From Chitinophaga pollutisoli (GTDB lineage Bacteria; Bacteroidota; Bacteroidia; Chitinophagales; Chitinophagaceae): a stretch of 64,000 nucleotides of DNA. The stretch spans positions 3,720,001-3,784,000 of the forward strand of contig NZ_CP149822.1 of assembly GCF_038396755.1 (NCBI RefSeq), given 5' to 3'. The notes below the pieces were generated by a model. That model made no database searches and was not told the origin of the DNA. It saw nothing but the letters and a program-made list of their open reading frames with translations. Of this stretch, positions 1-64,000 are shown one piece after another (position 1 is the first letter of the stretch; each line of letters begins with the position of its first letter). A program made the translations under genes and the position numbers.

Positions 1-98
1 TCAAACTGAAATATGAAGACAAATACCAATACTGGCCCATTCCGCAAACAGAAATCGACCGGAATGCGCCTGCATTGAAACAGAACCCGGATTACTGA
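1..98 (+). CDS. SusD/RagB-family outer-membrane lipoprotein, C-terminal end only
   Basis: An open frame enters from the left edge (codons in phase from base 3) and stops at TGA 96-98. The last residues include YWPIPQTEIDRNPA-like text (observed: WPIPQTEIDRNAPALKQNPDY minus its start), which is the typical C-terminus of SusD/RagB nutrient-binding lipoproteins, where PIPxxEIxxNPxLxQNPGY is common. SusD proteins sit on the cell surface with a SusC TonB-dependent porin and bind glycans. Only about 31 codons are visible, so the substrate cannot be judged. The aldo/keto reductase and mutarotase downstream suggest a deoxysugar-related locus. Confidence 0.8.
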   Translation, partial: KLKYEDKYQYWPIPQTEIDRNAPALKQNPDY

Positions 99-118
99 TC
101 CACTCGTGCTACTCCTCT

Positions 119-1141
119 ATGTATAAATTGAAATTTCCGGAGATCATCTTCGGAACCAGCGGCCTGGGAAACCTTTACGAAGCATGGCCACAAAGCGTCA
201 AGATGGAAGTCATCGGCGAATGCGTGCTACATGCGCCGGGGCCGTTGGTTTTTGATTCCGCCGGGAAGTACGGCGCGGGCATGGCGCTTGAAACGCTCGG
301 GGCCGGACTGAAAGCCGCCGGCGTGGCGCCGCGCGATGTCGTCATCAGCAACAAACTAGGTTGGCTGCGAACACCGCTGCAAACACCGGAACCAACTTTC
401 GAGCCGGGCGTGTGGAAAAACCTGCAGCACGACGCGGTGCAATCCATCAGCTACGATGGCATCCTGGCCTGCTATGAACAAGGGGACAAGCTGTTGGGGG
501 ATTACCGGGCCAACTGGGTATCTATTCACGATCCCGATGAATATCTTGCCGCGGCGCCGACGCTCCAGGAAAAGACGGAACGCTTCCGCGACATTTTGGG
601 CGCCTGCGCTGCGCTGCAGGAATTAAAGCGGGAAGGAAAGGTGACAGCGGTGGGTATCGGCGCCAAAGACTGGACGGTTATCCGGGAAATATGCCGCCAT
701 ACAACACCCGATTGGGTGATGATTGCAAATAGCATGACGATGCATTCCCATCCCGGAAGCCTCGTGGAATTCTTGCTGCAGCTGCAGGAAATGGGGGTCG
801 CCATCATCAATGCGGCGGTTTTCAACGGCGGATTCCTTACCGGCCTGGATTATTACAATTATCAACCCGTTGCTGCGATAACCCATCCGCAACTTTTCCG
901 CTGGCGCAAATGGTTGTACGCGGTCTGCGATAAGTTTGATGTAAGCCCCGCCGCGGCCTGCATCGCTTTTGCGAAAAGGGCGCCAGGCGTTCAGAGCATC
1001 GCGCTGAATATAAGCCGCCGCCATAGCGCGAAGCACCATGCCGCTACAGCCCAAACCCAGATCCCCCTTGCATTCTGGCAACAGCTGGTGGCGCAGGGCT
1101 TGATCGATGCGGGATTCGCGGAAACCTATCTTTACGAATAG
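119..1141 (+). CDS. Aldo/keto reductase, probable deoxysugar (L-fucose/aldose) dehydrogenase
   Basis: A 340-residue protein with the aldo/keto reductase TIM-barrel pattern. The N-terminal strand carries FGTSGLGN (residues 11-18), and FDSAGKYG (45-52) supplies the family's catalytic Asp46 and Tyr51. The family uses NAD(P)H to interconvert sugar aldehydes or lactols with alcohols or lactones in the cytoplasm. It starts 20 bp after the SusD gene and is followed 9 bp later by a mutarotase, so the three probably form one operon. That context favours an L-fucose or D-threo-aldose dehydrogenase role, which is inference; the exact substrate is not readable from the sequence. Confidence 0.8.
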   Translation: MYKLKFPEIIFGTSGLGNLYEAWPQSVKMEVIGECVLHAPGPLVFDSAGKYGAGMALETLGAGLKAAGVAPRDVVISNKLGWLRTPLQTPEPTFEPGVWKNLQHDAVQSISYDGILACYEQGDKLLGDYRANWVSIHDPDEYLAAAPTLQEKTERFRDILGACAALQELKREGKVTAVGIGAKDWTVIREICRHTTPDWVMIANSMTMHSHPGSLVEFLLQLQEMGVAIINAAVFNGGFLTGLDYYNYQPVAAITHPQLFRWRKWLYAVCDKFDVSPAAACIAFAKRAPGVQSIALNISRRHSAKHHAATAQTQIPLAFWQQLVAQGLIDAGFAETYLYE

Positions 1142-1150
1142 CTATCGCAT

Positions 1151-1486
1151 ATGAAAAGACACTGTTTTGCCCTCGATCTGAAGAATGATCCGCAATTGAT
1201 CGCCGAATACGAGCACTGGCACAAAAACGAAAACGGTTGGCCGGAGGTCCGCAAAAGCATCCTCGACGCCGGCATTTACGACATGCAAATCTACCGCACC
1301 GGTAACCGCCTGTTCATGATCATGGAAACGGCCGACGATTACCGGAGCGAAGAAAAAGCCGCCCTGGACGCCGCCAATCCGAAAGTCCAGGAATGGGAAA
1401 TGCTGATGTGGAAATACCAGCAACCCCTGCCCTGGGCTACCGGCAACGAGAAATGGGTGGGGATGGAACAGATTTACCAGCTTTAG
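1151..1486 (+). CDS. L-rhamnose/L-fucose-type mutarotase (RhaM family)
   Basis: A 111-residue protein of the small ferredoxin-like RhaM/DUF718 family, which interconverts alpha and beta anomers of deoxysugars. Family features seen are the N-terminal Arg-His pair (MKRHCFALDLK), the Tyr-His-Trp segment near residues 18-21 (YEHWH), and the GIYDMQIYRTGNRLFMIME core in mid-protein. Length is typical of the family (about 105-115 residues). It lies directly after the aldo/keto reductase, so a rhamnose- or fucose-processing module is likely. Which sugar is used cannot be decided here. Confidence 0.82.
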   Translation: MKRHCFALDLKNDPQLIAEYEHWHKNENGWPEVRKSILDAGIYDMQIYRTGNRLFMIMETADDYRSEEKAALDAANPKVQEWEMLMWKYQQPLPWATGNEKWVGMEQIYQL

Positions 1487-1576
1487 TAACGTGGATACGA
1501 TAACGTCCGAAAGTGAAACCCCCTCACCGATTCCGGCCGGGGGCTTTCTTTTGCTCCGTTGTGGAGGCTGAAAAGA

Positions 1577-1606
1577 AAAATCCCCCCGGAATTGCGGGGG
1601 GATTTT
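1577..1606. terminator. Bidirectional terminator between mutarotase and lipoprotein genes
   Basis: An 11-bp stem, AAAATCCCCCC (1577-1587) pairing with GGGGGGATTTT (1596-1606), has an 8-base loop and A/T runs on both sides. It serves the convergent mutarotase and lipoprotein genes. A second, weaker C-run/G-run pairing followed by CTTTCTTTT lies at about 1518-1557. Confidence 0.8.
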
Positions 1607-1609
1607 CTA

Positions 1610-2134
1610 TTATGGTATGGCGGGCGATGTGGCCACCCTGTATTTGACTTTAAAATAACCGTGCGTGATGGTGTGTATGGTTCCCAGATCCATCGACACT
1701 GCCGATCCGAGGAATTCGCCTTCCACGAGGTCGCCTGAAACACGGTGAACGGTGACCGACCATGTGCCGGAAGATTCGTCGGCTTTGAGGAAATCCCTTG
1801 AGGGAAATCTTTCCATGGTGAATGCGTTGCCGGGCTGGGCGTTGGTATAAACGCCGGGCACAAGCTTTTCGTTATGCGCCAGCACGTGGATATAGACAAC
1901 GTCTTTTGTCTTTGTTGCGCCCTGGATGAGCAACTGGGCCTTGTCGTTCGTGGGGTCGGTGTCGGTTATATCCCCGGGTGAGTAATAGGCCAGGTTTGTT
2001 TGTTCGGACAGTATGACTTCGTTGTTCATCCGGAAGGAGATGAACCGGCGCTCGGGTTCCTCGGTTTCGGAGCTGCAACCCGTGCAGAAAAGCAAGGTGG
2101 CGAGCAACGCGAGGGTGATGGAACGGAGGGGCAT
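1610..2134 (-). CDS. Hypothetical lipoprotein
   Basis: A 174-residue protein with a lipoprotein signal peptide: hydrophobic residues 5-17 and lipobox FCTGC with Cys20. The residues after the cysteine (SSETEEPE) are acid-rich, as in Bacteroidota surface lipoprotein export signals. The rest looks beta-rich and matches no family I recognise. It starts 13 bp after the OPT transporter stop codon, so it is probably co-transcribed with that gene, but a role in peptide uptake is only a guess. Confidence 0.7.
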   Translation of the reverse strand: MPLRSITLALLATLLFCTGCSSETEEPERRFISFRMNNEVILSEQTNLAYYSPGDITDTDPTNDKAQLLIQGATKTKDVVYIHVLAHNEKLVPGVYTNAQPGNAFTMERFPSRDFLKADESSGTWSVTVHRVSGDLVEGEFLGSAVSMDLGTIHTITHGYFKVKYRVATSPAIP

Positions 2135-2147
2135 AGGAGGTTAAAAT

Positions 2148-4214
2148 TTATAGTTTATCAATAGAAACTTGTTTCTGGCGGCCGATGCGGTACAGCATAT
2201 AGCCCATGGCGCCGAAGAACAATACTCCCAGCAGCTGGTACCCGCCTGCGCCGAGCGCCCGCTGGAGCCCTTCGTGCGCGCTCACTTTGGCGAGCGTTGC
2301 CGAAATATTGTCGTTCACGGAAAGGATCGCAACAATCACCCCGGCTACCGCGCCTCCTGCCACGAGCCCCGTGGCAAAGAGGTTGCCCTTGCCGAGTTCT
2401 TCTTCTTCAGCGGAAAGCTGGATGCCGGAGCGTTTCTGCCTCCAATCTACCAGCCCGCGGATGGCGCCGCCGATAAAGATTGGCAATGTGGTGGAAAGCG
2501 GAAGGTAAGCGCCTACTGCAAAAGAGAGGGATTTTACGCCGCAGAGTTCCAGGGTGATAGCGATGAAAACGCCGACCAGTACAAACTGCCAGTCGAGATC
2601 CCCGCCGAGGATTCCTTTGATGAGCGTGGCCATGAGCGTTGCCTGGGGCGCAGCATAGGTGGGGGATCCGATGGCGTGGGTGATGCCCTGGTCCATCATG
2701 GCTTTGGTGGGCGTGTCTAGGTAGTGGACCGTCCAACCGATCACCAGCGACGAAACGATGGCGCCAACGAACAGCGCGATCTGCTGGTTGCGCGGCGTAG
2801 CGCCCACGATGTACCCGGATTTGAGGTCCTGAGAGGTAGCGCCGGCATTGGCAGCCGCGATGCAGATCATTCCACCCACCACAAGGGCCATGGGCTCATA
2901 TACTTTGCCCGTCCAGCCAACGGCGATGAAGATCAGGCAGGTGCCCATGATAGTGGCGATAGTCATCCCGGAAATGGGGTTGTTGCTGGAGCCGATCAGC
3001 CCCACGATGCGGGAGCTCACCGTGACGAAGAACGCGCCGAAAATCACCACCAGCAGGCCTACCAGCAACTTATTAAGGATGGATTCACCCGGCAGCTGGG
3101 GCAGGAACGCCATGAGGAGTACCAGCACGATGCTGCCAATGATAACATATTTGAAAGAGATGTCTTTTTCGGTACGGGGTACGTTGCCGGTTTCGCCTTT
3201 CTCTTTCAGGGAGCCAAGGCTGTCTTTGAAAGAAGAAATGATGGTGGGAATGGTTTTGAGCAGGGTGATGAAACCGCCCGCCGCCACCGCGCCCGCGCCG
3301 ATTTGTTTAACGTAGGCCTGGTAGATGGCCAGTGACCAGTCGTTAAATGTATGCGTGGAGGGATCCCATGCGCCGGGCCCGCCAGGCGTCTGGAGATTCG
3401 CCAGCATGCCGAGTTTTACGAGCTGGGCGGCTACGATGTCGCCGGGGATGAGGGAGGCCAGCAAGGGGATGAGGCAAAGCCACGCCAGTACGCCGCCAGC
3501 CACGAGCACGCCTGCGATTTTAGGCCCGATGATATAGCCTACGCCCAGGTATTCCGGCGTGATCTCACCGGAAACTTTGGCGGAGGGGAAAATCTTGTTG
3601 GCCTGTTTGGTCATGTACGCCGGTGTTTCCGCGATCACGTGCAGTACTTTCTGCAACATGGCATATACCAGCGCCACGCCCAGCCCGATAAAGGCCGTTT
3701 TGGCGAAGGTGCCGCCCTTTTCGCCCGCCTTCAGTACCGAAGCGCAGGCCGTTCCCTCGGGATAAGGCAGGGTTTCGTGCTCTTTTACGATGAGCGACCG
3801 CCGGAGGGGGATCATCATCAGCGTTCCCAGCAAACCGCCGAAAATGGCCAGCACGAGGATGGTAAGGTAATCGAAATACTTTTCGCCGCTGCTGATGCCG
3901 CCTTCGCCGGCGGAAAGGAAGAGGAACCCCGGCAAGGTGAACACCACGCCCGCCGCTATGGATTCGCCCGCGGAGCCGGTGGTCTGGATGATATTATTCT
4001 CCAGGATAGTGGTTTTGAAGAACTTCCGGCCCAAAGTAATGGCGATTACCGCGATAGGGATGGATGCCGATACCGTAAGGCCGGCCTTGAGCGCCAGGTA
4101 AACAGTAGCGGCGCCGAAGATGATGCCGGCCAGGCAACCCAGGAGGATCGACTTGAGCGTCAGCTCCTTCATCTTCATTTCCGGGGCTACGAAAGGTTTG
4201 AATTTCGACGACAT
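2148..4214 (-). CDS. OPT-family oligopeptide transporter
   Basis: A 688-residue polytopic inner-membrane protein with roughly 14-16 hydrophobic segments. The N-terminal region has the OPT-family signature style 'ELTLKSILLG...GAATVYLALKAGLTVSASIP', and the centre has repeated GGxxGT and NNP motifs. OPT proteins import oligopeptides or metal chelates by proton symport. Gene order on the minus strand is POT transporter, terminator, this gene, lipoprotein. Two unrelated families of peptide importer side by side suggest a peptide-scavenging locus. Confidence 0.88.
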   Translation of the reverse strand: MSSKFKPFVAPEMKMKELTLKSILLGCLAGIIFGAATVYLALKAGLTVSASIPIAVIAITLGRKFFKTTILENNIIQTTGSAGESIAAGVVFTLPGFLFLSAGEGGISSGEKYFDYLTILVLAIFGGLLGTLMMIPLRRSLIVKEHETLPYPEGTACASVLKAGEKGGTFAKTAFIGLGVALVYAMLQKVLHVIAETPAYMTKQANKIFPSAKVSGEITPEYLGVGYIIGPKIAGVLVAGGVLAWLCLIPLLASLIPGDIVAAQLVKLGMLANLQTPGGPGAWDPSTHTFNDWSLAIYQAYVKQIGAGAVAAGGFITLLKTIPTIISSFKDSLGSLKEKGETGNVPRTEKDISFKYVIIGSIVLVLLMAFLPQLPGESILNKLLVGLLVVIFGAFFVTVSSRIVGLIGSSNNPISGMTIATIMGTCLIFIAVGWTGKVYEPMALVVGGMICIAAANAGATSQDLKSGYIVGATPRNQQIALFVGAIVSSLVIGWTVHYLDTPTKAMMDQGITHAIGSPTYAAPQATLMATLIKGILGGDLDWQFVLVGVFIAITLELCGVKSLSFAVGAYLPLSTTLPIFIGGAIRGLVDWRQKRSGIQLSAEEEELGKGNLFATGLVAGGAVAGVIVAILSVNDNISATLAKVSAHEGLQRALGAGGYQLLGVLFFGAMGYMLYRIGRQKQVSIDKL

Positions 4215-4271
4215 AAGCAGTTGTTGGTTATTGCAAAGGCTAAATATAGGATTTTATCGTGTTGTGTAAAT

Positions 4272-4309
4272 AAAAAGCATGCAGGGCCGGAGGGCGCTGC
4301 ATGCTTTTT
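4272..4309 (-). terminator. Terminator of the POT transporter gene
   Basis: AAAAAGCATGCAG (4272-4284) pairs with CTGCATGCTTTTT (4297-4309) around a 12-base loop, giving a 13-bp stem ending in a U-run on the minus strand. It separates the POT gene (stop at 4331) from the OPT gene (start at 4214), so the two are probably separate transcription units. Confidence 0.8.
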
Positions 4310-4330
4310 TATCAACTGGAGATGGCACGG

Positions 4331-6034
4331 TTACGCCGCCGCCATCATTTTTTGCAGTTTTTTGGTCAGCAGGAACAGGATAAGCGCCGCCACGCCCGAC
4401 ATGCCCACGAACAGCATGAAGAACTCATACAGGTTGCTCATATGGTAGCCCAGGAAAACAGTGGTTTTGCCATCGGGGTACAGTGCGCTGAGCTCACCGG
4501 CTAATTTATTGGCGATGGCGTTGGCCAGGAACCAAACAGCCATGAGCAGCGAAGCGAATTTGGCGGGCGCCAGTTTGTTCACCAGTGCCAGGCCGATGGG
4601 CGAGAGGCAAAGCTCGCCCCAGGTATGCAGGGCGTACATGCCGATCAGGTACATCATGGTCACTTTCACGCCCGGCGCCACATCTTTCACGCCAAAAGCG
4701 ATAACCAGGTAACCAATGGAAAGCAGCAGCAGGCCAATCGCCATTTTGGTGGGGGATGAAGGCTCGTATTTGCCCAGTTTCAGCCAAAGGAAAGCGAATA
4801 CCGGTGCAAAGGTTACCACGAAGATCGAGTTGAGCGACTGGAAGGTGGAAGCGGGGATCTCGTTCAGGAAGATCGTGGACTGGCCTTTCACCAGGAAACC
4901 GATATTGACATACACCAGGTACCCGATACAGGCGGCCAGCAGGATGTAAATGATGTATCGAACGCCCGGGGGATCGTTTTGCAGGTGCTTACGCGCGCCC
5001 ATATAAGCTTTGGCCAGCAGATAGATCAGTGCGGCGGAAAGCGCCGAAATTAGCCATACCGGGATATTCCAGTTGAGCATACGGTTGGTTTGCTCGTCGG
5101 CGAAGAAGGTCAGCGAAGCGCCGGCCTGCTCAAAGGCGGACCAGAAGAAAATCACGAAGAAGGCGACGATGAAGATCACGAGGATCCTGGTTTTTTCGCC
5201 CTTGGTAAGTTTCTTGTCGGAGAAAATCATGTACCCGATCGCCAGAACGGCTATAAGCAGGAGATAGGTGATGAACGGAACGATCCGCGCATCTGTATAC
5301 AGCATGCCGATCATGGCGGCAGACATGACGAACAGACCAATGTAAGTCAGAATGGCTTTGCCTTCCTTGGCGTCTGCCGGGCGGACACCGAGCGGGGAGC
5401 CGTCCGGGCGGCGGATGTAGAAGTCTTTCAGCCACTGGAAAACGATCACGCTGAGCAGCATGGCGATACCGGCGGCGAGGAAGGACCATTTGAAGTCGGT
5501 GGGGTCGCCGGTGTCGCCTACGGCGCCGCAGATGGCGGGGCCGAGGGCTCCGCCCACGTTGATTCCCATGTAGAAGATGGTGTAGGCCGCATCGATCCGG
5601 CGGTCGCCTTCAGGATACAATTGCCCTACCATCGAGGAGATATTGGGTTTGAAGAACCCGTTGCCTGCGATCATGAAGCCGAGGCCGGAGAAGAAGAGGA
5701 AGGTGGAAAGTTGTGGCGATGAAGTGTAAACGGATGCGCACCCGAACAGGAGGAATTCGCCCAGCGCCATCAGGAGGCCGCCGATGATGATGGATTTGCG
5801 GTTGCCCCAGTAGCGGTCGGCTACGAAGCCGCCGATGAGGGGAGTAAGGTACACGAGGCTGGTATAGCTGCCGTAAAGGCTGGAAGCGAACGCTTTATCG
5901 AAAGCGAGCGCTTTGGTCAGGAACAGCACGAGGATGGCGCGCATCCCGTAATAGTTGAACCTTTCCCACATTTCCGTTGCAAACAACACATACAACCCCT
6001 TTGGGTGCCCGGTTTGAGGAGCCCGTTGATTCAT
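4331..6034 (-). CDS. POT/PTR2-family proton-dependent peptide transporter
   Basis: A 567-residue MFS protein of the POT (PTR2) family. TM1 carries the diagnostic proton-coupling motif ExxERFxYYG (E21-M-W-E24-R25-F26-N-Y-Y-G30), and there is a second PTR2-like stretch FYMGINVGG in mid-protein. POT proteins import di- and tripeptides with protons. Length and about 14 hydrophobic segments fit bacterial members. It is followed by its own terminator and then by the OPT transporter gene. Confidence 0.92.
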   Translation of the reverse strand: MNQRAPQTGHPKGLYVLFATEMWERFNYYGMRAILVLFLTKALAFDKAFASSLYGSYTSLVYLTPLIGGFVADRYWGNRKSIIIGGLLMALGEFLLFGCASVYTSSPQLSTFLFFSGLGFMIAGNGFFKPNISSMVGQLYPEGDRRIDAAYTIFYMGINVGGALGPAICGAVGDTGDPTDFKWSFLAAGIAMLLSVIVFQWLKDFYIRRPDGSPLGVRPADAKEGKAILTYIGLFVMSAAMIGMLYTDARIVPFITYLLLIAVLAIGYMIFSDKKLTKGEKTRILVIFIVAFFVIFFWSAFEQAGASLTFFADEQTNRMLNWNIPVWLISALSAALIYLLAKAYMGARKHLQNDPPGVRYIIYILLAACIGYLVYVNIGFLVKGQSTIFLNEIPASTFQSLNSIFVVTFAPVFAFLWLKLGKYEPSSPTKMAIGLLLLSIGYLVIAFGVKDVAPGVKVTMMYLIGMYALHTWGELCLSPIGLALVNKLAPAKFASLLMAVWFLANAIANKLAGELSALYPDGKTTVFLGYHMSNLYEFFMLFVGMSGVAALILFLLTKKLQKMMAAA

Positions 6035-6226
6035 AAATGGTCAGTTTAGATTTGCTTTCTTGACGATATTACAGTTTCTGAATACAGTTACTTGCTAAAA
6101 ATAGGCGGAAAGATAAAGAAATTCGGTAGAACACGTCCAAAAACCGGTTTTTTTGACCTTACTTTGCAAAAATTTCCGCGCGCAACGCAAACGGATCTCC
6201 TCGAATATTTTACGTCTCAATCCATT

Positions 6227-7504
6227 ATGAACATTTTACTGTTAGGTAGCGGTGGCCGGGAGCATGCCCTGGCCTGGAAAATGGCTCAAAGTCCTGCATG
6301 TACGAAGCTTTACATCGCCCCGGGCAATGCGGGAACTCCTGCCTATGGCGAGAACGTCCATCTTTCCGTCTCTGATTTCGAAGGTATCAAAGCCTTCTGC
6401 ATCGATAAAAAAATAGACCTGCTGCTGCCCGGCTCCGAAGAGCCCCTGGTACTGGGCGTTTTCGACTTCTTCGCGAACGATCCCGCCCTGCAGCACATTC
6501 CCGTGATCGGCCCCTCCCAATCGGGCGCCCGGCTCGAAGGCTCCAAAGCCTTCGCCAAGGAGTTCATGCTCCGGCATAATATCCCCACCGCCGCTTACCG
6601 CGAGTTCAGCGAAGCCAATTTCGAAGAAGGCCTCGCCTATCTCAGCGAACATTCCCTCCCCATCGTGCTCAAGGCCGACGGCCTCGCGCTGGGCAAGGGC
6701 GTGGTGATCTCTTCCCTCCACGAAGAAGCGATCGCGGAATACACGGAAATGATCAAATCCGCCAAATTCGGCGACGCCAGCAAGAAAGTTGTGGTGGAAC
6801 AGTTCCTCACCGGCATCGAGCTCTCCGTTTTCGCGCTGAGCGACGGCAAGAACTACGTACTGCTGCCGTCCGCCAAGGATTATAAGCGCATCGGCGAAGG
6901 AGATACCGGCCTCAATACCGGCGGCATGGGCGCTATTTCGCCCGTTCCTTTTGCAGACGCAGCTTTCATGAAGAAAGTGGAAGACCGGGTGGTGCGCCCC
7001 ACCGTGGCCGGACTGGCCGCTGAAGGCATCGTGTACCAGGGATTCATCTTCTTCGGCCTCATCAACGTGGAAGGCGAGCCCTTCGTGATCGAATACAACT
7101 GCCGCATGGGCGACCCGGAAACGGAAGTGGTGATGCCCCGCCTGCAGAACGACCTGCTGGAGCTGTTCTCCGCAGTGAAAGGGCAGAATCTCGATAAGGT
7201 AACGGTTTCGGAAGATCCGAGAGCCGCCGCCACCGTGATGCTCGTGAGCGGAGGGTACCCCGAAGCCTACGAGAAAGGCAAGGAAATCACCGGCATTCCC
7301 GCGCCCACGGCCGATCAGATCGTGTTCCAGGCAGGTACCAAAGCCGATGGCGGCAAAACGCTGACCAACGGCGGACGCGTGCTTGCTGTCACATCTTTGG
7401 CAAGCGATTTGCAGCAGGCTTTGGCGCATTCCAAAGAGACTGCCGAAAGCATTTCGTTCGGGGGCAAGTATTATCGTCGTGATATTGGATATGAATTCCG
7501 CTAA
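6227..7504 (+). CDS. purD: Phosphoribosylamine-glycine ligase (GAR synthetase)
   Basis: A 425-residue ATP-grasp enzyme of purine synthesis that joins glycine to 5-phosphoribosylamine. The protein opens with MNILLLGSGGREHALAWK, the family's N-terminal Rossmann-like start, and carries the LKADGLALGKGV ATP-binding stretch, GDTGLNTGGMGA, and NCRMGDPETEV near the metal site. An upstream in-frame ATG at 6092 would add 45 basic, unconserved residues. I chose 6227 because that start matches the family length and N-terminus. The gene stands alone between the POT transporter and mreB. Confidence 0.95.
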   Translation: MNILLLGSGGREHALAWKMAQSPACTKLYIAPGNAGTPAYGENVHLSVSDFEGIKAFCIDKKIDLLLPGSEEPLVLGVFDFFANDPALQHIPVIGPSQSGARLEGSKAFAKEFMLRHNIPTAAYREFSEANFEEGLAYLSEHSLPIVLKADGLALGKGVVISSLHEEAIAEYTEMIKSAKFGDASKKVVVEQFLTGIELSVFALSDGKNYVLLPSAKDYKRIGEGDTGLNTGGMGAISPVPFADAAFMKKVEDRVVRPTVAGLAAEGIVYQGFIFFGLINVEGEPFVIEYNCRMGDPETEVVMPRLQNDLLELFSAVKGQNLDKVTVSEDPRAAATVMLVSGGYPEAYEKGKEITGIPAPTADQIVFQAGTKADGGKTLTNGGRVLAVTSLASDLQQALAHSKETAESISFGGKYYRRDIGYEFR

Positions 7505-7639
7505 GCAATTCGTCGTACAGGGTTCACGGATAGTGAAAATATGCATATAGCATTTCTTTTATTTATTTCCGGCTAAACTCTTGAATAATCCAATAATTGC
7601 ATCGTATATTCGTTAGAATTATTCATTTTTGCATTCAAA

Positions 7640-7647
7640 TATTTTTG
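7640..7647 (+). promoter_or_regulatory. -7 promoter element of the mreB operon
   Basis: TATTTTTG matches the Bacteroidota -7 consensus TAnnTTTG exactly. It lies 13 bp upstream of the mreB start codon, in an AT-rich region after purD, so a short 5' leader of about 9 nt is predicted. Confidence 0.65.
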
Positions 7648-7660
7648 ACCGTATCAAACA

Positions 7661-8683
7661 ATGGGCTTCTTTAACTTTTTAACTCAGGAGATTGCAATAG
7701 ACCTCGGCACCGCCAATACGCTGATCATTCATAACGATCAGGTGGTGGTAGACGAACCTTCCATCGTGGCCATCGAAAGGGCCAGTGGCAAGATCGTTGC
7801 CGTGGGTAAGAAAGCAATGATGATGCACGAGAAAACGCACGAGTACCTGCGTACGATCCGTCCGCTGAAGGACGGTGTGATCGCAGACTTCAATGCGGCT
7901 GAGGGGATGCTCCGCGAGCTGATCAAGATGGTTTATCCCAAGAAGCCGTTGTTCGCCCCCAGCTGGAAGATGGTGATCTGTATCCCGTCCAGCATTACGG
8001 AGGTGGAGAAGCGCGCAGTGCGCGACTCTGCCGAGCAGGCGGGCGCCAAGGAAGTGTATCTCATTCATGAGCCGATGGCTGCGGCCCTCGGTATCGGTAT
8101 AGACGTGGAGGAGCCGGTAGGTAACATGATCATCGACATCGGAGGCGGTACCACCGGTATCTCCGTGATCGCGCTGGCGGGTATCGTGTGCGACCAGTCG
8201 ATCCGCATCGCGGGCGACGAGTTCACCGCCGACATCATGGAAGCCCTCCGCCGCTACCACTCGCTGCTGATCGGTGAGCGTACCGCAGAGCAGATCAAGA
8301 TCCAGATCGGGTCTGCGCTGAAGGAGCTCGACAATCCGCCGGACGACATTCCGGTGAACGGCCGCGACCTTGTGACCGGTATTCCCAAACAAATCATGGT
8401 ATCGTACCAGGAAATAGCCGAAGCGCTGGACAAATCGATCTTCAAGATCGAAGAAGCCATCCTGAAGGCGCTGGAAACCACGCCCCCCGAGCTGGCAGCG
8501 GATATTTACCGCCGCGGCCTGTACCTCACCGGCGGCGGGGCCCTGCTCCGAGGGCTGGACAAGCGTCTGAGCCAGAAGATCAAACTGCCCGTTCATGTGG
8601 CCGACGATCCGCTGCGCGCCGTGGTAAGAGGCACCGGTATTGCCCTGAAACACATCGGCAAGTATCCTTTCCTGATGCAATAA
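7661..8683 (+). CDS. mreB: Rod-shape-determining actin-like protein MreB
   Basis: A 340-residue bacterial actin. The N-terminus has the phosphate-1 loop IDLGTANTLI (about residues 13-22), the centre has the phosphate-2 motif IDIGGGTTGISV, and the C-terminal part has the adenosine motif LTGGGALLRGLD. MreB polymerises under the inner membrane and guides the elongation machinery. It is the first gene of mreB-mreC-mreD-PBP2-rodA. A strong hairpin follows the stop codon, which may raise MreB levels over the downstream proteins. Confidence 0.97.
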   Translation: MGFFNFLTQEIAIDLGTANTLIIHNDQVVVDEPSIVAIERASGKIVAVGKKAMMMHEKTHEYLRTIRPLKDGVIADFNAAEGMLRELIKMVYPKKPLFAPSWKMVICIPSSITEVEKRAVRDSAEQAGAKEVYLIHEPMAAALGIGIDVEEPVGNMIIDIGGGTTGISVIALAGIVCDQSIRIAGDEFTADIMEALRRYHSLLIGERTAEQIKIQIGSALKELDNPPDDIPVNGRDLVTGIPKQIMVSYQEIAEALDKSIFKIEEAILKALETTPPELAADIYRRGLYLTGGGALLRGLDKRLSQKIKLPVHVADDPLRAVVRGTGIALKHIGKYPFLMQ

Positions 8684-8691
8684 AACTAACA

Positions 8692-8722
8692 CATCCCGGC
8701 ATGCCCAAGGCATGCCGGGATG
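8692..8722 (+). terminator. Intercistronic hairpin between mreB and mreC (no U-run)
   Basis: A perfect 13-bp inverted repeat, CATCCCGGCATGC (8692-8704) and GCATGCCGGGATG (8710-8722), encloses a 5-base loop. No T-run follows, so it is unlikely to stop transcription completely. It is better read as a transcript-stabilising or partially attenuating element within the operon. Confidence 0.6.
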
Positions 8723-8750
8723 ATATCCGGAATCCTAAGACTCGTATCCA

Positions 8751-9650
8751 GTGCGCAATCTGATCATTTTCTTACGGCGGTACTTCAACTTCTTTCTGTT
8801 TTTGCTGCTGGAAGTGATTTGTTTGATTTTCGTTTTCCGGACCAACAATTTCCAACGATCCGTTTACCTCAATTCCGCTAACGGCGTCTCCGGCAAACTG
8901 TACTCCCGCTACAACGACGTTCAATATTATTTCCACCTGGCAGAAACCAACGACAGCCTCGTAGCCGAAAACCTGGCCCTCCGCCAGCAACTGGCCACGG
9001 GTTTTGACCAGCGCGACACTTCCGCAGTCATCGTCATGGACACCCTCCGGAAATTTACCAACGATACGGCCCGCAAGCTCCTCAGCACGGAGGTGCGCAA
9101 GTTCCTCTACCGCGAGGCCAAGGTCATCAACAACTCGGTTAACCAGACCACCAACTTCATCACCATCCGCCGCGGCACCAAAGACGGGATTCGTCCCAAC
9201 ATGGGTGTGATCGGGCCAAACGGTATGGTAGGCGTGGTGCGCACCGCCAGCGAAAACTACGCGGTGATCATCTCCCTGCTCACCAAATCCAACGGCAGCA
9301 CGTCTTCCTTCAGCTTCAGCTCCCGCCTCCGGAACTCCGGCGAAATCGGGACGGTGTACTGGGACGGGTACGACGGCGGATACGTGACTATGAAAGACGT
9401 GCCGAGGAGCGCCAAACTGCACAAGGGCGATACGGTGGTAACGAGCGGATTTTCGGCCGTTTTCCCGGAAAACATCAATATCGGGTATATCGATACGTTT
9501 TATACGGGCGAGAAGGCGAGCACGTCTTACACCATCCGCCTCAAACTGGCTACCAACTTTTATAACCTGCAATACGTGTACGTGATCGAGAACCTGTTGC
9601 GCGATGAGCAAACCAGACTGGAAGATTCGACACGCAAAATGTTGAAATGA
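8751..9650 (+). CDS. mreC: Rod-shape-determining protein MreC
   Basis: A 299-residue periplasmic scaffold protein of the elongasome. It has one N-terminal membrane segment (about residues 13-30, rich in Phe and Leu), a coiled region (about 60-100), and the beta-rich MreC core with GPNGMVGVV and KGDTVVTSG-type turns. The start is GTG at 8751. The 3' end overlaps mreD by 4 bp (ATGA), which indicates translational coupling. Confidence 0.93.
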   Translation: MRNLIIFLRRYFNFFLFLLLEVICLIFVFRTNNFQRSVYLNSANGVSGKLYSRYNDVQYYFHLAETNDSLVAENLALRQQLATGFDQRDTSAVIVMDTLRKFTNDTARKLLSTEVRKFLYREAKVINNSVNQTTNFITIRRGTKDGIRPNMGVIGPNGMVGVVRTASENYAVIISLLTKSNGSTSSFSFSSRLRNSGEIGTVYWDGYDGGYVTMKDVPRSAKLHKGDTVVTSGFSAVFPENINIGYIDTFYTGEKASTSYTIRLKLATNFYNLQYVYVIENLLRDEQTRLEDSTRKMLK

Positions 9651-10156
9651 GCATACTGTTAAGAAATATCATCCGTTTCATCCTTCTAATCCTGTTCCAG
9701 GTACTGGTGCTGGACCGGATACTCGTTCACCAGATGGTGAACCCATATCTCTACATGCTCTTCATCCTGCTGCTGCCTTTCAACATTCCCCGCCCGGCGC
9801 TTCAGCTCCTGGGCCTCCTGCTGGGCCTCACGCTCGATATGTTCTCCGATTCCATGGGCATTCACGCCGCGGCATGCGTCTTCATCGCTTACCTGCGCCC
9901 GTTCGTGCTCAACGTTCTCAGTCCGCAGGGCGGCTTCGAAGGGCCCCAGCGAACGCCTTCCGTGACCACCATGGGGATTTCCCAGTTCGCGATTTATGTG
10001 ACCGTGATGGTCTTGTTGCATCACATCGCGTATTTTTGTTTGTCCGTTTTCAGTTTTTCCGACCCCCTGTACCTCCTGATGAAGATCTTGTTGTCTACAG
10101 CAGCCAGCTTGTTATTGATCCTGATATATGAGTTGTTGTTCTTCAGCAGGAAATAG
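9647..10156 (+). CDS. mreD: Rod-shape-determining membrane protein MreD
   Basis: A 169-residue, very hydrophobic protein with about five membrane segments, in the expected position after mreC and overlapping it by 4 bp. MreD is a small inner-membrane partner of MreC in cell-wall elongation. Sequence conservation in this family is low, so the call rests on length, hydrophobic pattern, the FQVLVLDRI-type N-terminal helix and gene order. The PBP2 gene starts 33 bp downstream. Confidence 0.88.
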   Translation: MSILLRNIIRFILLILFQVLVLDRILVHQMVNPYLYMLFILLLPFNIPRPALQLLGLLLGLTLDMFSDSMGIHAAACVFIAYLRPFVLNVLSPQGGFEGPQRTPSVTTMGISQFAIYVTVMVLLHHIAYFCLSVFSFSDPLYLLMKILLSTAASLLLILIYELLFFSRK

Positions 10157-10189
10157 GGAACCATTAAGTTATAAATCCAGCAACCTGCC

Positions 10190-12154
10190 ATGTCCGTTTT
10201 TAATCAGTCCAGAAAGCGCGTCATCCAGTTTATCATGCTCGGCACCGTATTGGTGATCGTGGCGAGACTGTTTTTCCTGCAGGTGGTGGAAACCAAATAT
10301 TCCAAACTGGCCGATGCCAACGCCCACCTTCGCAAAGTGATCTACCCGAGCCGCGGCATCGTGTACGACCGCCATGGCCGCGCCGTGATGCGGAACGAAG
10401 CGTTGTACGACCTGATGGTAACGCCCATCAACGTTAAAAATATCGATACGGCCTATATGTGCGAGATACTGGAGATCGAGAAGAAGGAATTCCTCCGCAG
10501 GATCCAGGTGGCGAGGAACCGCGAGGGGCCGCGCCGCCCATCCGTGTTTGCCAGCCTGCTCTCGCCAGATATGTACGGCAAGCTGCAGGAAAGTATGTAC
10601 CTGTTCCAGCCCGGCTTCGAGCTGGTGCAGCGGCCGGTGCGCTCGTACCCCTACGGCGTGGGCGCCAACTTCCTCGGTTATATTTCCGAAATTACGCCCG
10701 GCATGCTGGGCGATACCAGCGGCAAATACAGCGGCTACCAACAGGGCGATTATATCGGTATGACGGGGCTGGAGCGTACTTATGAGGACATTCTCATGGG
10801 GCAGCGCGGTATCCAGTACCTGGTGAAAGACAACCTCAACCGTCCGCAAGGCTCCCTGGAAGGAGGGATATTCGATACCGCCGCCGTAGCCGGTAAAAAC
10901 CTGCGACTGGCGCTGGACATCGATCTGCAGGTGCTGGGCGAGAAAATGATGGCGGGAAAGATCGGCTCCATCGTCGCCATCGACCCCCAGACCGGCGGCA
11001 TCCTCACAATGGTGAGCGGCCCCACCTTCGACCCGAACTTGTTATCCGGCTCCTACCGCGCCAAGAATCTCGGCATCCTCTTCACCGACACCGTGAAGCC
11101 GATGCTCAACCGCGCTATCCAGTCGGCTTATCCGCCCGGTTCAACATTCAAGCCCATTACAGGACTTATCGCGCTCGACGAGGGGGTGATCACGCCGAGT
11201 TTCGGGTTCCCCTGTCACGGCGGATACGGCCTTTGCGGCCGCTTCTCCCGCTGTACGCACAGCAACCCGGGCCACGCTGCCAATATGCGTACTGCTCTGG
11301 CGAATTCCTGCAACAGCTATTTCATGCACATCTATCGACTGTCGGTAGATAATAAAAAATGGGGCGGCACCAAGAACGGGCAGGCCAAATGGGTGGAATA
11401 CCTTAAAGCCATGGGCCTCGGCCGCCGCATCGGCGTCGATATACCTTCGGAGGCGCCGGGCGTGGTTCCTGATACCGCCCGCATGAACCGCGTTTACCGC
11501 GGCGTATGGAATTCCTGCTCAGAAATGTATGTAGGCATGGGCCAGGGGCAACTCATCCTCACACCCATGCAGCTCGCCAATGCCATGTGCATCATCGCCA
11601 ACCGCGGATGGTATTACATCCCGCACTTCGTGGAAAGCATCGATTCCGATAACTCTGATAAGCTGAAAAAATACAAGGAGAAACACTCCGTTGCGCATAT
11701 CTCCAACGACGCATTCCAGTCGGTGGTAGACGGTATGCACGACGTAGTGACCAGCGGTACCGCCCGTAAAGCCCAGATCGAAGGGATCGAAGTGTGCGGT
11801 AAAACCGGTACGGCGGAAAACAATGCCGTAGTAGCCGGGAAGCTGGTGAAACTGAAAGACCACTCGCTGTTCGTGGGCTTCGCGCCGAAAGACAATCCGA
11901 AGATCGCCATCGCCGTTGTGGTGGAAAACGCGGGCTTCGGTTCCACTTACGCCGTGCCCATCGCCAGCATCCTCATGGAAAAATACCTGACGGATACCAT
12001 CTCCGCGAAACGTAAGCCCGTGCTCGAACAAATGCTCGCCGCCAATACGTTCTCCCAGGAGATCAAGAATAAATCGAAACTCGACTCCCTCAACAGCGTA
12101 AACTACGCTGGCGCCGAAGGAGCCGTGATCATGCGGAAAATACTCGGACACTAA
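10190..12154 (+). CDS. mrdA: Penicillin-binding protein 2, elongation transpeptidase
   Basis: A 654-residue class B PBP that cross-links peptidoglycan during elongation. It has one N-terminal membrane anchor (about residues 14-32), then a dimerisation/pedestal domain (YPSRGIVYDRHGR near residues 49-62), then the transpeptidase domain. The three active-site motifs are visible: SxxK (Ser318 and Lys321 in PPGSTFKP), SxN (Ser373-Cys-Asn375) and KTG (Lys538 in GKTGTAE). It sits between mreD and rodA, its usual partner. Confidence 0.95.
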   Translation: MSVFNQSRKRVIQFIMLGTVLVIVARLFFLQVVETKYSKLADANAHLRKVIYPSRGIVYDRHGRAVMRNEALYDLMVTPINVKNIDTAYMCEILEIEKKEFLRRIQVARNREGPRRPSVFASLLSPDMYGKLQESMYLFQPGFELVQRPVRSYPYGVGANFLGYISEITPGMLGDTSGKYSGYQQGDYIGMTGLERTYEDILMGQRGIQYLVKDNLNRPQGSLEGGIFDTAAVAGKNLRLALDIDLQVLGEKMMAGKIGSIVAIDPQTGGILTMVSGPTFDPNLLSGSYRAKNLGILFTDTVKPMLNRAIQSAYPPGSTFKPITGLIALDEGVITPSFGFPCHGGYGLCGRFSRCTHSNPGHAANMRTALANSCNSYFMHIYRLSVDNKKWGGTKNGQAKWVEYLKAMGLGRRIGVDIPSEAPGVVPDTARMNRVYRGVWNSCSEMYVGMGQGQLILTPMQLANAMCIIANRGWYYIPHFVESIDSDNSDKLKKYKEKHSVAHISNDAFQSVVDGMHDVVTSGTARKAQIEGIEVCGKTGTAENNAVVAGKLVKLKDHSLFVGFAPKDNPKIAIAVVVENAGFGSTYAVPIASILMEKYLTDTISAKRKPVLEQMLAANTFSQEIKNKSKLDSLNSVNYAGAEGAVIMRKILGH

Positions 12155-12176
12155 ATAAAACGCGCAAACAGACACC

Positions 12177-13463
12177 ATGAACCGCTCACAAACGAAACTC
12201 ACCGCCGGCATCGACTGGCCCGTTCTCGGGATGTACCTCGCGCTGGTATTCATCGGCTTCCTGGCGATCTTCGCCGCGGAATACCGCGAAGGCGACAATG
12301 TGATACAGAACCTCCTTTCCCAGAATAAAAACTGGGCCAGGCAGGTACTGTGGTTCGGTGTGTCTATCGTACTGGCGTCGGGTATCTGGCTCACCGACAG
12401 TAAGTTCTTCACCGCCACCGCCAATCTCTTCTACGCATTCGGCATCCTGCTCCTGCTCGTAGTATTGGCCATCGGAACGGGGGTGAAGGGATCCAACTCC
12501 TGGCTCGAACTAGGCGGCTTCCGCTTCCAGCCGGCGGAATTCACCAAGCTATGTACCGCCCTGGCCCTGGCCAAATATCTGTCGGCCATGGAAACGGATT
12601 TCACCAAACTGCGCTCCCGCCTCATCGCGGTGGGCATGGTGATGTTCCCCCTGGCGATCATTATCCTGCAGGACGAAACCGGCCTGGCGCTCGTATACCT
12701 CGCCTTCTTCCTGGTGATGTACCGCGAAGGCCTGCCCGGCGTATTGCTGGTGATCGCGTTCTCCGGCATCGTACTCGTGCTGAGTGCCCTGCTGATCGAT
12801 AAATTCATTCTATTATACATTTTTACCGGCGTGGCCGCACTCGTCGTATATTTCAACCGCTTCCAGATCAGAAGAAGCAAATCGCGGCTGGTGGTGATCA
12901 TCGCCGTATGGGCGTTCTGCTCCTCCTTCGTGATGTATATCGTACCTTTTGTGTTCACAAACGTGTTGAAAGATTACCAGGTGCGCCGCATTTACGTGAT
13001 GCTGGGGCAGGAAAACGATCCTAAAGCCACGTACAACACCCGCCAGTCCATGATCGCCATCGGCTCGGGAGGGTTGCTGGGGAAAGGGTATCTCAAGGGT
13101 ACACAAACCCGGTTCGACTTTGTACCGGAGCAATCCACCGACTTCATCTTCTGCACCATCGGCGAAGACTTCGGCTTCGTCGGAAGCGTTGTTTTCCTGG
13201 CGATTTACGTCTCCCTGCTCTTACGGATCATCTTCATCGCAGAGCGACAGCGAAGTACATTCAGCCGCGTATATGCCTATAGCGTGGCTTCCATCATCTT
13301 TTTCCACCTGGCGATTAATATCATGATGACCATCGGTCTGGCCCCGGTTATCGGGATACCCTTGCCCCTGGTGTCTTACGGCGGGTCGTCGCTGATGACA
13401 TTTTCCATGCTCATCTTCATCATGCTGCGGCTGGACGCCGACCGGCAGATGGTACTGAGATAG
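12177..13463 (+). CDS. rodA: Rod-shape SEDS glycosyltransferase RodA
   Basis: A 428-residue SEDS-family membrane protein that polymerises glycan strands from lipid II together with PBP2. It has about ten membrane segments and the family stretches FRFQPAEFTKL, ILQDETGLAL and, near the C-terminus, GIPLPLVSYGGSS. It starts 22 bp after the PBP2 gene and ends the rod-shape operon. The loop between residues about 180 and 290 is longer than in Escherichia coli RodA (370 residues), as is common in Bacteroidota. Confidence 0.94.
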   Translation: MNRSQTKLTAGIDWPVLGMYLALVFIGFLAIFAAEYREGDNVIQNLLSQNKNWARQVLWFGVSIVLASGIWLTDSKFFTATANLFYAFGILLLLVVLAIGTGVKGSNSWLELGGFRFQPAEFTKLCTALALAKYLSAMETDFTKLRSRLIAVGMVMFPLAIIILQDETGLALVYLAFFLVMYREGLPGVLLVIAFSGIVLVLSALLIDKFILLYIFTGVAALVVYFNRFQIRRSKSRLVVIIAVWAFCSSFVMYIVPFVFTNVLKDYQVRRIYVMLGQENDPKATYNTRQSMIAIGSGGLLGKGYLKGTQTRFDFVPEQSTDFIFCTIGEDFGFVGSVVFLAIYVSLLLRIIFIAERQRSTFSRVYAYSVASIIFFHLAINIMMTIGLAPVIGIPLPLVSYGGSSLMTFSMLIFIMLRLDADRQMVLR

Positions 13464-13475
13464 GGGCCGATTTGT

Positions 13476-13483
13476 TACATTTG
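13476..13483 (+). promoter_or_regulatory. -7 promoter element next to the hydrolase start codon
   Basis: TACATTTG fits TAnnTTTG exactly and lies only 4 bp before the ATG at 13488. In this phylum, transcription would then begin at or beside the A of the ATG, suggesting a leaderless mRNA separate from the rod-shape operon. Confidence 0.5.
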
Positions 13484-13487
13484 TGCA

Positions 13488-14240
13488 ATGGCACGTATCA
13501 TACCACTTTCGGAAGGAAGCTTTACCGTAGACGGAACCAAGCAATTCGTCCCATTCGACGACAGGAACGATCAACTGAAAGACAGGGCCGCAGGCTCATT
13601 GCTGGTAGAAATCCAGCCTTTTCTCGTGATTACAGACCGGGATATTATTTTGTTGGATACGGGACTGGGGTTCCGCAATGCCGATGGTATCCTGCAACTC
13701 CATCAAAACCTTATCGACAATGGCATCAATCCCATGGAAGTGACAAAGGTGCTGATGAGCCATCTGCATAAGGACCACTCCGGCGGCGTCATCGTCACCG
13801 ATCCTGTTACCGGCGACCGCAGTCTGAGTTTCCCGCATGCCACTTATTATGTATCCAAACCCGAGCTGGATTACGCTTTTGCGCACGACGGGAAATCTTA
13901 CCAAAAAGAAGATTTCGACCTGCTCGCCCAGCGTGATAACGTGGTGTTCACCGAAGGCGAAGGCACGATCGACGGGTATATCCATTATGAATGGTCGGGT
14001 GGGCATTGCCCGCAGCACCAGGTGTTCCTGATCGACGACGGGGAGGATAAAGTATTTTTCGGTGGGGACGAAGCGCCGCAGAATTCCCAGATGCGGAGCC
14101 GTTTTGTGGCAAAGTATGATTATGACGGGAAGCGGGCGAGCGAATTGCGGCAGGCGTACTTGGAACGGGGAATTACGGAAGGATGGACGTTTTTATTCTA
14201 TCACGATACCAAGCAACCCACTACAAAATTCCAGTCATGA
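13488..14240 (+). CDS. Metallo-beta-lactamase-fold hydrolase
   Basis: A 250-residue protein with the metal-binding signature HxHxDH (His92, His94, Asp96, His97 in SHLHKDHSGG), a further GHCPQHQ histidine motif near residue 170, and a GGDEAP aspartate that could be the bridging ligand. The family includes lactonases, thioesterases and other hydrolases; the substrate is unknown. It lies 24 bp after rodA but has its own likely promoter, and it overlaps the next gene by 4 bp, so those two are coupled. Confidence 0.85.
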   Translation: MARIIPLSEGSFTVDGTKQFVPFDDRNDQLKDRAAGSLLVEIQPFLVITDRDIILLDTGLGFRNADGILQLHQNLIDNGINPMEVTKVLMSHLHKDHSGGVIVTDPVTGDRSLSFPHATYYVSKPELDYAFAHDGKSYQKEDFDLLAQRDNVVFTEGEGTIDGYIHYEWSGGHCPQHQVFLIDDGEDKVFFGGDEAPQNSQMRSRFVAKYDYDGKRASELRQAYLERGITEGWTFLFYHDTKQPTTKFQS

Positions 14241-14581
14241 ACCATTTCGCTGAAGCCTGGGTGCAGGCGTGGAACAGCCACGACCTCGACGCCATTATGG
14301 AACATTATGCCGACGATATTGTTTTCCATTCCCCCGTTATCCAGCAGCTGAACAACGACCCCCTGGGCCGTTTAACCGGAAAGGCCGCCTTGCGCGCTTA
14401 TTTCGAGAAAGGCCTGGCCGCTTACCCCGATCTGCATTTCGAGCTGTATCACGTGCTCGAAGGCGTGGATTCGGTGGTGTTATTTTACAAAAGCATCCGT
14501 AACCGGCTTTCCGCCGAGATGATGGTGCTGGGGCCGGATGGAAAAGTGAAAGAAGTGAGAGCGCATTACAAAGAGCAATAA
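14237..14581 (+). CDS. SnoaL-like/NTF2-fold protein
   Basis: A 114-residue protein with the cone-shaped NTF2-like fold pattern: AWVQAWNSHDLDAIMEHYAD near the N-terminus, GKAALRAYFEKGL in the middle, and a beta-rich C-terminal half. Members include SnoaL-like cyclases and isomerases, but many have no known activity. The start at 14237 overlaps the hydrolase stop (ATGA). An upstream in-frame start at 14183 would lie inside the hydrolase gene and is less likely. Confidence 0.8.
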   Translation: MNHFAEAWVQAWNSHDLDAIMEHYADDIVFHSPVIQQLNNDPLGRLTGKAALRAYFEKGLAAYPDLHFELYHVLEGVDSVVLFYKSIRNRLSAEMMVLGPDGKVKEVRAHYKEQ

Positions 14582-14585
14582 AACA

Positions 14586-14610
14586 AAGCCCCCCGCTGAA
14601 ACGGGGGCTT
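14586..14610. terminator. Bidirectional terminator
   Basis: AAGCCCCC and GGGGGCTT form a G/C-rich stem around the loop at about 14596-14601. It lies between the SnoaL-like gene on the plus strand and the convergent Spy-like gene on the minus strand, and can serve both. Confidence 0.7.
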
Positions 14611-14629
14611 CTTATATCCTGGATTTTGT

Positions 14630-15121
14630 TTACCGGCGATTATCGTTGTCCCGGTGCTCGCGCCGTTCTTTGAGCTGGCGGATCATCATGGACCTGAATT
14701 CCCTTTCCGCGCGGTACAACTGGGTAACTTTGGCGGCGGGCAATACTTTGAGGAACTCCTGTTTGTAACGCGTTTTGATATCCACCATGCGTTTCTCGAA
14801 ACCCAGTTCCTTATCGAGGGCCTCGCTGGCGAGGGCATCGGTGCGGGGGTTGGATTTCAGTTCCTTGTTCTTTTTGCGCCTTTCGGCGATGAGCTGGTTC
14901 ACTTCCTCGGAATACCGTTTGTATACGGGCCAGAATTTCTGGGCTTCTTCGGGTGTGAGGTCCAATTCGCGGGAGATATAGAGGATTTCGAGGGATTTGA
15001 CCTTATCTTCTTTCGAGGCAGGCTTTTCCTGCGGCGCTTTCTGCGCAGGCAGGGAAATGGCCGGCAACATGAAAATGCCGATGAACCCGAATAATATCCC
15101 AATCAACTTAATCCGTTTCAT
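14630..15121 (-). CDS. Exported helical protein, Spy/CpxP-like
   Basis: A 163-residue protein with a signal peptide (hydrophobic residues 6-22, ending LPAQ) and a charged, all-helical mature part. It includes LDLTPEEAQKFWPVYKRY, which resembles the LTxxQ-type motif of Spy/CpxP periplasmic chaperones and metal-resistance proteins. It is the third gene of the ECF sigma/anti-sigma group, 7 bp after the anti-sigma gene. A periplasmic stress-sensing or chaperone role is inferred from fold and position. Confidence 0.65.
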   Translation of the reverse strand: MKRIKLIGILFGFIGIFMLPAISLPAQKAPQEKPASKEDKVKSLEILYISRELDLTPEEAQKFWPVYKRYSEEVNQLIAERRKKNKELKSNPRTDALASEALDKELGFEKRMVDIKTRYKQEFLKVLPAAKVTQLYRAEREFRSMMIRQLKERREHRDNDNRR

Positions 15122-15128
15122 CTGGTTA

Positions 15129-15755
15129 TCAATTATTTAACTGTGTCTGCCGCAAGAGGTTGTCTTCCAGCATAAGATCGATTTCTTCTGTACTCAGCTC
15201 TTCGGGCAGTACCGAGGGCATGCCGGCTTCGAGCGATACGTTGGCAAAGATATTGTCGTCATCGAAATCATCCGAGCGGTATTGCAGAAAATCTACGATT
15301 TCCTGGTCGCTGATCTGTGCCATTTTTCGGTCGATGCTGCTGCCTGTCCATTCCCTTACACCCCAGATGGCGGACACTACCACCACACCGGCGATGGCCG
15401 CGGCCGCGAGGCAGCGTTTGAACAACCGGATTTTCCGGCCGATAGGAATCACTTTGGTGGTCGGCTCCTTGCCGCTGCCCTGGATCAGTTGGCGGTCCAG
15501 CCCTTTAAAATACCCATGCGGGGTATAGAAAGGCGCGGTTTTGCGGGGAATGGAAGCGAGGATGGGCGCGATTTCCATCAGTTCGTCCGTCACTTCTTCT
15601 TCTGCGGCCAGGTTGCGTACACGGTCCATGAGGATATCCGGGAACCGGTCGAAATACGCATACGGCAGGCCGTACCCGGGCGTATCGCCCAATTCGGGCA
15701 GCCCCGGCGAAACCTGCTTCAGTTCATCTGCGATATCTTTTCCTTTCTGCGGCAT
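15129..15755 (-). CDS. Probable transmembrane anti-sigma factor
   Basis: A 208-residue protein with a single membrane segment near residues 114-131 (CLAAAAIAGVVVVSAIW). It has an N-terminal cytoplasmic part of about 110 residues and an acidic C-terminal part with several DxD/ExE stretches. It follows the ECF sigma gene by 39 bp. One-TM proteins in this position are usually anti-sigma factors, but I see no classical zinc-binding HxxxCxxC motif, so the family is not certain. Confidence 0.6.
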   Translation of the reverse strand: MPQKGKDIADELKQVSPGLPELGDTPGYGLPYAYFDRFPDILMDRVRNLAAEEEVTDELMEIAPILASIPRKTAPFYTPHGYFKGLDRQLIQGSGKEPTTKVIPIGRKIRLFKRCLAAAAIAGVVVVSAIWGVREWTGSSIDRKMAQISDQEIVDFLQYRSDDFDDDNIFANVSLEAGMPSVLPEELSTEEIDLMLEDNLLRQTQLNN

Positions 15756-15794
15756 ATGTAAGTATGACCATTCTACAGGGGAATGGTTTAACTG

Positions 15795-16346
15795 TCAATT
15801 ATTTTTTAAGAATTCTTCTACTTTTTTAACGGCATGATGATACGATGCCTTGAGGGCGCCTTCGGAAGTGTCCAGCACCCGGCTCATTTCCTCGTATGGC
15901 ATTTCGTCGTAATACCGGAGGTTGAAAACGGTGCGCTGCTTTTCCGGGAGGCTGAGAATGGCGCTCTGCAGCTTCCATTCAATTTTCTTCGAATCGTAGT
16001 TGGGATCGGCCTCCAGTTTATTGGCGAGCCCCGATTCCATGTCGGACAGGGAAAGGGCGGATTTCCGTTTCAGGCTGTCCAGGAAGGTGAGGCATTCGTT
16101 GGTGGCGATTTTGTACAGCCAGGTGTACAGCCGGGCGTCTTCCCGGAAATTATCCAGGTTCTTCCAGACTTTGATGAATACGTTCTGCAGCACGTCGTTG
16201 GCGTCGTCGTGACTGATCACGAGGCGCCGGATGTGCCAGTAGAGCTTCTCCTGGTACTTCCTGACAATGAGCGTGAAACCTTTCTCCCGGGTATCCGGAT
16301 GTCTGAATATCGACAGTAGTTCTTTATCTTCTTGCGTTACACCCAT
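15795..16346 (-). CDS. ECF RNA polymerase sigma factor
   Basis: A 183-residue sigma-70 factor of the extracytoplasmic-function group. Region 2 is at about residues 25-95 (HDDANDVLQNVFIKVWKNL, then YTWLYKIATNECLTFL). Region 4 is at about 125-178 (LPEKQRTVFNLRYYDEMPYEEM, then SEGALKASYHHAVKKV, the helix-turn-helix). It heads a three-gene minus-strand unit with the anti-sigma and Spy-like genes, so it probably controls an envelope-stress response. Confidence 0.92.
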   Translation of the reverse strand: MGVTQEDKELLSIFRHPDTREKGFTLIVRKYQEKLYWHIRRLVISHDDANDVLQNVFIKVWKNLDNFREDARLYTWLYKIATNECLTFLDSLKRKSALSLSDMESGLANKLEADPNYDSKKIEWKLQSAILSLPEKQRTVFNLRYYDEMPYEEMSRVLDTSEGALKASYHHAVKKVEEFLKNN

Positions 16347-16445
16347 AGGCGTTTTTACGATAATATGAGCGGAATCTCCTGGAGGATACCGGTTTTAACA
16401 CCTAATATAACCATTATCCGCGTTCCGGGTTTGCTGTAAAAACAG

Positions 16446-16472
16446 AAAAAACCATCATTAAGATGGTTTTTT
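16446..16472 (-). terminator. Terminator of the rfbA-galE-transketolase operon
   Basis: AAAAAACCATC (16446-16456) and GATGGTTTTTT (16462-16472) form an 11-bp stem with a 5-base loop, ending in a U-run on the minus strand. It lies 21 bp beyond the transketolase stop codon. Confidence 0.8.
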
Positions 16473-16492
16473 CGGGCGAAGGTTTAATGTCG

Positions 16493-17464
16493 CTATAGCA
16501 TTTTAACCTTTTTTCGGGCAATGGCCTTTTCAGCCGCTGCTACGATATAAGGTGTATCGAGACCGTATTTGGTCAGCAATTCGTTGGGTTTGCCGCTTTC
16601 CCCGAAGGTATCGTTGGTACCGATGTATTCGATGGGGATGGGATTGTGGCGGGCAGCTACCTGGGCGATGGAATCCCCGAGGCCGCCGAGCACGTTGTGC
16701 TCTTCGGCAGTAACGGCGCAGCCGGTTTTGGTGATGGATTTGATCACGGCTTCCTCGTCGAGGGGCTTAATGGTGTGAATGTTGATAAGTTCCACGCTGT
16801 AGCCTTTTTCTTCAAGGATGCGGCCGGCTTCCACGCATTTCCATACCAGGTGCCCGCAGGCGAAGAGGGTGATGTCGGTACCTTCGTTCAGGATCTGGGC
16901 TTTGCCGATCTGGAACTCCTGGTTTTCGGGCGTGAAGTTGGGCCATTTGGGACGGCCAAAGCGCAGGTATGCGGGGCCTTCGTGATCGGCGAGGGCAATG
17001 GTGGCGGCTTTGGTCTGGTTGAAGTCGCAGGGTACGATCACGGTCATGCCGGGCAGCATCTTCATCATCCCGATGTCTTCGAGTATCTGGTGGGTGGCGC
17101 CGTCTTCGCCGAGGGTGAGGCCGGCGTGGGATGCGCAGATTTTAACATTTTTGCCGGAATAGGCTACCGACTGGCGGATCTGGTCATAAACGCGGCCGGT
17201 GGAGAAGTTGGCAAAAGTGGTGGTGTAGGGGATTTTGCCGCCGATAGTGAGGCCTGCCGCCACGCCGATCATGTTGGCTTCCGCGATACCGCATTGAACG
17301 AAGCGGTCGGGGAATTCCTTGATAAACGCCTGCAGTTTCATGGAACCGAGCAGGTCGGCCGTGAGGGCCACCACATTAGGGTTCCTTTTGCCTGCTTCCA
17401 GGATACCTTCGCCGAATCCGCCGCGGGTTTCCTTCTCGTTCAGTACTTGTATGTCTTTTACCAT
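16493..17464 (-). CDS. Transketolase, C-terminal subunit
   Basis: A 323-residue protein equal to the second half of transketolase: the pyrimidine-binding domain (EANMIGVAAGLTIGG near residues 66-80; FANFSTGRVYDQIRQSV; ASHAGLTLGEDGATHQ) plus the C-terminal regulatory-like domain (HTIKPLDEEAV, EEHNVLGGLG). Many Bacteroidota encode transketolase as two genes. Here the N-terminal, thiamine-diphosphate-binding half is not adjacent: upstream, 42 bp away, is galE. It therefore needs a partner encoded elsewhere. Confidence 0.88.
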   Translation of the reverse strand: MVKDIQVLNEKETRGGFGEGILEAGKRNPNVVALTADLLGSMKLQAFIKEFPDRFVQCGIAEANMIGVAAGLTIGGKIPYTTTFANFSTGRVYDQIRQSVAYSGKNVKICASHAGLTLGEDGATHQILEDIGMMKMLPGMTVIVPCDFNQTKAATIALADHEGPAYLRFGRPKWPNFTPENQEFQIGKAQILNEGTDITLFACGHLVWKCVEAGRILEEKGYSVELINIHTIKPLDEEAVIKSITKTGCAVTAEEHNVLGGLGDSIAQVAARHNPIPIEYIGTNDTFGESGKPNELLTKYGLDTPYIVAAAEKAIARKKVKML

Positions 17465-17506
17465 AATGCCAGAAATTTGTGTCGCAAAGCTAGAAAATAA
17501 AATAAA

Positions 17507-18538
17507 TTAATTCTGTAAAACACGGTCGCGCAGGGCAACTTCCCACTGCCAGGCGGTACGCATCGAGTCTTCGATACCGATTTGCGGGTCCCATCCCAGC
17601 AAAGATTTCGCCTTACTGTTGTTGGCATAAATCGCGATAACATCGCCGGGGCGCTCGGGGCCCATTTCGTAATTCAGTTGCTGGCCGGATACCTTTTCGA
17701 ATGCTTTAATGGCTTCGAGTACGGTTACGCCGTTGCCGGTGCCGAGGTTGAATACATCCAGGTTGCTGCTGTTGCGTTTCTCCAGGAGGTATTGCAACGC
17801 TTTGGTATGGGCATTGGCGATGTCCATCACGTGGATGTAATCGCGGATGCAGGAACCGTCGCGGGTATTGTATTTGGAGCCGAATACGGTCAGCTTCGGG
17901 ATTTTGCCGATAGCGGTCTGCGTGATCACCGGCACCAGGTTGTCGGGTTTGCCGAGGGGCAGTTCGCCGATAAGGGCGGAAGGGTGGGCGCCTACGGGGT
18001 TGAAATAACGTAACAGAATGCTGTTGGCCGTGTTCACCCGGCTGAAATCTTCGATGATCTGTTCGCCCATCTGTTTGGTGCGGGCATAAGGGCTTTGGGC
18101 CTCACCCAGCGGCGTGGTTTCCACGACCGGAAGCTCGGTGGCGTTGCCGTACACGGAACAGGAAGAGGAGAATACGAAATTGGGGATCTTGTACTCACGG
18201 ATGCATTTCAGCACGTTGACGAGCGATGTGAGGTTGTTCTGAAAATACAGCAGCGGCTCGTTTACGGATTCTCCCACGCTCTTCAGCGCCGCAAAGTGGA
18301 TAACGCCCACGATGTCGCGGTTTTCATGAAAAACGGCATTGGTGTCTTCCAGGTTGCAAAGGTCCACTTTATAGTTGCGGATCTTACGCCCGGTGATTTT
18401 TTCCACTCCCTCCAGGAGCTGTGTGGAACTGCGGATGTTGCTGTCGACCGATACCACGTCGAAGCCGTTGTTGATAAGATCTACGATGGTGTGCGATCCG
18501 ATGTATCCGCAACCGCCCGTTACAAGGACTTTCTGCAT
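17507..18538 (-). CDS. galE: UDP-glucose 4-epimerase
   Basis: A 343-residue extended short-chain dehydrogenase that interconverts UDP-glucose and UDP-galactose. It shows the NAD-binding GGCGYIGSH (residues about 7-15), the catalytic YxxxK (YARTKQMGE) and an upstream SSSCSVYG with the active-site serine. Length matches GalE. It starts 9 bp after the rfbA stop, in an rfbA-galE-transketolase operon that supplies nucleotide sugars for surface polysaccharide. Confidence 0.93.
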   Translation of the reverse strand: MQKVLVTGGCGYIGSHTIVDLINNGFDVVSVDSNIRSSTQLLEGVEKITGRKIRNYKVDLCNLEDTNAVFHENRDIVGVIHFAALKSVGESVNEPLLYFQNNLTSLVNVLKCIREYKIPNFVFSSSCSVYGNATELPVVETTPLGEAQSPYARTKQMGEQIIEDFSRVNTANSILLRYFNPVGAHPSALIGELPLGKPDNLVPVITQTAIGKIPKLTVFGSKYNTRDGSCIRDYIHVMDIANAHTKALQYLLEKRNSSNLDVFNLGTGNGVTVLEAIKAFEKVSGQQLNYEMGPERPGDVIAIYANNSKAKSLLGWDPQIGIEDSMRTAWQWEVALRDRVLQN

Positions 18539-18547
18539 ACTGAGTGA

Positions 18548-19408
18548 CTATTTAATCAGATTCATCAAATAAGCGCCATAACCGCTTTTTAAGAGCGGTT
18601 GCGCGAGATTAAGTAACTGTTCGTTATTGATAAAACCCTTCCGCCAGGCGATTTCCTCGATACAGGCGATCTTGATGCCCTGCCGCTGTTCGATGACCTG
18701 TACGAATTGGCCGGCCTGCATAAGGGAATCAAAGGTGCCGGTGTCGAGCCAGGCGGTGCCTCTCGGGAGGATGGAAACCTGCAACCGGCCTTTTTCCAGG
18801 TAGGTTTTGTTCACGTCGGTGATCTCGTATTCGCCGCGCGCGCTGGGCTTCAGCCCGGCAGCGATCTCCACGACTTCATTATCGTAAAAGTAAAGCCCCG
18901 GTACCGCGTAGCTGGATTTGGGAACGGCGGGCTTCTCTTCGATGGAAACCGCCTTCATGTCTGCGTCGAATTCCACCACGCCATACCGCTGCGGGTCCGA
19001 CACATGGTAGGCGTACACGATGCCGCCCTGCGGAGTGGTATTATTGGCCAGCTGCCTGCCAAGGCCGGCGCCATAAAAGATATTATCGCCCAAAACAAGG
19101 GCCACCGCATCATTACCGATAAAGTCCTTCCCGATCACAAAGGCCTGTGCCAGCCCGTTGGGTTCGGGTTGTTCCGCGTAGGAAATCTCCAGCCCATACT
19201 GGCTGCCGTCACCGAAAAGGCGCTGGAAAGCAGGAAGATCGTGCGGGGTGCTGATAATGAGTATTTCCCTGATTCCAGCCAGCATAAGGGTGGAAAGCGG
19301 GTAATAGATCATCGGTTTATCATAAACAGGCATGATCTGCTTGCTGATCGCGTAGGTGATGGGGTGGAGCCGGGTTCCGGAGCCGCCTGCCAGAATTATT
19401 CCTTTCAT
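18548..19408 (-). CDS. rfbA: Glucose-1-phosphate thymidylyltransferase
   Basis: A 286-residue nucleotidyltransferase that makes dTDP-glucose, the first step to dTDP-rhamnose. The N-terminus has [14 protein letters not shown] with the signature GGxGTRL and the following [18 protein letters not shown] stretch. DNIFYG and GEYEITDVN further on are also characteristic. It is the first gene of its operon, with a matching -7 element upstream. The rest of the rhamnose pathway (rfbB-D) is not in the window. Confidence 0.94.
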
Positions 19409-19433
19409 GGCTTGAAACCAGTTTTTGGAGGCA

Positions 19434-19441
19434 CAAAAATA
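19434..19441 (-). promoter_or_regulatory. -7 promoter element of rfbA
   Basis: On the minus strand this reads TATTTTTG, an exact TAnnTTTG match, 25 bp upstream of the rfbA start codon. Confidence 0.65.
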
Positions 19442-19560
19442 GTCGAACTGTCCCTATTCCCCTATTATTTTGTGAATTAATGCAATATTCAAATGCATCA
19501 TACCCTGTTTTATGACAATTCCTGTGCCAGTGGCGGGGTTTTGTCATGCCGGTAGGCTTA

Positions 19561-19615
19561 GTACGGTTACAGTACGGTATCTGTACTGTATCTGTACTGT
19601 ATCCCTACTGAGCGG
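19561..19615. repeat. Intergenic 11-bp tandem array A
   Basis: Five consecutive 11-bp units begin at 19561, 19572, 19583, 19594 and 19605. The first four start GTAC(G/T)G and the fifth starts CTACTG; units 2-4 differ from each other at one or two positions. The array lies 153 bp upstream of the rfbA start and just before the terminator of the upstream gene. Array B at 60881 has the same period, the same number of units and the same relative location. Confidence 0.75.
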
Positions 19616-19678
19616 GTACCAGGTCCCGCTGTAGTCTCCCATTCAGTCGATCAAATTTGATTATCAATATGATATATG

Positions 19679-19708
19679 AAAAAAGCCGTCCAGGCGGACA
19701 GCTTTTTC
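19679..19708 (-). terminator. Terminator of the phosphate transporter operon
   Basis: AAAAAGCCGTCC pairs with GGACAGCTTTTT with one mismatch and a 4-base loop, giving a U-run on the minus strand, 22 bp beyond the Pit stop codon. Confidence 0.7.
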
Positions 19709-19729
19709 TATTGCAGTGGGTGCGAATGC

Positions 19730-20737
19730 TTATTTCACGAAGAGGTTCACGATGAAGAACACACCGGCCGCGAGGGCGGCGCTGATGGGGATGGTGAGGA
19801 TCCAGGCCCAAAGGAGGTTCACGGTAACGCCCCAGCGTACGGCGGAGAGGCGTTTGGTGGCACCCACACCGATGATGGAGCCGGTAATGGTGTGCGTGGT
19901 GCTCACCGGGATACCGAAGCTTTCCGTCATGTAGAGGGTGATGGCGCCAGCGGTTTCGGCGCTCACGCCTTCCAGCGGGGTTACCTTGGTGATGCGGGTA
20001 CCCATCGTTTTCACGATTTTCCAGCCGCCGCTCAGGGTGCCCAGGCCGATGGCCACGAAGCAAGCGAACGGCACCCAATCGGGCACATCCTTGAGGGTGG
20101 CGATGCTCCCGTGCGCCACCATGGCCGCCGCGATAATGCCCATTACCTTCTGGGCATCGTTACCGCCGTGGCCAAGGCTGAAAGCAGCGGACGAAACCAG
20201 CTGCAGGCGCTTGAACCAATTTTCCGCCTTGTAAGGATTGGCTTTCCGGGAGATGTTAACGATGATCACCGTGATGATAAAAGCCACCACCATCCCTATG
20301 AAGGGGGCCAGTACGATGAAATACACCGTAGGCAACACTTTGGAAAAGTTGATAACGTCGAAAGAACCGTGGGCGTTGGCAACCGCAGCGCCAATGAAAC
20401 CCCCGATCAGGGTGTGGGAAGAGCTGGACGGGATCCCGTACCACCAGGTCAGGAGGTTCCAAGTAATGGCGGCCACCAACCCGGAGAAAATCACCTTCAG
20501 GGTAATGAACTCCTCAAACACCGATTTCGCGATGGTATTACCCACCTTGAATTCCCCGTAAATGTATTTGGAAACGAAAAACGCCGCAAAGTTGAACAAC
20601 GCGGCCCACAATACCGCCTGGAACGGCGTCAGCACTTTAGTGGACACGATCGTGGCGATTGAGTTCGCTGCGTCGTGGAATCCGTTGATATAATCGAAAA
20701 TAAATGCCAGTATAATGATGACTACCAGAAATGTCAT
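19730..20737 (-). CDS. Inorganic phosphate transporter, Pit family
   Basis: A 335-residue inner-membrane protein of the PiT/PHO4 family, which imports metal-phosphate with protons or sodium. The two family repeats are seen: GFHDAANSIATIVSTKVL near the N-terminus and SLGHGGNDAQKVMGII in the second half. Other family text includes GIPSSSSHTLIGG and GIPVSTTHTITG. It follows the DUF47 gene by 19 bp in one minus-strand operon, the usual bacterial pairing. Confidence 0.94.
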   Translation of the reverse strand: MTFLVVIIILAFIFDYINGFHDAANSIATIVSTKVLTPFQAVLWAALFNFAAFFVSKYIYGEFKVGNTIAKSVFEEFITLKVIFSGLVAAITWNLLTWWYGIPSSSSHTLIGGFIGAAVANAHGSFDVINFSKVLPTVYFIVLAPFIGMVVAFIITVIIVNISRKANPYKAENWFKRLQLVSSAAFSLGHGGNDAQKVMGIIAAAMVAHGSIATLKDVPDWVPFACFVAIGLGTLSGGWKIVKTMGTRITKVTPLEGVSAETAGAITLYMTESFGIPVSTTHTITGSIIGVGATKRLSAVRWGVTVNLLWAWILTIPISAALAAGVFFIVNLFVK

Positions 20738-20756
20738 GAGCTGTCGGGATTAGCGG

Positions 20757-21407
20757 CTACGCATATTTAATGATGATGGTTTCTATCACGTTGGCGGAAT
20801 CTTCGCACTTGTCGGTAGCGATTTCCAGCGCCTGATAGATCTCGCGCATCTTGATCAGCTCCACCGCATTGCTTTCCTGCTCAAACAAATCCGCGATCGC
20901 ACGGTCGTAAATATCGTCGGCATGGTTCTCCAGGCTGTTGATCCGCACACATGCATCCGTAATCGCACGCATATTGCTCATGTTGCGCAACTCGGGAATC
21001 GCTTTCGCCAGTTCCGCAACACCCTGGTTGATCAGGTCGGCCAGCTTTCGCACGCTATCGTTGATCTCCACTACCTTGTACATGTCGATACGCTTGGCGG
21101 AACCATGTATGTAGTCGGCCACGTCGTCCAGCGTAGAAGCGAGATAGTGAATATCCTCCCGGTCAAAAGGCGTAATGAAGTTCTGCCCCAATTCTACGAA
21201 AATACGATGCGTAAGGTCATCGTTCTTGTGCTCCAGCCGCTCGATCAGGTGCACTTTGTCTTTACGAACCGCAGGGTCCTTGGTTTCCACCAGCTCCACC
21301 AGCACTTTACCCATTTCCACCAGGTTTGCCGCCACGTCCTCGAAAAGAGAATAGAACACCCTGTCTTTCGGCATGAACAGTTTCACAATAGAATTAAAGC
21401 CTCCCAT
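20757..21407 (-). CDS. DUF47 family PhoU-like phosphate transport regulator
   Basis: A 216-residue all-helical protein of the DUF47/TIGR00153 family, related to PhoU. It has FDREDIHYLASTLDDVADYIHG (metal-binding E/D pattern) in the first half and the repeat-like CVRINSLENHADDIYDRAI and ALEIATDKCEDSANVIETI in the second. The family is almost always encoded beside Pit transporters and is thought to modulate them. It is first in the operon, divergent from the metallophosphoesterase gene. Confidence 0.9.
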   Translation of the reverse strand: MGGFNSIVKLFMPKDRVFYSLFEDVAANLVEMGKVLVELVETKDPAVRKDKVHLIERLEHKNDDLTHRIFVELGQNFITPFDREDIHYLASTLDDVADYIHGSAKRIDMYKVVEINDSVRKLADLINQGVAELAKAIPELRNMSNMRAITDACVRINSLENHADDIYDRAIADLFEQESNAVELIKMREIYQALEIATDKCEDSANVIETIIIKYA

Positions 21408-21436
21408 AAAAATTAGTGTTTGTTGAAAATTTGCCG

Positions 21437-21444
21437 CAAAATTA
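21437..21444 (-). promoter_or_regulatory. -7 promoter element of the DUF47-Pit operon
   Basis: The minus strand reads TAATTTTG, an exact match to TAnnTTTG, 29 bp upstream of the DUF47 start. The Pho-box-like repeats at 21482-21525 begin 37 bp further upstream, and in this direction they are not in the register seen at the four plus-strand promoters. Confidence 0.6.
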
Positions 21445-21481
21445 GTTTTCTATCAGAAATGGAGCCAGGAAAAAGTAAGAA

Positions 21482-21537
21482 TTAATGTTTTGGTAACATT
21501 GAATTAATATAAGAGTAATATAGCATTTTTTCCTTTG
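21482..21537 (+). promoter_or_regulatory. Pho-box-like promoter of the metallophosphoesterase gene
   Basis: Four contiguous 11-bp repeats start at 21482 (TTAAT), 21493 (GTAAC), 21504 (TTAAT) and 21515 (GTAAT). The -7 element TTCCTTTG (21530-21537; one mismatch to TAnnTTTG) begins exactly 15 bp after the start of the last repeat. The same layout occurs at 22465, 22995 and 25914. The 11-bp period equals that of PhoB half-sites in other bacteria. Confidence 0.75.
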
Positions 21538-21623
21538 TGACAGAATACCAGGGCCTTACAACTGTATCATATAATTAACAATTATGATGTAAAAAAGTTG
21601 CAGAAACCCTCATAATCCATCAA

Positions 21624-22451
21624 ATGTCAGACAAACGACCACTGGATATTGTAGTAATTTCCGACGTCCACCTCGGAATCTACGGTTGTCACGCCAAAGA
21701 GCTCGCACAGTACCTGGACTCCATCCAGCCCAAAATCCTCATCCTAAACGGGGATATCATCGATATCTGGCAGTTCAGCAAACGGTATTTTCCCAAATCC
21801 CACACGAAAGTCATCCGCCGCATCCTGAAAATGATGGGCAAAGGCACCGACGTGTATTATCTCACCGGCAACCACGACGAAGCCCTCCGCAAATACGCCG
21901 GGTTCGGCCTGGGGAATTTCCTGATAGATAATAAATTAATGTTAGATGTAGATGGTAAGAAGCACTGGTTCTTCCATGGCGACGTGTACGATGTGACCAT
22001 GAAGAATTCCAAATGGCTCGCCAAGCTCGGCGGAAAGGGGTATGATCTCCTAATTATCCTCAACCGCCTCGTCAACCATCTACTCGAAAAAATGGGGCGG
22101 GAGAAAATGTCGTTCTCCCGGAAAGTAAAAGCCGGCGTCAAGCAGGCTGTGAAGTTCATTTCCGATTTCGAACAAACGGTGGTGGAGATCGCGGCGGATA
22201 AGGAAATAGACGTGGTTTGCTGCGGGCACATCCACCAGCCGGTGATCCGGGAAGAACAAGTGAACGGGCGAACCGTCACCTACCTCAACTCCGGCGATTG
22301 GGTCGAAAGCCTCACAGCCCTGGAGTACACCGGCGGGCAGTGGCGCCTCTACCAGCACGCCGAAAAGAAAGCGCCGGCGATGGAAGAAGACGATGAAACC
22401 CTGCAGCTGGAATGGAGCGCGGTTGCACGGACGGTTTCCTTCCCCCGTTAA
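21624..22451 (+). CDS. Metallophosphoesterase, LpxH/PlcP superfamily
   Basis: A 275-residue calcineurin-like phosphoesterase. Metal-ligand motifs are all present: SDVHLG (Asp14, His16), NGDIID (Asp44), GNHDE (Asn83, His84), FHGD (His118) and CGHIH (His202, His204). Such proteins are usually annotated as UDP-2,3-diacylglucosamine diphosphatases. The segment FISDFEQTVVEIAADK and the ending SGDWVES also resemble, as I recall them, PlcP phospholipases C that strip phosphate head groups during phosphate starvation. The Pho-box-like promoter and phosphate neighbours favour a PlcP-like role, but an LpxH-like role is not excluded. Confidence 0.85.
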   Translation: MSDKRPLDIVVISDVHLGIYGCHAKELAQYLDSIQPKILILNGDIIDIWQFSKRYFPKSHTKVIRRILKMMGKGTDVYYLTGNHDEALRKYAGFGLGNFLIDNKLMLDVDGKKHWFFHGDVYDVTMKNSKWLAKLGGKGYDLLIILNRLVNHLLEKMGREKMSFSRKVKAGVKQAVKFISDFEQTVVEIAADKEIDVVCCGHIHQPVIREEQVNGRTVTYLNSGDWVESLTALEYTGGQWRLYQHAEKKAPAMEEDDETLQLEWSAVARTVSFPR

Positions 22452-22464
22452 TTTTCACACATTT

Positions 22465-22509
22465 ATAACTTTTGCTTAATATTAAGGTAACGCTGAGCGG
22501 TTAAGTTTG
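22465..22509 (+). promoter_or_regulatory. Pho-box-like promoter of the unknown 130-residue gene
   Basis: Three good 11-bp repeats start at 22465 (ATAAC), 22476 (TTAAT) and 22487 (GTAAC); the unit before them is degenerate. The -7 element TAAGTTTG (22502-22509, exact consensus) starts 15 bp after the start of the last repeat, the same register as at the other three promoters. Transcription would start only a few bases before the ATG at 22523. Confidence 0.7.
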
Positions 22510-22522
22510 CGTAACCGATCCG

Positions 22523-22915
22523 ATGATAATGAAGACGCTCAAGCTACACCCACTCATGACGATATCCCTGTTACAGATGCAGATACAGCGGCTCCTCCAC
22601 TGTAATGCCGCCGTGTATATCCGTCATTCCCTCGCCAATGGTTTCAATACCCTCCGCGAAGCAGGTCTCGAAGACGATGCGCTCATCGAATATCCTATAG
22701 ACGAAACCCTCAGCCTGCGCGAGTTCGAAGAAGACCTGGAAGAACGTTTCCATTTTTCGCTGGAACTCTGCAACATGAACCTGAAGCCCTTCATGAACAA
22801 AAGCCTTCGCCTGTTCCAGTTACCGCCCATCTCCGAAGCGCCGCCTCCGCCGGCCCGCGGCATCGACCTCTCCATCGAATGGCTCCTGCGTCAGGGCGGA
22901 AACCCGGCACTGTAA
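22523..22915 (+). CDS. Unknown 130-residue protein, candidate phosphate-regulon member
   Basis: I do not recognise this family. The first 60 residues mix hydrophobic and basic text, residues about 65-90 are very acidic and helical (LREFEEDLEERF), and a proline run (SEAPPPPA) precedes the C-terminus. No signal peptide or clear membrane segment is seen. The start may be 22523 or the in-frame ATG at 22529. It lies between two other genes with Pho-box-like promoters and has one itself, so a role in phosphate stress is inferred. The function is unknown. Confidence 0.65.
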   Translation: MIMKTLKLHPLMTISLLQMQIQRLLHCNAAVYIRHSLANGFNTLREAGLEDDALIEYPIDETLSLREFEEDLEERFHFSLELCNMNLKPFMNKSLRLFQLPPISEAPPPPARGIDLSIEWLLRQGGNPAL

Positions 22916-22965
22916 CGTTGTGCTCTTGCATGGAATTACGTGCTGTAGCGGGTTTCGGCTATCTG

Positions 22966-23050
22966 TTAATAATTCTTTAATGATTTCTTAACAATTAACA
23001 TTCTGGTAATATTGCCTTAACATTGGCGTAATGGCGCCATGGTAGTTTTG
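22966..23050 (+). promoter_or_regulatory. Extended Pho-box-like promoter of the TonB receptor gene
   Basis: Four repeats in register start at 22995 (TTAAC), 23006 (GTAAT), 23017 (TTAAC) and 23028 (GTAAT). They are followed, 15 bp from the last start, by the -7 element TAGTTTTG (23043-23050, exact consensus). Three more 11-bp units lie upstream at 22966 (TTAAT), 22977 (TTAAT) and 22988 (TTAAC, cut after 7 bp by the next array). This is the strongest of the four sites and may bind several regulator dimers. Confidence 0.78.
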
Positions 23051-23074
23051 CGGCCGTAATCAATACACAAATAC

Positions 23075-25903
23075 GTGAAACGCATTATTACTGCTGTACA
23101 AATTATCGGGATTTTATGTATCGCCTGCCTTCCTTCTTTCGCGCAGGACGGAACCGGCAAAGTGTCCGGGAAACTGACGGATAAGAAAACAGGCGAACTG
23201 CTGATCGGTGTGACAGTGATGGTACAGAATACCTCCAAAGGCGCCGTAACCGACGTGGAAGGGCGCTACCTGCTGCAAATTGCGCCCGGCACCTACACTT
23301 TGGATTATAAATACATGGGCTACCAGACCAAATCCATCGCGGACGTGGTGGTGAAAGCCGGCCAGGTGACTAATCTGGACATCGCGCTGGACGAGCCTAA
23401 ATCCAAGGAGCTCCAGGAAGTGGTGATCCGCGGCTCTTACAAGCAGGAAACCATCAACGCCCTGTACGTTGCCCAAAAGAATAACGTAAGCATCTCCAGC
23501 GGCATCTCCGGCGAAAGCATCCGCCGCAGTCCCGACCGCAATACCTCCGACGTGCTCAAACGCGTAAGCGGCGCCAGCATCCAGGATAACCGGTATATCA
23601 TCGTGCGCGGCCTCAACGACCGTTACAATACCGCCACGATCAATAACGCCATGCTGCCCAGCACCGAGCCCGACCGCAAGGCGTTTTCCTTCGACCTCAT
23701 TCCTTCCAACCTCATCGATAACATCGTTATCAATAAAACCGCATCGCCGGAGATGCCTGCCGACTTCGCGGGGGGCCTCATCCAGGTGATCACCAAAGAC
23801 ATCCCCACCGAAAACTTCCTTTCCTTCAACATCGGGCTGGGATATAACACCCAAACCACTTTCAAGGAAACCCGCGGCATGGACCGCGGCAAAAGCGAGT
23901 GGCTCACGATGGAAGACGGAACGCTGAAGCTCCCGGGCTCCTGGCCTTCTTCCCGCGGCAAATACGCCCCGCTATCCAACGAACAGAAATTCGGCCTCAC
24001 CCGCGATTTCAACAATACCTGGGGCGTGGGCGACCGTGGTAAAGCGCTCCCCGCGCAAAGCTACCAGGTTACCTGGGGCAACCGCACACGCCTGAAGAAC
24101 GACGGCTCTTTCGGCAGCATTATCAGTCTTACCTATCGCAATTCGGAAAACATTTATGAAGGCGAGCGGATGGACTACGAAAGCGGCAAAGTGCGGAGCT
24201 TCAACTTCAGTGAAGACATCAACCGCTTCAACTCCAGCCTCGGCGCCATCGCCAATTTCACTTACGTGAAGCGTAATAACAAGATTTCCCTGAAGAACAT
24301 CTTTAACCGTATCCTCGATAATAATTACATCTACCGCTCCGGCCTCAACAACGATGCCAATGCGCAGATCCTGAGCCACGGACAGGAACTGACCATCAAA
24401 ACGATGCTCAATTCCCAGCTGGAAGGCAGCCACAAAATCAATCCCCGCGACTGGAAACTGGATTGGAACCTGAACTATTCGCTGACCGACCGCAACCAGC
24501 CCGACATGAAAGTGTTGAGCTACCGCCGCGACCTGAATGCCACCGGCAACGTGCCTTACGAGGCGATGGTGCCCTTCGGAACGGCTGCGCGCAACGTTTC
24601 CCGTTTCTATTCCACCCTGGAAGAATACGCCGTTGGCGGAATGGGATCACTGACCGTGCCGTTCACCATCAGCGGACAGAAGCAGAACCTGAAAATCGGC
24701 GGGCAGAAGCTGTACCGCGAGCGTGACTTCAGCGCCCGTGTACTCGGTTATATCCGCACGAATACGGCTGATTTCAACGACGACCTGCTGACGCTTGCGC
24801 CGGGCCAGATCTTCGACCCCGCCAATATTGGTCAGAATGGTTTTGTGATGGATGAGATCACCAACAACTCCGATCGCTATAAAGCCAATTCCGACCTGAT
24901 CGCCGGATACATTCAATTCGACAACAAGATCGCGGACAAACTGCGCATCGTTTGGGGCGCGCGCGGAGAATCTTACTATCAATACATCAGCACGGCGGAT
25001 GCTTCCGGCAAATCGATCAAGAAAGACATGACGTTCTTCGACCTGTTGCCGAGCGCCAATATCTCTTACGCGGTGAACGAAAAATCGAACATCCGGTTGA
25101 GCGGTAGCAGGACGGTGTCGCGTCCGGAGCTGCGCGAGCTGAGCAACTTCGTGTATTATGACTTTGTGACGTACAGCAGCCTGCAGGGTAACCCTGACCT
25201 GAAGCGCGCCCTCATCACCAATGCCGACCTGCGTTACGAATTGTACCCGGGTGTGGGTGAAGCGGTGACGGCTTCCGTGTTCTACAAGCGTTTCAAGAAT
25301 GCGATCGAGCAAACGGTGGATGCGGGATCTACGCCTAACCGCCGCCAGATCCGTGTAGAGAATGCCGACAACGCCGAGGCGTTCGGGTTTGAGCTGGAGC
25401 TGCGCAAGAAGCTGGACTTCATTTCCGCCGAGCCTTTCTTCCAGAATATGACCGCGTTTGCTAACTTCTCGTACATCCACTCTTCCGTTAACCTGGTAGG
25501 CGGCTCTTCCGACGGGCCTTCCCGGTCCCTCCAGGGACAGAGCCCCTATCTGATCAATGCCGGCCTGCAATACGATCATCCCGAAACGAATCTTTCTTTC
25601 GGCCTGCTCTATAACAAAATGGGGCAGCGCATTTACCTGGTGGGCTTTGAAGGTTATCCGCACATTTACGAAAGAGGCCGCGACCTGCTGGACCTGCAGA
25701 TCGGTAAAAAGATCCTCAACAAACGTGGCGACCTGCGGCTGAACGTGAGCGATCTGCTGAACCAGAAATTTATTTTCTACCAGAACAACGACAACAAGAA
25801 GTCGTATAACGAAAGCGTTGACCAGATCATCACATCACAGCGCCAGGGTACCAACATCAGCCTGAACTTCTCTTACCAGTTCGGTTTGGGCAAAAAGAAA
25901 TAA
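23075..25903 (+). CDS. TonB-dependent outer-membrane receptor, probable phosphate-regulated
   Basis: A 942-residue receptor. Residues 1-24 are a signal peptide. Residues about 28-115 form a carboxypeptidase-regulatory-like domain (SGKLTDKKTGELLIGVTV). The plug follows, with VLKRVSGASIQ, IIVRGLNDRYN and MPADFAGGLIQVITKDIP. The rest is a beta-barrel ending in an aromatic-rich strand (LNFSYQFGLGKKK). No SusD gene is adjacent, unlike glycan systems. The Pho-box-like promoter and following lipoprotein and porin genes suggest uptake of a phosphorus-containing compound. The start encodes MKRIITAVQIIGIL and follows the promoter by 25 bp. Confidence 0.9.
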   Translation: MKRIITAVQIIGILCIACLPSFAQDGTGKVSGKLTDKKTGELLIGVTVMVQNTSKGAVTDVEGRYLLQIAPGTYTLDYKYMGYQTKSIADVVVKAGQVTNLDIALDEPKSKELQEVVIRGSYKQETINALYVAQKNNVSISSGISGESIRRSPDRNTSDVLKRVSGASIQDNRYIIVRGLNDRYNTATINNAMLPSTEPDRKAFSFDLIPSNLIDNIVINKTASPEMPADFAGGLIQVITKDIPTENFLSFNIGLGYNTQTTFKETRGMDRGKSEWLTMEDGTLKLPGSWPSSRGKYAPLSNEQKFGLTRDFNNTWGVGDRGKALPAQSYQVTWGNRTRLKNDGSFGSIISLTYRNSENIYEGERMDYESGKVRSFNFSEDINRFNSSLGAIANFTYVKRNNKISLKNIFNRILDNNYIYRSGLNNDANAQILSHGQELTIKTMLNSQLEGSHKINPRDWKLDWNLNYSLTDRNQPDMKVLSYRRDLNATGNVPYEAMVPFGTAARNVSRFYSTLEEYAVGGMGSLTVPFTISGQKQNLKIGGQKLYRERDFSARVLGYIRTNTADFNDDLLTLAPGQIFDPANIGQNGFVMDEITNNSDRYKANSDLIAGYIQFDNKIADKLRIVWGARGESYYQYISTADASGKSIKKDMTFFDLLPSANISYAVNEKSNIRLSGSRTVSRPELRELSNFVYYDFVTYSSLQGNPDLKRALITNADLRYELYPGVGEAVTASVFYKRFKNAIEQTVDAGSTPNRRQIRVENADNAEAFGFELELRKKLDFISAEPFFQNMTAFANFSYIHSSVNLVGGSSDGPSRSLQGQSPYLINAGLQYDHPETNLSFGLLYNKMGQRIYLVGFEGYPHIYERGRDLLDLQIGKKILNKRGDLRLNVSDLLNQKFIFYQNNDNKKSYNESVDQIITSQRQGTNISLNFSYQFGLGKKK

Positions 25904-25913
25904 ACCAGAGACA

Positions 25914-25969
25914 GTAACAATTTCATAACGCCGTGTTAAAGTGCGCGTAACATTCAGACACCACTTTTG
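25914..25969 (+). promoter_or_regulatory. Pho-box-like promoter of the beta-helix lipoprotein gene
   Basis: Four 11-bp repeats start at 25914 (GTAAC), 25925 (ATAAC), 25936 (TTAAA) and 25947 (GTAAC). The -7 element CACTTTTG (25962-25969, one mismatch) again begins 15 bp after the start of the last repeat. It lies 33 bp before the lipoprotein ATG, so this gene can be induced separately from the receptor. Confidence 0.75.
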
Positions 25970-26001
25970 CACTGCAATTCAATCACTGAAAATCTGTTCG
26001 A

Positions 26002-27405
26002 ATGAAACTTGTAAAATTCCTTGCTTTTACTTTAGGGGCCGCGGTGGCACTTTCTTCCTGCCGTAACAACGACACTAACGAAGACGATCTGACGCCCGAC
26101 GAGCCTACGGTACTGAGCGGTGTGCAAACATCCAGCAAAACGCTGACCGCAGATAAAGTATGGACCCTGAAAGGTTATGTATACTTCCCTGAAGGAACGA
26201 CGCTGACCATCCAGGAAGGCACCGTGATCAAAAGCGACGTTACCGAGAAAGGCGCGCTGATCATCGAGCGCGGCGCGAAGATCTTCGCAACAGGTACTGC
26301 TTCCAAACCCATCGTTTTCACTTCCGGCAAAGCTGCCGGCCAGCGCCAACCCGGCGACTGGGGTGGCATCATCATCCTGGGCCGCGCCAAAACCAACCGT
26401 AGCACCGAGCCCCAGATCGAAGGCGGTGTTGGTCGTTACTACGGTGGCACCGACGATAACGACAACTCCGGCATCCTGAAATATGTGCGTATCGAATACG
26501 CAGGTATCGCGGCACAACCCAACTCCGAAATCAACGCCCTCACCCTGGGCGCAGTTGGTAAAAATACCGTGATCGACCACGTGATGACTTCCTGGGCAAA
26601 CGACGATGCTTTCGAATTCTTCGGCGGCACCGTAAGCCCTACCCACCTGGTTGCTTTCGCTACCGCTGACGACGATTTCGACTTCGATTTCGGCTACACC
26701 GGTACCGTACAATACGCCGTAGCGCTCCGCCAGCCCACTTTCGTGGATCCCGGAGATGCCGGTAACGGCATCGAGTGCGACAACGACGGCCAGGGTAACA
26801 CCGCCACTCCCCGCACGCACCCTGTTATTTCCAACATGACCATCGTTGGCCCGAACAATGCCACCGGTACTTTGTCCAACCACAACCTGGGCAACCGTTG
26901 GAGAAGGGCGACCAACTTCACTTTTGTGAACTCCATCCTGCTCGGTAACCAGAAAGGCGGTTTCTCCATCGAGTCTGCCGCTTCCTGGGACGATTATAAA
27001 AACAACGTGAGCAAATGGAAAAACAATATCGTATTTGCCGTAACCAAACCTTTCAGCACGGATTCCGCTACCGCCCGCTACGTGACCGGTAACAAATATC
27101 CCGCTGATCCGCTGTCGGCCGCAGACCGTACTGCCATGATCAACGAAGGCATCGCCGCGCTGCAGGCCATGGCTACCGCAAACGGACAGTTCAACTTCGT
27201 AGCGCCTACGGCTGATGCTGTTGGCCTTACCGATCCTTTCAACCTGAATACGCCCAACTTCCTGCCCAAAACCGGCTCCGAAGCCCTCGGGGGTACTTTC
27301 CAGGCTGCAACCGGTGTTAAAACGGAAACTTTCCGTGGCGCATTCGGTACAGAAAACTGGCTGGCAGGCTGGACCAACTTCAACCCTGGTCAGCAGGCTT
27401 ATTAA
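26002..27405 (+). CDS. Surface lipoprotein with right-handed beta-helix-like repeats
   Basis: A 467-residue lipoprotein: signal peptide with lipobox ALSSC (Cys20), followed by an asparagine/acid-rich stretch (RNNDTNEDD) typical of surface-exported lipoproteins. The mature part has many short Gly/Asn turns and GTTLTIQEGTVIKS and GALIIERGAKIFATG repeats that resemble a parallel beta-helix. DDDFDFDFGYTG is an unusually acidic patch that could bind metal. It lies between the TonB receptor and OprO/P porin genes. It probably works at the surface with the receptor; the ligand is unknown. Confidence 0.8.
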   Translation: MKLVKFLAFTLGAAVALSSCRNNDTNEDDLTPDEPTVLSGVQTSSKTLTADKVWTLKGYVYFPEGTTLTIQEGTVIKSDVTEKGALIIERGAKIFATGTASKPIVFTSGKAAGQRQPGDWGGIIILGRAKTNRSTEPQIEGGVGRYYGGTDDNDNSGILKYVRIEYAGIAAQPNSEINALTLGAVGKNTVIDHVMTSWANDDAFEFFGGTVSPTHLVAFATADDDFDFDFGYTGTVQYAVALRQPTFVDPGDAGNGIECDNDGQGNTATPRTHPVISNMTIVGPNNATGTLSNHNLGNRWRRATNFTFVNSILLGNQKGGFSIESAASWDDYKNNVSKWKNNIVFAVTKPFSTDSATARYVTGNKYPADPLSAADRTAMINEGIAALQAMATANGQFNFVAPTADAVGLTDPFNLNTPNFLPKTGSEALGGTFQAATGVKTETFRGAFGTENWLAGWTNFNPGQQAY

Positions 27406-27435
27406 TACCGCATCTGTCGAATCGTTATAATCTAC

Positions 27436-27463
27436 AACGCCCGGGCACCTGCCCGGGCGTTTT
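27436..27463 (+). terminator. Terminator after the beta-helix lipoprotein gene
   Basis: AACGCCCGGGC (27436-27446) and GCCCGGGCGTT (27451-27461) form a perfect 11-bp stem with loop ACCT, followed by TTTGTTT. Confidence 0.8.
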
Positions 27464-27483
27464 GTTTCCCCGGTATCGTTCCG

Positions 27484-27491
27484 TATTTTTG
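27484..27491 (+). promoter_or_regulatory. -7 promoter element beside the porin start codon
   Basis: TATTTTTG is an exact TAnnTTTG match with only 4 bp between it and the ATG at 27496. This is the same spacing as at the hydrolase gene at 13488, so a leaderless mRNA is likely. No Pho-box-like repeats precede it. Confidence 0.5.
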
Positions 27492-27495
27492 CCGG

Positions 27496-28833
27496 ATGAA
27501 GGCATTGCGTTTCTCGGTTCGGACAGGTTTCCTGGCATTATTTCTCAGTTTGGTGGCGATCTCCGTAAAGGCTCAGTTTCTGATGGATATGATCGATACT
27601 ACCACCGATCTCGGGAAGGGGATGATCTCTATCTACAAGCGTTACGACCATTTGCGCATCAGCGGCTACATGCAGCCACAGTTTCAGTACGCGTCGGGTA
27701 AAGGGCCGGAAAGCTATGCGGGCGGGGATTTCAACAAGCAGGTGGATAACCGCTTTATGCTCCGCCGGGGCCGCGTCCGGTTCGATTACGCCCACTACAA
27801 CAAGCGTGATCTGCCGACGGTGCAGTTCGTGTTCCAGTTCGACGGTACCGAGCGCGGCGTGAATATCCGCGACTTCTGGGGCCGGTTGTTTGACGGCAAG
27901 TGGGATGTGATGGCATTGACGATGGGGATGTTCGCGCGGCCATTCGGGTACGAGGTCAACTTGTCTTCCGGCGACCGTGAAGCTCCCGAGCGGGGGCGTA
28001 TGAGCCAGATTCTGATGAAAAGTGAACGGGACATGGGCGGTATGCTGACCTTCGAGCCCCGTTCCAAAACCCATCCCCTGCATTATTTGAAAGTAGACGT
28101 CGGCCTGTTCAACGGGCAGGGCCTCTCCGGCCCCTCGGACTTCGACAGCCACAAAGATATCATCGCCCGGGTAGCCATGAAACCAAAGCCCATCAACGCG
28201 CAAGGCTGGCTGCTGTCGGTCGGCGGCAGTATCCTCTACGGCGGGATGGAGCAGTTTACGAATAAAATTTATACGATGGAAAGCGGGAAAACGGACTTCA
28301 ACGTGGACTCCAGCGCCACCAACGTGGGCGTGATCGCGCCGAGGCAGTATTACGGTGCCGACGCGCAGCTGGTGATCCCTAACGGCAAGGAGCGCGGCGC
28401 TACGCAGTTCCGGGCCGAATATATCCGCGGTACCCAAACCTCTACACGCCTCGATACAGAAACGCCGGGCATTATCCCGGTAGACAGAGCAGGGGCTTTT
28501 GCACCGCTTTACATCCGCCCTTTCGACGGCGCTTATTTTTCCTTCCTGCAACACCTCGGGCATCCGCAGCACCAGCTGGTGCTTAAATATGACTGGTACG
28601 ATCCCAACCGTGCCGTAAAAGGCCGTCAGATCGGTAATGCGGCGGCGAAAAACCTCACCGGCGGCGATGTCCGTTTCGATACATTCGGGTTCGGGTACGT
28701 GTTTTACTACAATGAAAACATGAAGCTCGTTCTCTGGTACGACCGGGTGTGGAATGAGAGCACCTTGCTGGAAGGGTTCGAGGAGGATATCGCCGACAAC
28801 GTGTTTACGGCGCGTATCCAGTACCGTTTCTGA
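27496..28833 (+). CDS. Phosphate-selective porin O/P family protein
   Basis: A 445-residue outer-membrane porin. A signal peptide covers residues 1-27 (ending VKAQ), then a short helical stretch, then a beta-barrel with FMLRRGRVRFDYAHYNKRD, FARPFGYEVNLSSGDREAPER and alternating hydrophobic strands ending in RIQYRF, a typical C-terminal aromatic. These match the OprO/OprP (Porin_O_P) family, whose Pseudomonas members pass phosphate or polyphosphate. It lies between the beta-helix lipoprotein and the two-component genes, in keeping with phosphate uptake. Confidence 0.87.
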   Translation: MKALRFSVRTGFLALFLSLVAISVKAQFLMDMIDTTTDLGKGMISIYKRYDHLRISGYMQPQFQYASGKGPESYAGGDFNKQVDNRFMLRRGRVRFDYAHYNKRDLPTVQFVFQFDGTERGVNIRDFWGRLFDGKWDVMALTMGMFARPFGYEVNLSSGDREAPERGRMSQILMKSERDMGGMLTFEPRSKTHPLHYLKVDVGLFNGQGLSGPSDFDSHKDIIARVAMKPKPINAQGWLLSVGGSILYGGMEQFTNKIYTMESGKTDFNVDSSATNVGVIAPRQYYGADAQLVIPNGKERGATQFRAEYIRGTQTSTRLDTETPGIIPVDRAGAFAPLYIRPFDGAYFSFLQHLGHPQHQLVLKYDWYDPNRAVKGRQIGNAAAKNLTGGDVRFDTFGFGYVFYYNENMKLVLWYDRVWNESTLLEGFEEDIADNVFTARIQYRF

Positions 28834-28842
28834 TTTTCCTCC

Positions 28843-29241
28843 TTACTTTTTGCGGAAGTACATCTGCGCGCCGAACATCGCGGCGTTGTCGGGCATGATC
28901 CGCAGCTCGATGTTGTATTCCGCGGCATTGTCGGGCTTCATTACGAGCACGTACAGGCCGATCGGCGGCCTTTCCACTACGAAATATTCCCCTCGTTCCG
29001 TTTTAGGCGATATGTACAGGCCGCTGGTGTGCGTGTACCGCAAATTGGTGCCGAACTGGTATTTGGGAACGATGGCGGAGCGGGGCTCTTCGGGATTGGG
29101 GACCACGCCGTTCATCATCCATTCACCGGAAACGACGGTGGCTTCGCCATTGAACTGGATGGAAGGATCGTCTTTACTTTTTTTACACGCGCCGAGGAAT
29201 GTTGCGGCTACCAGGGTACAGGTAATCAGGGTGTTTTTCAT
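28843..29241 (-). CDS. Small hypothetical lipoprotein
   Basis: A 132-residue protein with a lipoprotein signal peptide: lipobox FLGAC with Cys19, then KKSKDDP, which fits a Bacteroidota surface-export signal. The remaining text is beta-rich (a possible small sandwich) and matches no family I know. It is transcribed convergently with the porin and points the same way as the two-component genes, with a likely -7 element (TACATTTG on the minus strand) near 29280. Function unknown. Confidence 0.65.
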   Translation of the reverse strand: MKNTLITCTLVAATFLGACKKSKDDPSIQFNGEATVVSGEWMMNGVVPNPEEPRSAIVPKYQFGTNLRYTHTSGLYISPKTERGEYFVVERPPIGLYVLVMKPDNAAEYNIELRIMPDNAAMFGAQMYFRKK

Positions 29242-29404
29242 CTTGTCTTGATTGGGTTGATATTTCCTGTAACCAAATGTAAAAGAACGTTTGGATTGTT
29301 CAAAGGCGGAGGATGTTAAAGTCAGAGCCGTTACTTTAACAATCGACGCATGGTTACGCGGAATTGCCTGACTCCCCGTTTATTGGGTATGTTCTGATGG
29401 AAAG

Positions 29405-30529
29405 TTACAGGTAAATCTCACGGCCCAGTTCGAGGGTAAAGCCGAAGGTGGAGCCTACTTCCACTTTGCTGCGCACGTTGATCGTTTGGTCATGTGCTTC
29501 AACAATGTGTTTCACGATAGCCAGGCCGAGGCCGGTTCCGCCGATGTCGCGGCTGCGGGCGCGGTCGGTACGGTAGAAACGTTCGAATACCCGGGGGAGG
29601 TGTTCTTCAGCCATGCCGATACCGGTATCCGAGATCTCCACGAGTGCGCGCTTGCCGTCCATGTTATAGACGCTGGCGATGGTCTGGCCTTCCTGTTTGC
29701 CGTATTTTACGGAGTTTTCGATCAGGTTGATGAGCACCTGGCGGATCTTTTCTTTGTCGGCGTTTACCATGATGGGGGCTTCGCAACCTTTCTTGATGCT
29801 GAATTTGATATCCTTCTGTTTGGCTTTGATGGACAGGGTGTCGAACACATCGCGGATAAGGTCCTGGATCACGAACTGTTCCTTGTTGATGGTCATTTCC
29901 CCGCTTTCGAGCTTGGAAATTTCGTCGAGATCGTCGATCAGCCGGCAGAGGCGGTCGATATTTTTGGTGGCGTTTTTGAGGAAGGTTTTGTTCACCTGGG
30001 GATCGTCGATGGCGCCGTCGAGCAGCGTATGGATGTATCCCTGAACGGCGAAGATGGGGGTTTTGAGTTCGTGGGAGAGGTTAAGGAGGAATTCTTTCCG
30101 GAAAGCTTCATTGCGGCGGAGGTTTTCCAGTTCTTCCCTTTTCTGGAAGGCCCATTTTTCCACGTCTTCACTGACTTCCTCGATCGTTTTGAGAGGGAGG
30201 ATGTTTTTATTGAAGAATTCCTCGCGCTTGGAGGCTTTCGTCTGGTAGATAAACTTGTATATCAGTTTGATCTTCCGGTAGATGAAATTCTGGAGGGTGT
30301 AGAGGTAGAGGAAATAGGCAACGAGGAAAGTGAGCCCGAAGGCGATGAGGGTTTCCTTGAGGGTGGCGCCGATTACGAGGCATCCCAGGGCCATAACGAC
30401 GGACAGGATGAACGCGGTAAATGCGGCGAGTTTCTGTGGCGACAGGTTTTTGGCTTTCAGCATACTCCAAAGAGCGTGTAAGTTGAGATTGCTGGAAATT
30501 AAACTAAATTTTTTACTTGAAGATGCCAT
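29405..30529 (-). CDS. PhoR-like sensor histidine kinase
   Basis: A 374-residue inner-membrane kinase with two membrane segments (about 36-55 and 60-80) and almost no periplasmic loop between them. A linker follows, then the H-box NLSHELKTPIF with the phosphorylated His153, then an ATPase domain with N-box NLIENSVKYG, DTGIGM and GGTGLGLAIVKHI. PhoR-type kinases have the same short membrane entry and rely on transporter partners for sensing. The regulator gene is 63 bp upstream in the same operon. The phosphate role is inferred from context. Confidence 0.87.
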   Translation of the reverse strand: MASSSKKFSLISSNLNLHALWSMLKAKNLSPQKLAAFTAFILSVVMALGCLVIGATLKETLIAFGLTFLVAYFLYLYTLQNFIYRKIKLIYKFIYQTKASKREEFFNKNILPLKTIEEVSEDVEKWAFQKREELENLRRNEAFRKEFLLNLSHELKTPIFAVQGYIHTLLDGAIDDPQVNKTFLKNATKNIDRLCRLIDDLDEISKLESGEMTINKEQFVIQDLIRDVFDTLSIKAKQKDIKFSIKKGCEAPIMVNADKEKIRQVLINLIENSVKYGKQEGQTIASVYNMDGKRALVEISDTGIGMAEEHLPRVFERFYRTDRARSRDIGGTGLGLAIVKHIVEAHDQTINVRSKVEVGSTFGFTLELGREIYL

Positions 30530-30592
30530 AATTCACAAAGCCGGAGGCCACACGGGTGCGGATACGGTAGAAAGGTTCGGGAGAGATGCGTT

Positions 30593-31282
30593 TCAGAGTT
30601 CGAATTTGTAGCCTACGCCTTTGACGGTGGTGATGAGATCAACGCCGAGTTTCTGGCGGATTTTGCGGATGTGCACGTCGATGGTGCGGTCGCCCACGAT
30701 CACTTCGGTGCCCCAAACCTGGTTGAGGATCTCGTTGCGGAGGAAAACGCGGCCGGGCTTGGAGGCCAGGAGCTGGAGGAGCTCGAATTCCTTTTTGGCG
30801 AGGATGATTTCGTCCCCTTTATAGGTAACGGTGAATTTTTCACGGTCGATGATGAGGTCGCCCAGGTGGATCTGCTGTTCTTCCGTTTTGTTCAGCCGGC
30901 GGAAGAGTGCGTTGATGCGGGAAACGAGGAGCCTGGGTTTGATGGGCTTGGCGATGTAGTCGTCGGCCCCCATGTTGAGCCCTTCGATCTCGCTCTTTTC
31001 GTCGTTCAGCGCGGTGAGGAACAATACCATGGTTTCCTTGAATTCGGGGAGGCGGCGAAGCTCGCGGCAGGTGTCGATCCCGTTCTTGTTGGGCATCATG
31101 ATGTCCAGCATGATCAGGTCCGGCCGGAAGATCTTGGCTTTCTGGATCGCTTCGAGCCCGTCTTTGGCCGTTACCGTTTCGTACCCCGCGCTCTTGAGGT
31201 TGTAACTGATGATTTCGAGGATATCGGCCTCATCGTCCACGACCAGAATTTTTCCTACTGCTACTGCTGGTTCCATCAACAT
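30593..31282 (-). CDS. PhoB-like OmpR-family response regulator
   Basis: A 229-residue regulator. The receiver domain has the acidic pair VVDDE (Asp16-Asp17), phosphorylated Asp60 (LIMLDIMMP) and Lys in AKPIKP. The C-terminal winged helix has LLQLLASKPGRVFLR, then NEILNQVW and VHIRKIRQKLG. It is transcribed before its kinase. As the only regulator in a phosphate island whose promoters carry 11-bp direct repeats, it is the best candidate to bind them. That link is inference. Confidence 0.88.
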   Translation of the reverse strand: MLMEPAVAVGKILVVDDEADILEIISYNLKSAGYETVTAKDGLEAIQKAKIFRPDLIMLDIMMPNKNGIDTCRELRRLPEFKETMVLFLTALNDEKSEIEGLNMGADDYIAKPIKPRLLVSRINALFRRLNKTEEQQIHLGDLIIDREKFTVTYKGDEIILAKKEFELLQLLASKPGRVFLRNEILNQVWGTEVIVGDRTIDVHIRKIRQKLGVDLITTVKGVGYKFEL

Positions 31283-31304
31283 AATTTGGGTGTTTAAGAC
31301 GGCA

Positions 31305-31360
31305 CAAAATTAATCACCCCTTTCCCGTTTCATGAAAAGATAACATTATGGAATTGTTAA
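31305..31360 (-). promoter_or_regulatory. Response-regulator promoter with a partial Pho-box-like element
   Basis: On the minus strand, two 11-bp units, TTAAC... (31360-31350) and ATAAT... (31349-31339), begin 48 and 37 bp upstream of the -7 element TAATTTTG (31312-31305). These are the exact positions of repeats 1 and 2 at the four full sites. Positions 3 and 4 are not conserved. It may be a weak autoregulatory site or a coincidence. Confidence 0.4.
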
Positions 31361-31593
31361 TTCCCGCCGTCTCCAATCGTGTATCAGCCTGCAATGTACG
31401 CTTTTTGCCCCTTTTCTTGCCCGGTTCCCCCGCCAATCCGGCAGGCCGTTTTGCCATTAATCATATTCTGTAAATGGTGAAAAAATGGCGGAGCAGCCAT
31501 GGGACTGACTTTGTGTGAAAATATGCAGTCAATAACGCATATGATTTGTTTTATATGCCTGCTGCGGGATTGCTTATCTGCTATAATTGGTAG

Positions 31594-31601
31594 TAAATTT
31601 G
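31594..31601 (+). promoter_or_regulatory. -7 promoter element of the 730-residue exported protein
   Basis: TAAATTTG is an exact TAnnTTTG match, 28 bp before the ATG at 31630. Confidence 0.6.
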
Positions 31602-31629
31602 CAGTGTAGCATAGGCGTAACTTAACAAT

Positions 31630-33822
31630 ATGAAAAAAACATTACTAATCATATCTTTAGGCATTGTGTTCAGTGGTTGGAGCTATGGTCAGAAGGTACA
31701 GATCCCCATCACCCGGCAAGGCTTCCATGACAATATCGACAAGGAACAGCTCAACGCCGACAAGCTGGACGGCAAACAGGATAATTTCGTGAAAGTCGGC
31801 GACGACGAGAACATGAACCTCCAGGTCACCAGCGCCCTCTCCAAAATGGTGGACGACATACAGGTGGAAATAGAGCGCGACACCGCGCTGGACCACCGCC
31901 TGAAAGTGAAATACCTTTCCGGTCTCCACCAAACGCTCCGCGACTATAATCTCAAACGCGCATACAATCGTATCGACGCCGAAGAAGCGCCCGCCATGAT
32001 CTCGGCCTACCACCAGATGATGCGCGCCGATATCCAGGGCAAAAGCATTTACCCCGCAGCCCGCAAGCTCAGCTTCGAGGCCGGGGAGCGCACCATCGAG
32101 GCCTTCCAGGACAACCCGGGTTACAAGGATTCCCGCGGCGAAATGTTCGCCAAGTTCGCTTTTAAAAACCTGGAAGACATCATGCCCAAACTCGGGCCCT
32201 ACCTCGAATACTCCGTGACCGACTCCGTGGTGGCCGCCGTGGCCAGGAAGTACCCCAACCAGGTGCTCACCTACGCCACATCGTACACCCCCACCGCGTC
32301 CGCCATCCGCCGCAACCCCGACCCGCTGGTGCAGCAGATCGTCGCCGTCGGCCGAAGCAGCATGTCCACCAAACTCATGCCCTTCATCGATCAGCTGATG
32401 GACGGATCCGCCACCATCCCCGAACTGGAAAGGGCCGTGGATAACGACGACAGCTATTTCCGGCTGATGGTCAGCACTTCCATCGTACTGCAGAAAAAGA
32501 AAGCCGAAGGCGCCAACATCATGGGGCTCAAGGCCATGCAGGAGAACATGAAAGCCAAATCGCTCCGGTATATCCGCGAGATCAACGACCTGCACGACGA
32601 AAGCCACGCCATCCGCTTCCGCATCGTGAAGGACTTTACGCCCGAAGAACTGTATTACCTGATCATCAACGGCCAGGAAGAATTATATACCTCCAGCTAC
32701 ACCAACGCCGCCAAGCAGGGGCTGTACGACCAGATGATGCTGCGCATGAAGCCGCCCCGCGGCGACAGCCTGCTCATGCTCGTGAGCTTCGACCGTTTCA
32801 AGAAATTCATCGCCATGGCGGCGGGTTTCAATACCCTGGATAACTTCCTTCGCTCCATGGACGGAGAAAATGCGAACTACCTCATGGTGAAATTCGTCCG
32901 CAGCCTGGAGAAGACGGAAGACCTGGAAGACGCGGTGGACGTGGCCAACTCCTTCGGCTCGATCCGCGACGAGAAGCTGCTGGAGTTCCTCCGCGAGGAG
33001 GTGCGCAAAAACCTGCATTTCGTGCAGTCGAAAAACGACAAGCGCGGGATCACGATCTATTCGCTGCTCAACAGCATCTTCATGGAAAATGGCCATGGCA
33101 GCGACAGCTCCTGGGCGTCTGATATGAGCTCCAAGCTGCAGTTGCCTCCCATCAACTACGTGGAATTCAACACTTTGCCCAGCGGCAGCGACAGCGGCCG
33201 GATATATCAGCAGGTGTTTTTCTATGGTGATGAAGACGGGATCAGCTCGTACGCCAGCTTCATGGGTAACTTCCCGAAAGGGGAGTGGAACGTGACGAAG
33301 AATACTTACTGGACTACGATCACGTCGGCCAAAGGGAAGCCTACGACCATCTTCGCCAACAATCCGCTGAAAGAGCCGGAAGACAAAACGGCGATCGAAA
33401 AGCTGGGGGAGTACCTCGATGAAAAAGATATCCACCCCACCATCTTCATCCACCGCGGGCATAGTTACCATGTGAATACCACGCTCGACAACCTGCAGAG
33501 CACGGCCCGCATCGTGGTGCTGGGTTCCTGCGGCGGTTACCACAACCTCGCTACCGTGCTCGAAAAAGCGCCCGAAGCGCATATTATTTCCTCCAAGCAG
33601 GTGGGCACCCGCTGGGTGAACGAACCTATCATCCGCAGCCTGGAAGACCTCGTGCGCGCCGGCAAGAATGTGGACTGGGTGCAGATGTGGGCGGGGCTCA
33701 GCCGGAAGTTCGCGGGAGACGGGGCCAACAAGGCGCTGTTCGACGACTACGTGCCGCCCCATAAGAACCTCGGGGCCATCTTCATCAAGGCTTACCGGCA
33801 GGTGATGAAAGACGAAAACTAA
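31630..33822 (+). CDS. Large exported protein with possible C-terminal caspase-like domain
   Basis: A 730-residue protein with a signal peptide (residues 1-21, ending WSYG-Q). Residues about 30-490 look mainly helical and match nothing I know. From about residue 520 a strand/helix pattern begins (QQVFFYGDEDG), followed by TIFIHRGHSYH (His608, His611) and ARIVVLGSCGGY (Cys634). A His-containing strand end followed by a Cys after the next strand is the arrangement of caspase-fold (clan CD) proteases, with a His611-to-Cys634 spacing close to separases. The protease call is inference. It stands alone, with a terminator after it. Confidence 0.6.
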   Translation: MKKTLLIISLGIVFSGWSYGQKVQIPITRQGFHDNIDKEQLNADKLDGKQDNFVKVGDDENMNLQVTSALSKMVDDIQVEIERDTALDHRLKVKYLSGLHQTLRDYNLKRAYNRIDAEEAPAMISAYHQMMRADIQGKSIYPAARKLSFEAGERTIEAFQDNPGYKDSRGEMFAKFAFKNLEDIMPKLGPYLEYSVTDSVVAAVARKYPNQVLTYATSYTPTASAIRRNPDPLVQQIVAVGRSSMSTKLMPFIDQLMDGSATIPELERAVDNDDSYFRLMVSTSIVLQKKKAEGANIMGLKAMQENMKAKSLRYIREINDLHDESHAIRFRIVKDFTPEELYYLIINGQEELYTSSYTNAAKQGLYDQMMLRMKPPRGDSLLMLVSFDRFKKFIAMAAGFNTLDNFLRSMDGENANYLMVKFVRSLEKTEDLEDAVDVANSFGSIRDEKLLEFLREEVRKNLHFVQSKNDKRGITIYSLLNSIFMENGHGSDSSWASDMSSKLQLPPINYVEFNTLPSGSDSGRIYQQVFFYGDEDGISSYASFMGNFPKGEWNVTKNTYWTTITSAKGKPTTIFANNPLKEPEDKTAIEKLGEYLDEKDIHPTIFIHRGHSYHVNTTLDNLQSTARIVVLGSCGGYHNLATVLEKAPEAHIISSKQVGTRWVNEPIIRSLEDLVRAGKNVDWVQMWAGLSRKFAGDGANKALFDDYVPPHKNLGAIFIKAYRQVMKDEN

Positions 33823-33827
33823 TTGTG

Positions 33828-33853
33828 AAAAAGGGAGCGCCGCTCCCTTTTTT
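33828..33853 (+). terminator. Terminator after the 730-residue exported protein
   Basis: AAAAAGGGAGC (33828-33838) pairs with GCTCCCTTTTTT around a 3-base loop, ending in a T-run. Confidence 0.8.
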
Positions 33854-33886
33854 GCGTTTTGGGAATTACCGTTTACTTTTACAGGA

Positions 33887-35653
33887 ATGAATAAAGACAA
33901 GGCTAAGAAGGTGTTTGACTTCAGTTTGCTGAAGCGGGTTTTCTCCTTTGCAGCGCCCTACCGGCGCTATTTTTACCTGTCCATGTTCCTGACGGTGGCC
34001 CTGGCGCTCATCTCCCCGGTGAGGCCCTGGCTGATACAGCAGACGGTGGACAAATACATCACGAACCAGTGGGCGCAGATGCTGATGATCATCACGATGG
34101 TGCAAATCGGTATCCTCCTGGTGGAGACGGCCGTCCGTTTTTTCTTTTCCTACATCACGAACTGGCTGGGGCAGTCGGTGATCAAAGACCTGCGGGTGGC
34201 GGTGTACAAAAAAGTGGTGAAGCTGAACCTGGGATTTTTCGACCGGACGCCCATCGGAACGCTGACCACACGTACCATCAATGATATTGAAGCGATCAAC
34301 GATATTTTTTCCGAAGGCATTATTTCCATTGTGGCGGACGTGCTGATGATCCTGGCGATTTTGGGGGTGATGTTCGCGGAAGACTGGCGGTTGACGCTGG
34401 TGAGCCTGAGCCCTTTCCCGGTACTCATCCTGGCCACTTACTGGTTCAAAGAAGCCGTGAACAAATCGTTCCACCGGGTGCGGAATGCCGTGGCGGCGCT
34501 GAATGCCTTTGTGCAGGAGCATATTACGGGGATGACGGTAGTACAGGCGTTTTCGGCGGAGAACCGGGAGTTCGGGAAGTTCCGCACGATCAACAAGGAT
34601 CACCGCAAGGCCAATATCGACGCCATTTTCGCCTATTCGGTGTTTTTCCCCGTGGTGGAAATCATCCTGGCGATATCGCTGGGGCTCATGGTGTGGTGGG
34701 GCGCCAACATGGTGTTGAATTACGAAGTAACGCAGGGCGTGATGATCGCATTCATCATGTATCTGAACATGCTCTTCCGCCCGCTGCGCATCCTGGCGGA
34801 TAAGTTCAATACCCTGCAAATGGGGATGGTGGCGAGCGAAAGGGTGTTCAATGTGCTGGACAGCGAGGAATTCATGCCCGATAATGGAACGCATTCCACC
34901 AAAGACATGAAAGGCGATATCCGGTTCGACCGGGTGTGGTTTGCCTACAAAGATGATCGTTATGTATTGAAAGATATCAGTTTCCATGCGAAGCCGGGGC
35001 AGACGATCGCGCTGGTGGGGCATACCGGGAGCGGGAAAACGACCATCATCAGTATCCTGAACCGGCTGTATGAAATCCAGAAAGGCACGATTTCGATCGA
35101 CGGGGTGAAGCTGGAAGATTACAAGCTGTCGGAGTTGCGGAGCCGGATCGGGGTGGTATTGCAGGATGTGTTCCTGTTTTCGGGGTCGATTTATGAGAAT
35201 ATTACGTTGCGGAACCCCAATATTACGCGGGAGCAGGTGGAAGGCGCGGCGAAGCTGATCGGGATGCATGAGTTTATCCTGCGGCTGCCGGGCGGGTACG
35301 ATTACCCGGTGATGGAGCGGGGAAGCACCTTGTCGCTTGGGCAACGGCAGTTGATTTCATTTATCCGGGCGTTGTTGTACGATCCGGCGGTGCTGATCCT
35401 GGACGAGGCGACGTCGTCGGTGGATACGGAATCGGAGCAGCTGATCCAGCATGCGATCGACAAGCTGATTGCGGGGCGTACGGCGATTGTGATCGCGCAC
35501 CGGCTGAGTACGATCAGCAAGGCGGATCTGATTATTGTGCTGGATAAAGGGGAGGTCCGGGAAGCGGGAACGCATGAGGAGTTGTTGAAGCTGGAGGGGT
35601 ACTATCACAAATTGTACATGATGCAGTTCCAGGCATCGGCGAATACGGCCTGA
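33887..35653 (+). CDS. ABC exporter, fused permease and ATPase (MsbA-like)
   Basis: A 588-residue half-transporter. The N-terminal six-helix membrane domain covers about residues 20-320. The ATPase follows with Walker A GHTGSGKTT (near 375-384), Q-loop VLQDVFLFSG, signature LSLGQRQ (near 482), Walker B ILDEATSSVD and H-loop AHRLSTI. It would dimerise and export lipids, drugs or peptides; the substrate is unclear. It stands between the 730-residue protein and the ATP synthase genes with its own strand-matched flanks, and no accessory gene is adjacent. Confidence 0.9.
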   Translation: MNKDKAKKVFDFSLLKRVFSFAAPYRRYFYLSMFLTVALALISPVRPWLIQQTVDKYITNQWAQMLMIITMVQIGILLVETAVRFFFSYITNWLGQSVIKDLRVAVYKKVVKLNLGFFDRTPIGTLTTRTINDIEAINDIFSEGIISIVADVLMILAILGVMFAEDWRLTLVSLSPFPVLILATYWFKEAVNKSFHRVRNAVAALNAFVQEHITGMTVVQAFSAENREFGKFRTINKDHRKANIDAIFAYSVFFPVVEIILAISLGLMVWWGANMVLNYEVTQGVMIAFIMYLNMLFRPLRILADKFNTLQMGMVASERVFNVLDSEEFMPDNGTHSTKDMKGDIRFDRVWFAYKDDRYVLKDISFHAKPGQTIALVGHTGSGKTTIISILNRLYEIQKGTISIDGVKLEDYKLSELRSRIGVVLQDVFLFSGSIYENITLRNPNITREQVEGAAKLIGMHEFILRLPGGYDYPVMERGSTLSLGQRQLISFIRALLYDPAVLILDEATSSVDTESEQLIQHAIDKLIAGRTAIVIAHRLSTISKADLIIVLDKGEVREAGTHEELLKLEGYYHKLYMMQFQASANTA

Positions 35654-35887
35654 GGTTGAATGCATTATCGTTATCTTTAATAAGATGATTGACGGATAAA
35701 TTAGGGCGTTGGGCTGCGGGGTGGTAAAATACCATCAAGTGGTGCGCAAAGAAGTGTGAGGGCTCTCCGGGATGGGGGGCTTCTTCTTTTTAAAGATTGA
35801 TAATGAATGGGTTGAGAGGGGAGGGGCGTAGCGACATGATCCTCGTCAGTTTTTTTACCGGCTCATACTATTTAATATAAAATCGGT

Positions 35888-35895
35888 TACCTTTG
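35888..35895 (+). promoter_or_regulatory. -7 promoter element of the ATP synthase operon
   Basis: TACCTTTG fits TAnnTTTG exactly and lies 19 bp before the atpB start codon. Confidence 0.6.
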
Positions 35896-35914
35896 CACAA
35901 AATTTCAGAAAACT

Positions 35915-37036
35915 GTGTTTTCCTTGAATCGGTTCAAATATAAGCTGGTAGCCTTGATAACGGTGTTTTTCATCACCGTATCCGGCACATTTACCACGGC
36001 CCTGGCATCTGACGGCCATGAAGAAAAGAAAGGTTTTAATGCGAAGGAAGTAATCCTTGGTCACGTTAAGGACGCGCATGACTGGCACATTGTTGACCTG
36101 GGCGAGACCCATGTAACGGTGCCTTTGCCGGTCATCATTTACCATCCTGAGCGTGGCATGTCCATGTTTTCTTCCTCAAAGTTTCACCACGGTCACGATT
36201 CCTACGAAGGTTACCGTTTGGTGGACGGGCATTACCTGGCGTCCAAAGGTTTGACTGCCGCGCAGTATCCCGAGGGCAGCATTATCGAAGTGGATACGAA
36301 TGATAACCCGACCGGGCAAAAGATCTACGACTGGTCCATCACCAAGAACATTGCGTTCCTGTTGTTTGGATCTGTTTTGCTGGTGTTCCTGATGCTGCAG
36401 GTGGCCAAGGCGTACCGCATCCGCGGTCACCGTCAGGCCCCGAAAGGTTTCCAGAGCCTGGTGGAGCCGGTGATCATCTTTATGCGCGACGAGGTGGTGC
36501 GTCCGAATATTCCGGGAGCGAAGGGTGAGAAGTATGTGCCTTTCATTCTGACCATCTTCTTCTTTATCCTGATCAACAACCTGCTGGGGCTGGTTCCCGG
36601 TTCGGCGAACGTGACAGGTAATATCGCTGTTACGGCGGCTTTGGCGCTGATATCGTTTATCGCTATGATGGCGGCAACGAACCGTCATTTCTGGGGCCAC
36701 ATTTTCAATCCTCCCGTACCGGGCGGTGTAAAGGTGATTTTGGCGCCGGTGGAGCTGATCGGTGTGTTTACGAAGCCGGTTTCGCTGATGATTCGTCTTT
36801 TCGCGAACATCCTGGCGGGCCACATCATCATCCTGAGCATTATCTCGCTGGTGTTTATATTTGGTTCCCTGAATAAAGTGGCTGGTTACGGCTTCCTTCC
36901 CATTACGATCGTGTTCAATATCGTGATGATGATGCTGGAGTTGCTGGTAGCTTTCATCCAGGCGTTCATTTTCGCGAACCTGACCGCTGTGTTTATCGGC
37001 CAGGCAATGGAGCACCAGGGCGATCATCACCATTAA
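35915..37036 (+). CDS. atpB: ATP synthase F0 subunit a
   Basis: A 373-residue membrane subunit that forms the proton half-channels of F-type ATP synthase. It has an N-terminal signal-like segment and an exported extension of about 130 residues, as is common in Bacteroidota. The channel core follows: NLLGLVPG, then the helix containing the essential arginine (KPVSLMIRLFANILAGHI) and the C-terminal LLVAFIQAFIFANLTAVFIG. It is first in atpB-atpE-atpF-atpH-atpA. Confidence 0.94.
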   Translation: MFSLNRFKYKLVALITVFFITVSGTFTTALASDGHEEKKGFNAKEVILGHVKDAHDWHIVDLGETHVTVPLPVIIYHPERGMSMFSSSKFHHGHDSYEGYRLVDGHYLASKGLTAAQYPEGSIIEVDTNDNPTGQKIYDWSITKNIAFLLFGSVLLVFLMLQVAKAYRIRGHRQAPKGFQSLVEPVIIFMRDEVVRPNIPGAKGEKYVPFILTIFFFILINNLLGLVPGSANVTGNIAVTAALALISFIAMMAATNRHFWGHIFNPPVPGGVKVILAPVELIGVFTKPVSLMIRLFANILAGHIIILSIISLVFIFGSLNKVAGYGFLPITIVFNIVMMMLELLVAFIQAFIFANLTAVFIGQAMEHQGDHHH

Positions 37037-37050
37037 TCTGTTTAATCTAA

Positions 37051-37332
<282 letters not shown>

Positions 37333-37347
37333 TCGCAGAAACTTTTT

Positions 37348-37380
37348 ACTGCATCCGGCGCAAAGGGCAAGGGATGCAGT
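37348..37380 (+). other. Intercistronic hairpin between atpE and atpF
   Basis: ACTGCATCC (37348-37356) and GGATGCAGT (37372-37380) form a perfect 9-bp stem with a 15-base loop. No T-run follows, so it is more likely an mRNA-stability or processing element than a terminator. Confidence 0.5.
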
Positions 37381-37424
37381 AATTCAATCTTCCGAACAAT
37401 CACAACTCATAAATAACTGATTAT

Positions 37425-37919
37425 ATGGATTTGTTGATGCCTGGCTTAGGCTTATTCACGATCTCTCTTATCATCTTCATTATCGTATTCCTGATTCTGA
37501 AGAAATTTGCCTGGAAGCCCATCCTCTCTACCCTGAAAGAAAGGGAAGATTCCATTACCGATTCCATCGCCACTGCAGAGCGCGTGAAGGAAGAAATGGC
37601 GCAGATGAAAGCCGAGCACGAGCATGTGCTGGCAGAGGCGAAAGCCGAGCGCAGCGCTATCCTGAAAGAAGCGAAAGACGCGAAGGACCAGATCATCCGT
37701 GAAGCGAAAGAGCAGGCGCAGGCAGAAGCCAAGAAGATCATCGCCGAGGCTTCCGTAGCGATCGAAAACCAGAAAATGGCCGCCCTCACCGACGTGAAAA
37801 ACCAGGTGGGCACGCTCGTGATCGAGGTCGCCGAGAAAGTACTCCGCAAAGAACTTTCCGACAAAGCCAACCAGGAAGCTTACATCAAGCAACTGGCAGG
37901 CGAAATCAAACTGAACTAA
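37425..37919 (+). CDS. atpF: ATP synthase F0 subunit b
   Basis: A 164-residue stator subunit. One N-terminal membrane helix (about residues 5-25, LFTISLIIFIIVFLIL) precedes a long charged coiled coil rich in Ala, Glu and Lys, ending in a KxKLN-like tail. The family motif KFAWKPIL follows the membrane helix. It lies between atpE and atpH; the gap to atpH is 23 bp. Confidence 0.93.
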   Translation: MDLLMPGLGLFTISLIIFIIVFLILKKFAWKPILSTLKEREDSITDSIATAERVKEEMAQMKAEHEHVLAEAKAERSAILKEAKDAKDQIIREAKEQAQAEAKKIIAEASVAIENQKMAALTDVKNQVGTLVIEVAEKVLRKELSDKANQEAYIKQLAGEIKLN

Positions 37920-37942
37920 TTAAAACGGCTGAATAAAAGAAT

Positions 37943-38503
37943 ATGCAGAATCCCCGTTTAGCAAACAGGTATGCGAAATCGCTGATCGACCTGGCGGTGG
38001 CCAACAATGAACTGGAAGCCGTGCATGGCGACATGCTCCTGCTGCAGTCCATCACCCGCAGCAATGCCGATGTGGTAGCGCTGCTGAGAAGCCCCATCAT
38101 CAAGGCCGACAAAAAGATCAAGATCCTGGGCGCCATCCTCGACGGCAAGATCAGCGGCATCACTTCCGCATTTATCCGCCTGGTGACGCAGAAAGGCCGC
38201 GAAAGCGTGCTCGCCGAGATCGCCGGGGAGTTCCAGAAGCAGTACAACACGCTGAAGAACATCGTTCGCGTGAAACTGACTTCCGCTGCTCCGCTCGAAG
38301 CATCCCTGCTGAACCTGATCCGCGAAAAGGTAGAAACTTCCGCCGGCCGCAAAATAGAACTGGAAACGCATGTAAACCCCGAGCTGATCGGTGGTTTCGT
38401 ACTGGAAACCGGCAACTCGCTGTTCGACGCTTCCGTACTGCGCGACCTCAAGGATATCAAGAAACAGTTCCTCCAGAACATTTACGTTTCCAACATCCGC
38501 TAA
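37943..38503 (+). CDS. atpH: ATP synthase F1 subunit delta
   Basis: A 186-residue stator protein that joins the b subunits to the alpha/beta head. The N-terminal helical domain opens with NPRLANRYAKSLIDLA, and the C-terminal part has the conserved GGFVLETGNSLFDASVLRDL. Position between atpF and atpA agrees. A gap of 89 bp separates it from atpA. Confidence 0.92.
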   Translation: MQNPRLANRYAKSLIDLAVANNELEAVHGDMLLLQSITRSNADVVALLRSPIIKADKKIKILGAILDGKISGITSAFIRLVTQKGRESVLAEIAGEFQKQYNTLKNIVRVKLTSAAPLEASLLNLIREKVETSAGRKIELETHVNPELIGGFVLETGNSLFDASVLRDLKDIKKQFLQNIYVSNIR

Positions 38504-38592
38504 CCAAAGCAAATTAACAGCAGCCGCTGCGTTACCGCAAAGCTGTTGTCGTTATAACAAAATACCTTAACGACTCTTTAAAAAGTATAACA

Positions 38593-40170
38593 ATGGTTGA
38601 CATTAAACCAGACGAAATTTCGGCGATATTACGCCAGCAACTGAGCAACTTCAACGCTTCCGCGGAACTGGAAGAAGTAGGCACGGTACTGCAGGTGGGT
38701 GACGGTATCGCCCGTGTATATGGACTGAATAACGTTCGTTCCGGTGAGCTCGTAGAGTTCGAGAGCGGCGTGAAAGCAATCGCCCTCAACCTGGAAGAAG
38801 ACAACGTGGGTGTGGTAATGATGGGTGAATATAAAACCATTAAAGAAGGCGACACCGTGCGCCGTACCGGTCAGATCGCTTCCATCAAGGTGGGCGAAGG
38901 CCTGGTAGGCCGCGTGGTAAATACCCTCGGCGAACCGATCGACGGTAAAGGCCCCATCTCCGGCGAACTGTACGAAATGCCCCTGGAACGTAAAGCTCCC
39001 GGTGTTATCTACCGCGAACCCGTAAAAGAACCGCTGCAAACCGGTATCAAGGCCGTTGACGCCATGATCCCCATCGGCCGCGGCCAGCGTGAGCTGGTAA
39101 TCGGTGACCGCCAGACCGGTAAAACCGCGATCTGCATCGACGCCATCATCAATCAGAAAGAATTCTACGAAGCGGGCAAACCCGTTTATTGCATATACGT
39201 AGCTATCGGCCAGAAAGCCTCCACCGTTGCAGGTGTGATGAAAACTCTGCAGGAAAGCGGTGCCATGGCCTACACCACGATCGTTGCGGCCTCCGCTTCC
39301 GATCCGGCTCCCCTCCAGTTCTACGCTCCGTTCGCAGGAGCGGCCATCGGCGAATTCTTCCGCGATACCGGCCGTCCCGCACTGATCATCTATGATGACC
39401 TGTCCAAACAAGCCGTAGCATACCGTGAAGTGTCCCTGCTGCTCCGCCGTCCTCCCGGACGCGAGGCGTACCCCGGTGACGTATTCTACCTCCACAGCCG
39501 CCTGCTCGAACGTGCAGCGAAAGTGATCGGTAAAGACGACATCGCCAAACAAATGAACGACCTCCCGGATTCCATCAAGCACCTGGTGAAAGGCGGTGGC
39601 TCCCTGACCGCACTGCCCATCATCGAAACCCAGGCTGGTGACGTATCCGCGTATATCCCGACGAACGTGATCTCGATCACCGACGGACAGATCTTCCTCG
39701 AGAACAACCTGTTCAACGCCGGTATCCGTCCCGCTATCAACGTGGGTATCTCCGTATCCCGTGTAGGTGGTAATGCGCAGATCAAATCCATGAAGAAAGT
39801 ATCCGGTACGCTGAAGCTCGACCAGGCGATGTACCGTGAGATGGAAGCGTTCTCCAAATTCGGCGGTGACCTCGATGCGGCTACCAAATCCGTACTGGAC
39901 AAAGGTGCCCGTAACGTGGAAATCCTGAAACAACCGCAATACAGCCCGTTCTCTGTTGAGAAGCAAGTGGCCATCATTTACCTCGGTACCAACGGCCTGC
40001 TCCGTGAAGTGCCCGTGAAGAACGTGTCCGCTTTCCAGGATGCCTTCCTGCACGAAATGGAAGTTCGCCTGCCCGAAGTGCTCGGCGAATTCAAGAAAGG
40101 TAACCTGCCCGAAGACGGCATCAAGAAAATGGTTGCACTGGCCGACGAGCTGAAGCCCCGCTTCGCCTAA
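38593..40170 (+). CDS. atpA: ATP synthase F1 subunit alpha
   Basis: A 525-residue head subunit. It shows the P-loop GDRQTGKTA (near residues 173-181), [35 protein letters not shown] catalytic-domain text, and [11 protein letters not shown] near the arginine region. Alpha binds non-catalytic ATP and pairs with beta. A strong terminator follows directly; neither atpG nor atpD/atpC follows, so the other F1 subunits must lie elsewhere. Confidence 0.97.
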
Positions 40171-40194
40171 GCCTTTTCGCATATAGTTTTTGAG

Positions 40195-40222
40195 AGCCCT
40201 CCGCTTGCGGAGGGCTTTTTTT
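40195..40222 (+). terminator. Terminator of the ATP synthase operon
   Basis: AGCCCTCCG (40195-40203) and CGGAGGGCT (40208-40216) form a 9-bp stem with a CTTG loop, followed by seven T residues. It ends the operon 25 bp after atpA. Confidence 0.88.
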
Positions 40223-40348
40223 ATTGATACACAACACTTTGCAGGGTAGGTTGCAGTAGATAACAGCAATTATTATCCCCAGGCCGCCTACGGCTGTTTT
40301 TCATGACCTGCGCCAGCTCGGAGCCATAACCTATTAAAGGCCCTATGC

Positions 40349-40784
40349 ATGAAACATTGCTACTTGTATTTAACTGCCATCGTCTCTATATTCCTCGCCT
40401 TCATTACGCCGGCCACCGCGCAGGTGCAATGCTCCGCGCCGCAGCGGATTTGCGGGAGTACGGTCATATCCGCACCTGAATTCGCCCAGAATTTCGGGAC
40501 CCTCAATTGTATCAACAATCAAATTATACCGGCTTTTACTTTTTCGAAGGCGGCAGCTCCGGCGACGCTAAAGGAAACGAGCGCGATCCGAACCTGGCGA
40601 ACAATACCTCCCGCACGGAGGAAACGCCCATCACCGGCGATGAAATCTCGTGTACCAGTCGAATGACTACCAGAACCAATGGAATGGCAACGGGCTGAGC
40701 GAGGGCACATAGTTCTATATTCTCCAGCTCAAAACGCCGCAGGGGCTGCGTGAACTCAAAGGCTGGATTGAATTGCTCAGATAA
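40349..40784 (+). pseudogene. Decayed exported protein with type IX (CHU_C-like) C-terminus
   Basis: The N-terminus reads as a signal peptide (ending PATAQ) plus CSAPQRICGSTVISAPEF. Near 40520 the sense moves to another frame (YTGFYFFEGGSSGD), and near 40645 to a third. There the text LVYQSNDYQNQWNGNGLSEG, an in-frame TAG at 40710-40712, then FYILQLK and KGWIELLR up to TAA at 40784 matches the gliding-associated type IX sorting domain, where EGTYFYxL is normal. Two frameshifts and a nonsense codon mark it as dead; a middle section may also be missing. Confidence 0.72.
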
Positions 40785-40942
40785 TTAGTTACTTATAAAT
40801 CTAGATTGTGGGATTAACGCGGCTGGTTCTCCGGCCGCGTTATTTTTGTGCGACCGGCGGCAAATCTCGTCCCGGCCACCGTTGTGTCACTCCCTTCAGC
40901 GTCATGGCAAATCCCGGCCAGATGTATGTTTTAACATGCAAT

Positions 40943-40996
40943 TATATTTGCGATATAATTTGGTTTATAAAATAAACTGAATTAGTTTTGGTTTAT
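40943..40996 (+). promoter_or_regulatory. Promoter region of the second TonB receptor, with repeats
   Basis: Two exact TAnnTTTG elements are present: TATATTTG (40943-40950) and TAGTTTTG (40983-40990, 25 bp before the ATG). Between and around them are a direct repeat TTTGGTTTAT (40959-40968 and 40987-40996) and an inverted repeat GTTTAT-AAA-ATAAAC (40963-40977). The repeats could be an operator, possibly for the winged-helix regulator encoded downstream. Confidence 0.45.
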
Positions 40997-41015
40997 CATT
41001 CTGACCTAACCGTAT

Positions 41016-43169
41016 ATGTACAAGCTATTCCTACCCCTGATTATTTTTGGATTCCCCATGGCGCTGCAGGCGCAAACGGTGGTTTCCGGCAAAGTGACCG
41101 ACGCCCGCAAAAAGCCCCTGGCCGGCGTGAACATCTCGCTGGTGGGGTCTTACGACGGCGCTACCTCCGCCAAAGACGGCACCTTCACCTTTACCACAGT
41201 GGAAAAAGGCGAGCGACTTATCACAGCTTCTCTGACCGGCTTTGGCTCCATCGAGGTAAAAACGGACCTCGCCTCCAACGCCCCCCTCATCCTCATCCTG
41301 AAAGAAACCGTGAATGAGCTGAAAATGGTGACCATCTCCGCCGGCAGCTTCGAAGCCAGCGACGAGAAGAAGAACACCGTACTCAAGCCCCTCGACATCG
41401 TGACCACCGCCGGCGCCAACGCCGATATCGTGAGCGCGCTCAAAACCCTGCCCGGCGCGCAGCAGGTGGGGGAGAAGGAAGGGCTCTTCGTGCGCGGGGG
41501 CACCGGCGCCGAAACGCAAACCTTCATCGACGGGATGCTCGTACGCAATCCCTTCTCATCCGGAATGCCCGACTTCGCCGCGCGCGGCCGCTTCTCGCCG
41601 TTCCTGTTTAAAGGTACCACATTCAGCAGCGGCGGATACTCCGCTCAATATGGTCAGGGCCTCAGCTCCGCGCTCGTCCTCGAATCGGTAGACCTCCCCG
41701 AACGCTCGTCTTACACCCTGGGCGTGGGCTCCGTCGGGCCGGCCGTGGGCGTCGATAAATTGTCGAAAGACAAAAAGAAAGGCTACGGCATCGAATTGGA
41801 TTACGTCAACCTCTGGCCGTATTTTAAAATCGTCAAACAAAAACAGGATCCCGTAGTTGCGCCGGAATTCCTCAACGGATCAGCTAATTACCGGATCAAA
41901 ACGTCCCGCACGGGCATGCTGAAATTTTTCGTGATGGGCAGTCGCGGCCGCTTCGGCTTCCGCGGCGAAAGCCTAGACTATCCAGGATACGACGAAGAAT
42001 TCCGCCTCACCAACCATTACCTCTACACCAACGTTTCGTGGCGCGAAAGTCTGGGCAATGGCTGGAAACTCCAGCTAGGCACGTCTTACAGCACCAACCG
42101 CGACCGCATCACCATGGACACCATCGGTAAACAACCCGAGCCCACCCGCATCCGGACGCGGCAGGATTTGTCGCAGTTCCGGGCCGTGCTGTCGAAAAAC
42201 ATGGGCAAGTTTTCCGTGCTCCGCCTCGGCAGCGAGTATCAATATGCCACGGAAGCCTCGCGCTTCAACCAGTTCGGCGGTGAATTCGTGGATAGCTACA
42301 CCGCGTCTTTCGCGGAAGCGGATGTGTACTTCACGCCGCGCTTCGTTGGGCGGCTGGGTGCGCGGTATGAATATTCGTCGTTGCTGCGGTCCCCCAACAT
42401 CGCGCCACGCGCTTCTATCGCGTATAAAGTGGACGCCAAAAGCCAGGTGGCCCTCGCTTATGGGGAGTTCTACCAAAAACCGGAACAGCAGTATCTGCGG
42501 TTCGATCATAACCTCGGCTACATGCGCGCTACGCATTACATCGCCAGTTATCAGCATATTTCACAATTCCGTGTCTTCAGGACGGAAGTATTTTACAAGC
42601 AATACCACAATCTCATCAAAACCGTTCCGGGTTATAACAATAACGGAAAAGGCTATGCGAAAGGCGCGGAACTTTTCTGGCGCGACAAAAAGCTGATTAA
42701 AAACGCCGACTACTGGATTTCGTATTCCTGGCTGGATACGAAGCGGGACCACCTCAATTTCCCTTACGAAGTGCGCCCCGATTTTGCCGCAGAACATACT
42801 GCCACGCTCGTGTACAAGCACTTCATCCCTGAATGGCAGCTGAACCTGGGCGCCACGTATTCGTTCGCCACCGGCAGGCCGTACTTCAATCCGAACCGTC
42901 CGCCCAACGAGTTCATGGCCGACCGGACGCGCAACCTCAATACGCTCAGCCTCAACATCAACTACCTGACCACCGTGGGCAAAGCGTTTACCGTATTCGT
43001 GCTTACGCTTACCAACGCAGTTGGCAACGAGCAGCAATACGGATTCCGGTATTCGGCGGACAAGCTCCGCCGCCGCGTGGTGGAACCGATGGCGCCGCGG
43101 TTCGTGTATATCGGCATGTTCATGAGTTTCGGTATGGACCGACGCCAGGAAATGATCGACCGTCAATAA
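41016..43169 (+). CDS. TonB-dependent outer-membrane receptor
   Basis: A 717-residue receptor. Signal peptide 1-19 (ending ALQAQ), carboxypeptidase-regulatory-like domain about 22-110 (SGKVTDARKKPLAGVNIS), then the plug (IVSALKTLPGAQQVGEKEGL, FVRGGTGAETQTFIDGM) and a beta-barrel with about 22 strands. It is the first of three same-strand genes (receptor, exported helical protein, winged-helix regulator). The ligand cannot be read from the sequence, and no Pho-box-like repeats are seen here. Confidence 0.9.
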   Translation: MYKLFLPLIIFGFPMALQAQTVVSGKVTDARKKPLAGVNISLVGSYDGATSAKDGTFTFTTVEKGERLITASLTGFGSIEVKTDLASNAPLILILKETVNELKMVTISAGSFEASDEKKNTVLKPLDIVTTAGANADIVSALKTLPGAQQVGEKEGLFVRGGTGAETQTFIDGMLVRNPFSSGMPDFAARGRFSPFLFKGTTFSSGGYSAQYGQGLSSALVLESVDLPERSSYTLGVGSVGPAVGVDKLSKDKKKGYGIELDYVNLWPYFKIVKQKQDPVVAPEFLNGSANYRIKTSRTGMLKFFVMGSRGRFGFRGESLDYPGYDEEFRLTNHYLYTNVSWRESLGNGWKLQLGTSYSTNRDRITMDTIGKQPEPTRIRTRQDLSQFRAVLSKNMGKFSVLRLGSEYQYATEASRFNQFGGEFVDSYTASFAEADVYFTPRFVGRLGARYEYSSLLRSPNIAPRASIAYKVDAKSQVALAYGEFYQKPEQQYLRFDHNLGYMRATHYIASYQHISQFRVFRTEVFYKQYHNLIKTVPGYNNNGKGYAKGAELFWRDKKLIKNADYWISYSWLDTKRDHLNFPYEVRPDFAAEHTATLVYKHFIPEWQLNLGATYSFATGRPYFNPNRPPNEFMADRTRNLNTLSLNINYLTTVGKAFTVFVLTLTNAVGNEQQYGFRYSADKLRRRVVEPMAPRFVYIGMFMSFGMDRRQEMIDRQ

Positions 43170-43200
43170 TTTTTCATCGTCAACCTTTTAATCTGACAAT

Positions 43201-43836
43201 ATGAAATCCATTATCGCTTATTTTCTGTTATTAGCCGTGGTAACGGCCAACGGGCAGGATCGTTACGAAGCTGCCATGAAGCAACAGGTGGGGCTACTGG
43301 ATAGCGCCAGCACCTTCAACCCCGCGTCCCTGAAAGCCCTCGGCAACACATTCGAGCGCATAGCCGACGCGGAGAAAACGCAATGGCTCCCGTATTACTA
43401 TGCCTCCTATTGCCTGGTGAACGAGGCGTTCATGACGGAAGACAAAACTAAAGTGGACCCCATCGCCGACAAAGCCGCGCTTATGGCGGAAAAAGCTGTA
43501 GCGTTGAAAGGTGAGGATTCCGAATTATCGTGCCTGCTATCGCTCATCGCCGTTTCGCGCATCGCGGTGGACCCCATGACCCGGGGCGCCAAATACGGCA
43601 CCGAATCCGCAGAGCTGCTGGACAAAGCGAAACAGCAGAATCCCGAAAATCCCCGCGTGTACCTGCTGGCCGGTCAGAACCTCCTGTTCACGCCTGAAGC
43701 GTTCGGCGGCAGCAAAACCAAGGGAAAGGAACTGTTGAACCTGGCTTTGCAGAAGTTCTCCACCTTCAAGCCGGAAAGCGGCATTTCGCCGCGCTGGGGA
43801 GAAGCCTATACGAAAGAACTCCTGAAAATGCCGTGA
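43201..43836 (+). CDS. Exported helical protein, TPR-like
   Basis: A 211-residue protein with a signal peptide (residues 1-19, ending VTANGQ) and an alpha-helical body with paired-helix, TPR-like spacing (LLDKAKQQNPENPRVYLLAGQNL, about 142-165). It follows the TonB receptor by 31 bp and precedes a small regulator. It is probably a periplasmic partner of the receptor. I do not recognise a characterised family. Confidence 0.65.
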   Translation: MKSIIAYFLLLAVVTANGQDRYEAAMKQQVGLLDSASTFNPASLKALGNTFERIADAEKTQWLPYYYASYCLVNEAFMTEDKTKVDPIADKAALMAEKAVALKGEDSELSCLLSLIAVSRIAVDPMTRGAKYGTESAELLDKAKQQNPENPRVYLLAGQNLLFTPEAFGGSKTKGKELLNLALQKFSTFKPESGISPRWGEAYTKELLKMP

Positions 43837-43899
43837 TTTTTATATTTTACGGGCGGAACCATATTCCGCCCGTTATATTTTTCTGTAATCCAAACAATC

Positions 43900-44202
43900 G
43901 TGATCGTGTTTAAAGAGCTGGACCCGGTTTTACATTCGCAATTGCGGCTGGCAGTGATGTCGGTACTGATGCGTGAGAAAGAAGCGGAATTTACCTTATT
44001 GAAGGAGATGACCAACGCCACGGCGGGCAACCTCAGCGTACAGATCAACAAGCTGAAGGAAGCGGAATACATCGAGGTCACGAAGCAGTTTAAAGACAAT
44101 TACCCCCAAACCATTTGCCGCATCACGGATAAAGGCGCAGCGGCATTCCAGGACTACGTCAAATCCATTCAAACTTACTTCCACACCGGCCGCAAATCCT
44201 GA
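43900..44202 (+). CDS. Winged-helix transcriptional regulator
   Basis: A 100-residue protein that is almost entirely one winged helix-turn-helix domain: LRLAVMSVLMREKEAEFTLL, then the recognition region NATAGNLSVQINKLKEAEYI and a wing (QTICRITDKGAAAFQ). It resembles the compact MarR/ArsR-like regulators. The start is GTG at 43900 or 43906. It may control the TonB receptor two genes upstream, whose promoter carries repeats; this is inference. Confidence 0.82.
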   Translation: MIVFKELDPVLHSQLRLAVMSVLMREKEAEFTLLKEMTNATAGNLSVQINKLKEAEYIEVTKQFKDNYPQTICRITDKGAAAFQDYVKSIQTYFHTGRKS

Positions 44203-44297
44203 CCGGTATTCACTTTGCAACTGAAGGGCCGGTGCAGCGCCGCGCGTTATCTTTAACGTCCGCCCGGGGCGGTTTTGATAACCTTAAAAGACACGCG

Positions 44298-45143
44298 ATG
44301 GAACTGCTGGATCACAAACTGAAAGTGGCGCCCACTGCTGCACTCGTATTGCTGCAATCCCGGTCATTGTACGACTCCGGCCTTGCAGGCAGGTTTTACG
44401 ACGGGATCGATTTCGGCGATATACAGGAGCTTTCTTCCGGAATTCAGGGCGCCTGGCCGCATTTCACCACGGTGGTGTTGTACCGAAAGCGATTTATTCG
44501 CCATTTGCTGGAGACGCATCTGCAAGACGGCAGGCCCGTGCAGGTAGTTGTACTTGGCGCCGGGCTCGACCCGATATCGCTGTATTTGATGGAACACCAT
44601 CGCACGGCCATCACTGGGATTTTTGAGGTGGATGCGGTGCATATGCCCGACAAGTCCTCGCTGTACGCCCGGCTGCTGCCGGGGGAACCGGCCCTGCATT
44701 TTATTCAGGCGGATATAACGGATACCCTGCATCTGCTGGAAAAGCTCCGGGATGCGGGGTATTCCACCGAACATCCGGCCATCGTCATCTTCGAGGGCGT
44801 TGTCCACTATATCGCGGACGAGCTGTTCCTCAATACCATGCAGCTTTTTCGCACGCCGAACAAAACCAATTTGGTGCTCATGGACTATATGCTGCCGCCG
44901 CACAAAGTACCCGCCGCCTGCAGGCCGGTGTTGCTGGAACTGAAGGCGCGCATCGAAAAATTTATCGGGGAAATTACTTACCAGTACGAGCGCCAGCAGA
45001 TTTTCCGCATGGTGGAGCTGTTGCACGGCGATGTGGCCGGCGTGGACTCGCTGCAGGATATAGAATTCAAATTGAACGGCCGTAACGAGCTGTTCTATGA
45101 AGACGGGGAAGGATTTATGGAGATGATAGCCTTTTACCTCTGA
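44298..45143 (+). CDS. SAM-dependent methyltransferase, leucine-carboxyl-methyltransferase type
   Basis: A 281-residue protein with the LCMT/Ppm1-like layout: an N-terminal FYDGIDFGDI and RKRFIRHLLE region, a SAM-binding strand VVVLGAGLDPISL, an acidic FEVDAVHMPDKSS turn, and IVIFEGVVHYI. Bacterial members methylate small acids or polyketide-type substrates and are often of unknown role. An upstream in-frame start at 44232 is possible, but 44298 gives the usual N-terminus. It converges with pdxA. Confidence 0.78.
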   Translation: MELLDHKLKVAPTAALVLLQSRSLYDSGLAGRFYDGIDFGDIQELSSGIQGAWPHFTTVVLYRKRFIRHLLETHLQDGRPVQVVVLGAGLDPISLYLMEHHRTAITGIFEVDAVHMPDKSSLYARLLPGEPALHFIQADITDTLHLLEKLRDAGYSTEHPAIVIFEGVVHYIADELFLNTMQLFRTPNKTNLVLMDYMLPPHKVPAACRPVLLELKARIEKFIGEITYQYERQQIFRMVELLHGDVAGVDSLQDIEFKLNGRNELFYEDGEGFMEMIAFYL

Positions 45144-45146
45144 GTA

Positions 45147-46226
45147 TTATACGGCGCCTCTTTCGGATGCGATTTCCGTTTTCTTCAGGGGATTGCGGGT
45201 GTTTTCCGCGTATTCTCTCCGCTGCGCGATGATATCGAGGCAGGAGAACACGGCTTGCCGGAAAGAGGCTTCGTCGGCCACGTTTTTACCTGCGATATCG
45301 AAGGCGGTGCCATGGTCGGGCGAAGTGCGCACGATGGGGAGGCCGGCGGTGTAATTGATGCCTTCGCCGCTGGCGAGGGATTTGAAGGGGATGAGGCCCT
45401 GGTCGTGGTACATAGCCAGCACGCCGTCGAATTTCGCGTACATTTCGCGGGCAAAGAAAGCGTCGGCGCTGTAGGGGCCGAAAGTAAGCGTGCCGCGTTG
45501 TTTGGATTCGCGGATCGCGGGAGCAATCTGCTGTATTTCCTCGTTGCCGATCAGTCCTTCGTCGCCGGCGTGCGGGTTGAGGCCCAGCACGGCGATGCGC
45601 GGATTGTCGATCCCGAAATCGCGCACGAGGCTGTCTTTCATCATGGCGATCTTGGAGAGAATATTTTCTTTCGTAACATATTTAGCCACTTCCGACACGG
45701 GCACATGCTCGGTGAGCAGGCCGATGCGCATATTGTCCGCCGTCATGAACATGAGCACGTCTTTGCTGTTAAAGGCGTTGCGGAGATAGGGGGTATGGCC
45801 GGTGAAGTCGAAATCCTTCGACTGGATGTTCTTTTTGTGTATGGGAGCGGTGACAAGGCCTTCGATCTCGCGGGCCTTGAGGCTTTCCACGGCTACGGCT
45901 AGGGAGCGGGCGGCGTATTTACCGCCGATTTCGTTCAGTACGCCAGGCGTGATCTGCACTTCTTCCTCCCAGCAGTTGAAAACGCTCACCTGTTTGGGGT
46001 TCAGCTTGCTGAAGTCCTTGATGCTCTGGTAGTTGAAATTGTTCTCATTGAGCAGTTTCCGGTAGAAATTGATCGCTTTGTTGGAAGCAAACACCACGGG
46101 GGTGCACAATTCCAGCATCCGGCTGTCGGCGAAAGTTTTGATGATGATCTCCAGGCCGATGCTGTTCAGGTCTCCCGCGGAGATCCCGATCACGGGGCGA
46201 TGCGTATGTGCGTTAACTGAGCTCAT
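45147..46226 (-). CDS. pdxA: 4-hydroxythreonine-4-phosphate dehydrogenase
   Basis: A 359-residue enzyme of pyridoxal 5'-phosphate synthesis (DXP-dependent route). Family text includes PVIGISAGDLNSIGLEI at the N-terminus, TGHTPYLR near the middle, metal-binding AMYHDQGLIPFK, and TSPDHGTAFDIAG near the end. The chosen start at 46226 (MSSVNAHTHR) gives the family's usual N-terminus; an upstream start would add 21 unconserved residues. It diverges from ksgA. Confidence 0.93.
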   Translation of the reverse strand: MSSVNAHTHRPVIGISAGDLNSIGLEIIIKTFADSRMLELCTPVVFASNKAINFYRKLLNENNFNYQSIKDFSKLNPKQVSVFNCWEEEVQITPGVLNEIGGKYAARSLAVAVESLKAREIEGLVTAPIHKKNIQSKDFDFTGHTPYLRNAFNSKDVLMFMTADNMRIGLLTEHVPVSEVAKYVTKENILSKIAMMKDSLVRDFGIDNPRIAVLGLNPHAGDEGLIGNEEIQQIAPAIRESKQRGTLTFGPYSADAFFAREMYAKFDGVLAMYHDQGLIPFKSLASGEGINYTAGLPIVRTSPDHGTAFDIAGKNVADEASFRQAVFSCLDIIAQRREYAENTRNPLKKTEIASERGAV

Positions 46227-46305
46227 GAGTATTCCGAAATAGGCAACAAATATACGTGTTATAGTTGAGAGATGGGCCGCCGGGGGCAAACTGCCGGGGA
46301 TTCCT

Positions 46306-46313
46306 TAATTTTG
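46306..46313 (+). promoter_or_regulatory. -7 promoter element of ksgA
   Basis: TAATTTTG is an exact TAnnTTTG match, 16 bp before the ATG at 46330. Confidence 0.55.
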
Positions 46314-46329
46314 CGGCTTATTCTGTTCC

Positions 46330-47082
46330 ATGTATACGCTAAAGAAGTCATTAGGCCAACATTTCCTCAAGGATGAAAACATGTGCCGCCAGATTGTGGA
46401 GGCATTGCCCGTTACCCCCGGCATGCAGCTGCTGGAAGTGGGCCCCGGAGCCGGGGCCATCACCAAATACCTGCTGGAAATCCCGGACGTGACCTTCAAA
46501 GCCGTGGAGCTCGATACGGAGAAGGTGCAGTACCTCGAGAAAACCTTCCCCGCCATCCAGGGCAAACTGATCAACGAAAGTTTCCTGGAAATGCAGGCGC
46601 CTTTTGCCGGGCCATTCGCCATCATCGGCAATTTTCCCTACAATATTTCCACGCAGATCATGTTTCGCGTGCTGGAATGGAAAGAACAGGTGCCTCTCGT
46701 GGTGGGCATGTTCCAGAAGGAAGTGGCGCAACGCATCGCGGCGGGGCATGGCAACAAGGATTACGGTATCCTCAGCGTGCTCCTCCAGGCCGAATACCGG
46801 ATCGAATATCTTTTCGATGTGCATGAAAACTGCTTCAACCCGCCGCCCAAGGTGAAATCCGGCGTCATCCGCTGCACACGGCTCGAAAAACCGTATGAAG
46901 TGAAAGACTGGAAGAAGTTCACCCTGCTGGTGAAAACCGCTTTCGGGCAGCGCCGCAAGCAGTTGCGCAACCCGCTGAAAGGACTGTTCAAAAAAGAATT
47001 CTTACAGGAACCCATATTTACGAAACGCGCGGAAGAGCTCACGGTAGCTGATTTCGTAGCCCTCACCGAACAAATGTTATGA
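46330..47082 (+). CDS. rsmA: 16S rRNA dimethyladenosine transferase
   Basis: A 250-residue KsgA/RsmA enzyme that dimethylates two adjacent adenines near the 3' end of 16S rRNA. Motifs: GQHFLKDENM at the N-terminus, SAM-binding LEVGPGAGAIT, VELD, and catalytic NFPYNIST (N-F-P-Y). The RRKQLRNPLKGL region is also conserved. It overlaps the next gene by 4 bp (ATGA), so the two are coupled. Confidence 0.95.
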   Translation: MYTLKKSLGQHFLKDENMCRQIVEALPVTPGMQLLEVGPGAGAITKYLLEIPDVTFKAVELDTEKVQYLEKTFPAIQGKLINESFLEMQAPFAGPFAIIGNFPYNISTQIMFRVLEWKEQVPLVVGMFQKEVAQRIAAGHGNKDYGILSVLLQAEYRIEYLFDVHENCFNPPPKVKSGVIRCTRLEKPYEVKDWKKFTLLVKTAFGQRRKQLRNPLKGLFKKEFLQEPIFTKRAEELTVADFVALTEQML

Positions 47083-48005
47083 GCAAGCAAGTCATCATCA
47101 CGGCCAAAGTACACGAATATCTGATCAACGAATTACAGGCGAAAGGGTTTGTGGTGGATTACCGTCCTTCCATTACCTACGATGAGCTGATGGCCTCCAT
47201 TCACGGCGCTTCCGGCCTTATCGTGACCACGCGTATCAAAGTGGATAAAGCGATGCTGGACCGGGCTTCGCAGCTGGAATGGATCGGCCGCCTCGGTTCC
47301 GGGATGGAGCTGATCGATACGGCGTATGCCACGCAGAAAGGCATCCGGCTGGCGAGCAGCCCCGAAGGCAACCGCGATACGGTCGGCGAGCAGGCGGTGG
47401 GGATGCTGGTGATGCTGATGCACAACCTTTTGAAAAGTTCGCTGGAGCTGCGCCAGGGCATTTGGGAGCGCGATGGCAACCGGGCCTGGGAGCTGGGAGG
47501 GCGTACCGTCGGGATCATTGGATATGGTCATACCGGTGGTGCTTTTGCACAGCGGCTCCGCGGGTTCGGCGTGAAAATCCTCGCTTACGACAAATATAAG
47601 ACCGGCTTCAGCGACGAATTCGTACAGGAAGCTTCGCTGGAAGACCTTTACCGCGAGGCCGACATCGTGAGCCTGCACCTGCCGCTGACGGATGAAACGC
47701 GGCACCTGGCGAACATGGCGTTCTTCAGGTCTTTCCACAAACCCGTGTACCTGCTGAATACTTCCCGCGGGAAGGTGGTGAAAACGGCGGATGTGGTGGC
47801 GGCGCTGGAAAACGGGGCGCTTGCGGGCGCCGCGCTCGACGTGCTGGAAAATGAAAAGCTGGAAACATTCAGCGAAACGGAGAAAGCGGAGTTTCAATAT
47901 CTCCTGGCGCATCCCCGCGCCGTGATCACCCCGCACATCGCGGGATATAGCCACGAGGCGAGCATCAAAATGGCGAAAGTGACGCTGGAAAAACTCGGTT
48001 TATAG
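47079..48005 (+). CDS. D-2-hydroxyacid dehydrogenase
   Basis: A 308-residue NAD-dependent dehydrogenase of the phosphoglycerate dehydrogenase type. The Rossmann core has VGIIGYGHTGGAFAQRLRGF. The three catalytic positions are visible: Arg in LNTSRGKVV, Glu in the loop before the C-terminal part, and His in TPHIAGYSHEA. It lacks the C-terminal ACT domain of serine-pathway SerA, so it may act on phosphoglycerate, phosphoerythronate or another hydroxyacid. It overlaps ksgA by 4 bp. Confidence 0.85.
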   Translation: MSKQVIITAKVHEYLINELQAKGFVVDYRPSITYDELMASIHGASGLIVTTRIKVDKAMLDRASQLEWIGRLGSGMELIDTAYATQKGIRLASSPEGNRDTVGEQAVGMLVMLMHNLLKSSLELRQGIWERDGNRAWELGGRTVGIIGYGHTGGAFAQRLRGFGVKILAYDKYKTGFSDEFVQEASLEDLYREADIVSLHLPLTDETRHLANMAFFRSFHKPVYLLNTSRGKVVKTADVVAALENGALAGAALDVLENEKLETFSETEKAEFQYLLAHPRAVITPHIAGYSHEASIKMAKVTLEKLGL

Positions 48006-48075
48006 CATAGGAGAAAGCCTCCATATTATGCATTTTAATATTTGAATGCGGGGGAGGATCGGAACGAAAAAAAGT

Positions 48076-48083
48076 TATATTTG
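48076..48083 (+). promoter_or_regulatory. -7 promoter element of greA
   Basis: TATATTTG matches TAnnTTTG exactly and would start transcription near 48088-48091, giving a 70-nt leader. Confidence 0.65.
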
Positions 48084-48102
48084 CAATACTGATACTGGAT
48101 TG

Positions 48103-48136
48103 ACGTCTTTGCGCAAGCGAGGACGTTAATTTTTTT
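48103..48136 (+). promoter_or_regulatory. Terminator-like attenuator in the greA leader
   Basis: A 10-bp stem (48103-48112 with 48117-48126, including two G-U pairs) is closed by a GCAA tetraloop and followed, after TAA, by seven T residues at 48130-48136. This is an intrinsic-terminator shape inside the untranslated leader, ending about 45 nt after the predicted start and 23 bp before the greA ATG. Confidence 0.65.
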
Positions 48137-48159
48137 CTGTCCCATAAAAACATTCAGGT

Positions 48160-48633
48160 ATGTCTGGCGTAAATTACGTTACCAAGGAGACCCTTGAACA
48201 AATGCGGGATGAGCTTACGCAACTCAAGACCAAAGGAAGGGCTGAGATTGCGCGGGCGATTTCCGAAGCGCGTGAGAAAGGAGATTTGAAAGAGAACGCC
48301 GAATATGATGCGGCTAAGGAAGCGCAGGGCCTTCATGAAGCCAAAATCGCCGTGCTGGAAAACGCCATCGCCACGGCACGTGTGGTGGAAACGGATGATA
48401 TCGATACATCCAAAGTATCCATTCTTTGCAAAGTGACCATCACCAATCTGGCCAATAAGAAAACCATCACCTATCAGTTGGTGTCCGAGAAGGAAGCCGA
48501 TCTGAAGCAGGGCAAAATCTCCGTGACTTCTCCCATCGGCAAGGGATTGCTTGGCAAGAAGGTGGGCGATGAAGCCGATGTGGTGGCGCCGAACGGTAAG
48601 CTTCGTTTTAAAATCGATCACATCACCGTGTAA
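48160..48633 (+). CDS. greA: Transcription elongation factor GreA
   Basis: A 157-residue factor that rescues backtracked RNA polymerase by stimulating transcript cleavage. The N-terminal coiled coil has the conserved loop acids in KGDLKENAEYDAAKEAQ, and the C-terminal globular domain has ISVTSPIGKGLLGKKVGD. Length matches GreA. The leader holds a terminator-like hairpin that may let GreA or conditions regulate its own expression. Confidence 0.95.
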   Translation: MSGVNYVTKETLEQMRDELTQLKTKGRAEIARAISEAREKGDLKENAEYDAAKEAQGLHEAKIAVLENAIATARVVETDDIDTSKVSILCKVTITNLANKKTITYQLVSEKEADLKQGKISVTSPIGKGLLGKKVGDEADVVAPNGKLRFKIDHITV

Positions 48634-48655
48634 AAAGCGGCGGCAATGAATATGG

Positions 48656-48683
48656 AGGCCCCCGCGCAAGGGGGCCTTTTTTT
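48656..48683 (+). terminator. Terminator of greA
   Basis: AGGCCCCC (48656-48663) and GGGGGCCT (48670-48677) form an 8-bp stem with a 6-base loop, then seven T residues. Confidence 0.85.
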
Positions 48684-48728
48684 ATGCCAAATATTGTAGT
48701 TTTATACCCGCGCTAAAGCCTACCGTCC

Positions 48729-49130
48729 ATGACCATTTTCTCGAAAATCATCAAAGGAGAAATCCCGAGTTATAAAATTGCGGAAAACGACCAGTTCTTC
48801 GCCTTCCTCGATATTTTTCCCATGATGGAGGGCCACACCCTCATCATTCCCAAAACGGAAACCGATAAATTCTTTGATGTAGACGATGCATACCTGGCGG
48901 AATGGCTGCTTTTCGCGCGCCCGATCGCCAGGGCGATAGAAGCCGTAGTGCCCTGCAACCGCGTAGGAATCAGCGTCATGGGGCTCGAGGTGCCGCATGC
49001 GCATATGCACCTGGTACCGATCAACTCGGCAGACGATCTTAATTTCACCCGCCCCAAACTGAAATTACAGCCGGAGGAATTCAAAGCGATCCAGGAGAAA
49101 ATAATGGCGGAAATGGAGCGTAACGCCTAG
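48729..49130 (+). CDS. HIT-family nucleotide hydrolase
   Basis: A 133-residue histidine-triad protein. The catalytic HxHxHxx motif is HAHMHLVP (near residues 97-104), and the N-terminus has the family's IFSKIIKGEIPSYKI. HIT proteins hydrolyse adenosine or dinucleoside phosphoramidates. It overlaps the convergent response regulator gene at its 3' end by 4 bp. Substrate not known. Confidence 0.9.
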   Translation: MTIFSKIIKGEIPSYKIAENDQFFAFLDIFPMMEGHTLIIPKTETDKFFDVDDAYLAEWLLFARPIARAIEAVVPCNRVGISVMGLEVPHAHMHLVPINSADDLNFTRPKLKLQPEEFKAIQEKIMAEMERNA

Positions 49131-49828
49131 AGCGTAGGTACGTAAAACTTGAAACCGATGCCGTGAAGCGTTTCCAGCTTCACATCTTTGTCGTCGACGA
49201 AATGCTTGCGGATTTTGGTAATGAAAACATCCATGCTGCGGCCCAGGAAATAGTCGTCTTTCCCCCACACATGATACAGGATCTCTTCCCGCTTGAGCGT
49301 CTTGTTGGCATTCTCGCAGAAAAATTTCAGTAAGTCGGCCTCTTTCTGGGTAAGGGTCGCTTTCAGTTTGCCGGCGCTGTCCATCAGTTTCAGTTCGCCG
49401 TAATCGAAGGTGATTTTGCCTACGGTATAGGTCGTGCGTTTATCCGCGTTCAGCGGGCGTGTGCGTTTCAGGAATACTTCGATGCGCAGCAGGAGCTCCT
49501 GCATGGAAAAGGGCTTGGTAACGTAATCGTCCGCTCCGTGCTTGAACCCGCTGATCTTGTCTTCGTCCTGCGATTTGGAGGTGAGGAACAGAATAGGGAT
49601 CAGGTCGTTTTTCTGACGGATCTGCCGGGCCAGTTCGAAACCGTTTTTTTTAGGCATTACCACGTCGAGCAGACATATATCGTACAGGCTTTTTTGAAAC
49701 GTTTTCCAGGCTATTTCTCCATCGGAGCAGTGCGTCACTTCGTATCCCGATTCTTCCAAACGTTTTTTGGTTATAGCACCCAGGTTATAATCATCCTCCA
49801 CTAGTAAAATTCTAGCCTTCGTATCCAT
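49127..49828 (-). CDS. Orphan OmpR-family response regulator A
   Basis: A 233-residue regulator. Receiver domain with VEDDY, phosphorylated Asp55 (CLLDVVMP) and Lys in TKPF. A C-terminal winged helix follows, with LLKFFCENANKTLKREEIL and GRSMDVFITKIRKHF. It resembles the RprY group of Bacteroidota. No sensor kinase gene lies beside it. It shares many signature positions with regulator B at 52436, so the two look like paralogues. Confidence 0.88.
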   Translation of the reverse strand: MDTKARILLVEDDYNLGAITKKRLEESGYEVTHCSDGEIAWKTFQKSLYDICLLDVVMPKKNGFELARQIRQKNDLIPILFLTSKSQDEDKISGFKHGADDYVTKPFSMQELLLRIEVFLKRTRPLNADKRTTYTVGKITFDYGELKLMDSAGKLKATLTQKEADLLKFFCENANKTLKREEILYHVWGKDDYFLGRSMDVFITKIRKHFVDDKDVKLETLHGIGFKFYVPTL

Positions 49829-49987
49829 CTACGAAAAAAATTAGGGGTGAGGTATTAAATTTCATTAGTAACACTTATGTGTGCCCCGCGGTACTATTTC
49901 AGGGCACTTTAGCCTTATTCCAGTTCAAAATAAGGACAATTTCTTAATTAACAAACATCGGCCGGCCGGATTATGTTCAAAACCAGG

Positions 49988-50551
49988 TTAAGGACGGGAG
50001 AGCCGTTCGGGATGTTGCTGCAGGAATTTGTCCCAGCCTTTTGATTTACCGGTGGTTAGCAGGGGGCTGCTGTCCTGGAAATGATGGCAGACGGCTACTG
50101 CCAGTGCGTCGGTGGCATCGAGGTATTCGGGTACTTCGGTGAACCGGAGGATGCGCTGGAGCATCTGCCATACCTGTTCTTTATTGGCGTTGCCGTTGCC
50201 GGTGATGGATTGTTTCACTTTCTTGGGCGAATATTCCGCTACCGCAAGCCCCGCCTGCATGGCTGTGGCGATCGCCACGCCCTGGGCGCGCCCCAATTTG
50301 AGCATCGACTGCACATTTTTGCCGAAGAAGGGCGCCTCGATGGCACAACAAACAGGTTTGTGTTCCTGGATGATTTTGTTCATCCGGTCGTGGATGGCCT
50401 GCAGTCTTTCGTAGTGGTCTTTTTTCGGGTTGAGCTTGAGCACATCCATTTTGATGATCTCCACTTGCTGGCCTTTCACGGCGATGAGGCCGTAGCCCAT
50501 GATAATGGTTCCTGGGTCGATCCCGAGAATTATTTTTGTATTGTTTGCCAA
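49988..50551 (-). CDS. ruvC: Holliday junction resolvase RuvC
   Basis: A 187-residue endonuclease that cuts Holliday junctions after RuvAB migration. Catalytic acids appear in order: LGIDPGT (Asp11), AIEAPFFGKN, and ATDALAVAVCHH near the C-terminus. The start is TTG at 50551, the only start matching the family N-terminus (NNTKIILGIDPG). It is divergent from a flippase-like gene with a 33-bp gap. Confidence 0.92.
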   Translation of the reverse strand: MANNTKIILGIDPGTIIMGYGLIAVKGQQVEIIKMDVLKLNPKKDHYERLQAIHDRMNKIIQEHKPVCCAIEAPFFGKNVQSMLKLGRAQGVAIATAMQAGLAVAEYSPKKVKQSITGNGNANKEQVWQMLQRILRFTEVPEYLDATDALAVAVCHHFQDSSPLLTTGKSKGWDKFLQQHPERLSRP

Positions 50552-50611
50552 GCGGAGCCTATTTTTGCCAAAATTCGAAGAAGTCTGAACAAAAGTACCA
50601 AAATAATCCTC
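50525..50611. repeat. Imperfect inverted repeat spanning the divergent starts
   Basis: The first codons of ruvC (minus strand, about 50546-50525) and of the flippase gene (50588-50611) are inverted near-copies. The best 16-bp block matches at 14 positions and encodes TKII(L) in both proteins. The rest of the two genes are unrelated. Confidence 0.5.
50560..50567 (+). promoter_or_regulatory. -7 promoter element of the flippase-like gene
   Basis: TATTTTTG is an exact TAnnTTTG match, 17 bp before the proposed CTG start at 50585. Confidence 0.5.
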
Positions 50612-51571
50612 AATTACGTCCTCGGCGGCGCCCTGTTCACATGGTTAACCTTCGCGATCGTCCGGCAGATCCGGCATCAGGAAAACCTTCCGGCGGCGTG
50701 GGCGCATATCCGGGAGATGATAGCGGACAGGGGATGGGTGCTTTTGTTGATGGTAATGCTGATGATGCTGGTGAACTGGGGGATCGAGGCGCGGAAATGG
50801 CAGATCCTGGTGCGCCCCCTCGAGCCAGTGCCCTTCCGGCGGGCTTTCGGGGCCATCCTCACCGGGGTGTCGGTTTCGGTCAGCACCCCCAACCGTATCG
50901 GCGAATACGGCGGACGGATGCTGTACCTCAGCAACGCCAGCAAACTCAAATCCATCGCCGCCACCATCGTGGGCAGCTACTCCCAGATCATCGCCACCCT
51001 GCTCTTCGGCCTCGTCGGCGGCCTTTTTTATGTAAGCCGCTACGACGTCACCGGCCAGCTTTCGGCCGCGCCCGGATTTAGGGAAAAATTAACGCTCGGT
51101 TTACTCATTCTGGTTTGCGCCACCGTTTTATTCCTTTATTTTCGGCTAAGGATCATTATTTCGCTGGTCGACCGGGTGAAGTGGCTGCGCAAAGTGAAGG
51201 TTTTCATCATGGTGATCGTCCGGTATTCGCCGGCGGAATTGCGGACCCTGCTGTACCTGAGCGCCATCCGGTATATGGTGTTTACGGCACAGTATTTGAT
51301 TTTATTATATGCGTTGGGTGTTGCATTTGTGTGGTGGGAAGGGTTTTTCATGATTAGTGTAATTTACCTGGTCATGGCAGTAATCCCCACCGTAGCCATC
51401 GCAGAAGTCGGCCTCCGGGGAAGCGTCAGCCTCCACTTCCTGGGCCTCCTCAGCGCCAACGCCGCAGGCATCCTGGCCGCCACCGTGGCCATATGGCTGA
51501 TCAACCTGGTGCTGCCCGCCGCCATCGGCTCCGTGCTGCTCCTCGGTGTGAAGATTTTCAGAGATAAATAG
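50585..51571 (+). CDS. Lysylphosphatidylglycerol synthase TM-like (flippase-like) membrane protein
   Basis: A 329-residue inner-membrane protein with about eight hydrophobic segments and the family text STPNRIGEYGGRMLYL and VPTVAIAEVGLRGSVS, as in the UPF0104/MprF flippase-like family. These proteins may move lipids or anchor polymers. The frame is open far upstream, opposite ruvC, but has no ATG, GTG or TTG that keeps the first membrane segment. The CTG at 50585 gives an N-terminus (NKSTKIILNYVLGG) like that of the family. The start is inferred. Confidence 0.78.
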   Translation: MNKSTKIILNYVLGGALFTWLTFAIVRQIRHQENLPAAWAHIREMIADRGWVLLLMVMLMMLVNWGIEARKWQILVRPLEPVPFRRAFGAILTGVSVSVSTPNRIGEYGGRMLYLSNASKLKSIAATIVGSYSQIIATLLFGLVGGLFYVSRYDVTGQLSAAPGFREKLTLGLLILVCATVLFLYFRLRIIISLVDRVKWLRKVKVFIMVIVRYSPAELRTLLYLSAIRYMVFTAQYLILLYALGVAFVWWEGFFMISVIYLVMAVIPTVAIAEVGLRGSVSLHFLGLLSANAAGILAATVAIWLINLVLPAAIGSVLLLGVKIFRDK

Positions 51572-51581
51572 CGATCGTTCG

Positions 51582-52376
51582 ATGAAGTATGTTTTACTGT
51601 TGCTTTGCGGCCTGTTGTTGTACCCCGCCTCCCCCAAGGCGCAGGATAAGTTCTGTGGTATCGTCAATACCAGCTTCAAAGCTGGCGAATCCCTCACCCT
51701 GAAAGTATTCTACAACCTCGGCAGCATGTACGTCGGCGCCGGTGAAGCCACCTTCAATACCACCCTCGTTAAATATAACGGTAAAGATGCCTACCACGTA
51801 GTGGGCGACGGCAAAACCTACCGCTCCTACGACTGGTTCTTCAAAGTCCGAGACCGCTACGAAAGCTATATCGACACCGCCACACTGCTCCCCATCCGAT
51901 TCATCCGCAATATCAACGAAGGCGGATACAAGAAATACAACAACGTCGGCTTCAATCGCGACAACAGCACCGCCACCAGCACCAACGGCACTTTCAAAGT
52001 GCCCGCCTGCATCCAGGACGTGATCTCCTCCATCTATTACGCCCGCAATATCGACTTCAATAAATACAAACCGGGCGACAAGATCCCGTTCTCCATGTTC
52101 CTCGACGACGAAGTATTCGACATCTATATCCGGTATATCGGCAAAGAACAGGTGGAAACCCGCTACGGCACCTTCCGCGCCATCAAATTCAAACCCCTCC
52201 TCATCAAAGGCACCATCTTCGAAGGCGGGGAAAAAATGACCGTGTGGGTCAGCGACGACGCGAATAAAATCCCCCTGCGGGTCGATAGCCCCATTTCTGT
52301 TGGCAGTATCAAAGTAGACATGATCAGCTTCTCCAACCTCCGCTGGGCGCTCTCCTCCCTGGTAAAGAAACGTTAA
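51582..52376 (+). CDS. DUF3108 domain-containing exported protein
   Basis: A 264-residue protein with a signal peptide (residues 1-20, ending SPKAQ) and an all-beta body typical of DUF3108 proteins (SLTLKVFYNLGSMYVGAGEA early, and TVWVSDDANKIPLRVDSPI late). Such proteins are thought to fold as lipocalin-like periplasmic or outer-membrane associated domains, but their role is not known. It starts 11 bp after the flippase-like gene, so the two probably form a unit that also leads towards regulator B. Confidence 0.78.
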   Translation: MKYVLLLLCGLLLYPASPKAQDKFCGIVNTSFKAGESLTLKVFYNLGSMYVGAGEATFNTTLVKYNGKDAYHVVGDGKTYRSYDWFFKVRDRYESYIDTATLLPIRFIRNINEGGYKKYNNVGFNRDNSTATSTNGTFKVPACIQDVISSIYYARNIDFNKYKPGDKIPFSMFLDDEVFDIYIRYIGKEQVETRYGTFRAIKFKPLLIKGTIFEGGEKMTVWVSDDANKIPLRVDSPISVGSIKVDMISFSNLRWALSSLVKKR

Positions 52377-52403
52377 AGCCGAACCGGAATCCGCTTTATC
52401 TGT

Positions 52404-52411
52404 TATATTTG
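52404..52411 (+). promoter_or_regulatory. -7 promoter element of response regulator B
   Basis: TATATTTG is an exact TAnnTTTG match, 24 bp before the ATG at 52436. It favours that start over the in-frame ATG at 52409. Confidence 0.55.
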
Positions 52412-52435
52412 TTTCAGACACAATCAATTTTACAT

Positions 52436-53137
52436 ATGGAAGAACGCAAACCCAAGATCCTGCTGGCCGAAGACGATACCAACCTCGGGATGGTATTAAA
52501 AAACTACCTGGAACTCAACGATTACGACGTGGAGCTTTGCCGGGACGGTATCCTCGCGCTCGCAGCCTTCCGTCGGGACAAGTTCGACATCTGCCTGCTC
52601 GACATCATGATGCCCAATATGGACGGGTTCAAGCTCGCGGAGGAAATCCGGGATGTGGATCCGGATATTCCCCTGTTTTTCCTTTCCGCCAAAACCATGA
52701 AGGAAGATATCATCCAGGGATATAAGCTGGGCGCCGATGATTACATCTCCAAGCCTTTCGATTCCGAACTGCTGCTGCTGAAAATCAAGGCGATCCTGAA
52801 ACGCAACCAGGAATTGAATAATAAGGAAGAAGAACAGTTCGAGTTCAAAATCGGGCAATACCAGTTCAACTCCCGCCTGCGCACCCTCACCAAAGGCGCC
52901 GATTCGCATACGCTGTCGCCCAAGGAAAACGAGCTGCTGCACATGCTTTGCGAGCACAAAAACGACCTGCTTCCCCGCGAAGTGGCCCTGAAGAAGATCT
53001 GGGGCAGCGACACCTATTTCAACGGCCGCAGCATGGACGTGTACATCGCCAAGCTGCGCAAGTACCTGAAAGACGATTCTAACATCGAAATCGTGAACAT
53101 CCATGGCAATGGCTTCCGCCTCGTGGTGAAAGATTAA
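52436..53137 (+). CDS. Orphan OmpR-family response regulator B
   Basis: A 233-residue regulator, RprY-like. Receiver with AEDDT, phosphorylated Asp56 (CLLDIMMP) and Lys in SKPF; winged helix with PKENELLHMLCEHKNDLLPR and GRSMDVYIAKLRKYL. It parallels regulator A at 49127 in both domains. No kinase gene is adjacent. I chose the start at 52436 because the predicted promoter lies at 52404-52411 and the N-terminus then fits the family. Confidence 0.88.
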   Translation: MEERKPKILLAEDDTNLGMVLKNYLELNDYDVELCRDGILALAAFRRDKFDICLLDIMMPNMDGFKLAEEIRDVDPDIPLFFLSAKTMKEDIIQGYKLGADDYISKPFDSELLLLKIKAILKRNQELNNKEEEQFEFKIGQYQFNSRLRTLTKGADSHTLSPKENELLHMLCEHKNDLLPREVALKKIWGSDTYFNGRSMDVYIAKLRKYLKDDSNIEIVNIHGNGFRLVVKD

Positions 53138-53157
53138 TGCCAGTATAAATAATGAAG

Positions 53158-53186
53158 AAGGCCGGTTGAGTTTCAACCGGCCTTTT
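53158..53186. terminator. Bidirectional terminator between regulator B and ruvB
   Basis: AAGGCCGGTTGA (53158-53169) and TCAACCGGCCTT (53173-53184) form a perfect 12-bp stem with loop GTT, with T and A runs on the two sides of this convergent pair. Confidence 0.85.
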
Positions 53187-53205
53187 GTATTTGATAATCA
53201 CTTGT

Positions 53206-54237
53206 TTATGTAAAGAGAAGGTTGGATCCCCTGCTGTTGGGGTTCCGCCCGAGATGGGTATACGCTTTCTCGGTGACTTCGCGGCCGCGGGGCGTGCGTT
53301 TGATAAAACCTTCCTGGATGAGGAAAGGCTCATATACTTCTTCAAGGGTTCCCGGCTCTTCGCCAACCGCCGTAGCAATTGTGGTAATGCCTACCGGGCC
53401 GCCTTTGAAATTGTCGATGATAGTGGAAAGGATGCGGTTATCCATTTCGTCGAGGCCATATTCGTCGACGCTGAGGGCTTTGAGGCTGAACTGGGCGATG
53501 CCGAGATCGATGGTGCCGTTGCCCATTACCTGCGCGAAATCCCGCACCCGGCGGAGCAATCCGTTTGCGATACGCGGGGTGCCGCGGCTGCGGCGCGCGA
53601 TCTCCATCGCGGCGTCGGAAGTGATTTTGGTGCCAAGGAGGCCGGCGGCGCGCCAGAGGATGCGCTGGAGCACTTCAGCGGTATAATATTCGAGGCGGCT
53701 TTTGATGCCGAAGCGGCTGAGGAGCGGGGCGGTAAGGAGGCCCGAGCGCGTGGTGGCGCCCACCAGCGTGAAAGGGTGCAGGTTGATCTGGACCGACCGC
53801 GCATTGGGGCCCGAGTCGATCATGATATCGATGCGGTAATCCTCCATGGCGGAATAGAGATATTCTTCCACAACGGTGCTGAGGCGGTGGATTTCGTCCA
53901 CAAACAGTACATCGCGCTCCTCGAGGTTGGTGAGGAGGCCGGCGAGGTCGCCGGGTTTTTCGATCACCGGGCCCGACGTTTCCCGGATGTTCACGCCAAG
54001 CTCGTTGGCCACGATGCGGGAAAGCGTCGTTTTCCCCAGGCCGGGAGGGCCATGGAAAAGAATGTGATCGAGCGCTTCGTCGCGCATCTTCGCCGCTTTG
54101 ATGAACACTTTCAGATTCTCGATGATCTGGTCCTGCCCGGAAAAATCCATGATCTCCCGCGGCCGGATGCTGTTCTCGAATTCCTTCTCGGCAGCGCTCA
54201 TCCTTTGTTCATCTGGTCTTAGGTTTGGATTGGACAT
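53206..54237 (-). CDS. ruvB: Holliday junction branch-migration helicase RuvB
   Basis: A 343-residue AAA+ ATPase that drives branch migration with RuvA. Walker A is GPPGLGKTT, Walker B is [11 protein letters not shown], sensor 1 is GATTRSGLL, and the C-terminal winged helix ends ...GRxxTEKAYxHLG. The start at 54237 ([13 protein letters not shown]) matches the family; the in-frame start at 54321 would add an unconserved 28 residues. A -7 element lies at 54261-54268 on the minus strand. Confidence 0.95.
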
Positions 54238-54260
54238 GTGTGTTTGTTGCCTTTCAGCGT

Positions 54261-54268
54261 CAAAAATA
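54261..54268 (-). promoter_or_regulatory. -7 promoter element of ruvB
   Basis: The minus strand reads TATTTTTG, an exact TAnnTTTG match, 23 bp upstream of the chosen ruvB start. This supports 54237 over the longer start at 54321, which would lie upstream of the promoter. Confidence 0.6.
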
Positions 54269-54327
54269 ACGAGAAATTGGCGAGGATATGAATATCGTTT
54301 ATTTTTAGGCAAATCTTTCATCTGCCT

Positions 54328-55296
54328 ATGTCCAGAAAAATAATGTTAGCCATGCTGTTGCTTACCGCCAGCCTGGGTGCTTCCGCGCAGCAGACCGACG
54401 TGAATGAAGTCCGCCGCATCATCTCCACGCTCGCCGCCGACAGCATGATGGGCCGCGGAACTTTCACGCCCGGCATCGAGAAGGCGTCGCTTTTCATCGA
54501 ATCAGAATTTGAGAAAACCGGCCTGGAAAAACTGCCCGGCGCCGCCAGTTACCGCCAGCCTTTCGCTATGAAAAGCCGGTCGATTTATCCTGCAGATTCG
54601 CTCAGCCTCGTGCCCGGCGCCAAAGCGCTGCATAATGTGGTGGGCCTGATCCGCGGCAGCAGCAAGCCCGACGAATACGTGATCTTCTCCGGTCACTACG
54701 ACCATATCGGCATCCTCAAACCCGTTGCGGGCGACAGTATCGCCAATGGCGCCGACGACGATGCTTCCGGCATCACGGCGGTGATCCTGCTGGCGCGCCA
54801 CTTCAAACAGCATCCGCCCGAGCGCACGGTGATCTTCGCCTGCTTTACGGCGGAAGAGATCGGCGGTTTCGGCTCGCGGTATTTTTCAAGAGAAGTCAAC
54901 CCCGACCAGGTGGTGGCCATGTTCAACATCGAAATGATCGGGAAAGAATCCAAGTTCGGCCGCAACAGCGCGTTCATCACGGGTTTCGAGCGTTCGGATT
55001 TCGGTCCCATCCTGCAGCGCAACCTCGAAGGCTCGGCGTTTCAGTTTCATCCCGATCCGTATCCCGAACAGCAGCTGTTCTACCGTTCGGATAATGCGAT
55101 GCTGGCCAAGCTCGGTGTGCCCGCGCATACCATTTCCACCACGCAGATCGACAAGGATAAACTGTATCACAGTGTAGACGACGAGATCGAATCACTCGAC
55201 ATGCAGAATATCGCCGACATCATCAGCGCGATCGCGGTAAGTTCCGGCACGATCGTGAGCGGTAAGGACACGCCTACCCGTGTAACGAAAGAGTAG
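54328..55296 (+). CDS. M28-family metallopeptidase
   Basis: A 322-residue exported aminopeptidase-like protein. Signal peptide 1-20 (ending ASAQQ). The zinc-ligand motifs are SGHYDHIG (first His and following residues), NGADDDASG (bridging Asp), [14 protein letters not shown] (Glu base), and a Glu or Asp in FNIEMIGK, with a late His in [10 protein letters not shown]28 enzymes remove N-terminal residues in the periplasm or outside the cell. It is divergent from ruvB. Confidence 0.87.
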
Positions 55297-55320
55297 TAAA
55301 AATCAGTTATATCAAGGAAA

Positions 55321-55347
55321 ACGAGCCGCGAACCGGCTCGTTTTTTT
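55321..55347 (+). terminator. Terminator of the M28 peptidase gene
   Basis: ACGAGCCG (55321-55328) and CGGCTCGT (55334-55341) form an 8-bp stem with loop CGAAC, then a run of T residues. Confidence 0.8.
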
Positions 55348-55350
55348 ATG

Positions 55351-55384
55351 CAAAAAAAGGGCGAGCCATGAAAGGCCCGCCCTA
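55351..55384 (-). terminator. Terminator of the EEP-family hydrolase gene
   Basis: A stem of AGGGCGAGCC with GGCCCGCCCT (one mismatch) is preceded on the plus strand by seven A residues, giving a U-run on the minus strand, 21 bp beyond the hydrolase stop codon. Confidence 0.65.
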
Positions 55385-55404
55385 TAGTATTTGAGCGTAT
55401 TGTA

Positions 55405-56256
55405 TTAAAGTTGGAGTTTCGCGATCACGGCGAAATGGTCCGAAGCGAAAAGGCCTTTCCAGGTTTGGGAAATAGTAGCGTGTTGCAGCACTTTCCATGG
55501 CCCTTTGAGGAAGATATAATCGATAGGCTCGCTGCTGGTTTCATGTGCGCGCCATCCGTTGAAAGTGCCGGTGGGGCCATAATGCGGCGTTTGGCTAATG
55601 GCTTTGGCGTCGGTCAGGTGAAGCGGGTTTTGCGCATCCACGATCACGCGGATGGGCTCGTCGCCAGGCGTGGCGTTGAAGTCGCCGGTTACAACGGCGG
55701 GGAGTTTGCCGGAGATGGCGGCAACTTTTTCGATGAGGAGCCTGGCGCTTTCGCGGCGGGCGATTTTGCCCATATGATCGAAGTGGGTATTGAAGTGGTA
55801 GAAGATTTTGCCGGTCGTTCTGTCGCGGAATTTCCCGTAGGAAACGATGCGTTCGATGGCGGCGTCCCATCCTTTGGCGCCGATTTTATCGGGTGTTTCG
55901 GAGAGCCAGAAGGTGTGGGATTCGAGTAGTTTGACGCGGGTGGTATCGTAGAAGATGGCGGAGAATTCCCCTTTTTTGTCGCCGTCGGTGCGGCCTACGC
56001 CGAGGTATTTGTATTGCGGAAGTGCGTTGTTGAGGTCGAGCATTTGTTCCCAGAGGGCTTCCTGCACGCCGAGGAGCGCGGGGCGGTGGTAGAGGACCTG
56101 GGAGGCGAGGCGGTCCTTGCGGTTGGGCCAGGCGTTGATGCTGTCTTTCGGTGTGTTCATGCGGATGTTGAACGTCATGACCTGGATGCTGCGGTCCTGC
56201 GCATGCGTCTGTAACCAGGTGAAAGCGGCGAGGAATAGCGTCATAAATCTTTTCAT
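55405..56256 (-). CDS. Endonuclease/exonuclease/phosphatase-family hydrolase
   Basis: A 283-residue protein with signal peptide 1-19 (ending THAQ) and the EEP fold motifs: MTFNIRM (Asn), GVQEALW (metal-binding Glu), DFNATPGD (catalytic Asp-Asn) and SDHFAVIA (Asp-His) at the end. Exported members may act on sugar phosphates, phospholipids or nucleic acids. It is a single gene with its own terminator. Confidence 0.87.
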   Translation of the reverse strand: MKRFMTLFLAAFTWLQTHAQDRSIQVMTFNIRMNTPKDSINAWPNRKDRLASQVLYHRPALLGVQEALWEQMLDLNNALPQYKYLGVGRTDGDKKGEFSAIFYDTTRVKLLESHTFWLSETPDKIGAKGWDAAIERIVSYGKFRDRTTGKIFYHFNTHFDHMGKIARRESARLLIEKVAAISGKLPAVVTGDFNATPGDEPIRVIVDAQNPLHLTDAKAISQTPHYGPTGTFNGWRAHETSSEPIDYIFLKGPWKVLQHATISQTWKGLFASDHFAVIAKLQL

Positions 56257-56378
56257 GCAAGAAAAATACTACACATTCTTCGTTTTTCGGAGATATTGTC
56301 GTTAACTCTGAGATATCCTCACCCTTTTTTCCTCGCCATGACCATCTTTCCCCCTAGTTTTGGTATCAGCACATTTTT

Positions 56379-56765
56379 ATGAAGACGATGCGCATAGTAC
56401 AGAAGGGGCCGGTGGGGAGCCGTGTACGGGCTGCCGGGTTATTGTTTCAGGATAGGGGAGGATATTGGCATGTGTATGTGCCTGCGTTGGGTTTGTTGGG
56501 GTATGGAAAATCGCGGCAGGCGGCTTATCGTTGCCTGGAGGCGGTGTGCGGGGTGTATATGAGGACGGTGTGGATGGGTGGGAAGTTGGAAGTGGAAGTG
56601 CGGGAAGGCGGATGGGTGGAAGGGGAAGACATGTGGCATGCGCCGGTGATGTCGTATGGGCAATTGCGGGAAGTGTTGGGATATATGAAAAAGGGCGCGG
56701 TGATGCGGGCGTTTGGGTTGATGGTGGAAACGGGGATCGCGCGGGAGGGGAAGGCGGTTACATAA
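56379..56765 (+). CDS. HicB-like antitoxin
   Basis: A 128-residue protein. The first 85 residues resemble a HicB antitoxin fold: a strand-rich block (LFQDRGGYWHVYVPALGLLG), then YGKSRQAAYRCLEAVCGVY, where a YGxTxxEA pattern is usual, and a beta hairpin ending GGW. The C-terminal part is short for a DNA-binding domain. Order here is hicB then hicA, the reverse of the textbook order. Codon use is unusually G-rich. It is followed 10 bp later by the broken HicA-like gene. Confidence 0.6.
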   Translation: MKTMRIVQKGPVGSRVRAAGLLFQDRGGYWHVYVPALGLLGYGKSRQAAYRCLEAVCGVYMRTVWMGGKLEVEVREGGWVEGEDMWHAPVMSYGQLREVLGYMKKGAVMRAFGLMVETGIAREGKAVT

Positions 56766-56775
56766 AATCAAATAT

Positions 56776-57020
56776 ATGCGGAAAGGAGTTTGCAATGTGG
56801 ACGTATCGCTGGATACGTTCCGGGATTTCCTTTGCCTGAAGGGTTATCGTTTCCGGCTATTGCCGGGTGGGCATGAGCAATGGGAGGGGGGCGCGGGAGC
56901 AGGCCGGTGGTGCTGGCGCGACTGGTGGATCCGGTTCCGCCGTTTGCCATTCGGCATGCACTGCGGTTGATGGGCGTGGCGAGGGAGGAGCTGGAGGCTT
57001 ACCTGGCGGGGGAGACGTAG
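56776..57020 (+). pseudogene. HicA-like mRNA interferase toxin, frameshifted
   Basis: The start at 56776 reads SLDTFRDFLCLKGYRFRLLP-type text with GGHEQW, matching HicA (dsRBD-like fold with catalytic Gly-His). After the G6 tract at 56886-56891 the reading frame goes astray, stopping at 56970. If one G is added to that tract, the family's C-terminal text continues: RPVVLARLVDPVPPFAIRHA, ALRLMGV and EELEAYLAGET up to TAG at 57018-57020. The 1-base loss in a homopolymer may be decay, a reversible switch or a read error. Confidence 0.65.
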
Positions 57021-57577
57021 CGGTCCTGTAGTTTGTACGCTATACCCGTTCAATGGCGTGGCTATGGCGAAATAGCAATGTATTCAGCCGGTAAAGGAAT
57101 AGTACAGCTACATCATTCGTTTTGCGTATCGACGATGTATGCATTGCATTGCTGGTTAAATGGATAGGCTTTAATAAGTAGCCATGTCCGTTGACGTGAG
57201 CTGGATGATATTTGGAACGCTACAGCGCGAGTAGCCGCGAAACCCGCCGAAGTAAGTTGCAGGAACTTTATGAGCATGCCGTTGCTCCGGCAGGAAAATC
57301 AACGCATAGTTGATGCAGGATGCTGACGGAATTGATGATTGAAAGATGCGATCAAGAAATTAGCGTGAAAGAAACCATGCATAGAAAACCATGGATGCAT
57401 CTGTTTGACGGAAATCACGTAAGATGTTGCCGTTTCATTCCATGCCGGAGCGCTTGTTGTCTCGGGTTTCCCCGGGCAAGGGTGCTTCGCGGGCGCGGAT
57501 GTTGCAGCGGACATAAGCAGCTATAAAAAAGGACCGGCATTCCTGCCGGTCCTGATATGAAAAATGCAGTGTACGTA
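57021..57577. other. Gene-free interval after the HicBA-like pair
   Basis: No convincing coding region is seen in 557 bp on either strand; short open frames here have no signal, family text or partner. The interval is less coding-like and more AT-rich than its neighbours, which suits decayed DNA around a toxin-antitoxin locus. It ends in the terminator of the S41 protease gene (57531-57552). Confidence 0.6.
57531..57552 (-). terminator. Terminator of the S41 protease gene
   Basis: GGACCGGCA (57531-57539) and TGCCGGTCC (57544-57552) form a perfect 9-bp stem with loop TTCC. Six A residues at 57525-57530 give the U-run on the minus strand. Confidence 0.8.
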
Positions 57578-60500
57578 TTAACGGAGGCTTTTCAGCAATT
57601 CCTGTACGGCGCGCTCGAGCTGGGGGTCTTTGTCTTCCAGCCGGTCGGTAAAGGTGGTCTTTACGTAGATATCGGGTGCCACGCCTTCTTTCTCGAGGTT
57701 CTTGCCGTCGAGTGTGTAGCAGCCCCAGGAGGGGAGGCGATAGAAGGAACCGTCCACCAGTCCTTTGCCGGAGGTGAAGATGATCCAGCGATAGGATTCG
57801 GTGCCGATGATGGTGCCGAGCTTCAGCGCTTTGAAGCCCGCGGCGGTCATCTCGGCGTCGCTGAGCGATTGCTCGTTGATCAGCAGTACGATGGGTTTGC
57901 CCGCCGGCGCGAAGTTCGGCTGCGGGGAGGGTTTGCCTTCGCGGTACTGCCATTGCAGGTAAGGGCGTTGCGACAGGAATTTCAGCACTTCGTCGTGCAC
58001 GTTGCCGCCGGTGTTGTAACGGAGGTCGAGGATGAGTGCGTCTTTGTCGCCGATTTTGGCGGTCATGTCGATGAGAAATTTATCCAATTCGCCACCGCCC
58101 ATGTTTTTCATGTACGTGTAGGCGATACGGTTGTTGCTGAGCTTGTCGACTTTCAGTTCATTGCCGTAGATCCATTCGTCGTACAGCTGGCCATTGAGGT
58201 CCCCGGGGCTTTGCGGATGCAAGCGCACGTCGAACGTTTTGCCGGCGCGCTCGAAAGTGAGCAGCACTTCACGCTCCATGGTGGGGCGGGTGAAATACTG
58301 GTCGCGGCATTGTTTCGGATCTACCTTCTTGCCGTTTACCTGCGTCAGCACATCACCCGGACGGATATCGATGCCTGCCCTGTCGGCATTGCTGTTTTCC
58401 ACGATCCTGCGAACGGTGTAAGGTTGTTGTTCTTCGAAGAGGATCCCCGTTTCCATCGTCTGGTACGCGAGGTTGATGCGCTCTTCATTGCCGGAAGAAT
58501 TGAAACCAAGGTGGGAGGAGTTCAGTTCGCCGAGCAGGTCGTTGATCAGGACGCGCAGATCCGAGCGGTTGTTCACATACGGGAGGTAGCGGCTGTACGC
58601 ATCGCGCAGACGGCTCCAGTCGGTGCCGTGGAAGTCGGCGTTGTAGAAGTTTTCTTCCACATTGGCCCAGGTTTCGTAATAAATCTGCCGGAACTCGTCG
58701 CGGAGGTTGCGGTAGAATGTCTGGCTGATATTGATGGGATCGATCTTGTTGGCGTCGGCGTTCAGTTTAACGATGTTGCCGCCGGCTAGGGCGAAGAGTT
58801 TGCCGTCCACTTCCACCACGTTGCCATCAAAGCGTTCGCTGCCGTTGATTTTTTCGGTTTTGGTTTCTTCAAACGGCTCGGTCACCATCTTGTAGAGCGT
58901 GCCCCTGCCTTCATGGTTGGAACCGAAGAATACAGTGGTTTTATCACCTTTGCTGGTGATCCAGTACGGGCCGTATTGAGAACCGAAGTCGGGAGATACC
59001 TGCTGGATGCGCTGCATCAGGCGGTTGGTGTTGAGGGCGAGCGTCTTCGGCGCGTCGGCGCTGTCGGATTTTTTGTCGGATTTATTGGAAGCGGTTTTGT
59101 CGTCTTTCTTTTTATCCTCTTCCTTCTTTTTGAACAGTTCGTCAAACTTCTCTGAGCGGAATGGTTCGTCGAATTTGTCGAGCGGCAGGCGGTAGATCTT
59201 GGGGTTGATCATGCCGAAAGGATAGGAAGGCTTGGTGCGGGCGGAGGCGAAGTAAATGTACTTTCCGTCGGGCGACCAAAAGGGATCCACTTCGGAAACA
59301 CCCGTGTTGGTGAGGTTGGTGGTGGTATTCTTTTTCAGGTTATGCACCATGATGTCGTGCTCGAAATTGCGGCGCACGGTGTATACGACATACTCACCGT
59401 TGGGAGAAAACCTCGGCTGCACGCTCTGGAAAGCCCAGATTTCGTCCCTGGCGATGGTGCGCGATTGAAGGGATTTGCAGTCGATGATCTTCACCTGGTC
59501 GCGCCCGCTGAGGTACACGGCCTGTGTGCGGTCGTGGTTCATGGCGATGTCGCGGTTATTGCTCTTGTCGCTGGTGTGTTGTTTGGCGGTGCCGCTGCCA
59601 TCGGCGGGGATGGTATAGAGGTTGAGGTAGCCGTTGAGCGTCTGGTTGAAGAGAAGCGTCTTGTTGTCGGCGAGCCAGAGTACTTCCAGGGCTCTTTCGC
59701 CACTGAGGGGCAGCTGGCGCACGAACTTCCCTTCGATGTCGGACACGAAGATTTCGCCGCGCGAGATGAACGCGAGCTTCTTGCCATCGGGCGATACGTC
59801 GAAGTTGGAGATTTTGTCGCGGACGTCGAACGCTTGTTCTTTGGCGAGCACCGGGTTGCGGAAGATTTGCAGCGCGATTTTCTCCGTTTTGCCGGAAGCT
59901 ACGTCGTACGACCAGATCTGGTAGTCTTTTTCAAACACGATCCTGTTGCCGGAAGCGCTGACAGCCGGGCGTTTGATCGAAGTGTTGAATTTGGTGAGGC
60001 CTTTTTTCTGTCCGCCGGCGAAAGTATAGAGGTTGTATTCCCCGTTGGCTTCGTCGGAAACGAAATAGATATTGCCTTTACGGTCGATGGTGGTCCAGAG
60101 GTCTTTGCCGCGGTAATCCGTGTACTGCTTGTACTTTTTGGTAGCGGGGTTGTACGACTGGATATCGGGGTTGAAGTCGCCTTTATACCGTTTGCGGTTG
60201 GCGGCGAATGAGCTTTCCCAGGTATCGTTGAAGAACAGCTCCCCGGTGGAGGGGTGTTCGGAGAGGTTGTGGATCAGGTTGAAGTAATGGGGGAATACGC
60301 GGACGGGAGTGCCGCCGTCGATACCCACTTTATAGCTCGTGGCGTTGCCGGAGCGGTTGGAGGTGAAGTAAATGGATTTGGAATCCCAGCTCCAGGAGTC
60401 CATGAGGTCGTTGGCCTCGTGCATGGTGAGCTGGCGGATTTCGCCGCCGTTGATGGGCATGATGAAAACATCTGCCCGGCCGAATTGGGTGCCGGTAAAG

Positions 60501-60739
60501 GCAATCCATTTCCCGTCCGGCGAAACGCTGGGGAGGGATTCGTTGCCTTGCATGGCGGTGAGGCGGGTGGCCTGCGGGTTTTGAATATCTGCTTTCCAGA
60601 GATCGCCCTCGAAGCTGAATATAACGGTTTGGCCATCAGGGGTGAGCGTGGGAGAGGAGGTGAAATACGTGTCGGATTGTTGGGCAGCGGCAGGCAGGGA
60701 TAAAGCCGCGGCCAAAACGCCCAGGTAAAGTGGTCTCAT
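57578..60739 (-). CDS. Tricorn-like S41-family serine protease
   Basis: A 1053-residue exported protease. Signal peptide 1-19 (ending PAAAQ). Then come PD40/WD40-like repeats (LTPDGQTVIFSFEGDLW, SPDGKWIAF and similar, about residues 25-620), a helical bundle and PDZ domain (RAGIDIRPGDVLTQVNGKKV), and the S41 peptidase core (ALILDLRYNTGG, then INEQSLSDAEM with the likely catalytic Ser). This order matches tricorn protease homologues, which degrade peptides. I chose the start at 60739 because it begins the signal peptide; an upstream start at 60805 adds an unlikely extension. Confidence 0.88.
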   Translation of the reverse strand: MRPLYLGVLAAALSLPAAAQQSDTYFTSSPTLTPDGQTVIFSFEGDLWKADIQNPQATRLTAMQGNESLPSVSPDGKWIAFTGTQFGRADVFIMPINGGEIRQLTMHEANDLMDSWSWDSKSIYFTSNRSGNATSYKVGIDGGTPVRVFPHYFNLIHNLSEHPSTGELFFNDTWESSFAANRKRYKGDFNPDIQSYNPATKKYKQYTDYRGKDLWTTIDRKGNIYFVSDEANGEYNLYTFAGGQKKGLTKFNTSIKRPAVSASGNRIVFEKDYQIWSYDVASGKTEKIALQIFRNPVLAKEQAFDVRDKISNFDVSPDGKKLAFISRGEIFVSDIEGKFVRQLPLSGERALEVLWLADNKTLLFNQTLNGYLNLYTIPADGSGTAKQHTSDKSNNRDIAMNHDRTQAVYLSGRDQVKIIDCKSLQSRTIARDEIWAFQSVQPRFSPNGEYVVYTVRRNFEHDIMVHNLKKNTTTNLTNTGVSEVDPFWSPDGKYIYFASARTKPSYPFGMINPKIYRLPLDKFDEPFRSEKFDELFKKKEEDKKKDDKTASNKSDKKSDSADAPKTLALNTNRLMQRIQQVSPDFGSQYGPYWITSKGDKTTVFFGSNHEGRGTLYKMVTEPFEETKTEKINGSERFDGNVVEVDGKLFALAGGNIVKLNADANKIDPINISQTFYRNLRDEFRQIYYETWANVEENFYNADFHGTDWSRLRDAYSRYLPYVNNRSDLRVLINDLLGELNSSHLGFNSSGNEERINLAYQTMETGILFEEQQPYTVRRIVENSNADRAGIDIRPGDVLTQVNGKKVDPKQCRDQYFTRPTMEREVLLTFERAGKTFDVRLHPQSPGDLNGQLYDEWIYGNELKVDKLSNNRIAYTYMKNMGGGELDKFLIDMTAKIGDKDALILDLRYNTGGNVHDEVLKFLSQRPYLQWQYREGKPSPQPNFAPAGKPIVLLINEQSLSDAEMTAAGFKALKLGTIIGTESYRWIIFTSGKGLVDGSFYRLPSWGCYTLDGKNLEKEGVAPDIYVKTTFTDRLEDKDPQLERAVQELLKSLR

Positions 60740-60880
60740 AATAGCGAGGTGGTTTATGGGCAGTAAGATAGTGAGGAATCCGGGTAACCGGAAACCATTT
60801 ATCACGCCGCCATGCGGGTTCAGAACATTTTTGGTTTTGGGGTGAAGGGTATCTTATGATGATATATTCACCTGCTTTAT

Positions 60881-60935
60881 GTCCGCATCAAGTCCACCTC
60901 AAGTCCACCTCAAGTCCGCCTCCTCTCCGCCTTGC
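60881..60935. repeat. Intergenic 11-bp tandem array B
   Basis: Five 11-bp units start at 60881, 60892, 60903, 60914 and 60925. The first four begin GTCC(G/A)C and the fifth begins CTCCGC; units 2 and 3 are identical. The array is 142 bp upstream of the S41 protease start and downstream of the leuS terminator, matching the position of array A relative to its genes. Confidence 0.75.
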
Positions 60936-61105
60936 CTTCGCTCATCTTATACTCATGTCGGCCCTACCGTACCGGGTTTGAACGCGCTTTTCAGTTTATA
61001 ATCCCGCATCTGTTGCCTTCCATCTTTTGTCACGTCAAAATACTATCATCTTCAAGCTGTCAATTTTACCCGAATTTCGCTTGTCCTGCCCATCGTTTGC
61101 ATAAA

Positions 61106-61132
61106 AAAAGCCGGTCGGGAAGACCGGCTTTT
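61106..61132 (-). terminator. Terminator of leuS
   Basis: AAAAGCCGGTC (61106-61116) and GACCGGCTTTT (61122-61132) form a perfect 11-bp stem with a 5-base loop, ending in a U-run on the minus strand. Confidence 0.85.
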
Positions 61133-61152
61133 CAAGTATCGCCAAGTGATGT

Positions 61153-63930
61153 TTATATCACCACATTGATCATTTTTCCTTTCACGAAGATGATTTTCTT
61201 GGGTTGTTTCCCTTCCAGCCATTTCTGCACTACTTCATTCGCCAGCGCGATCTTCTCCACTTCCGCGGCTTCCGCATCGAGGGCGATATTGATCGTTGTA
61301 CGGAGCTTGCCGTTTACGGATACAGGGTACTCCTTCACGGATTCCACCACGTATTTTTCTTCAAACACCGGGAACGCCGCGTCCAGTACGGAACCGCTGT
61401 TGCCGATGGCTTGCCAGAGTTCTTCGCACATATGCGGCGCGTACGGCGTGAGCAAGATGAGTAACTGCTCCAGCACTGCTTTTTTGCTGCATTTCTGATC
61501 CGTCAGTTCGTTGACGCACACCATAAACGCGCTTACCGCCGTGTTGAACGAAAGGCGCTCGCAGTCTTCATCGATCTTACGGATCGTACGGTGAAGTGTT
61601 TTCAGTTCTTCCGCCGTAGGCGCTTCGTCTTTCACGATCAAACCCTTATTCTCGTCGAAGAACAAACGCCAGGTTTTCTTCAGGAAACGGTGCACCCCTT
61701 CAATCCCCTTCGTTTCCCAGGGCTTGCTTTGTTCCACCGGCCCCAGGAACATCTCATACATCCGGAACGTATCGGCGCCGAACTTATCTACCAGCATATC
61801 CGGGTTCACGGTGTTGAATTTGCTCTTGCTCATCTTCTCGGAGATCGTACCGCAGAGATATTTGCCGTCTTCCAGGATGAACTGTGCATTGGAATAATCC
61901 GGGCGCCATTTTTTAAACGCTTCGGTATCCAGTTCCACCCCGTCAACAATATTCACATCCACATGCAATTCGTCGGTTTCATACTTGTCTTTCAGTCCCG
62001 CCGAAACAAACTGGTTCGTTCCCCGAACGCGGTACACGAGACGGGAACTGCCCGTGATCATCCCCTGGTTCACCAGTTTCCGGTAAGGCTCGTCGAAGCC
62101 GATGTGCCCCAGGTCAAACAATACCTTTGTCCACAAACGGCTGTACAGCAAATGGCCCACGGCATGTTCCGTGCCCCCGATGTACAGATCCACCTGTCCC
62201 CAGTAATCCGACACCTTCCGGTCGCAGAACGTTTCCGTATTCTGCGGATCCATATACCGGAGGAAATACCAGCTGGATCCGGCGTAACCGGGCATGGTAT
62301 TGGTTTCGCGGCGCAACGACGTGCCCGGCTCCGAAGGCAGGTTCACCCACTCGGTCACGTTGGCCAGCGGGCCTTCGCCTTCTTCACCCGGACGGTAATT
62401 CTCCACATGCGGCAATTCCAGCGGCAGATCGGCGGGATCCATTGCTTCGGGAACGCCGTTGCGGAACACGATCGGGAAAGGCTCGCCCCAATAACGCTGC
62501 CGGCTAAAGCCCGCATCGCGCATCCTGAAGTTGATCTGGCGGCGGCCGATGCCCAACTGCTCGATCTTTTCGGTTACCAGGTCCATCGCTTCGCGCATGG
62601 GCTTGCCGTTGAGGAAGTCGCTGTTCTGGAGCACGGCGTCTTTCGTGGCATTGGCTTCTTCGCCGTTAAAGGCGTCGCCGATGATATTGGTGATGGGAAT
62701 GTTGAAATGTTTCGCAAACCCGAAATCGCGCGCATCGCCGCAGGGCACTGCCATGATGGCGCCGGTACCGTAGCCGGCCAGTACGTACTCGGAAATCCAG
62801 ATGGGAATTTTGCGGCCGTCGAACGGATTCACGGCGTAAGCGCCGGTAAAGCACCCCGTGATCTGTTTCACTTCGGCCATCCGCTCGCGCTCGGAGCGGC
62901 TTTGCACGTATTCGCGGTAATCGCTCACGGCCTTGGCCTGCTCTCCGGAGGTGATGCTTTCCACGAGCTCATGTTCGGGCGCCAGCACCATGAAGTCCAC
63001 CCCGAAAATGGTATCCGGGCGGGTGGTGTACACCACGATGTTATCGAGGCTGCCGGCCACGTTGAACTTGATTTCCGCGCCCTGGCTTTTCCCGATCCAG
63101 TTGCGCTGCATGTCTTTCATGGCTTCGCTGAACTGGACGGATTCCAGTCCTTCGAGGAGGCGGTCCGCATATTCGGTGATGCGCAAAAACCACTGGCGCA
63201 TTTTCTTTTTGATAACCGGGTGGCCGCCGCGTTCGCTCACGCCGTTGATGACCTCGTCGTTGGCGAGCACGGTTCCCAGGGCGGGGCACCAGTTCACTTC
63301 GGCGTAGGCGAGGTATGCGAGGCGGTATTCCATGAGGGTTTGTTGTTGTTCCTCATAGGTCCAGCCGTTCCAGGTGTCGGCGCTGAACCGGAGCCCGCGA
63401 TCGCCGGGGCAATCCTGGTGGAGGTTGCCTTCGGTTTCGAAAATGCGCACGAGCGTTTCGATGCTTTCCGCTTTTGCGGCATGGCGATTGTACCAGCTGC
63501 CGAAAAGTTGCAGGAAGATATGTTGCGTCCACTTGTAATAAGCGGGCTCGCTGGTATTGATCTCGCGGGACCAGTCGTAGCTGAACCCGATGTTGTCGAG
63601 CTGCTTGCGGAAGGTTTTGATATTGGCTTCGGTGGTAACGGCGGGATGCTGGCCGGTTTCGATGGCGTATTGCTCCGCCGGCAGACCGAACGCGTCGTAC
63701 CCCATGGGGTGCAATACGTTATAGCCTTTCAGCCGTTTGTAACGGGAATAGATATCCGATGCGATGAAACCGAGGGGGTGCCCGACGTGCAAGCCCGCCC
63801 CGGAGGGGTAGGGGAACATGTCCAGCACGTAGCATTTGGGTTTGCTGCTGTCGTTGCTGACTTTGTAAGCGCCGGATTTCACCCAGTGGTCCTGCCATTT
63901 CCGCTCGAGTTGCCTGAAATTGTACTCCAT
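61153..63930 (-). CDS. leuS: Leucyl-tRNA synthetase
   Basis: A 925-residue class Ia synthetase that charges tRNA-Leu. The N-terminus has YNFRQLERKWQDHW, the HIGH-type motif HVGHPLGF (near residues 49-56), the editing domain with TRPDTIFG, and the KMSKS motif in SEKMSKSKFN near residue 690. The C-terminus ends in the anticodon-binding and tRNA-contact parts (KGKMINVVI). In-frame starts at 63936 or 63939 differ by only 2-3 residues. Confidence 0.97.
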   Translation of the reverse strand: MEYNFRQLERKWQDHWVKSGAYKVSNDSSKPKCYVLDMFPYPSGAGLHVGHPLGFIASDIYSRYKRLKGYNVLHPMGYDAFGLPAEQYAIETGQHPAVTTEANIKTFRKQLDNIGFSYDWSREINTSEPAYYKWTQHIFLQLFGSWYNRHAAKAESIETLVRIFETEGNLHQDCPGDRGLRFSADTWNGWTYEEQQQTLMEYRLAYLAYAEVNWCPALGTVLANDEVINGVSERGGHPVIKKKMRQWFLRITEYADRLLEGLESVQFSEAMKDMQRNWIGKSQGAEIKFNVAGSLDNIVVYTTRPDTIFGVDFMVLAPEHELVESITSGEQAKAVSDYREYVQSRSERERMAEVKQITGCFTGAYAVNPFDGRKIPIWISEYVLAGYGTGAIMAVPCGDARDFGFAKHFNIPITNIIGDAFNGEEANATKDAVLQNSDFLNGKPMREAMDLVTEKIEQLGIGRRQINFRMRDAGFSRQRYWGEPFPIVFRNGVPEAMDPADLPLELPHVENYRPGEEGEGPLANVTEWVNLPSEPGTSLRRETNTMPGYAGSSWYFLRYMDPQNTETFCDRKVSDYWGQVDLYIGGTEHAVGHLLYSRLWTKVLFDLGHIGFDEPYRKLVNQGMITGSSRLVYRVRGTNQFVSAGLKDKYETDELHVDVNIVDGVELDTEAFKKWRPDYSNAQFILEDGKYLCGTISEKMSKSKFNTVNPDMLVDKFGADTFRMYEMFLGPVEQSKPWETKGIEGVHRFLKKTWRLFFDENKGLIVKDEAPTAEELKTLHRTIRKIDEDCERLSFNTAVSAFMVCVNELTDQKCSKKAVLEQLLILLTPYAPHMCEELWQAIGNSGSVLDAAFPVFEEKYVVESVKEYPVSVNGKLRTTINIALDAEAAEVEKIALANEVVQKWLEGKQPKKIIFVKGKMINVVI

Positions 63931-64000
63931 AATCATCAAAAGCCCGGGATGGCCGGGCGGTTTATTGTAAATTACTTATTCACAAAAGATTTTCCAACCG

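Follow-up and report, generated by a model that had tools for sequence, protein, structure and literature searches.

A candidate Pho box of Bacteroidota: 11-bp TTAA repeats in register with the promoters of a phosphate gene cluster of Chitinophaga pollutisoli

Known Pho boxes and the phosphate response of Bacteroidota

The Pho box of E. coli, which is bound by PhoB, is composed of two 11-nt direct repeats of CTGTCAT beside the promoter, and in this respect resembles the repeats described here (PMC4415409). The array that we analyzed in a 64-kb window (the whole stretch of C. pollutisoli DNA under study) differs from it by the core TTAAY in place of TGTCA, by having up to four units, and by the element TAnnTTTG in place of a −10 hexamer; an earlier note on this DNA had rightly held that the proteobacterial boxes share the 11-bp period and differ in their core, which is nTAA here. 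In the phoB promoter of E. coli, CATAAT, the −10 element, begins 16 bp past the start of the last TGTCA, and this distance is nearly the 15 bp found here. The PhoP box of Bacillus subtilis, with TTAACA-like repeats about every 11 bp, has the same core and the same period as the present array. The SphR box of Cyanobacteria, in which YTTAAYYW is repeated with spacers of 3 nt, also shares the TTAAY core and, from 8 + 3 nt, the 11-bp head-to-tail period, and its two to four units lie over the −35 region or farther upstream in activated promoters, as they do here (PMC13226834). When the SphR core was tested on the present sites, TTAAY and the period were found, while the outer letters were kept only in part. 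In the present array, a unit may begin with any of T, G, A and C, the YYW tail is loose, and the last unit is fixed at 15 bp from TAnnTTTG; the phylum and the regulator are different as well.

Within the phylum, the DAP-seq motif of a PhoP-named response regulator of Riemerella anatipestifer, TTTAACA, contains the core TTAACA. It was published as ArcA-like and not as a Pho box, with 583 peaks genome-wide, and the accessible parts of that account do not mention an 11-bp register, a spacing to the promoter or a phosphate regulon (PMC9603813). The earlier note knew of no motif of this form for the phylum. This holds insofar as no published Bacteroidota Pho box was found in the literature searched, which lay mostly outside the subscription journals; it is qualified by the R. 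anatipestifer motif in print and, outside the phylum, by the SphR box.

In Flavobacterium johnsoniae, low phosphate induces Fjoh_0545 (8.02), Fjoh_0546 (9.91), PlcP (Fjoh_4577, FC 8.59) and PUS genes, with PhoX among the most induced genes, and OprP and PhoR are not induced (PMC8115612). In all, 95 transcripts were reported there to increase on phosphate depletion. The regulon described there has the same gene set as the present locus, i.e., a TonB receptor, lipoproteins, PlcP and SusCD-type PUS operons, with phoBR adjoining; expression is known in that organism, and the words 'motif' and 'promoter' are absent from the main text of PMC8115612. Bacteroidota, which abound in soils, seas and guts, contribute to the turnover of organic phosphorus; in the literature that we found on their response to phosphate, no such operator is described.

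Four promoters in the window and their genes

By direct reading, 11-bp nTAA units were found in a single common register at four promoters of the forward strand, with four units at three of them and three units at the other. The scores given below come from a matrix whose training set left out the family of the window. Box 1 (21482..21525, 45.6 bits) has units at 21482 (TTAAT), 21493 (GTAAC), 21504 (TTAAT) and 21515 (GTAAT), and its −7 element, TTCCTTTG (21530..21537), starts 15 bp past the start of unit 4. Box 2 (22465..22497, 38.6 bits) has three units, at 22465 (ATAAC), 22476 (TTAAT) and 22487 (GTAAC), followed by TAAGTTTG (22502..22509). Box 3 (22995..23038) has units at 22995 (TTAAC), 23006 (GTAAT), 23017 (TTAAC) and 23028 (GTAAT), followed by TAGTTTTG (23043..23050), and scored 47.7 bits, the maximum in the window. 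Box 4 (25914..25957, 38.5 bits) has units at 25914 (GTAAC), 25925 (ATAAC), 25936 (TTAAA) and 25947 (GTAAC), followed by CACTTTTG (25962..25969).

At all four sites, the octamer started exactly 15 bp past the start of the last unit and ended in TTTG, as the earlier note had stated, and the full TAnnTTTG was matched by two of the four octamers only (sites 2 and 3). The nTAA core was present at each site, and the TGTCA core of the E. coli-type Pho box at none. The other structural claims of the note needed some relaxation. The layout said to be exactly shared is common to the four sites in its 11-bp register, but site 2 lacks the first unit, the slot at 22454 being degenerate (TTCAC). Nearly all units read nTAA(C/T) as proposed, with TTAAA at site 4 as the exception, and the rule of TTAA in the third and GTAA in the fourth unit applied to these four sites but was not kept in relatives. 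The consensus of the half-site is approximately TTAACAT-N4, and the array ends 4 bp upstream of the sigma-A −7 element TAnnTTTG, which in Flavobacterium psychrophilum is placed at −12 to −5 (PMC9723704).

The gene setting was as described earlier (Pit transporter, phosphoesterase, TonB receptor, lipoprotein and a PhoR/PhoB-like pair), and a PhoU-like protein was also present. On the reverse strand, the Pit phosphate transporter (PF01384; 19730..20737) is divergent from box 1 and is itself preceded by no box scoring above 8 bits, and the PhoU-like (DUF47) protein (20757..21407) was assigned by a domain match. On the forward strand, a calcineurin-like phosphoesterase (PF00149/PF12850; 21624..22451) is called PlcP-like by analogy with Fjoh_4577 (pf12850), and the predicted target of box 2 is a 130-aa protein (22523..22915), for which no Pfam or NCBIfam family scored above the cut-off. 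The TonB-dependent receptor (23075..25903) carries PF07715, PF13715 and PF14905, as reported for Fjoh_0545, and twelve Flavobacterium lipoproteins that follow a box of this type are homologs of the lipoprotein (26002..27405). The forward-strand porin at 27496..28833 has no box and shows 39% identity to a porin-like protein that follows the box upstream of pst in locus L331. The name OprP-like was taken over from the analogous F. johnsoniae cluster, and the uninduced OprP of that organism parallels this porin without a box. The reverse strand further encodes the PhoR-like histidine kinase (29405..30529; domain/family match) and the PhoB-like response regulator (30593..31282; Response_reg and Trans_reg_C), the presumed binder of the boxes. 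Ahead of the PhoB-like gene, a weak box of two units (31305..31360, reverse strand; TTAAC, ATAAT ... TAATTTTG) scored 19.6 bits, which is near the background, and is regarded as tentative.

Occurrence in the genome and in relatives

The two-unit pattern with at most one mismatch gave five matches in the window, among which the four sites were the exact ones, against a mean of 0.64 and a maximum of 4 in 100 shuffles. The three-unit pattern matched five times in the 6.08-Mb genome, four of the matches being these sites, and the reversed pattern did not match at all, which agrees with the earlier judgment that the layout is hard to explain by chance. Genome-wide, the exact TTAA/GTAA/TTTG pattern gave six matches against two for the reversed control, and four-unit arrays without the promoter gave 16 against 9, with three of these sites among the 16. 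The exact TTAA/GTAA match L002, which precedes the gene for a TPR-like protein, consists of two units and was absent from the 30 matrix matches listed (lowest 15.8 bits); it was taken as chance, as was L003. When one mismatch was allowed, the excess was small (24 versus 15, and 34 versus 30 in a second genome-wide count with mismatches), because this genome seems to hold few boxes; the matrix performed better. The held-out matrix ranked the four sites at the top of the 64 kb (38.5–47.7 bits), and no match reached 30 bits in 800 kb of the same genome, where three matches of at least 18 bits were obtained as compared with two for the reversed matrix. The sole match above 21 bits in these 800 kb precedes a choice-of-anchor I lipoprotein. 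A match in the same genome was also located upstream of an operon for a TonB receptor, SusD and a calcineurin phosphoesterase.

A scan of genome contigs found 571 relatives, from which 80 loci were kept, and F. johnsoniae was not among the 80. At least three in-register units were present in 45 of 69 homologous TonB-receptor promoters, from 18 of 30 families sampled across the class, and the remaining 24 promoters were below the threshold; 200 shuffles gave a mean of 0.04 and a maximum of 1. Only period 11 stood out when periods of 7–15 were tested on the receptor promoters, and among spacings of 4–40 only 15, or 11-bp steps from 15, did so. The lipoprotein promoters carried the box in 29 of 57 cases (the window's own included), with 28 below the threshold, and an alignment of 40 sites gave a core of approximately TTAAY.

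The first scan of pstC, with 1.5-kb flanks, detected the box at 5 of 30 loci. With about 4.1 kb upstream for 20 of those 30 and the matrix trained without the family of the window, it was detected in 15 of 20 pst upstream regions, five being below the threshold. The same matrix gave 0/30 at PF01663 loci and 0/80 at ribosomal-protein loci, and dinucleotide shuffles of the loci gave no match in 20 rounds. In a shift test of the −7 block with the gap unscored, 16 loci matched at shift 0, versus 1–5 loci at shifts of 1–5 bp. The earlier note had named repeats equally common before unrelated genes as the outcome that would speak against it, and the scan run on these samples gave the opposite. The boxes precede PstS-like proteins in L335 and L336, an OprP-like porin in L331 and a PhoB-like regulator in L336, and in L008 a secreted 156-aa protein of uncharacterized function lies behind a strong match (38.2 bits). 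In 18 Flavobacterium genomes, 18 strict matches were obtained against 8 with the reversed pattern. Fourteen of the 18 lie upstream of phosphate-type genes, in line with the expected preference, and four before other or no genes. PhoX (PF05787) was matched weakly in four of the 18 Flavobacterium genomes (three above the family cut-off), and none of the four had a box (best 15.2 bits). In the samples, the array is conserved in its exact register and is placed before phosphate genes.

The Pho-box reading and its alternatives

We consider, with a probability of about 0.9, that the repeat array is a Pho box of Bacteroidota with up to four head-to-tail 11-bp half-sites, to which the neighboring PhoB-like regulator would bind. 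The candidate reading of the earlier note is supported by the conserved register and by the matches before phosphate genes in the samples. The array has the properties expected of a Pho box, i.e., 11-bp head-to-tail direct repeats, a fixed place beside the core promoter over the −35/−33 region, and a position before phosphate genes across genomes with absence before unrelated ones (15/20 versus 0/30 and 0/80). When phosphate is scarce, the PhoR-like kinase would phosphorylate the PhoB-like regulator (30593-31282), the effector domains of which would bind the half-sites in tandem on one helix face, and the bound regulators would occupy the −33 region and bring in RNA polymerase. The predicted targets are the PlcP-like phosphoesterase, the TonB receptor, the lipoprotein and the 130-aa protein in the window, and the TonB receptor/SusD/phosphoesterase operon and the choice-of-anchor I lipoprotein elsewhere in the genome. 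The row of repeats is thus very probably a DNA switch that turns on phosphate-scavenging genes when phosphate runs out.

With a box so defined and its spacing to the promoter fixed, the regulon becomes readable from genomes, and a part in the phosphate response is suggested for lipoproteins, TonB receptors and small proteins that are as yet uncharacterized. The box is also a predicted activator site, of measured geometry, for the phylum's TAnnTTTG promoter. A broader view, which we regard as somewhat less likely than not, is that this is a phylum-wide Pho box, having the TTAA core as in Cyanobacteria and Firmicutes and standing at a set distance from the unusual promoter of Bacteroidota. In that case, the older and widespread Pho box might be the TTAA form, from which Proteobacteria would have derived TGTCA in connection with recognition-helix changes such as Arg201Lys. 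Residue 201 of E. coli PhoB, presumably a DNA contact, is Arg, and Lys is found in the regulators of the window and of L336, although this recognition-helix comparison is suggestive only. If the broader view is true, a single short pattern would define the Pho regulon for most of the phylum, many uncharacterized lipoproteins and small proteins included.

The regulator contains PF00072 and PF00486 above the cut-off, which is the OmpR/PhoB-type architecture, and has 40% identity to E. coli PhoB over 222 positions. Its best NCBIfam matches are the PhoB equivalogs TIGR02154 and NF053854 (Bacteroides), despite scores below their cut-offs (222.2 versus 296.2 and 208.4 versus 270 bits, respectively), and the PhoR-like kinase also scored under the cut-offs of its best models. 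The failure of the regulator to reach both PhoB cut-offs would fit a different OmpR-family regulator, e.g., of the ArcA or redox type, that binds the array and controls the phosphate genes, the adjacent PhoB-like protein not being cognate. We regard this as unlikely, since the boxes precede pst-linked and phosphatase genes, a PhoBR-like pair lies beside them in the window, a box precedes the PhoB-like gene in L336, and PhoB of B. fragilis binds its own pstC promoter by EMSA (PMC3547664). These observations fit PhoB most simply.

The matrix was trained on TonB receptors and their lipoproteins, the upstream regions of which are A/T-rich, so that the array could instead be a general trait of the promoters of TonB receptors, or an upstream element serving the RNA polymerase alpha subunit, and not a phosphate signal. 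This is very improbable, because the matrix also detects pst-linked, choice-of-anchor I and phoB-like promoters, none of which belong to TonB receptors, and neither the ribosomal-protein and PF01663 control loci nor the dinucleotide shuffles described above gave a match. A regulatory Pho box is also preferred to 11-bp minisatellites made by slippage without a regulatory role, for which the chance is negligible: uniform 11-bp tandem arrays do occur elsewhere in the genome, some with TAAC cores (L274, L285, L287 and L288) and some reaching 20.9–24.4 bits with the matrix, but they have no in-register TTTG after them, whereas the Pho sites have nothing but the core in common, stay in register with TTTG and occur again upstream of homologous genes in 18 of the 30 sampled families, and the conservation of the receptor promoters rules out minisatellites as a full account.

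Layout and gene context of the four window promoters

Direct reading of the window sequence confirmed the rows of 11-bp nTAA units at 21482, 22465, 22995 and 25914 (sites 1-4) base by base. At all four sites the -7 octamer ends in TTTG, and its first base lies 15 bp past that of the last unit; two of the four octamers match TAnnTTTG in full. The shared layout proposed in the earlier note thus stands, except that the site at 22465 has three units and only the other three have four; its rule of TTAA in the third unit and GTAA in the fourth applies to the window and is not kept in the 40-site consensus of relatives. The exact two-unit pattern matched only the four sites in the window, and with one mismatch allowed the mean in the shuffled window was 0.64. 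Across the whole genome (6.08 Mb), five places matched the three-unit pattern, namely the four window sites and locus L008, and none matched it in reverse. A matrix built from 38 sites, with the window's family excluded, scored the window sites at 47.7, 45.6, 38.6 and 38.5 bits, the top four in 64 kb.

The cluster encodes a Pit transporter, a PhoU-like protein, a calcineurin-like phosphoesterase, a 130-aa familyless protein, a TonB receptor (PF07715/PF13715/PF14905), a lipoprotein, a porin-like protein and a PhoR/PhoB-like pair, which bears out the linkage to phosphate-type genes. The familyless protein (22523-22915) has its own Pho-type promoter. No pstC match was found at E 0.001 in the whole window genome, despite the Pit transporter and the PhoBR-like pair.

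A similar cluster surrounds phoBR in Flavobacterium johnsoniae. In the table of PMC8115612, whose FC column was read as log2 because the paper's text gives log2FC, expression rose under phosphate depletion for the TonB receptor Fjoh_0545 (8.02), lipoprotein FII Fjoh_0546 (9.91), PlcP Fjoh_4577 (8.59; its gene sits elsewhere in the genome) and PhoB (3.06), but not for OprP (-1.3) or PhoR (0.76). The window is split similarly: the phosphoesterase, receptor and lipoprotein are boxed, the porin is unboxed, and any box at the PhoB-like gene is weak (31305-31360, 19.6 bits, near background). The OprP-like porin (27496-28833) lies without a box inside the boxed cluster, and a homologue upstream of pst at locus L331 has one.

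Conservation and phosphate genes across genomes

Of 295 genomes sampled from the class, 185 encode a receptor homologue at E < 1e-80. We analysed 70 receptor loci, the best 30 of the listed matches (the window's own among them) and 40 picked for family spread; two genomes gave two loci each, and orthology was judged by similarity and a lipoprotein neighbour. With the window locus set aside, at least three of the four TAA cores stood in register with TTTG at spacing 15 in 45 of 69 promoters (18 of 30 when the first listed locus per other family was taken), while 200 shuffles of these regions gave a mean of 0.04 and a maximum of 1. Other spacings from 4 to 40 gave 0-3 of 69, save the 11-bp offsets 4 (15), 26 (39) and 37 (20), and repeat periods of 7-10 and 12-15 gave 0 or 1 match. 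Counting that of the window, 29 of 57 lipoprotein promoters behind the receptor carried the box, in 17 of 24 families. The unit consensus from 40 sites is approximately TTAACAT-N4, in which the TAA cores are overstated and TTTG is fixed by the choice of sites by score. The TA ahead of nnTTTG, which was not used in selection, showed T at 0.68 and A at 0.70; the promoter-nearest unit was the weakest on average.

In 18 Flavobacterium genomes, the strict three-unit pattern gave 18 matches versus 8 for the reversed pattern; 12 precede homologues of the window lipoprotein, one a PstS-like protein (PF12849), one a choice-of-anchor I protein, and four other or no genes. For 20 of 30 pstC loci, about 4.1 kb upstream was scanned on both strands, and 15 of the 20 regions reached the threshold of 20 bits. 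The same matrix gave 0/30 at PF01663 control loci (114.7 kb; 16 taken as PafA-like, by length), 0/80 at loci of ribosomal protein S20 (321 kb, chiefly from Flavobacterium) and no match in 20 rounds of shuffled pst regions. In these samples, the box is not equally common before unrelated genes. When the -7 block was shifted by 1-5 bp, pst loci fell from 16 (gap unscored) to 1-5. Some of these boxes precede PstS-like proteins (L335 and L336, so called for their likeness to L271), others the porin at L331, which shares 39% identity with that of the window, a PhoB-like regulator on the other strand of L336 and, in several further cases, outer-membrane-like proteins. No box was found at PhoX (0/4 loci). 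PafA, the type assigned to 16 of the PF01663 controls, was not induced in F. johnsoniae. Elsewhere in the phylum, outside the class, 7 of 20 chosen pst regions by raw count reached 20 bits and 13 did not; therefore, the box appears to reach beyond Bacteroidia, though it was not found everywhere.

Three records whose titles name Sphingobacterium thalpophilum or Bifidobacterium breve MAGs (L079, L105, L129) have S20 genes 90-98% identical to the query, as do Flavobacterium records, and are probably mislabelled or contaminated bins.

Promoter geometry and described motifs

In the phoB promoter of E. coli, 16 bp separate the start of the last TGTCA from CATAAT, which we take to be the -10, and thus the window geometry is nearly that of E. 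coli. The window regulator (30593-31282) shares 40% identity with E. coli PhoB, whose Arg201 is replaced by Lys in both it and the L336 regulator, and would bind the box. In E. coli, the effector domains of PhoB sit head to tail on 11-nt repeats (PMC4415409). TAnnTTTG is placed at -12 to -5 (PMC9723704); therefore, the units start near -27, -38, -49 and -60, covering the -33 region.

The form is not unique, since the cyanobacterial SphR box, YTTAAYYW with 3-nt spacers, also repeats every 11 bp (PMC13226834). The claim that no such motif was described for the phylum held partly: a literature search, mostly open-access and largely at title level, found no Bacteroidota Pho box of 11-bp repeats at a set distance from the promoter, but a Riemerella PhoP DAP-seq motif with TTTAACA as its most conserved letters, likened to ArcA, is published (PMC9603813). 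For Bacteroides fragilis, PhoB binding at the pstC promoter is published in a paper that gives no motif and uses neither the word motif nor the word consensus.

Other boxes and repeats in the window genome

Over 800 kb of the window genome, neither the matrix nor its reversed form gave a match of at least 30 bits. The sole match above 21 bits there (29.1 bits) is 24 bp upstream of a choice-of-anchor I lipoprotein (PF22494), which is 56% identical to the Flavobacterium gene behind the box at L273 and, from a beta-propeller signature traced via InterPro numbers, may correspond to the induced lipoprotein Fjoh_3414. A 37.4-bit box precedes a TonB receptor-SusD-calcineurin phosphoesterase operon, likely the counterpart of the F. 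johnsoniae phosphate utilisation systems. A 38.2-bit box (L008, also L063; G000:C1:3364123-3364166, minus strand) precedes a secreted 156-aa familyless protein, possibly a new phosphate-starvation protein.

Four-unit arrays, regardless of promoter, numbered 16 versus 9 reversed. Sites 1, 3 and 4 account for three of the 16, and the remainder consists largely of uniform 11-bp minisatellites. The latter, with no in-register TTTG after them, form a class of their own that includes L274, L285, L279, L287 and L288 (G000:C1 near 467.0, 4029.2, 2145.7, 5131.2 and 6033.1 kb), and their cores vary: GTAACTATACA, TAATCTACCTG, TACTGTATCCC and GGATACTCCGG.
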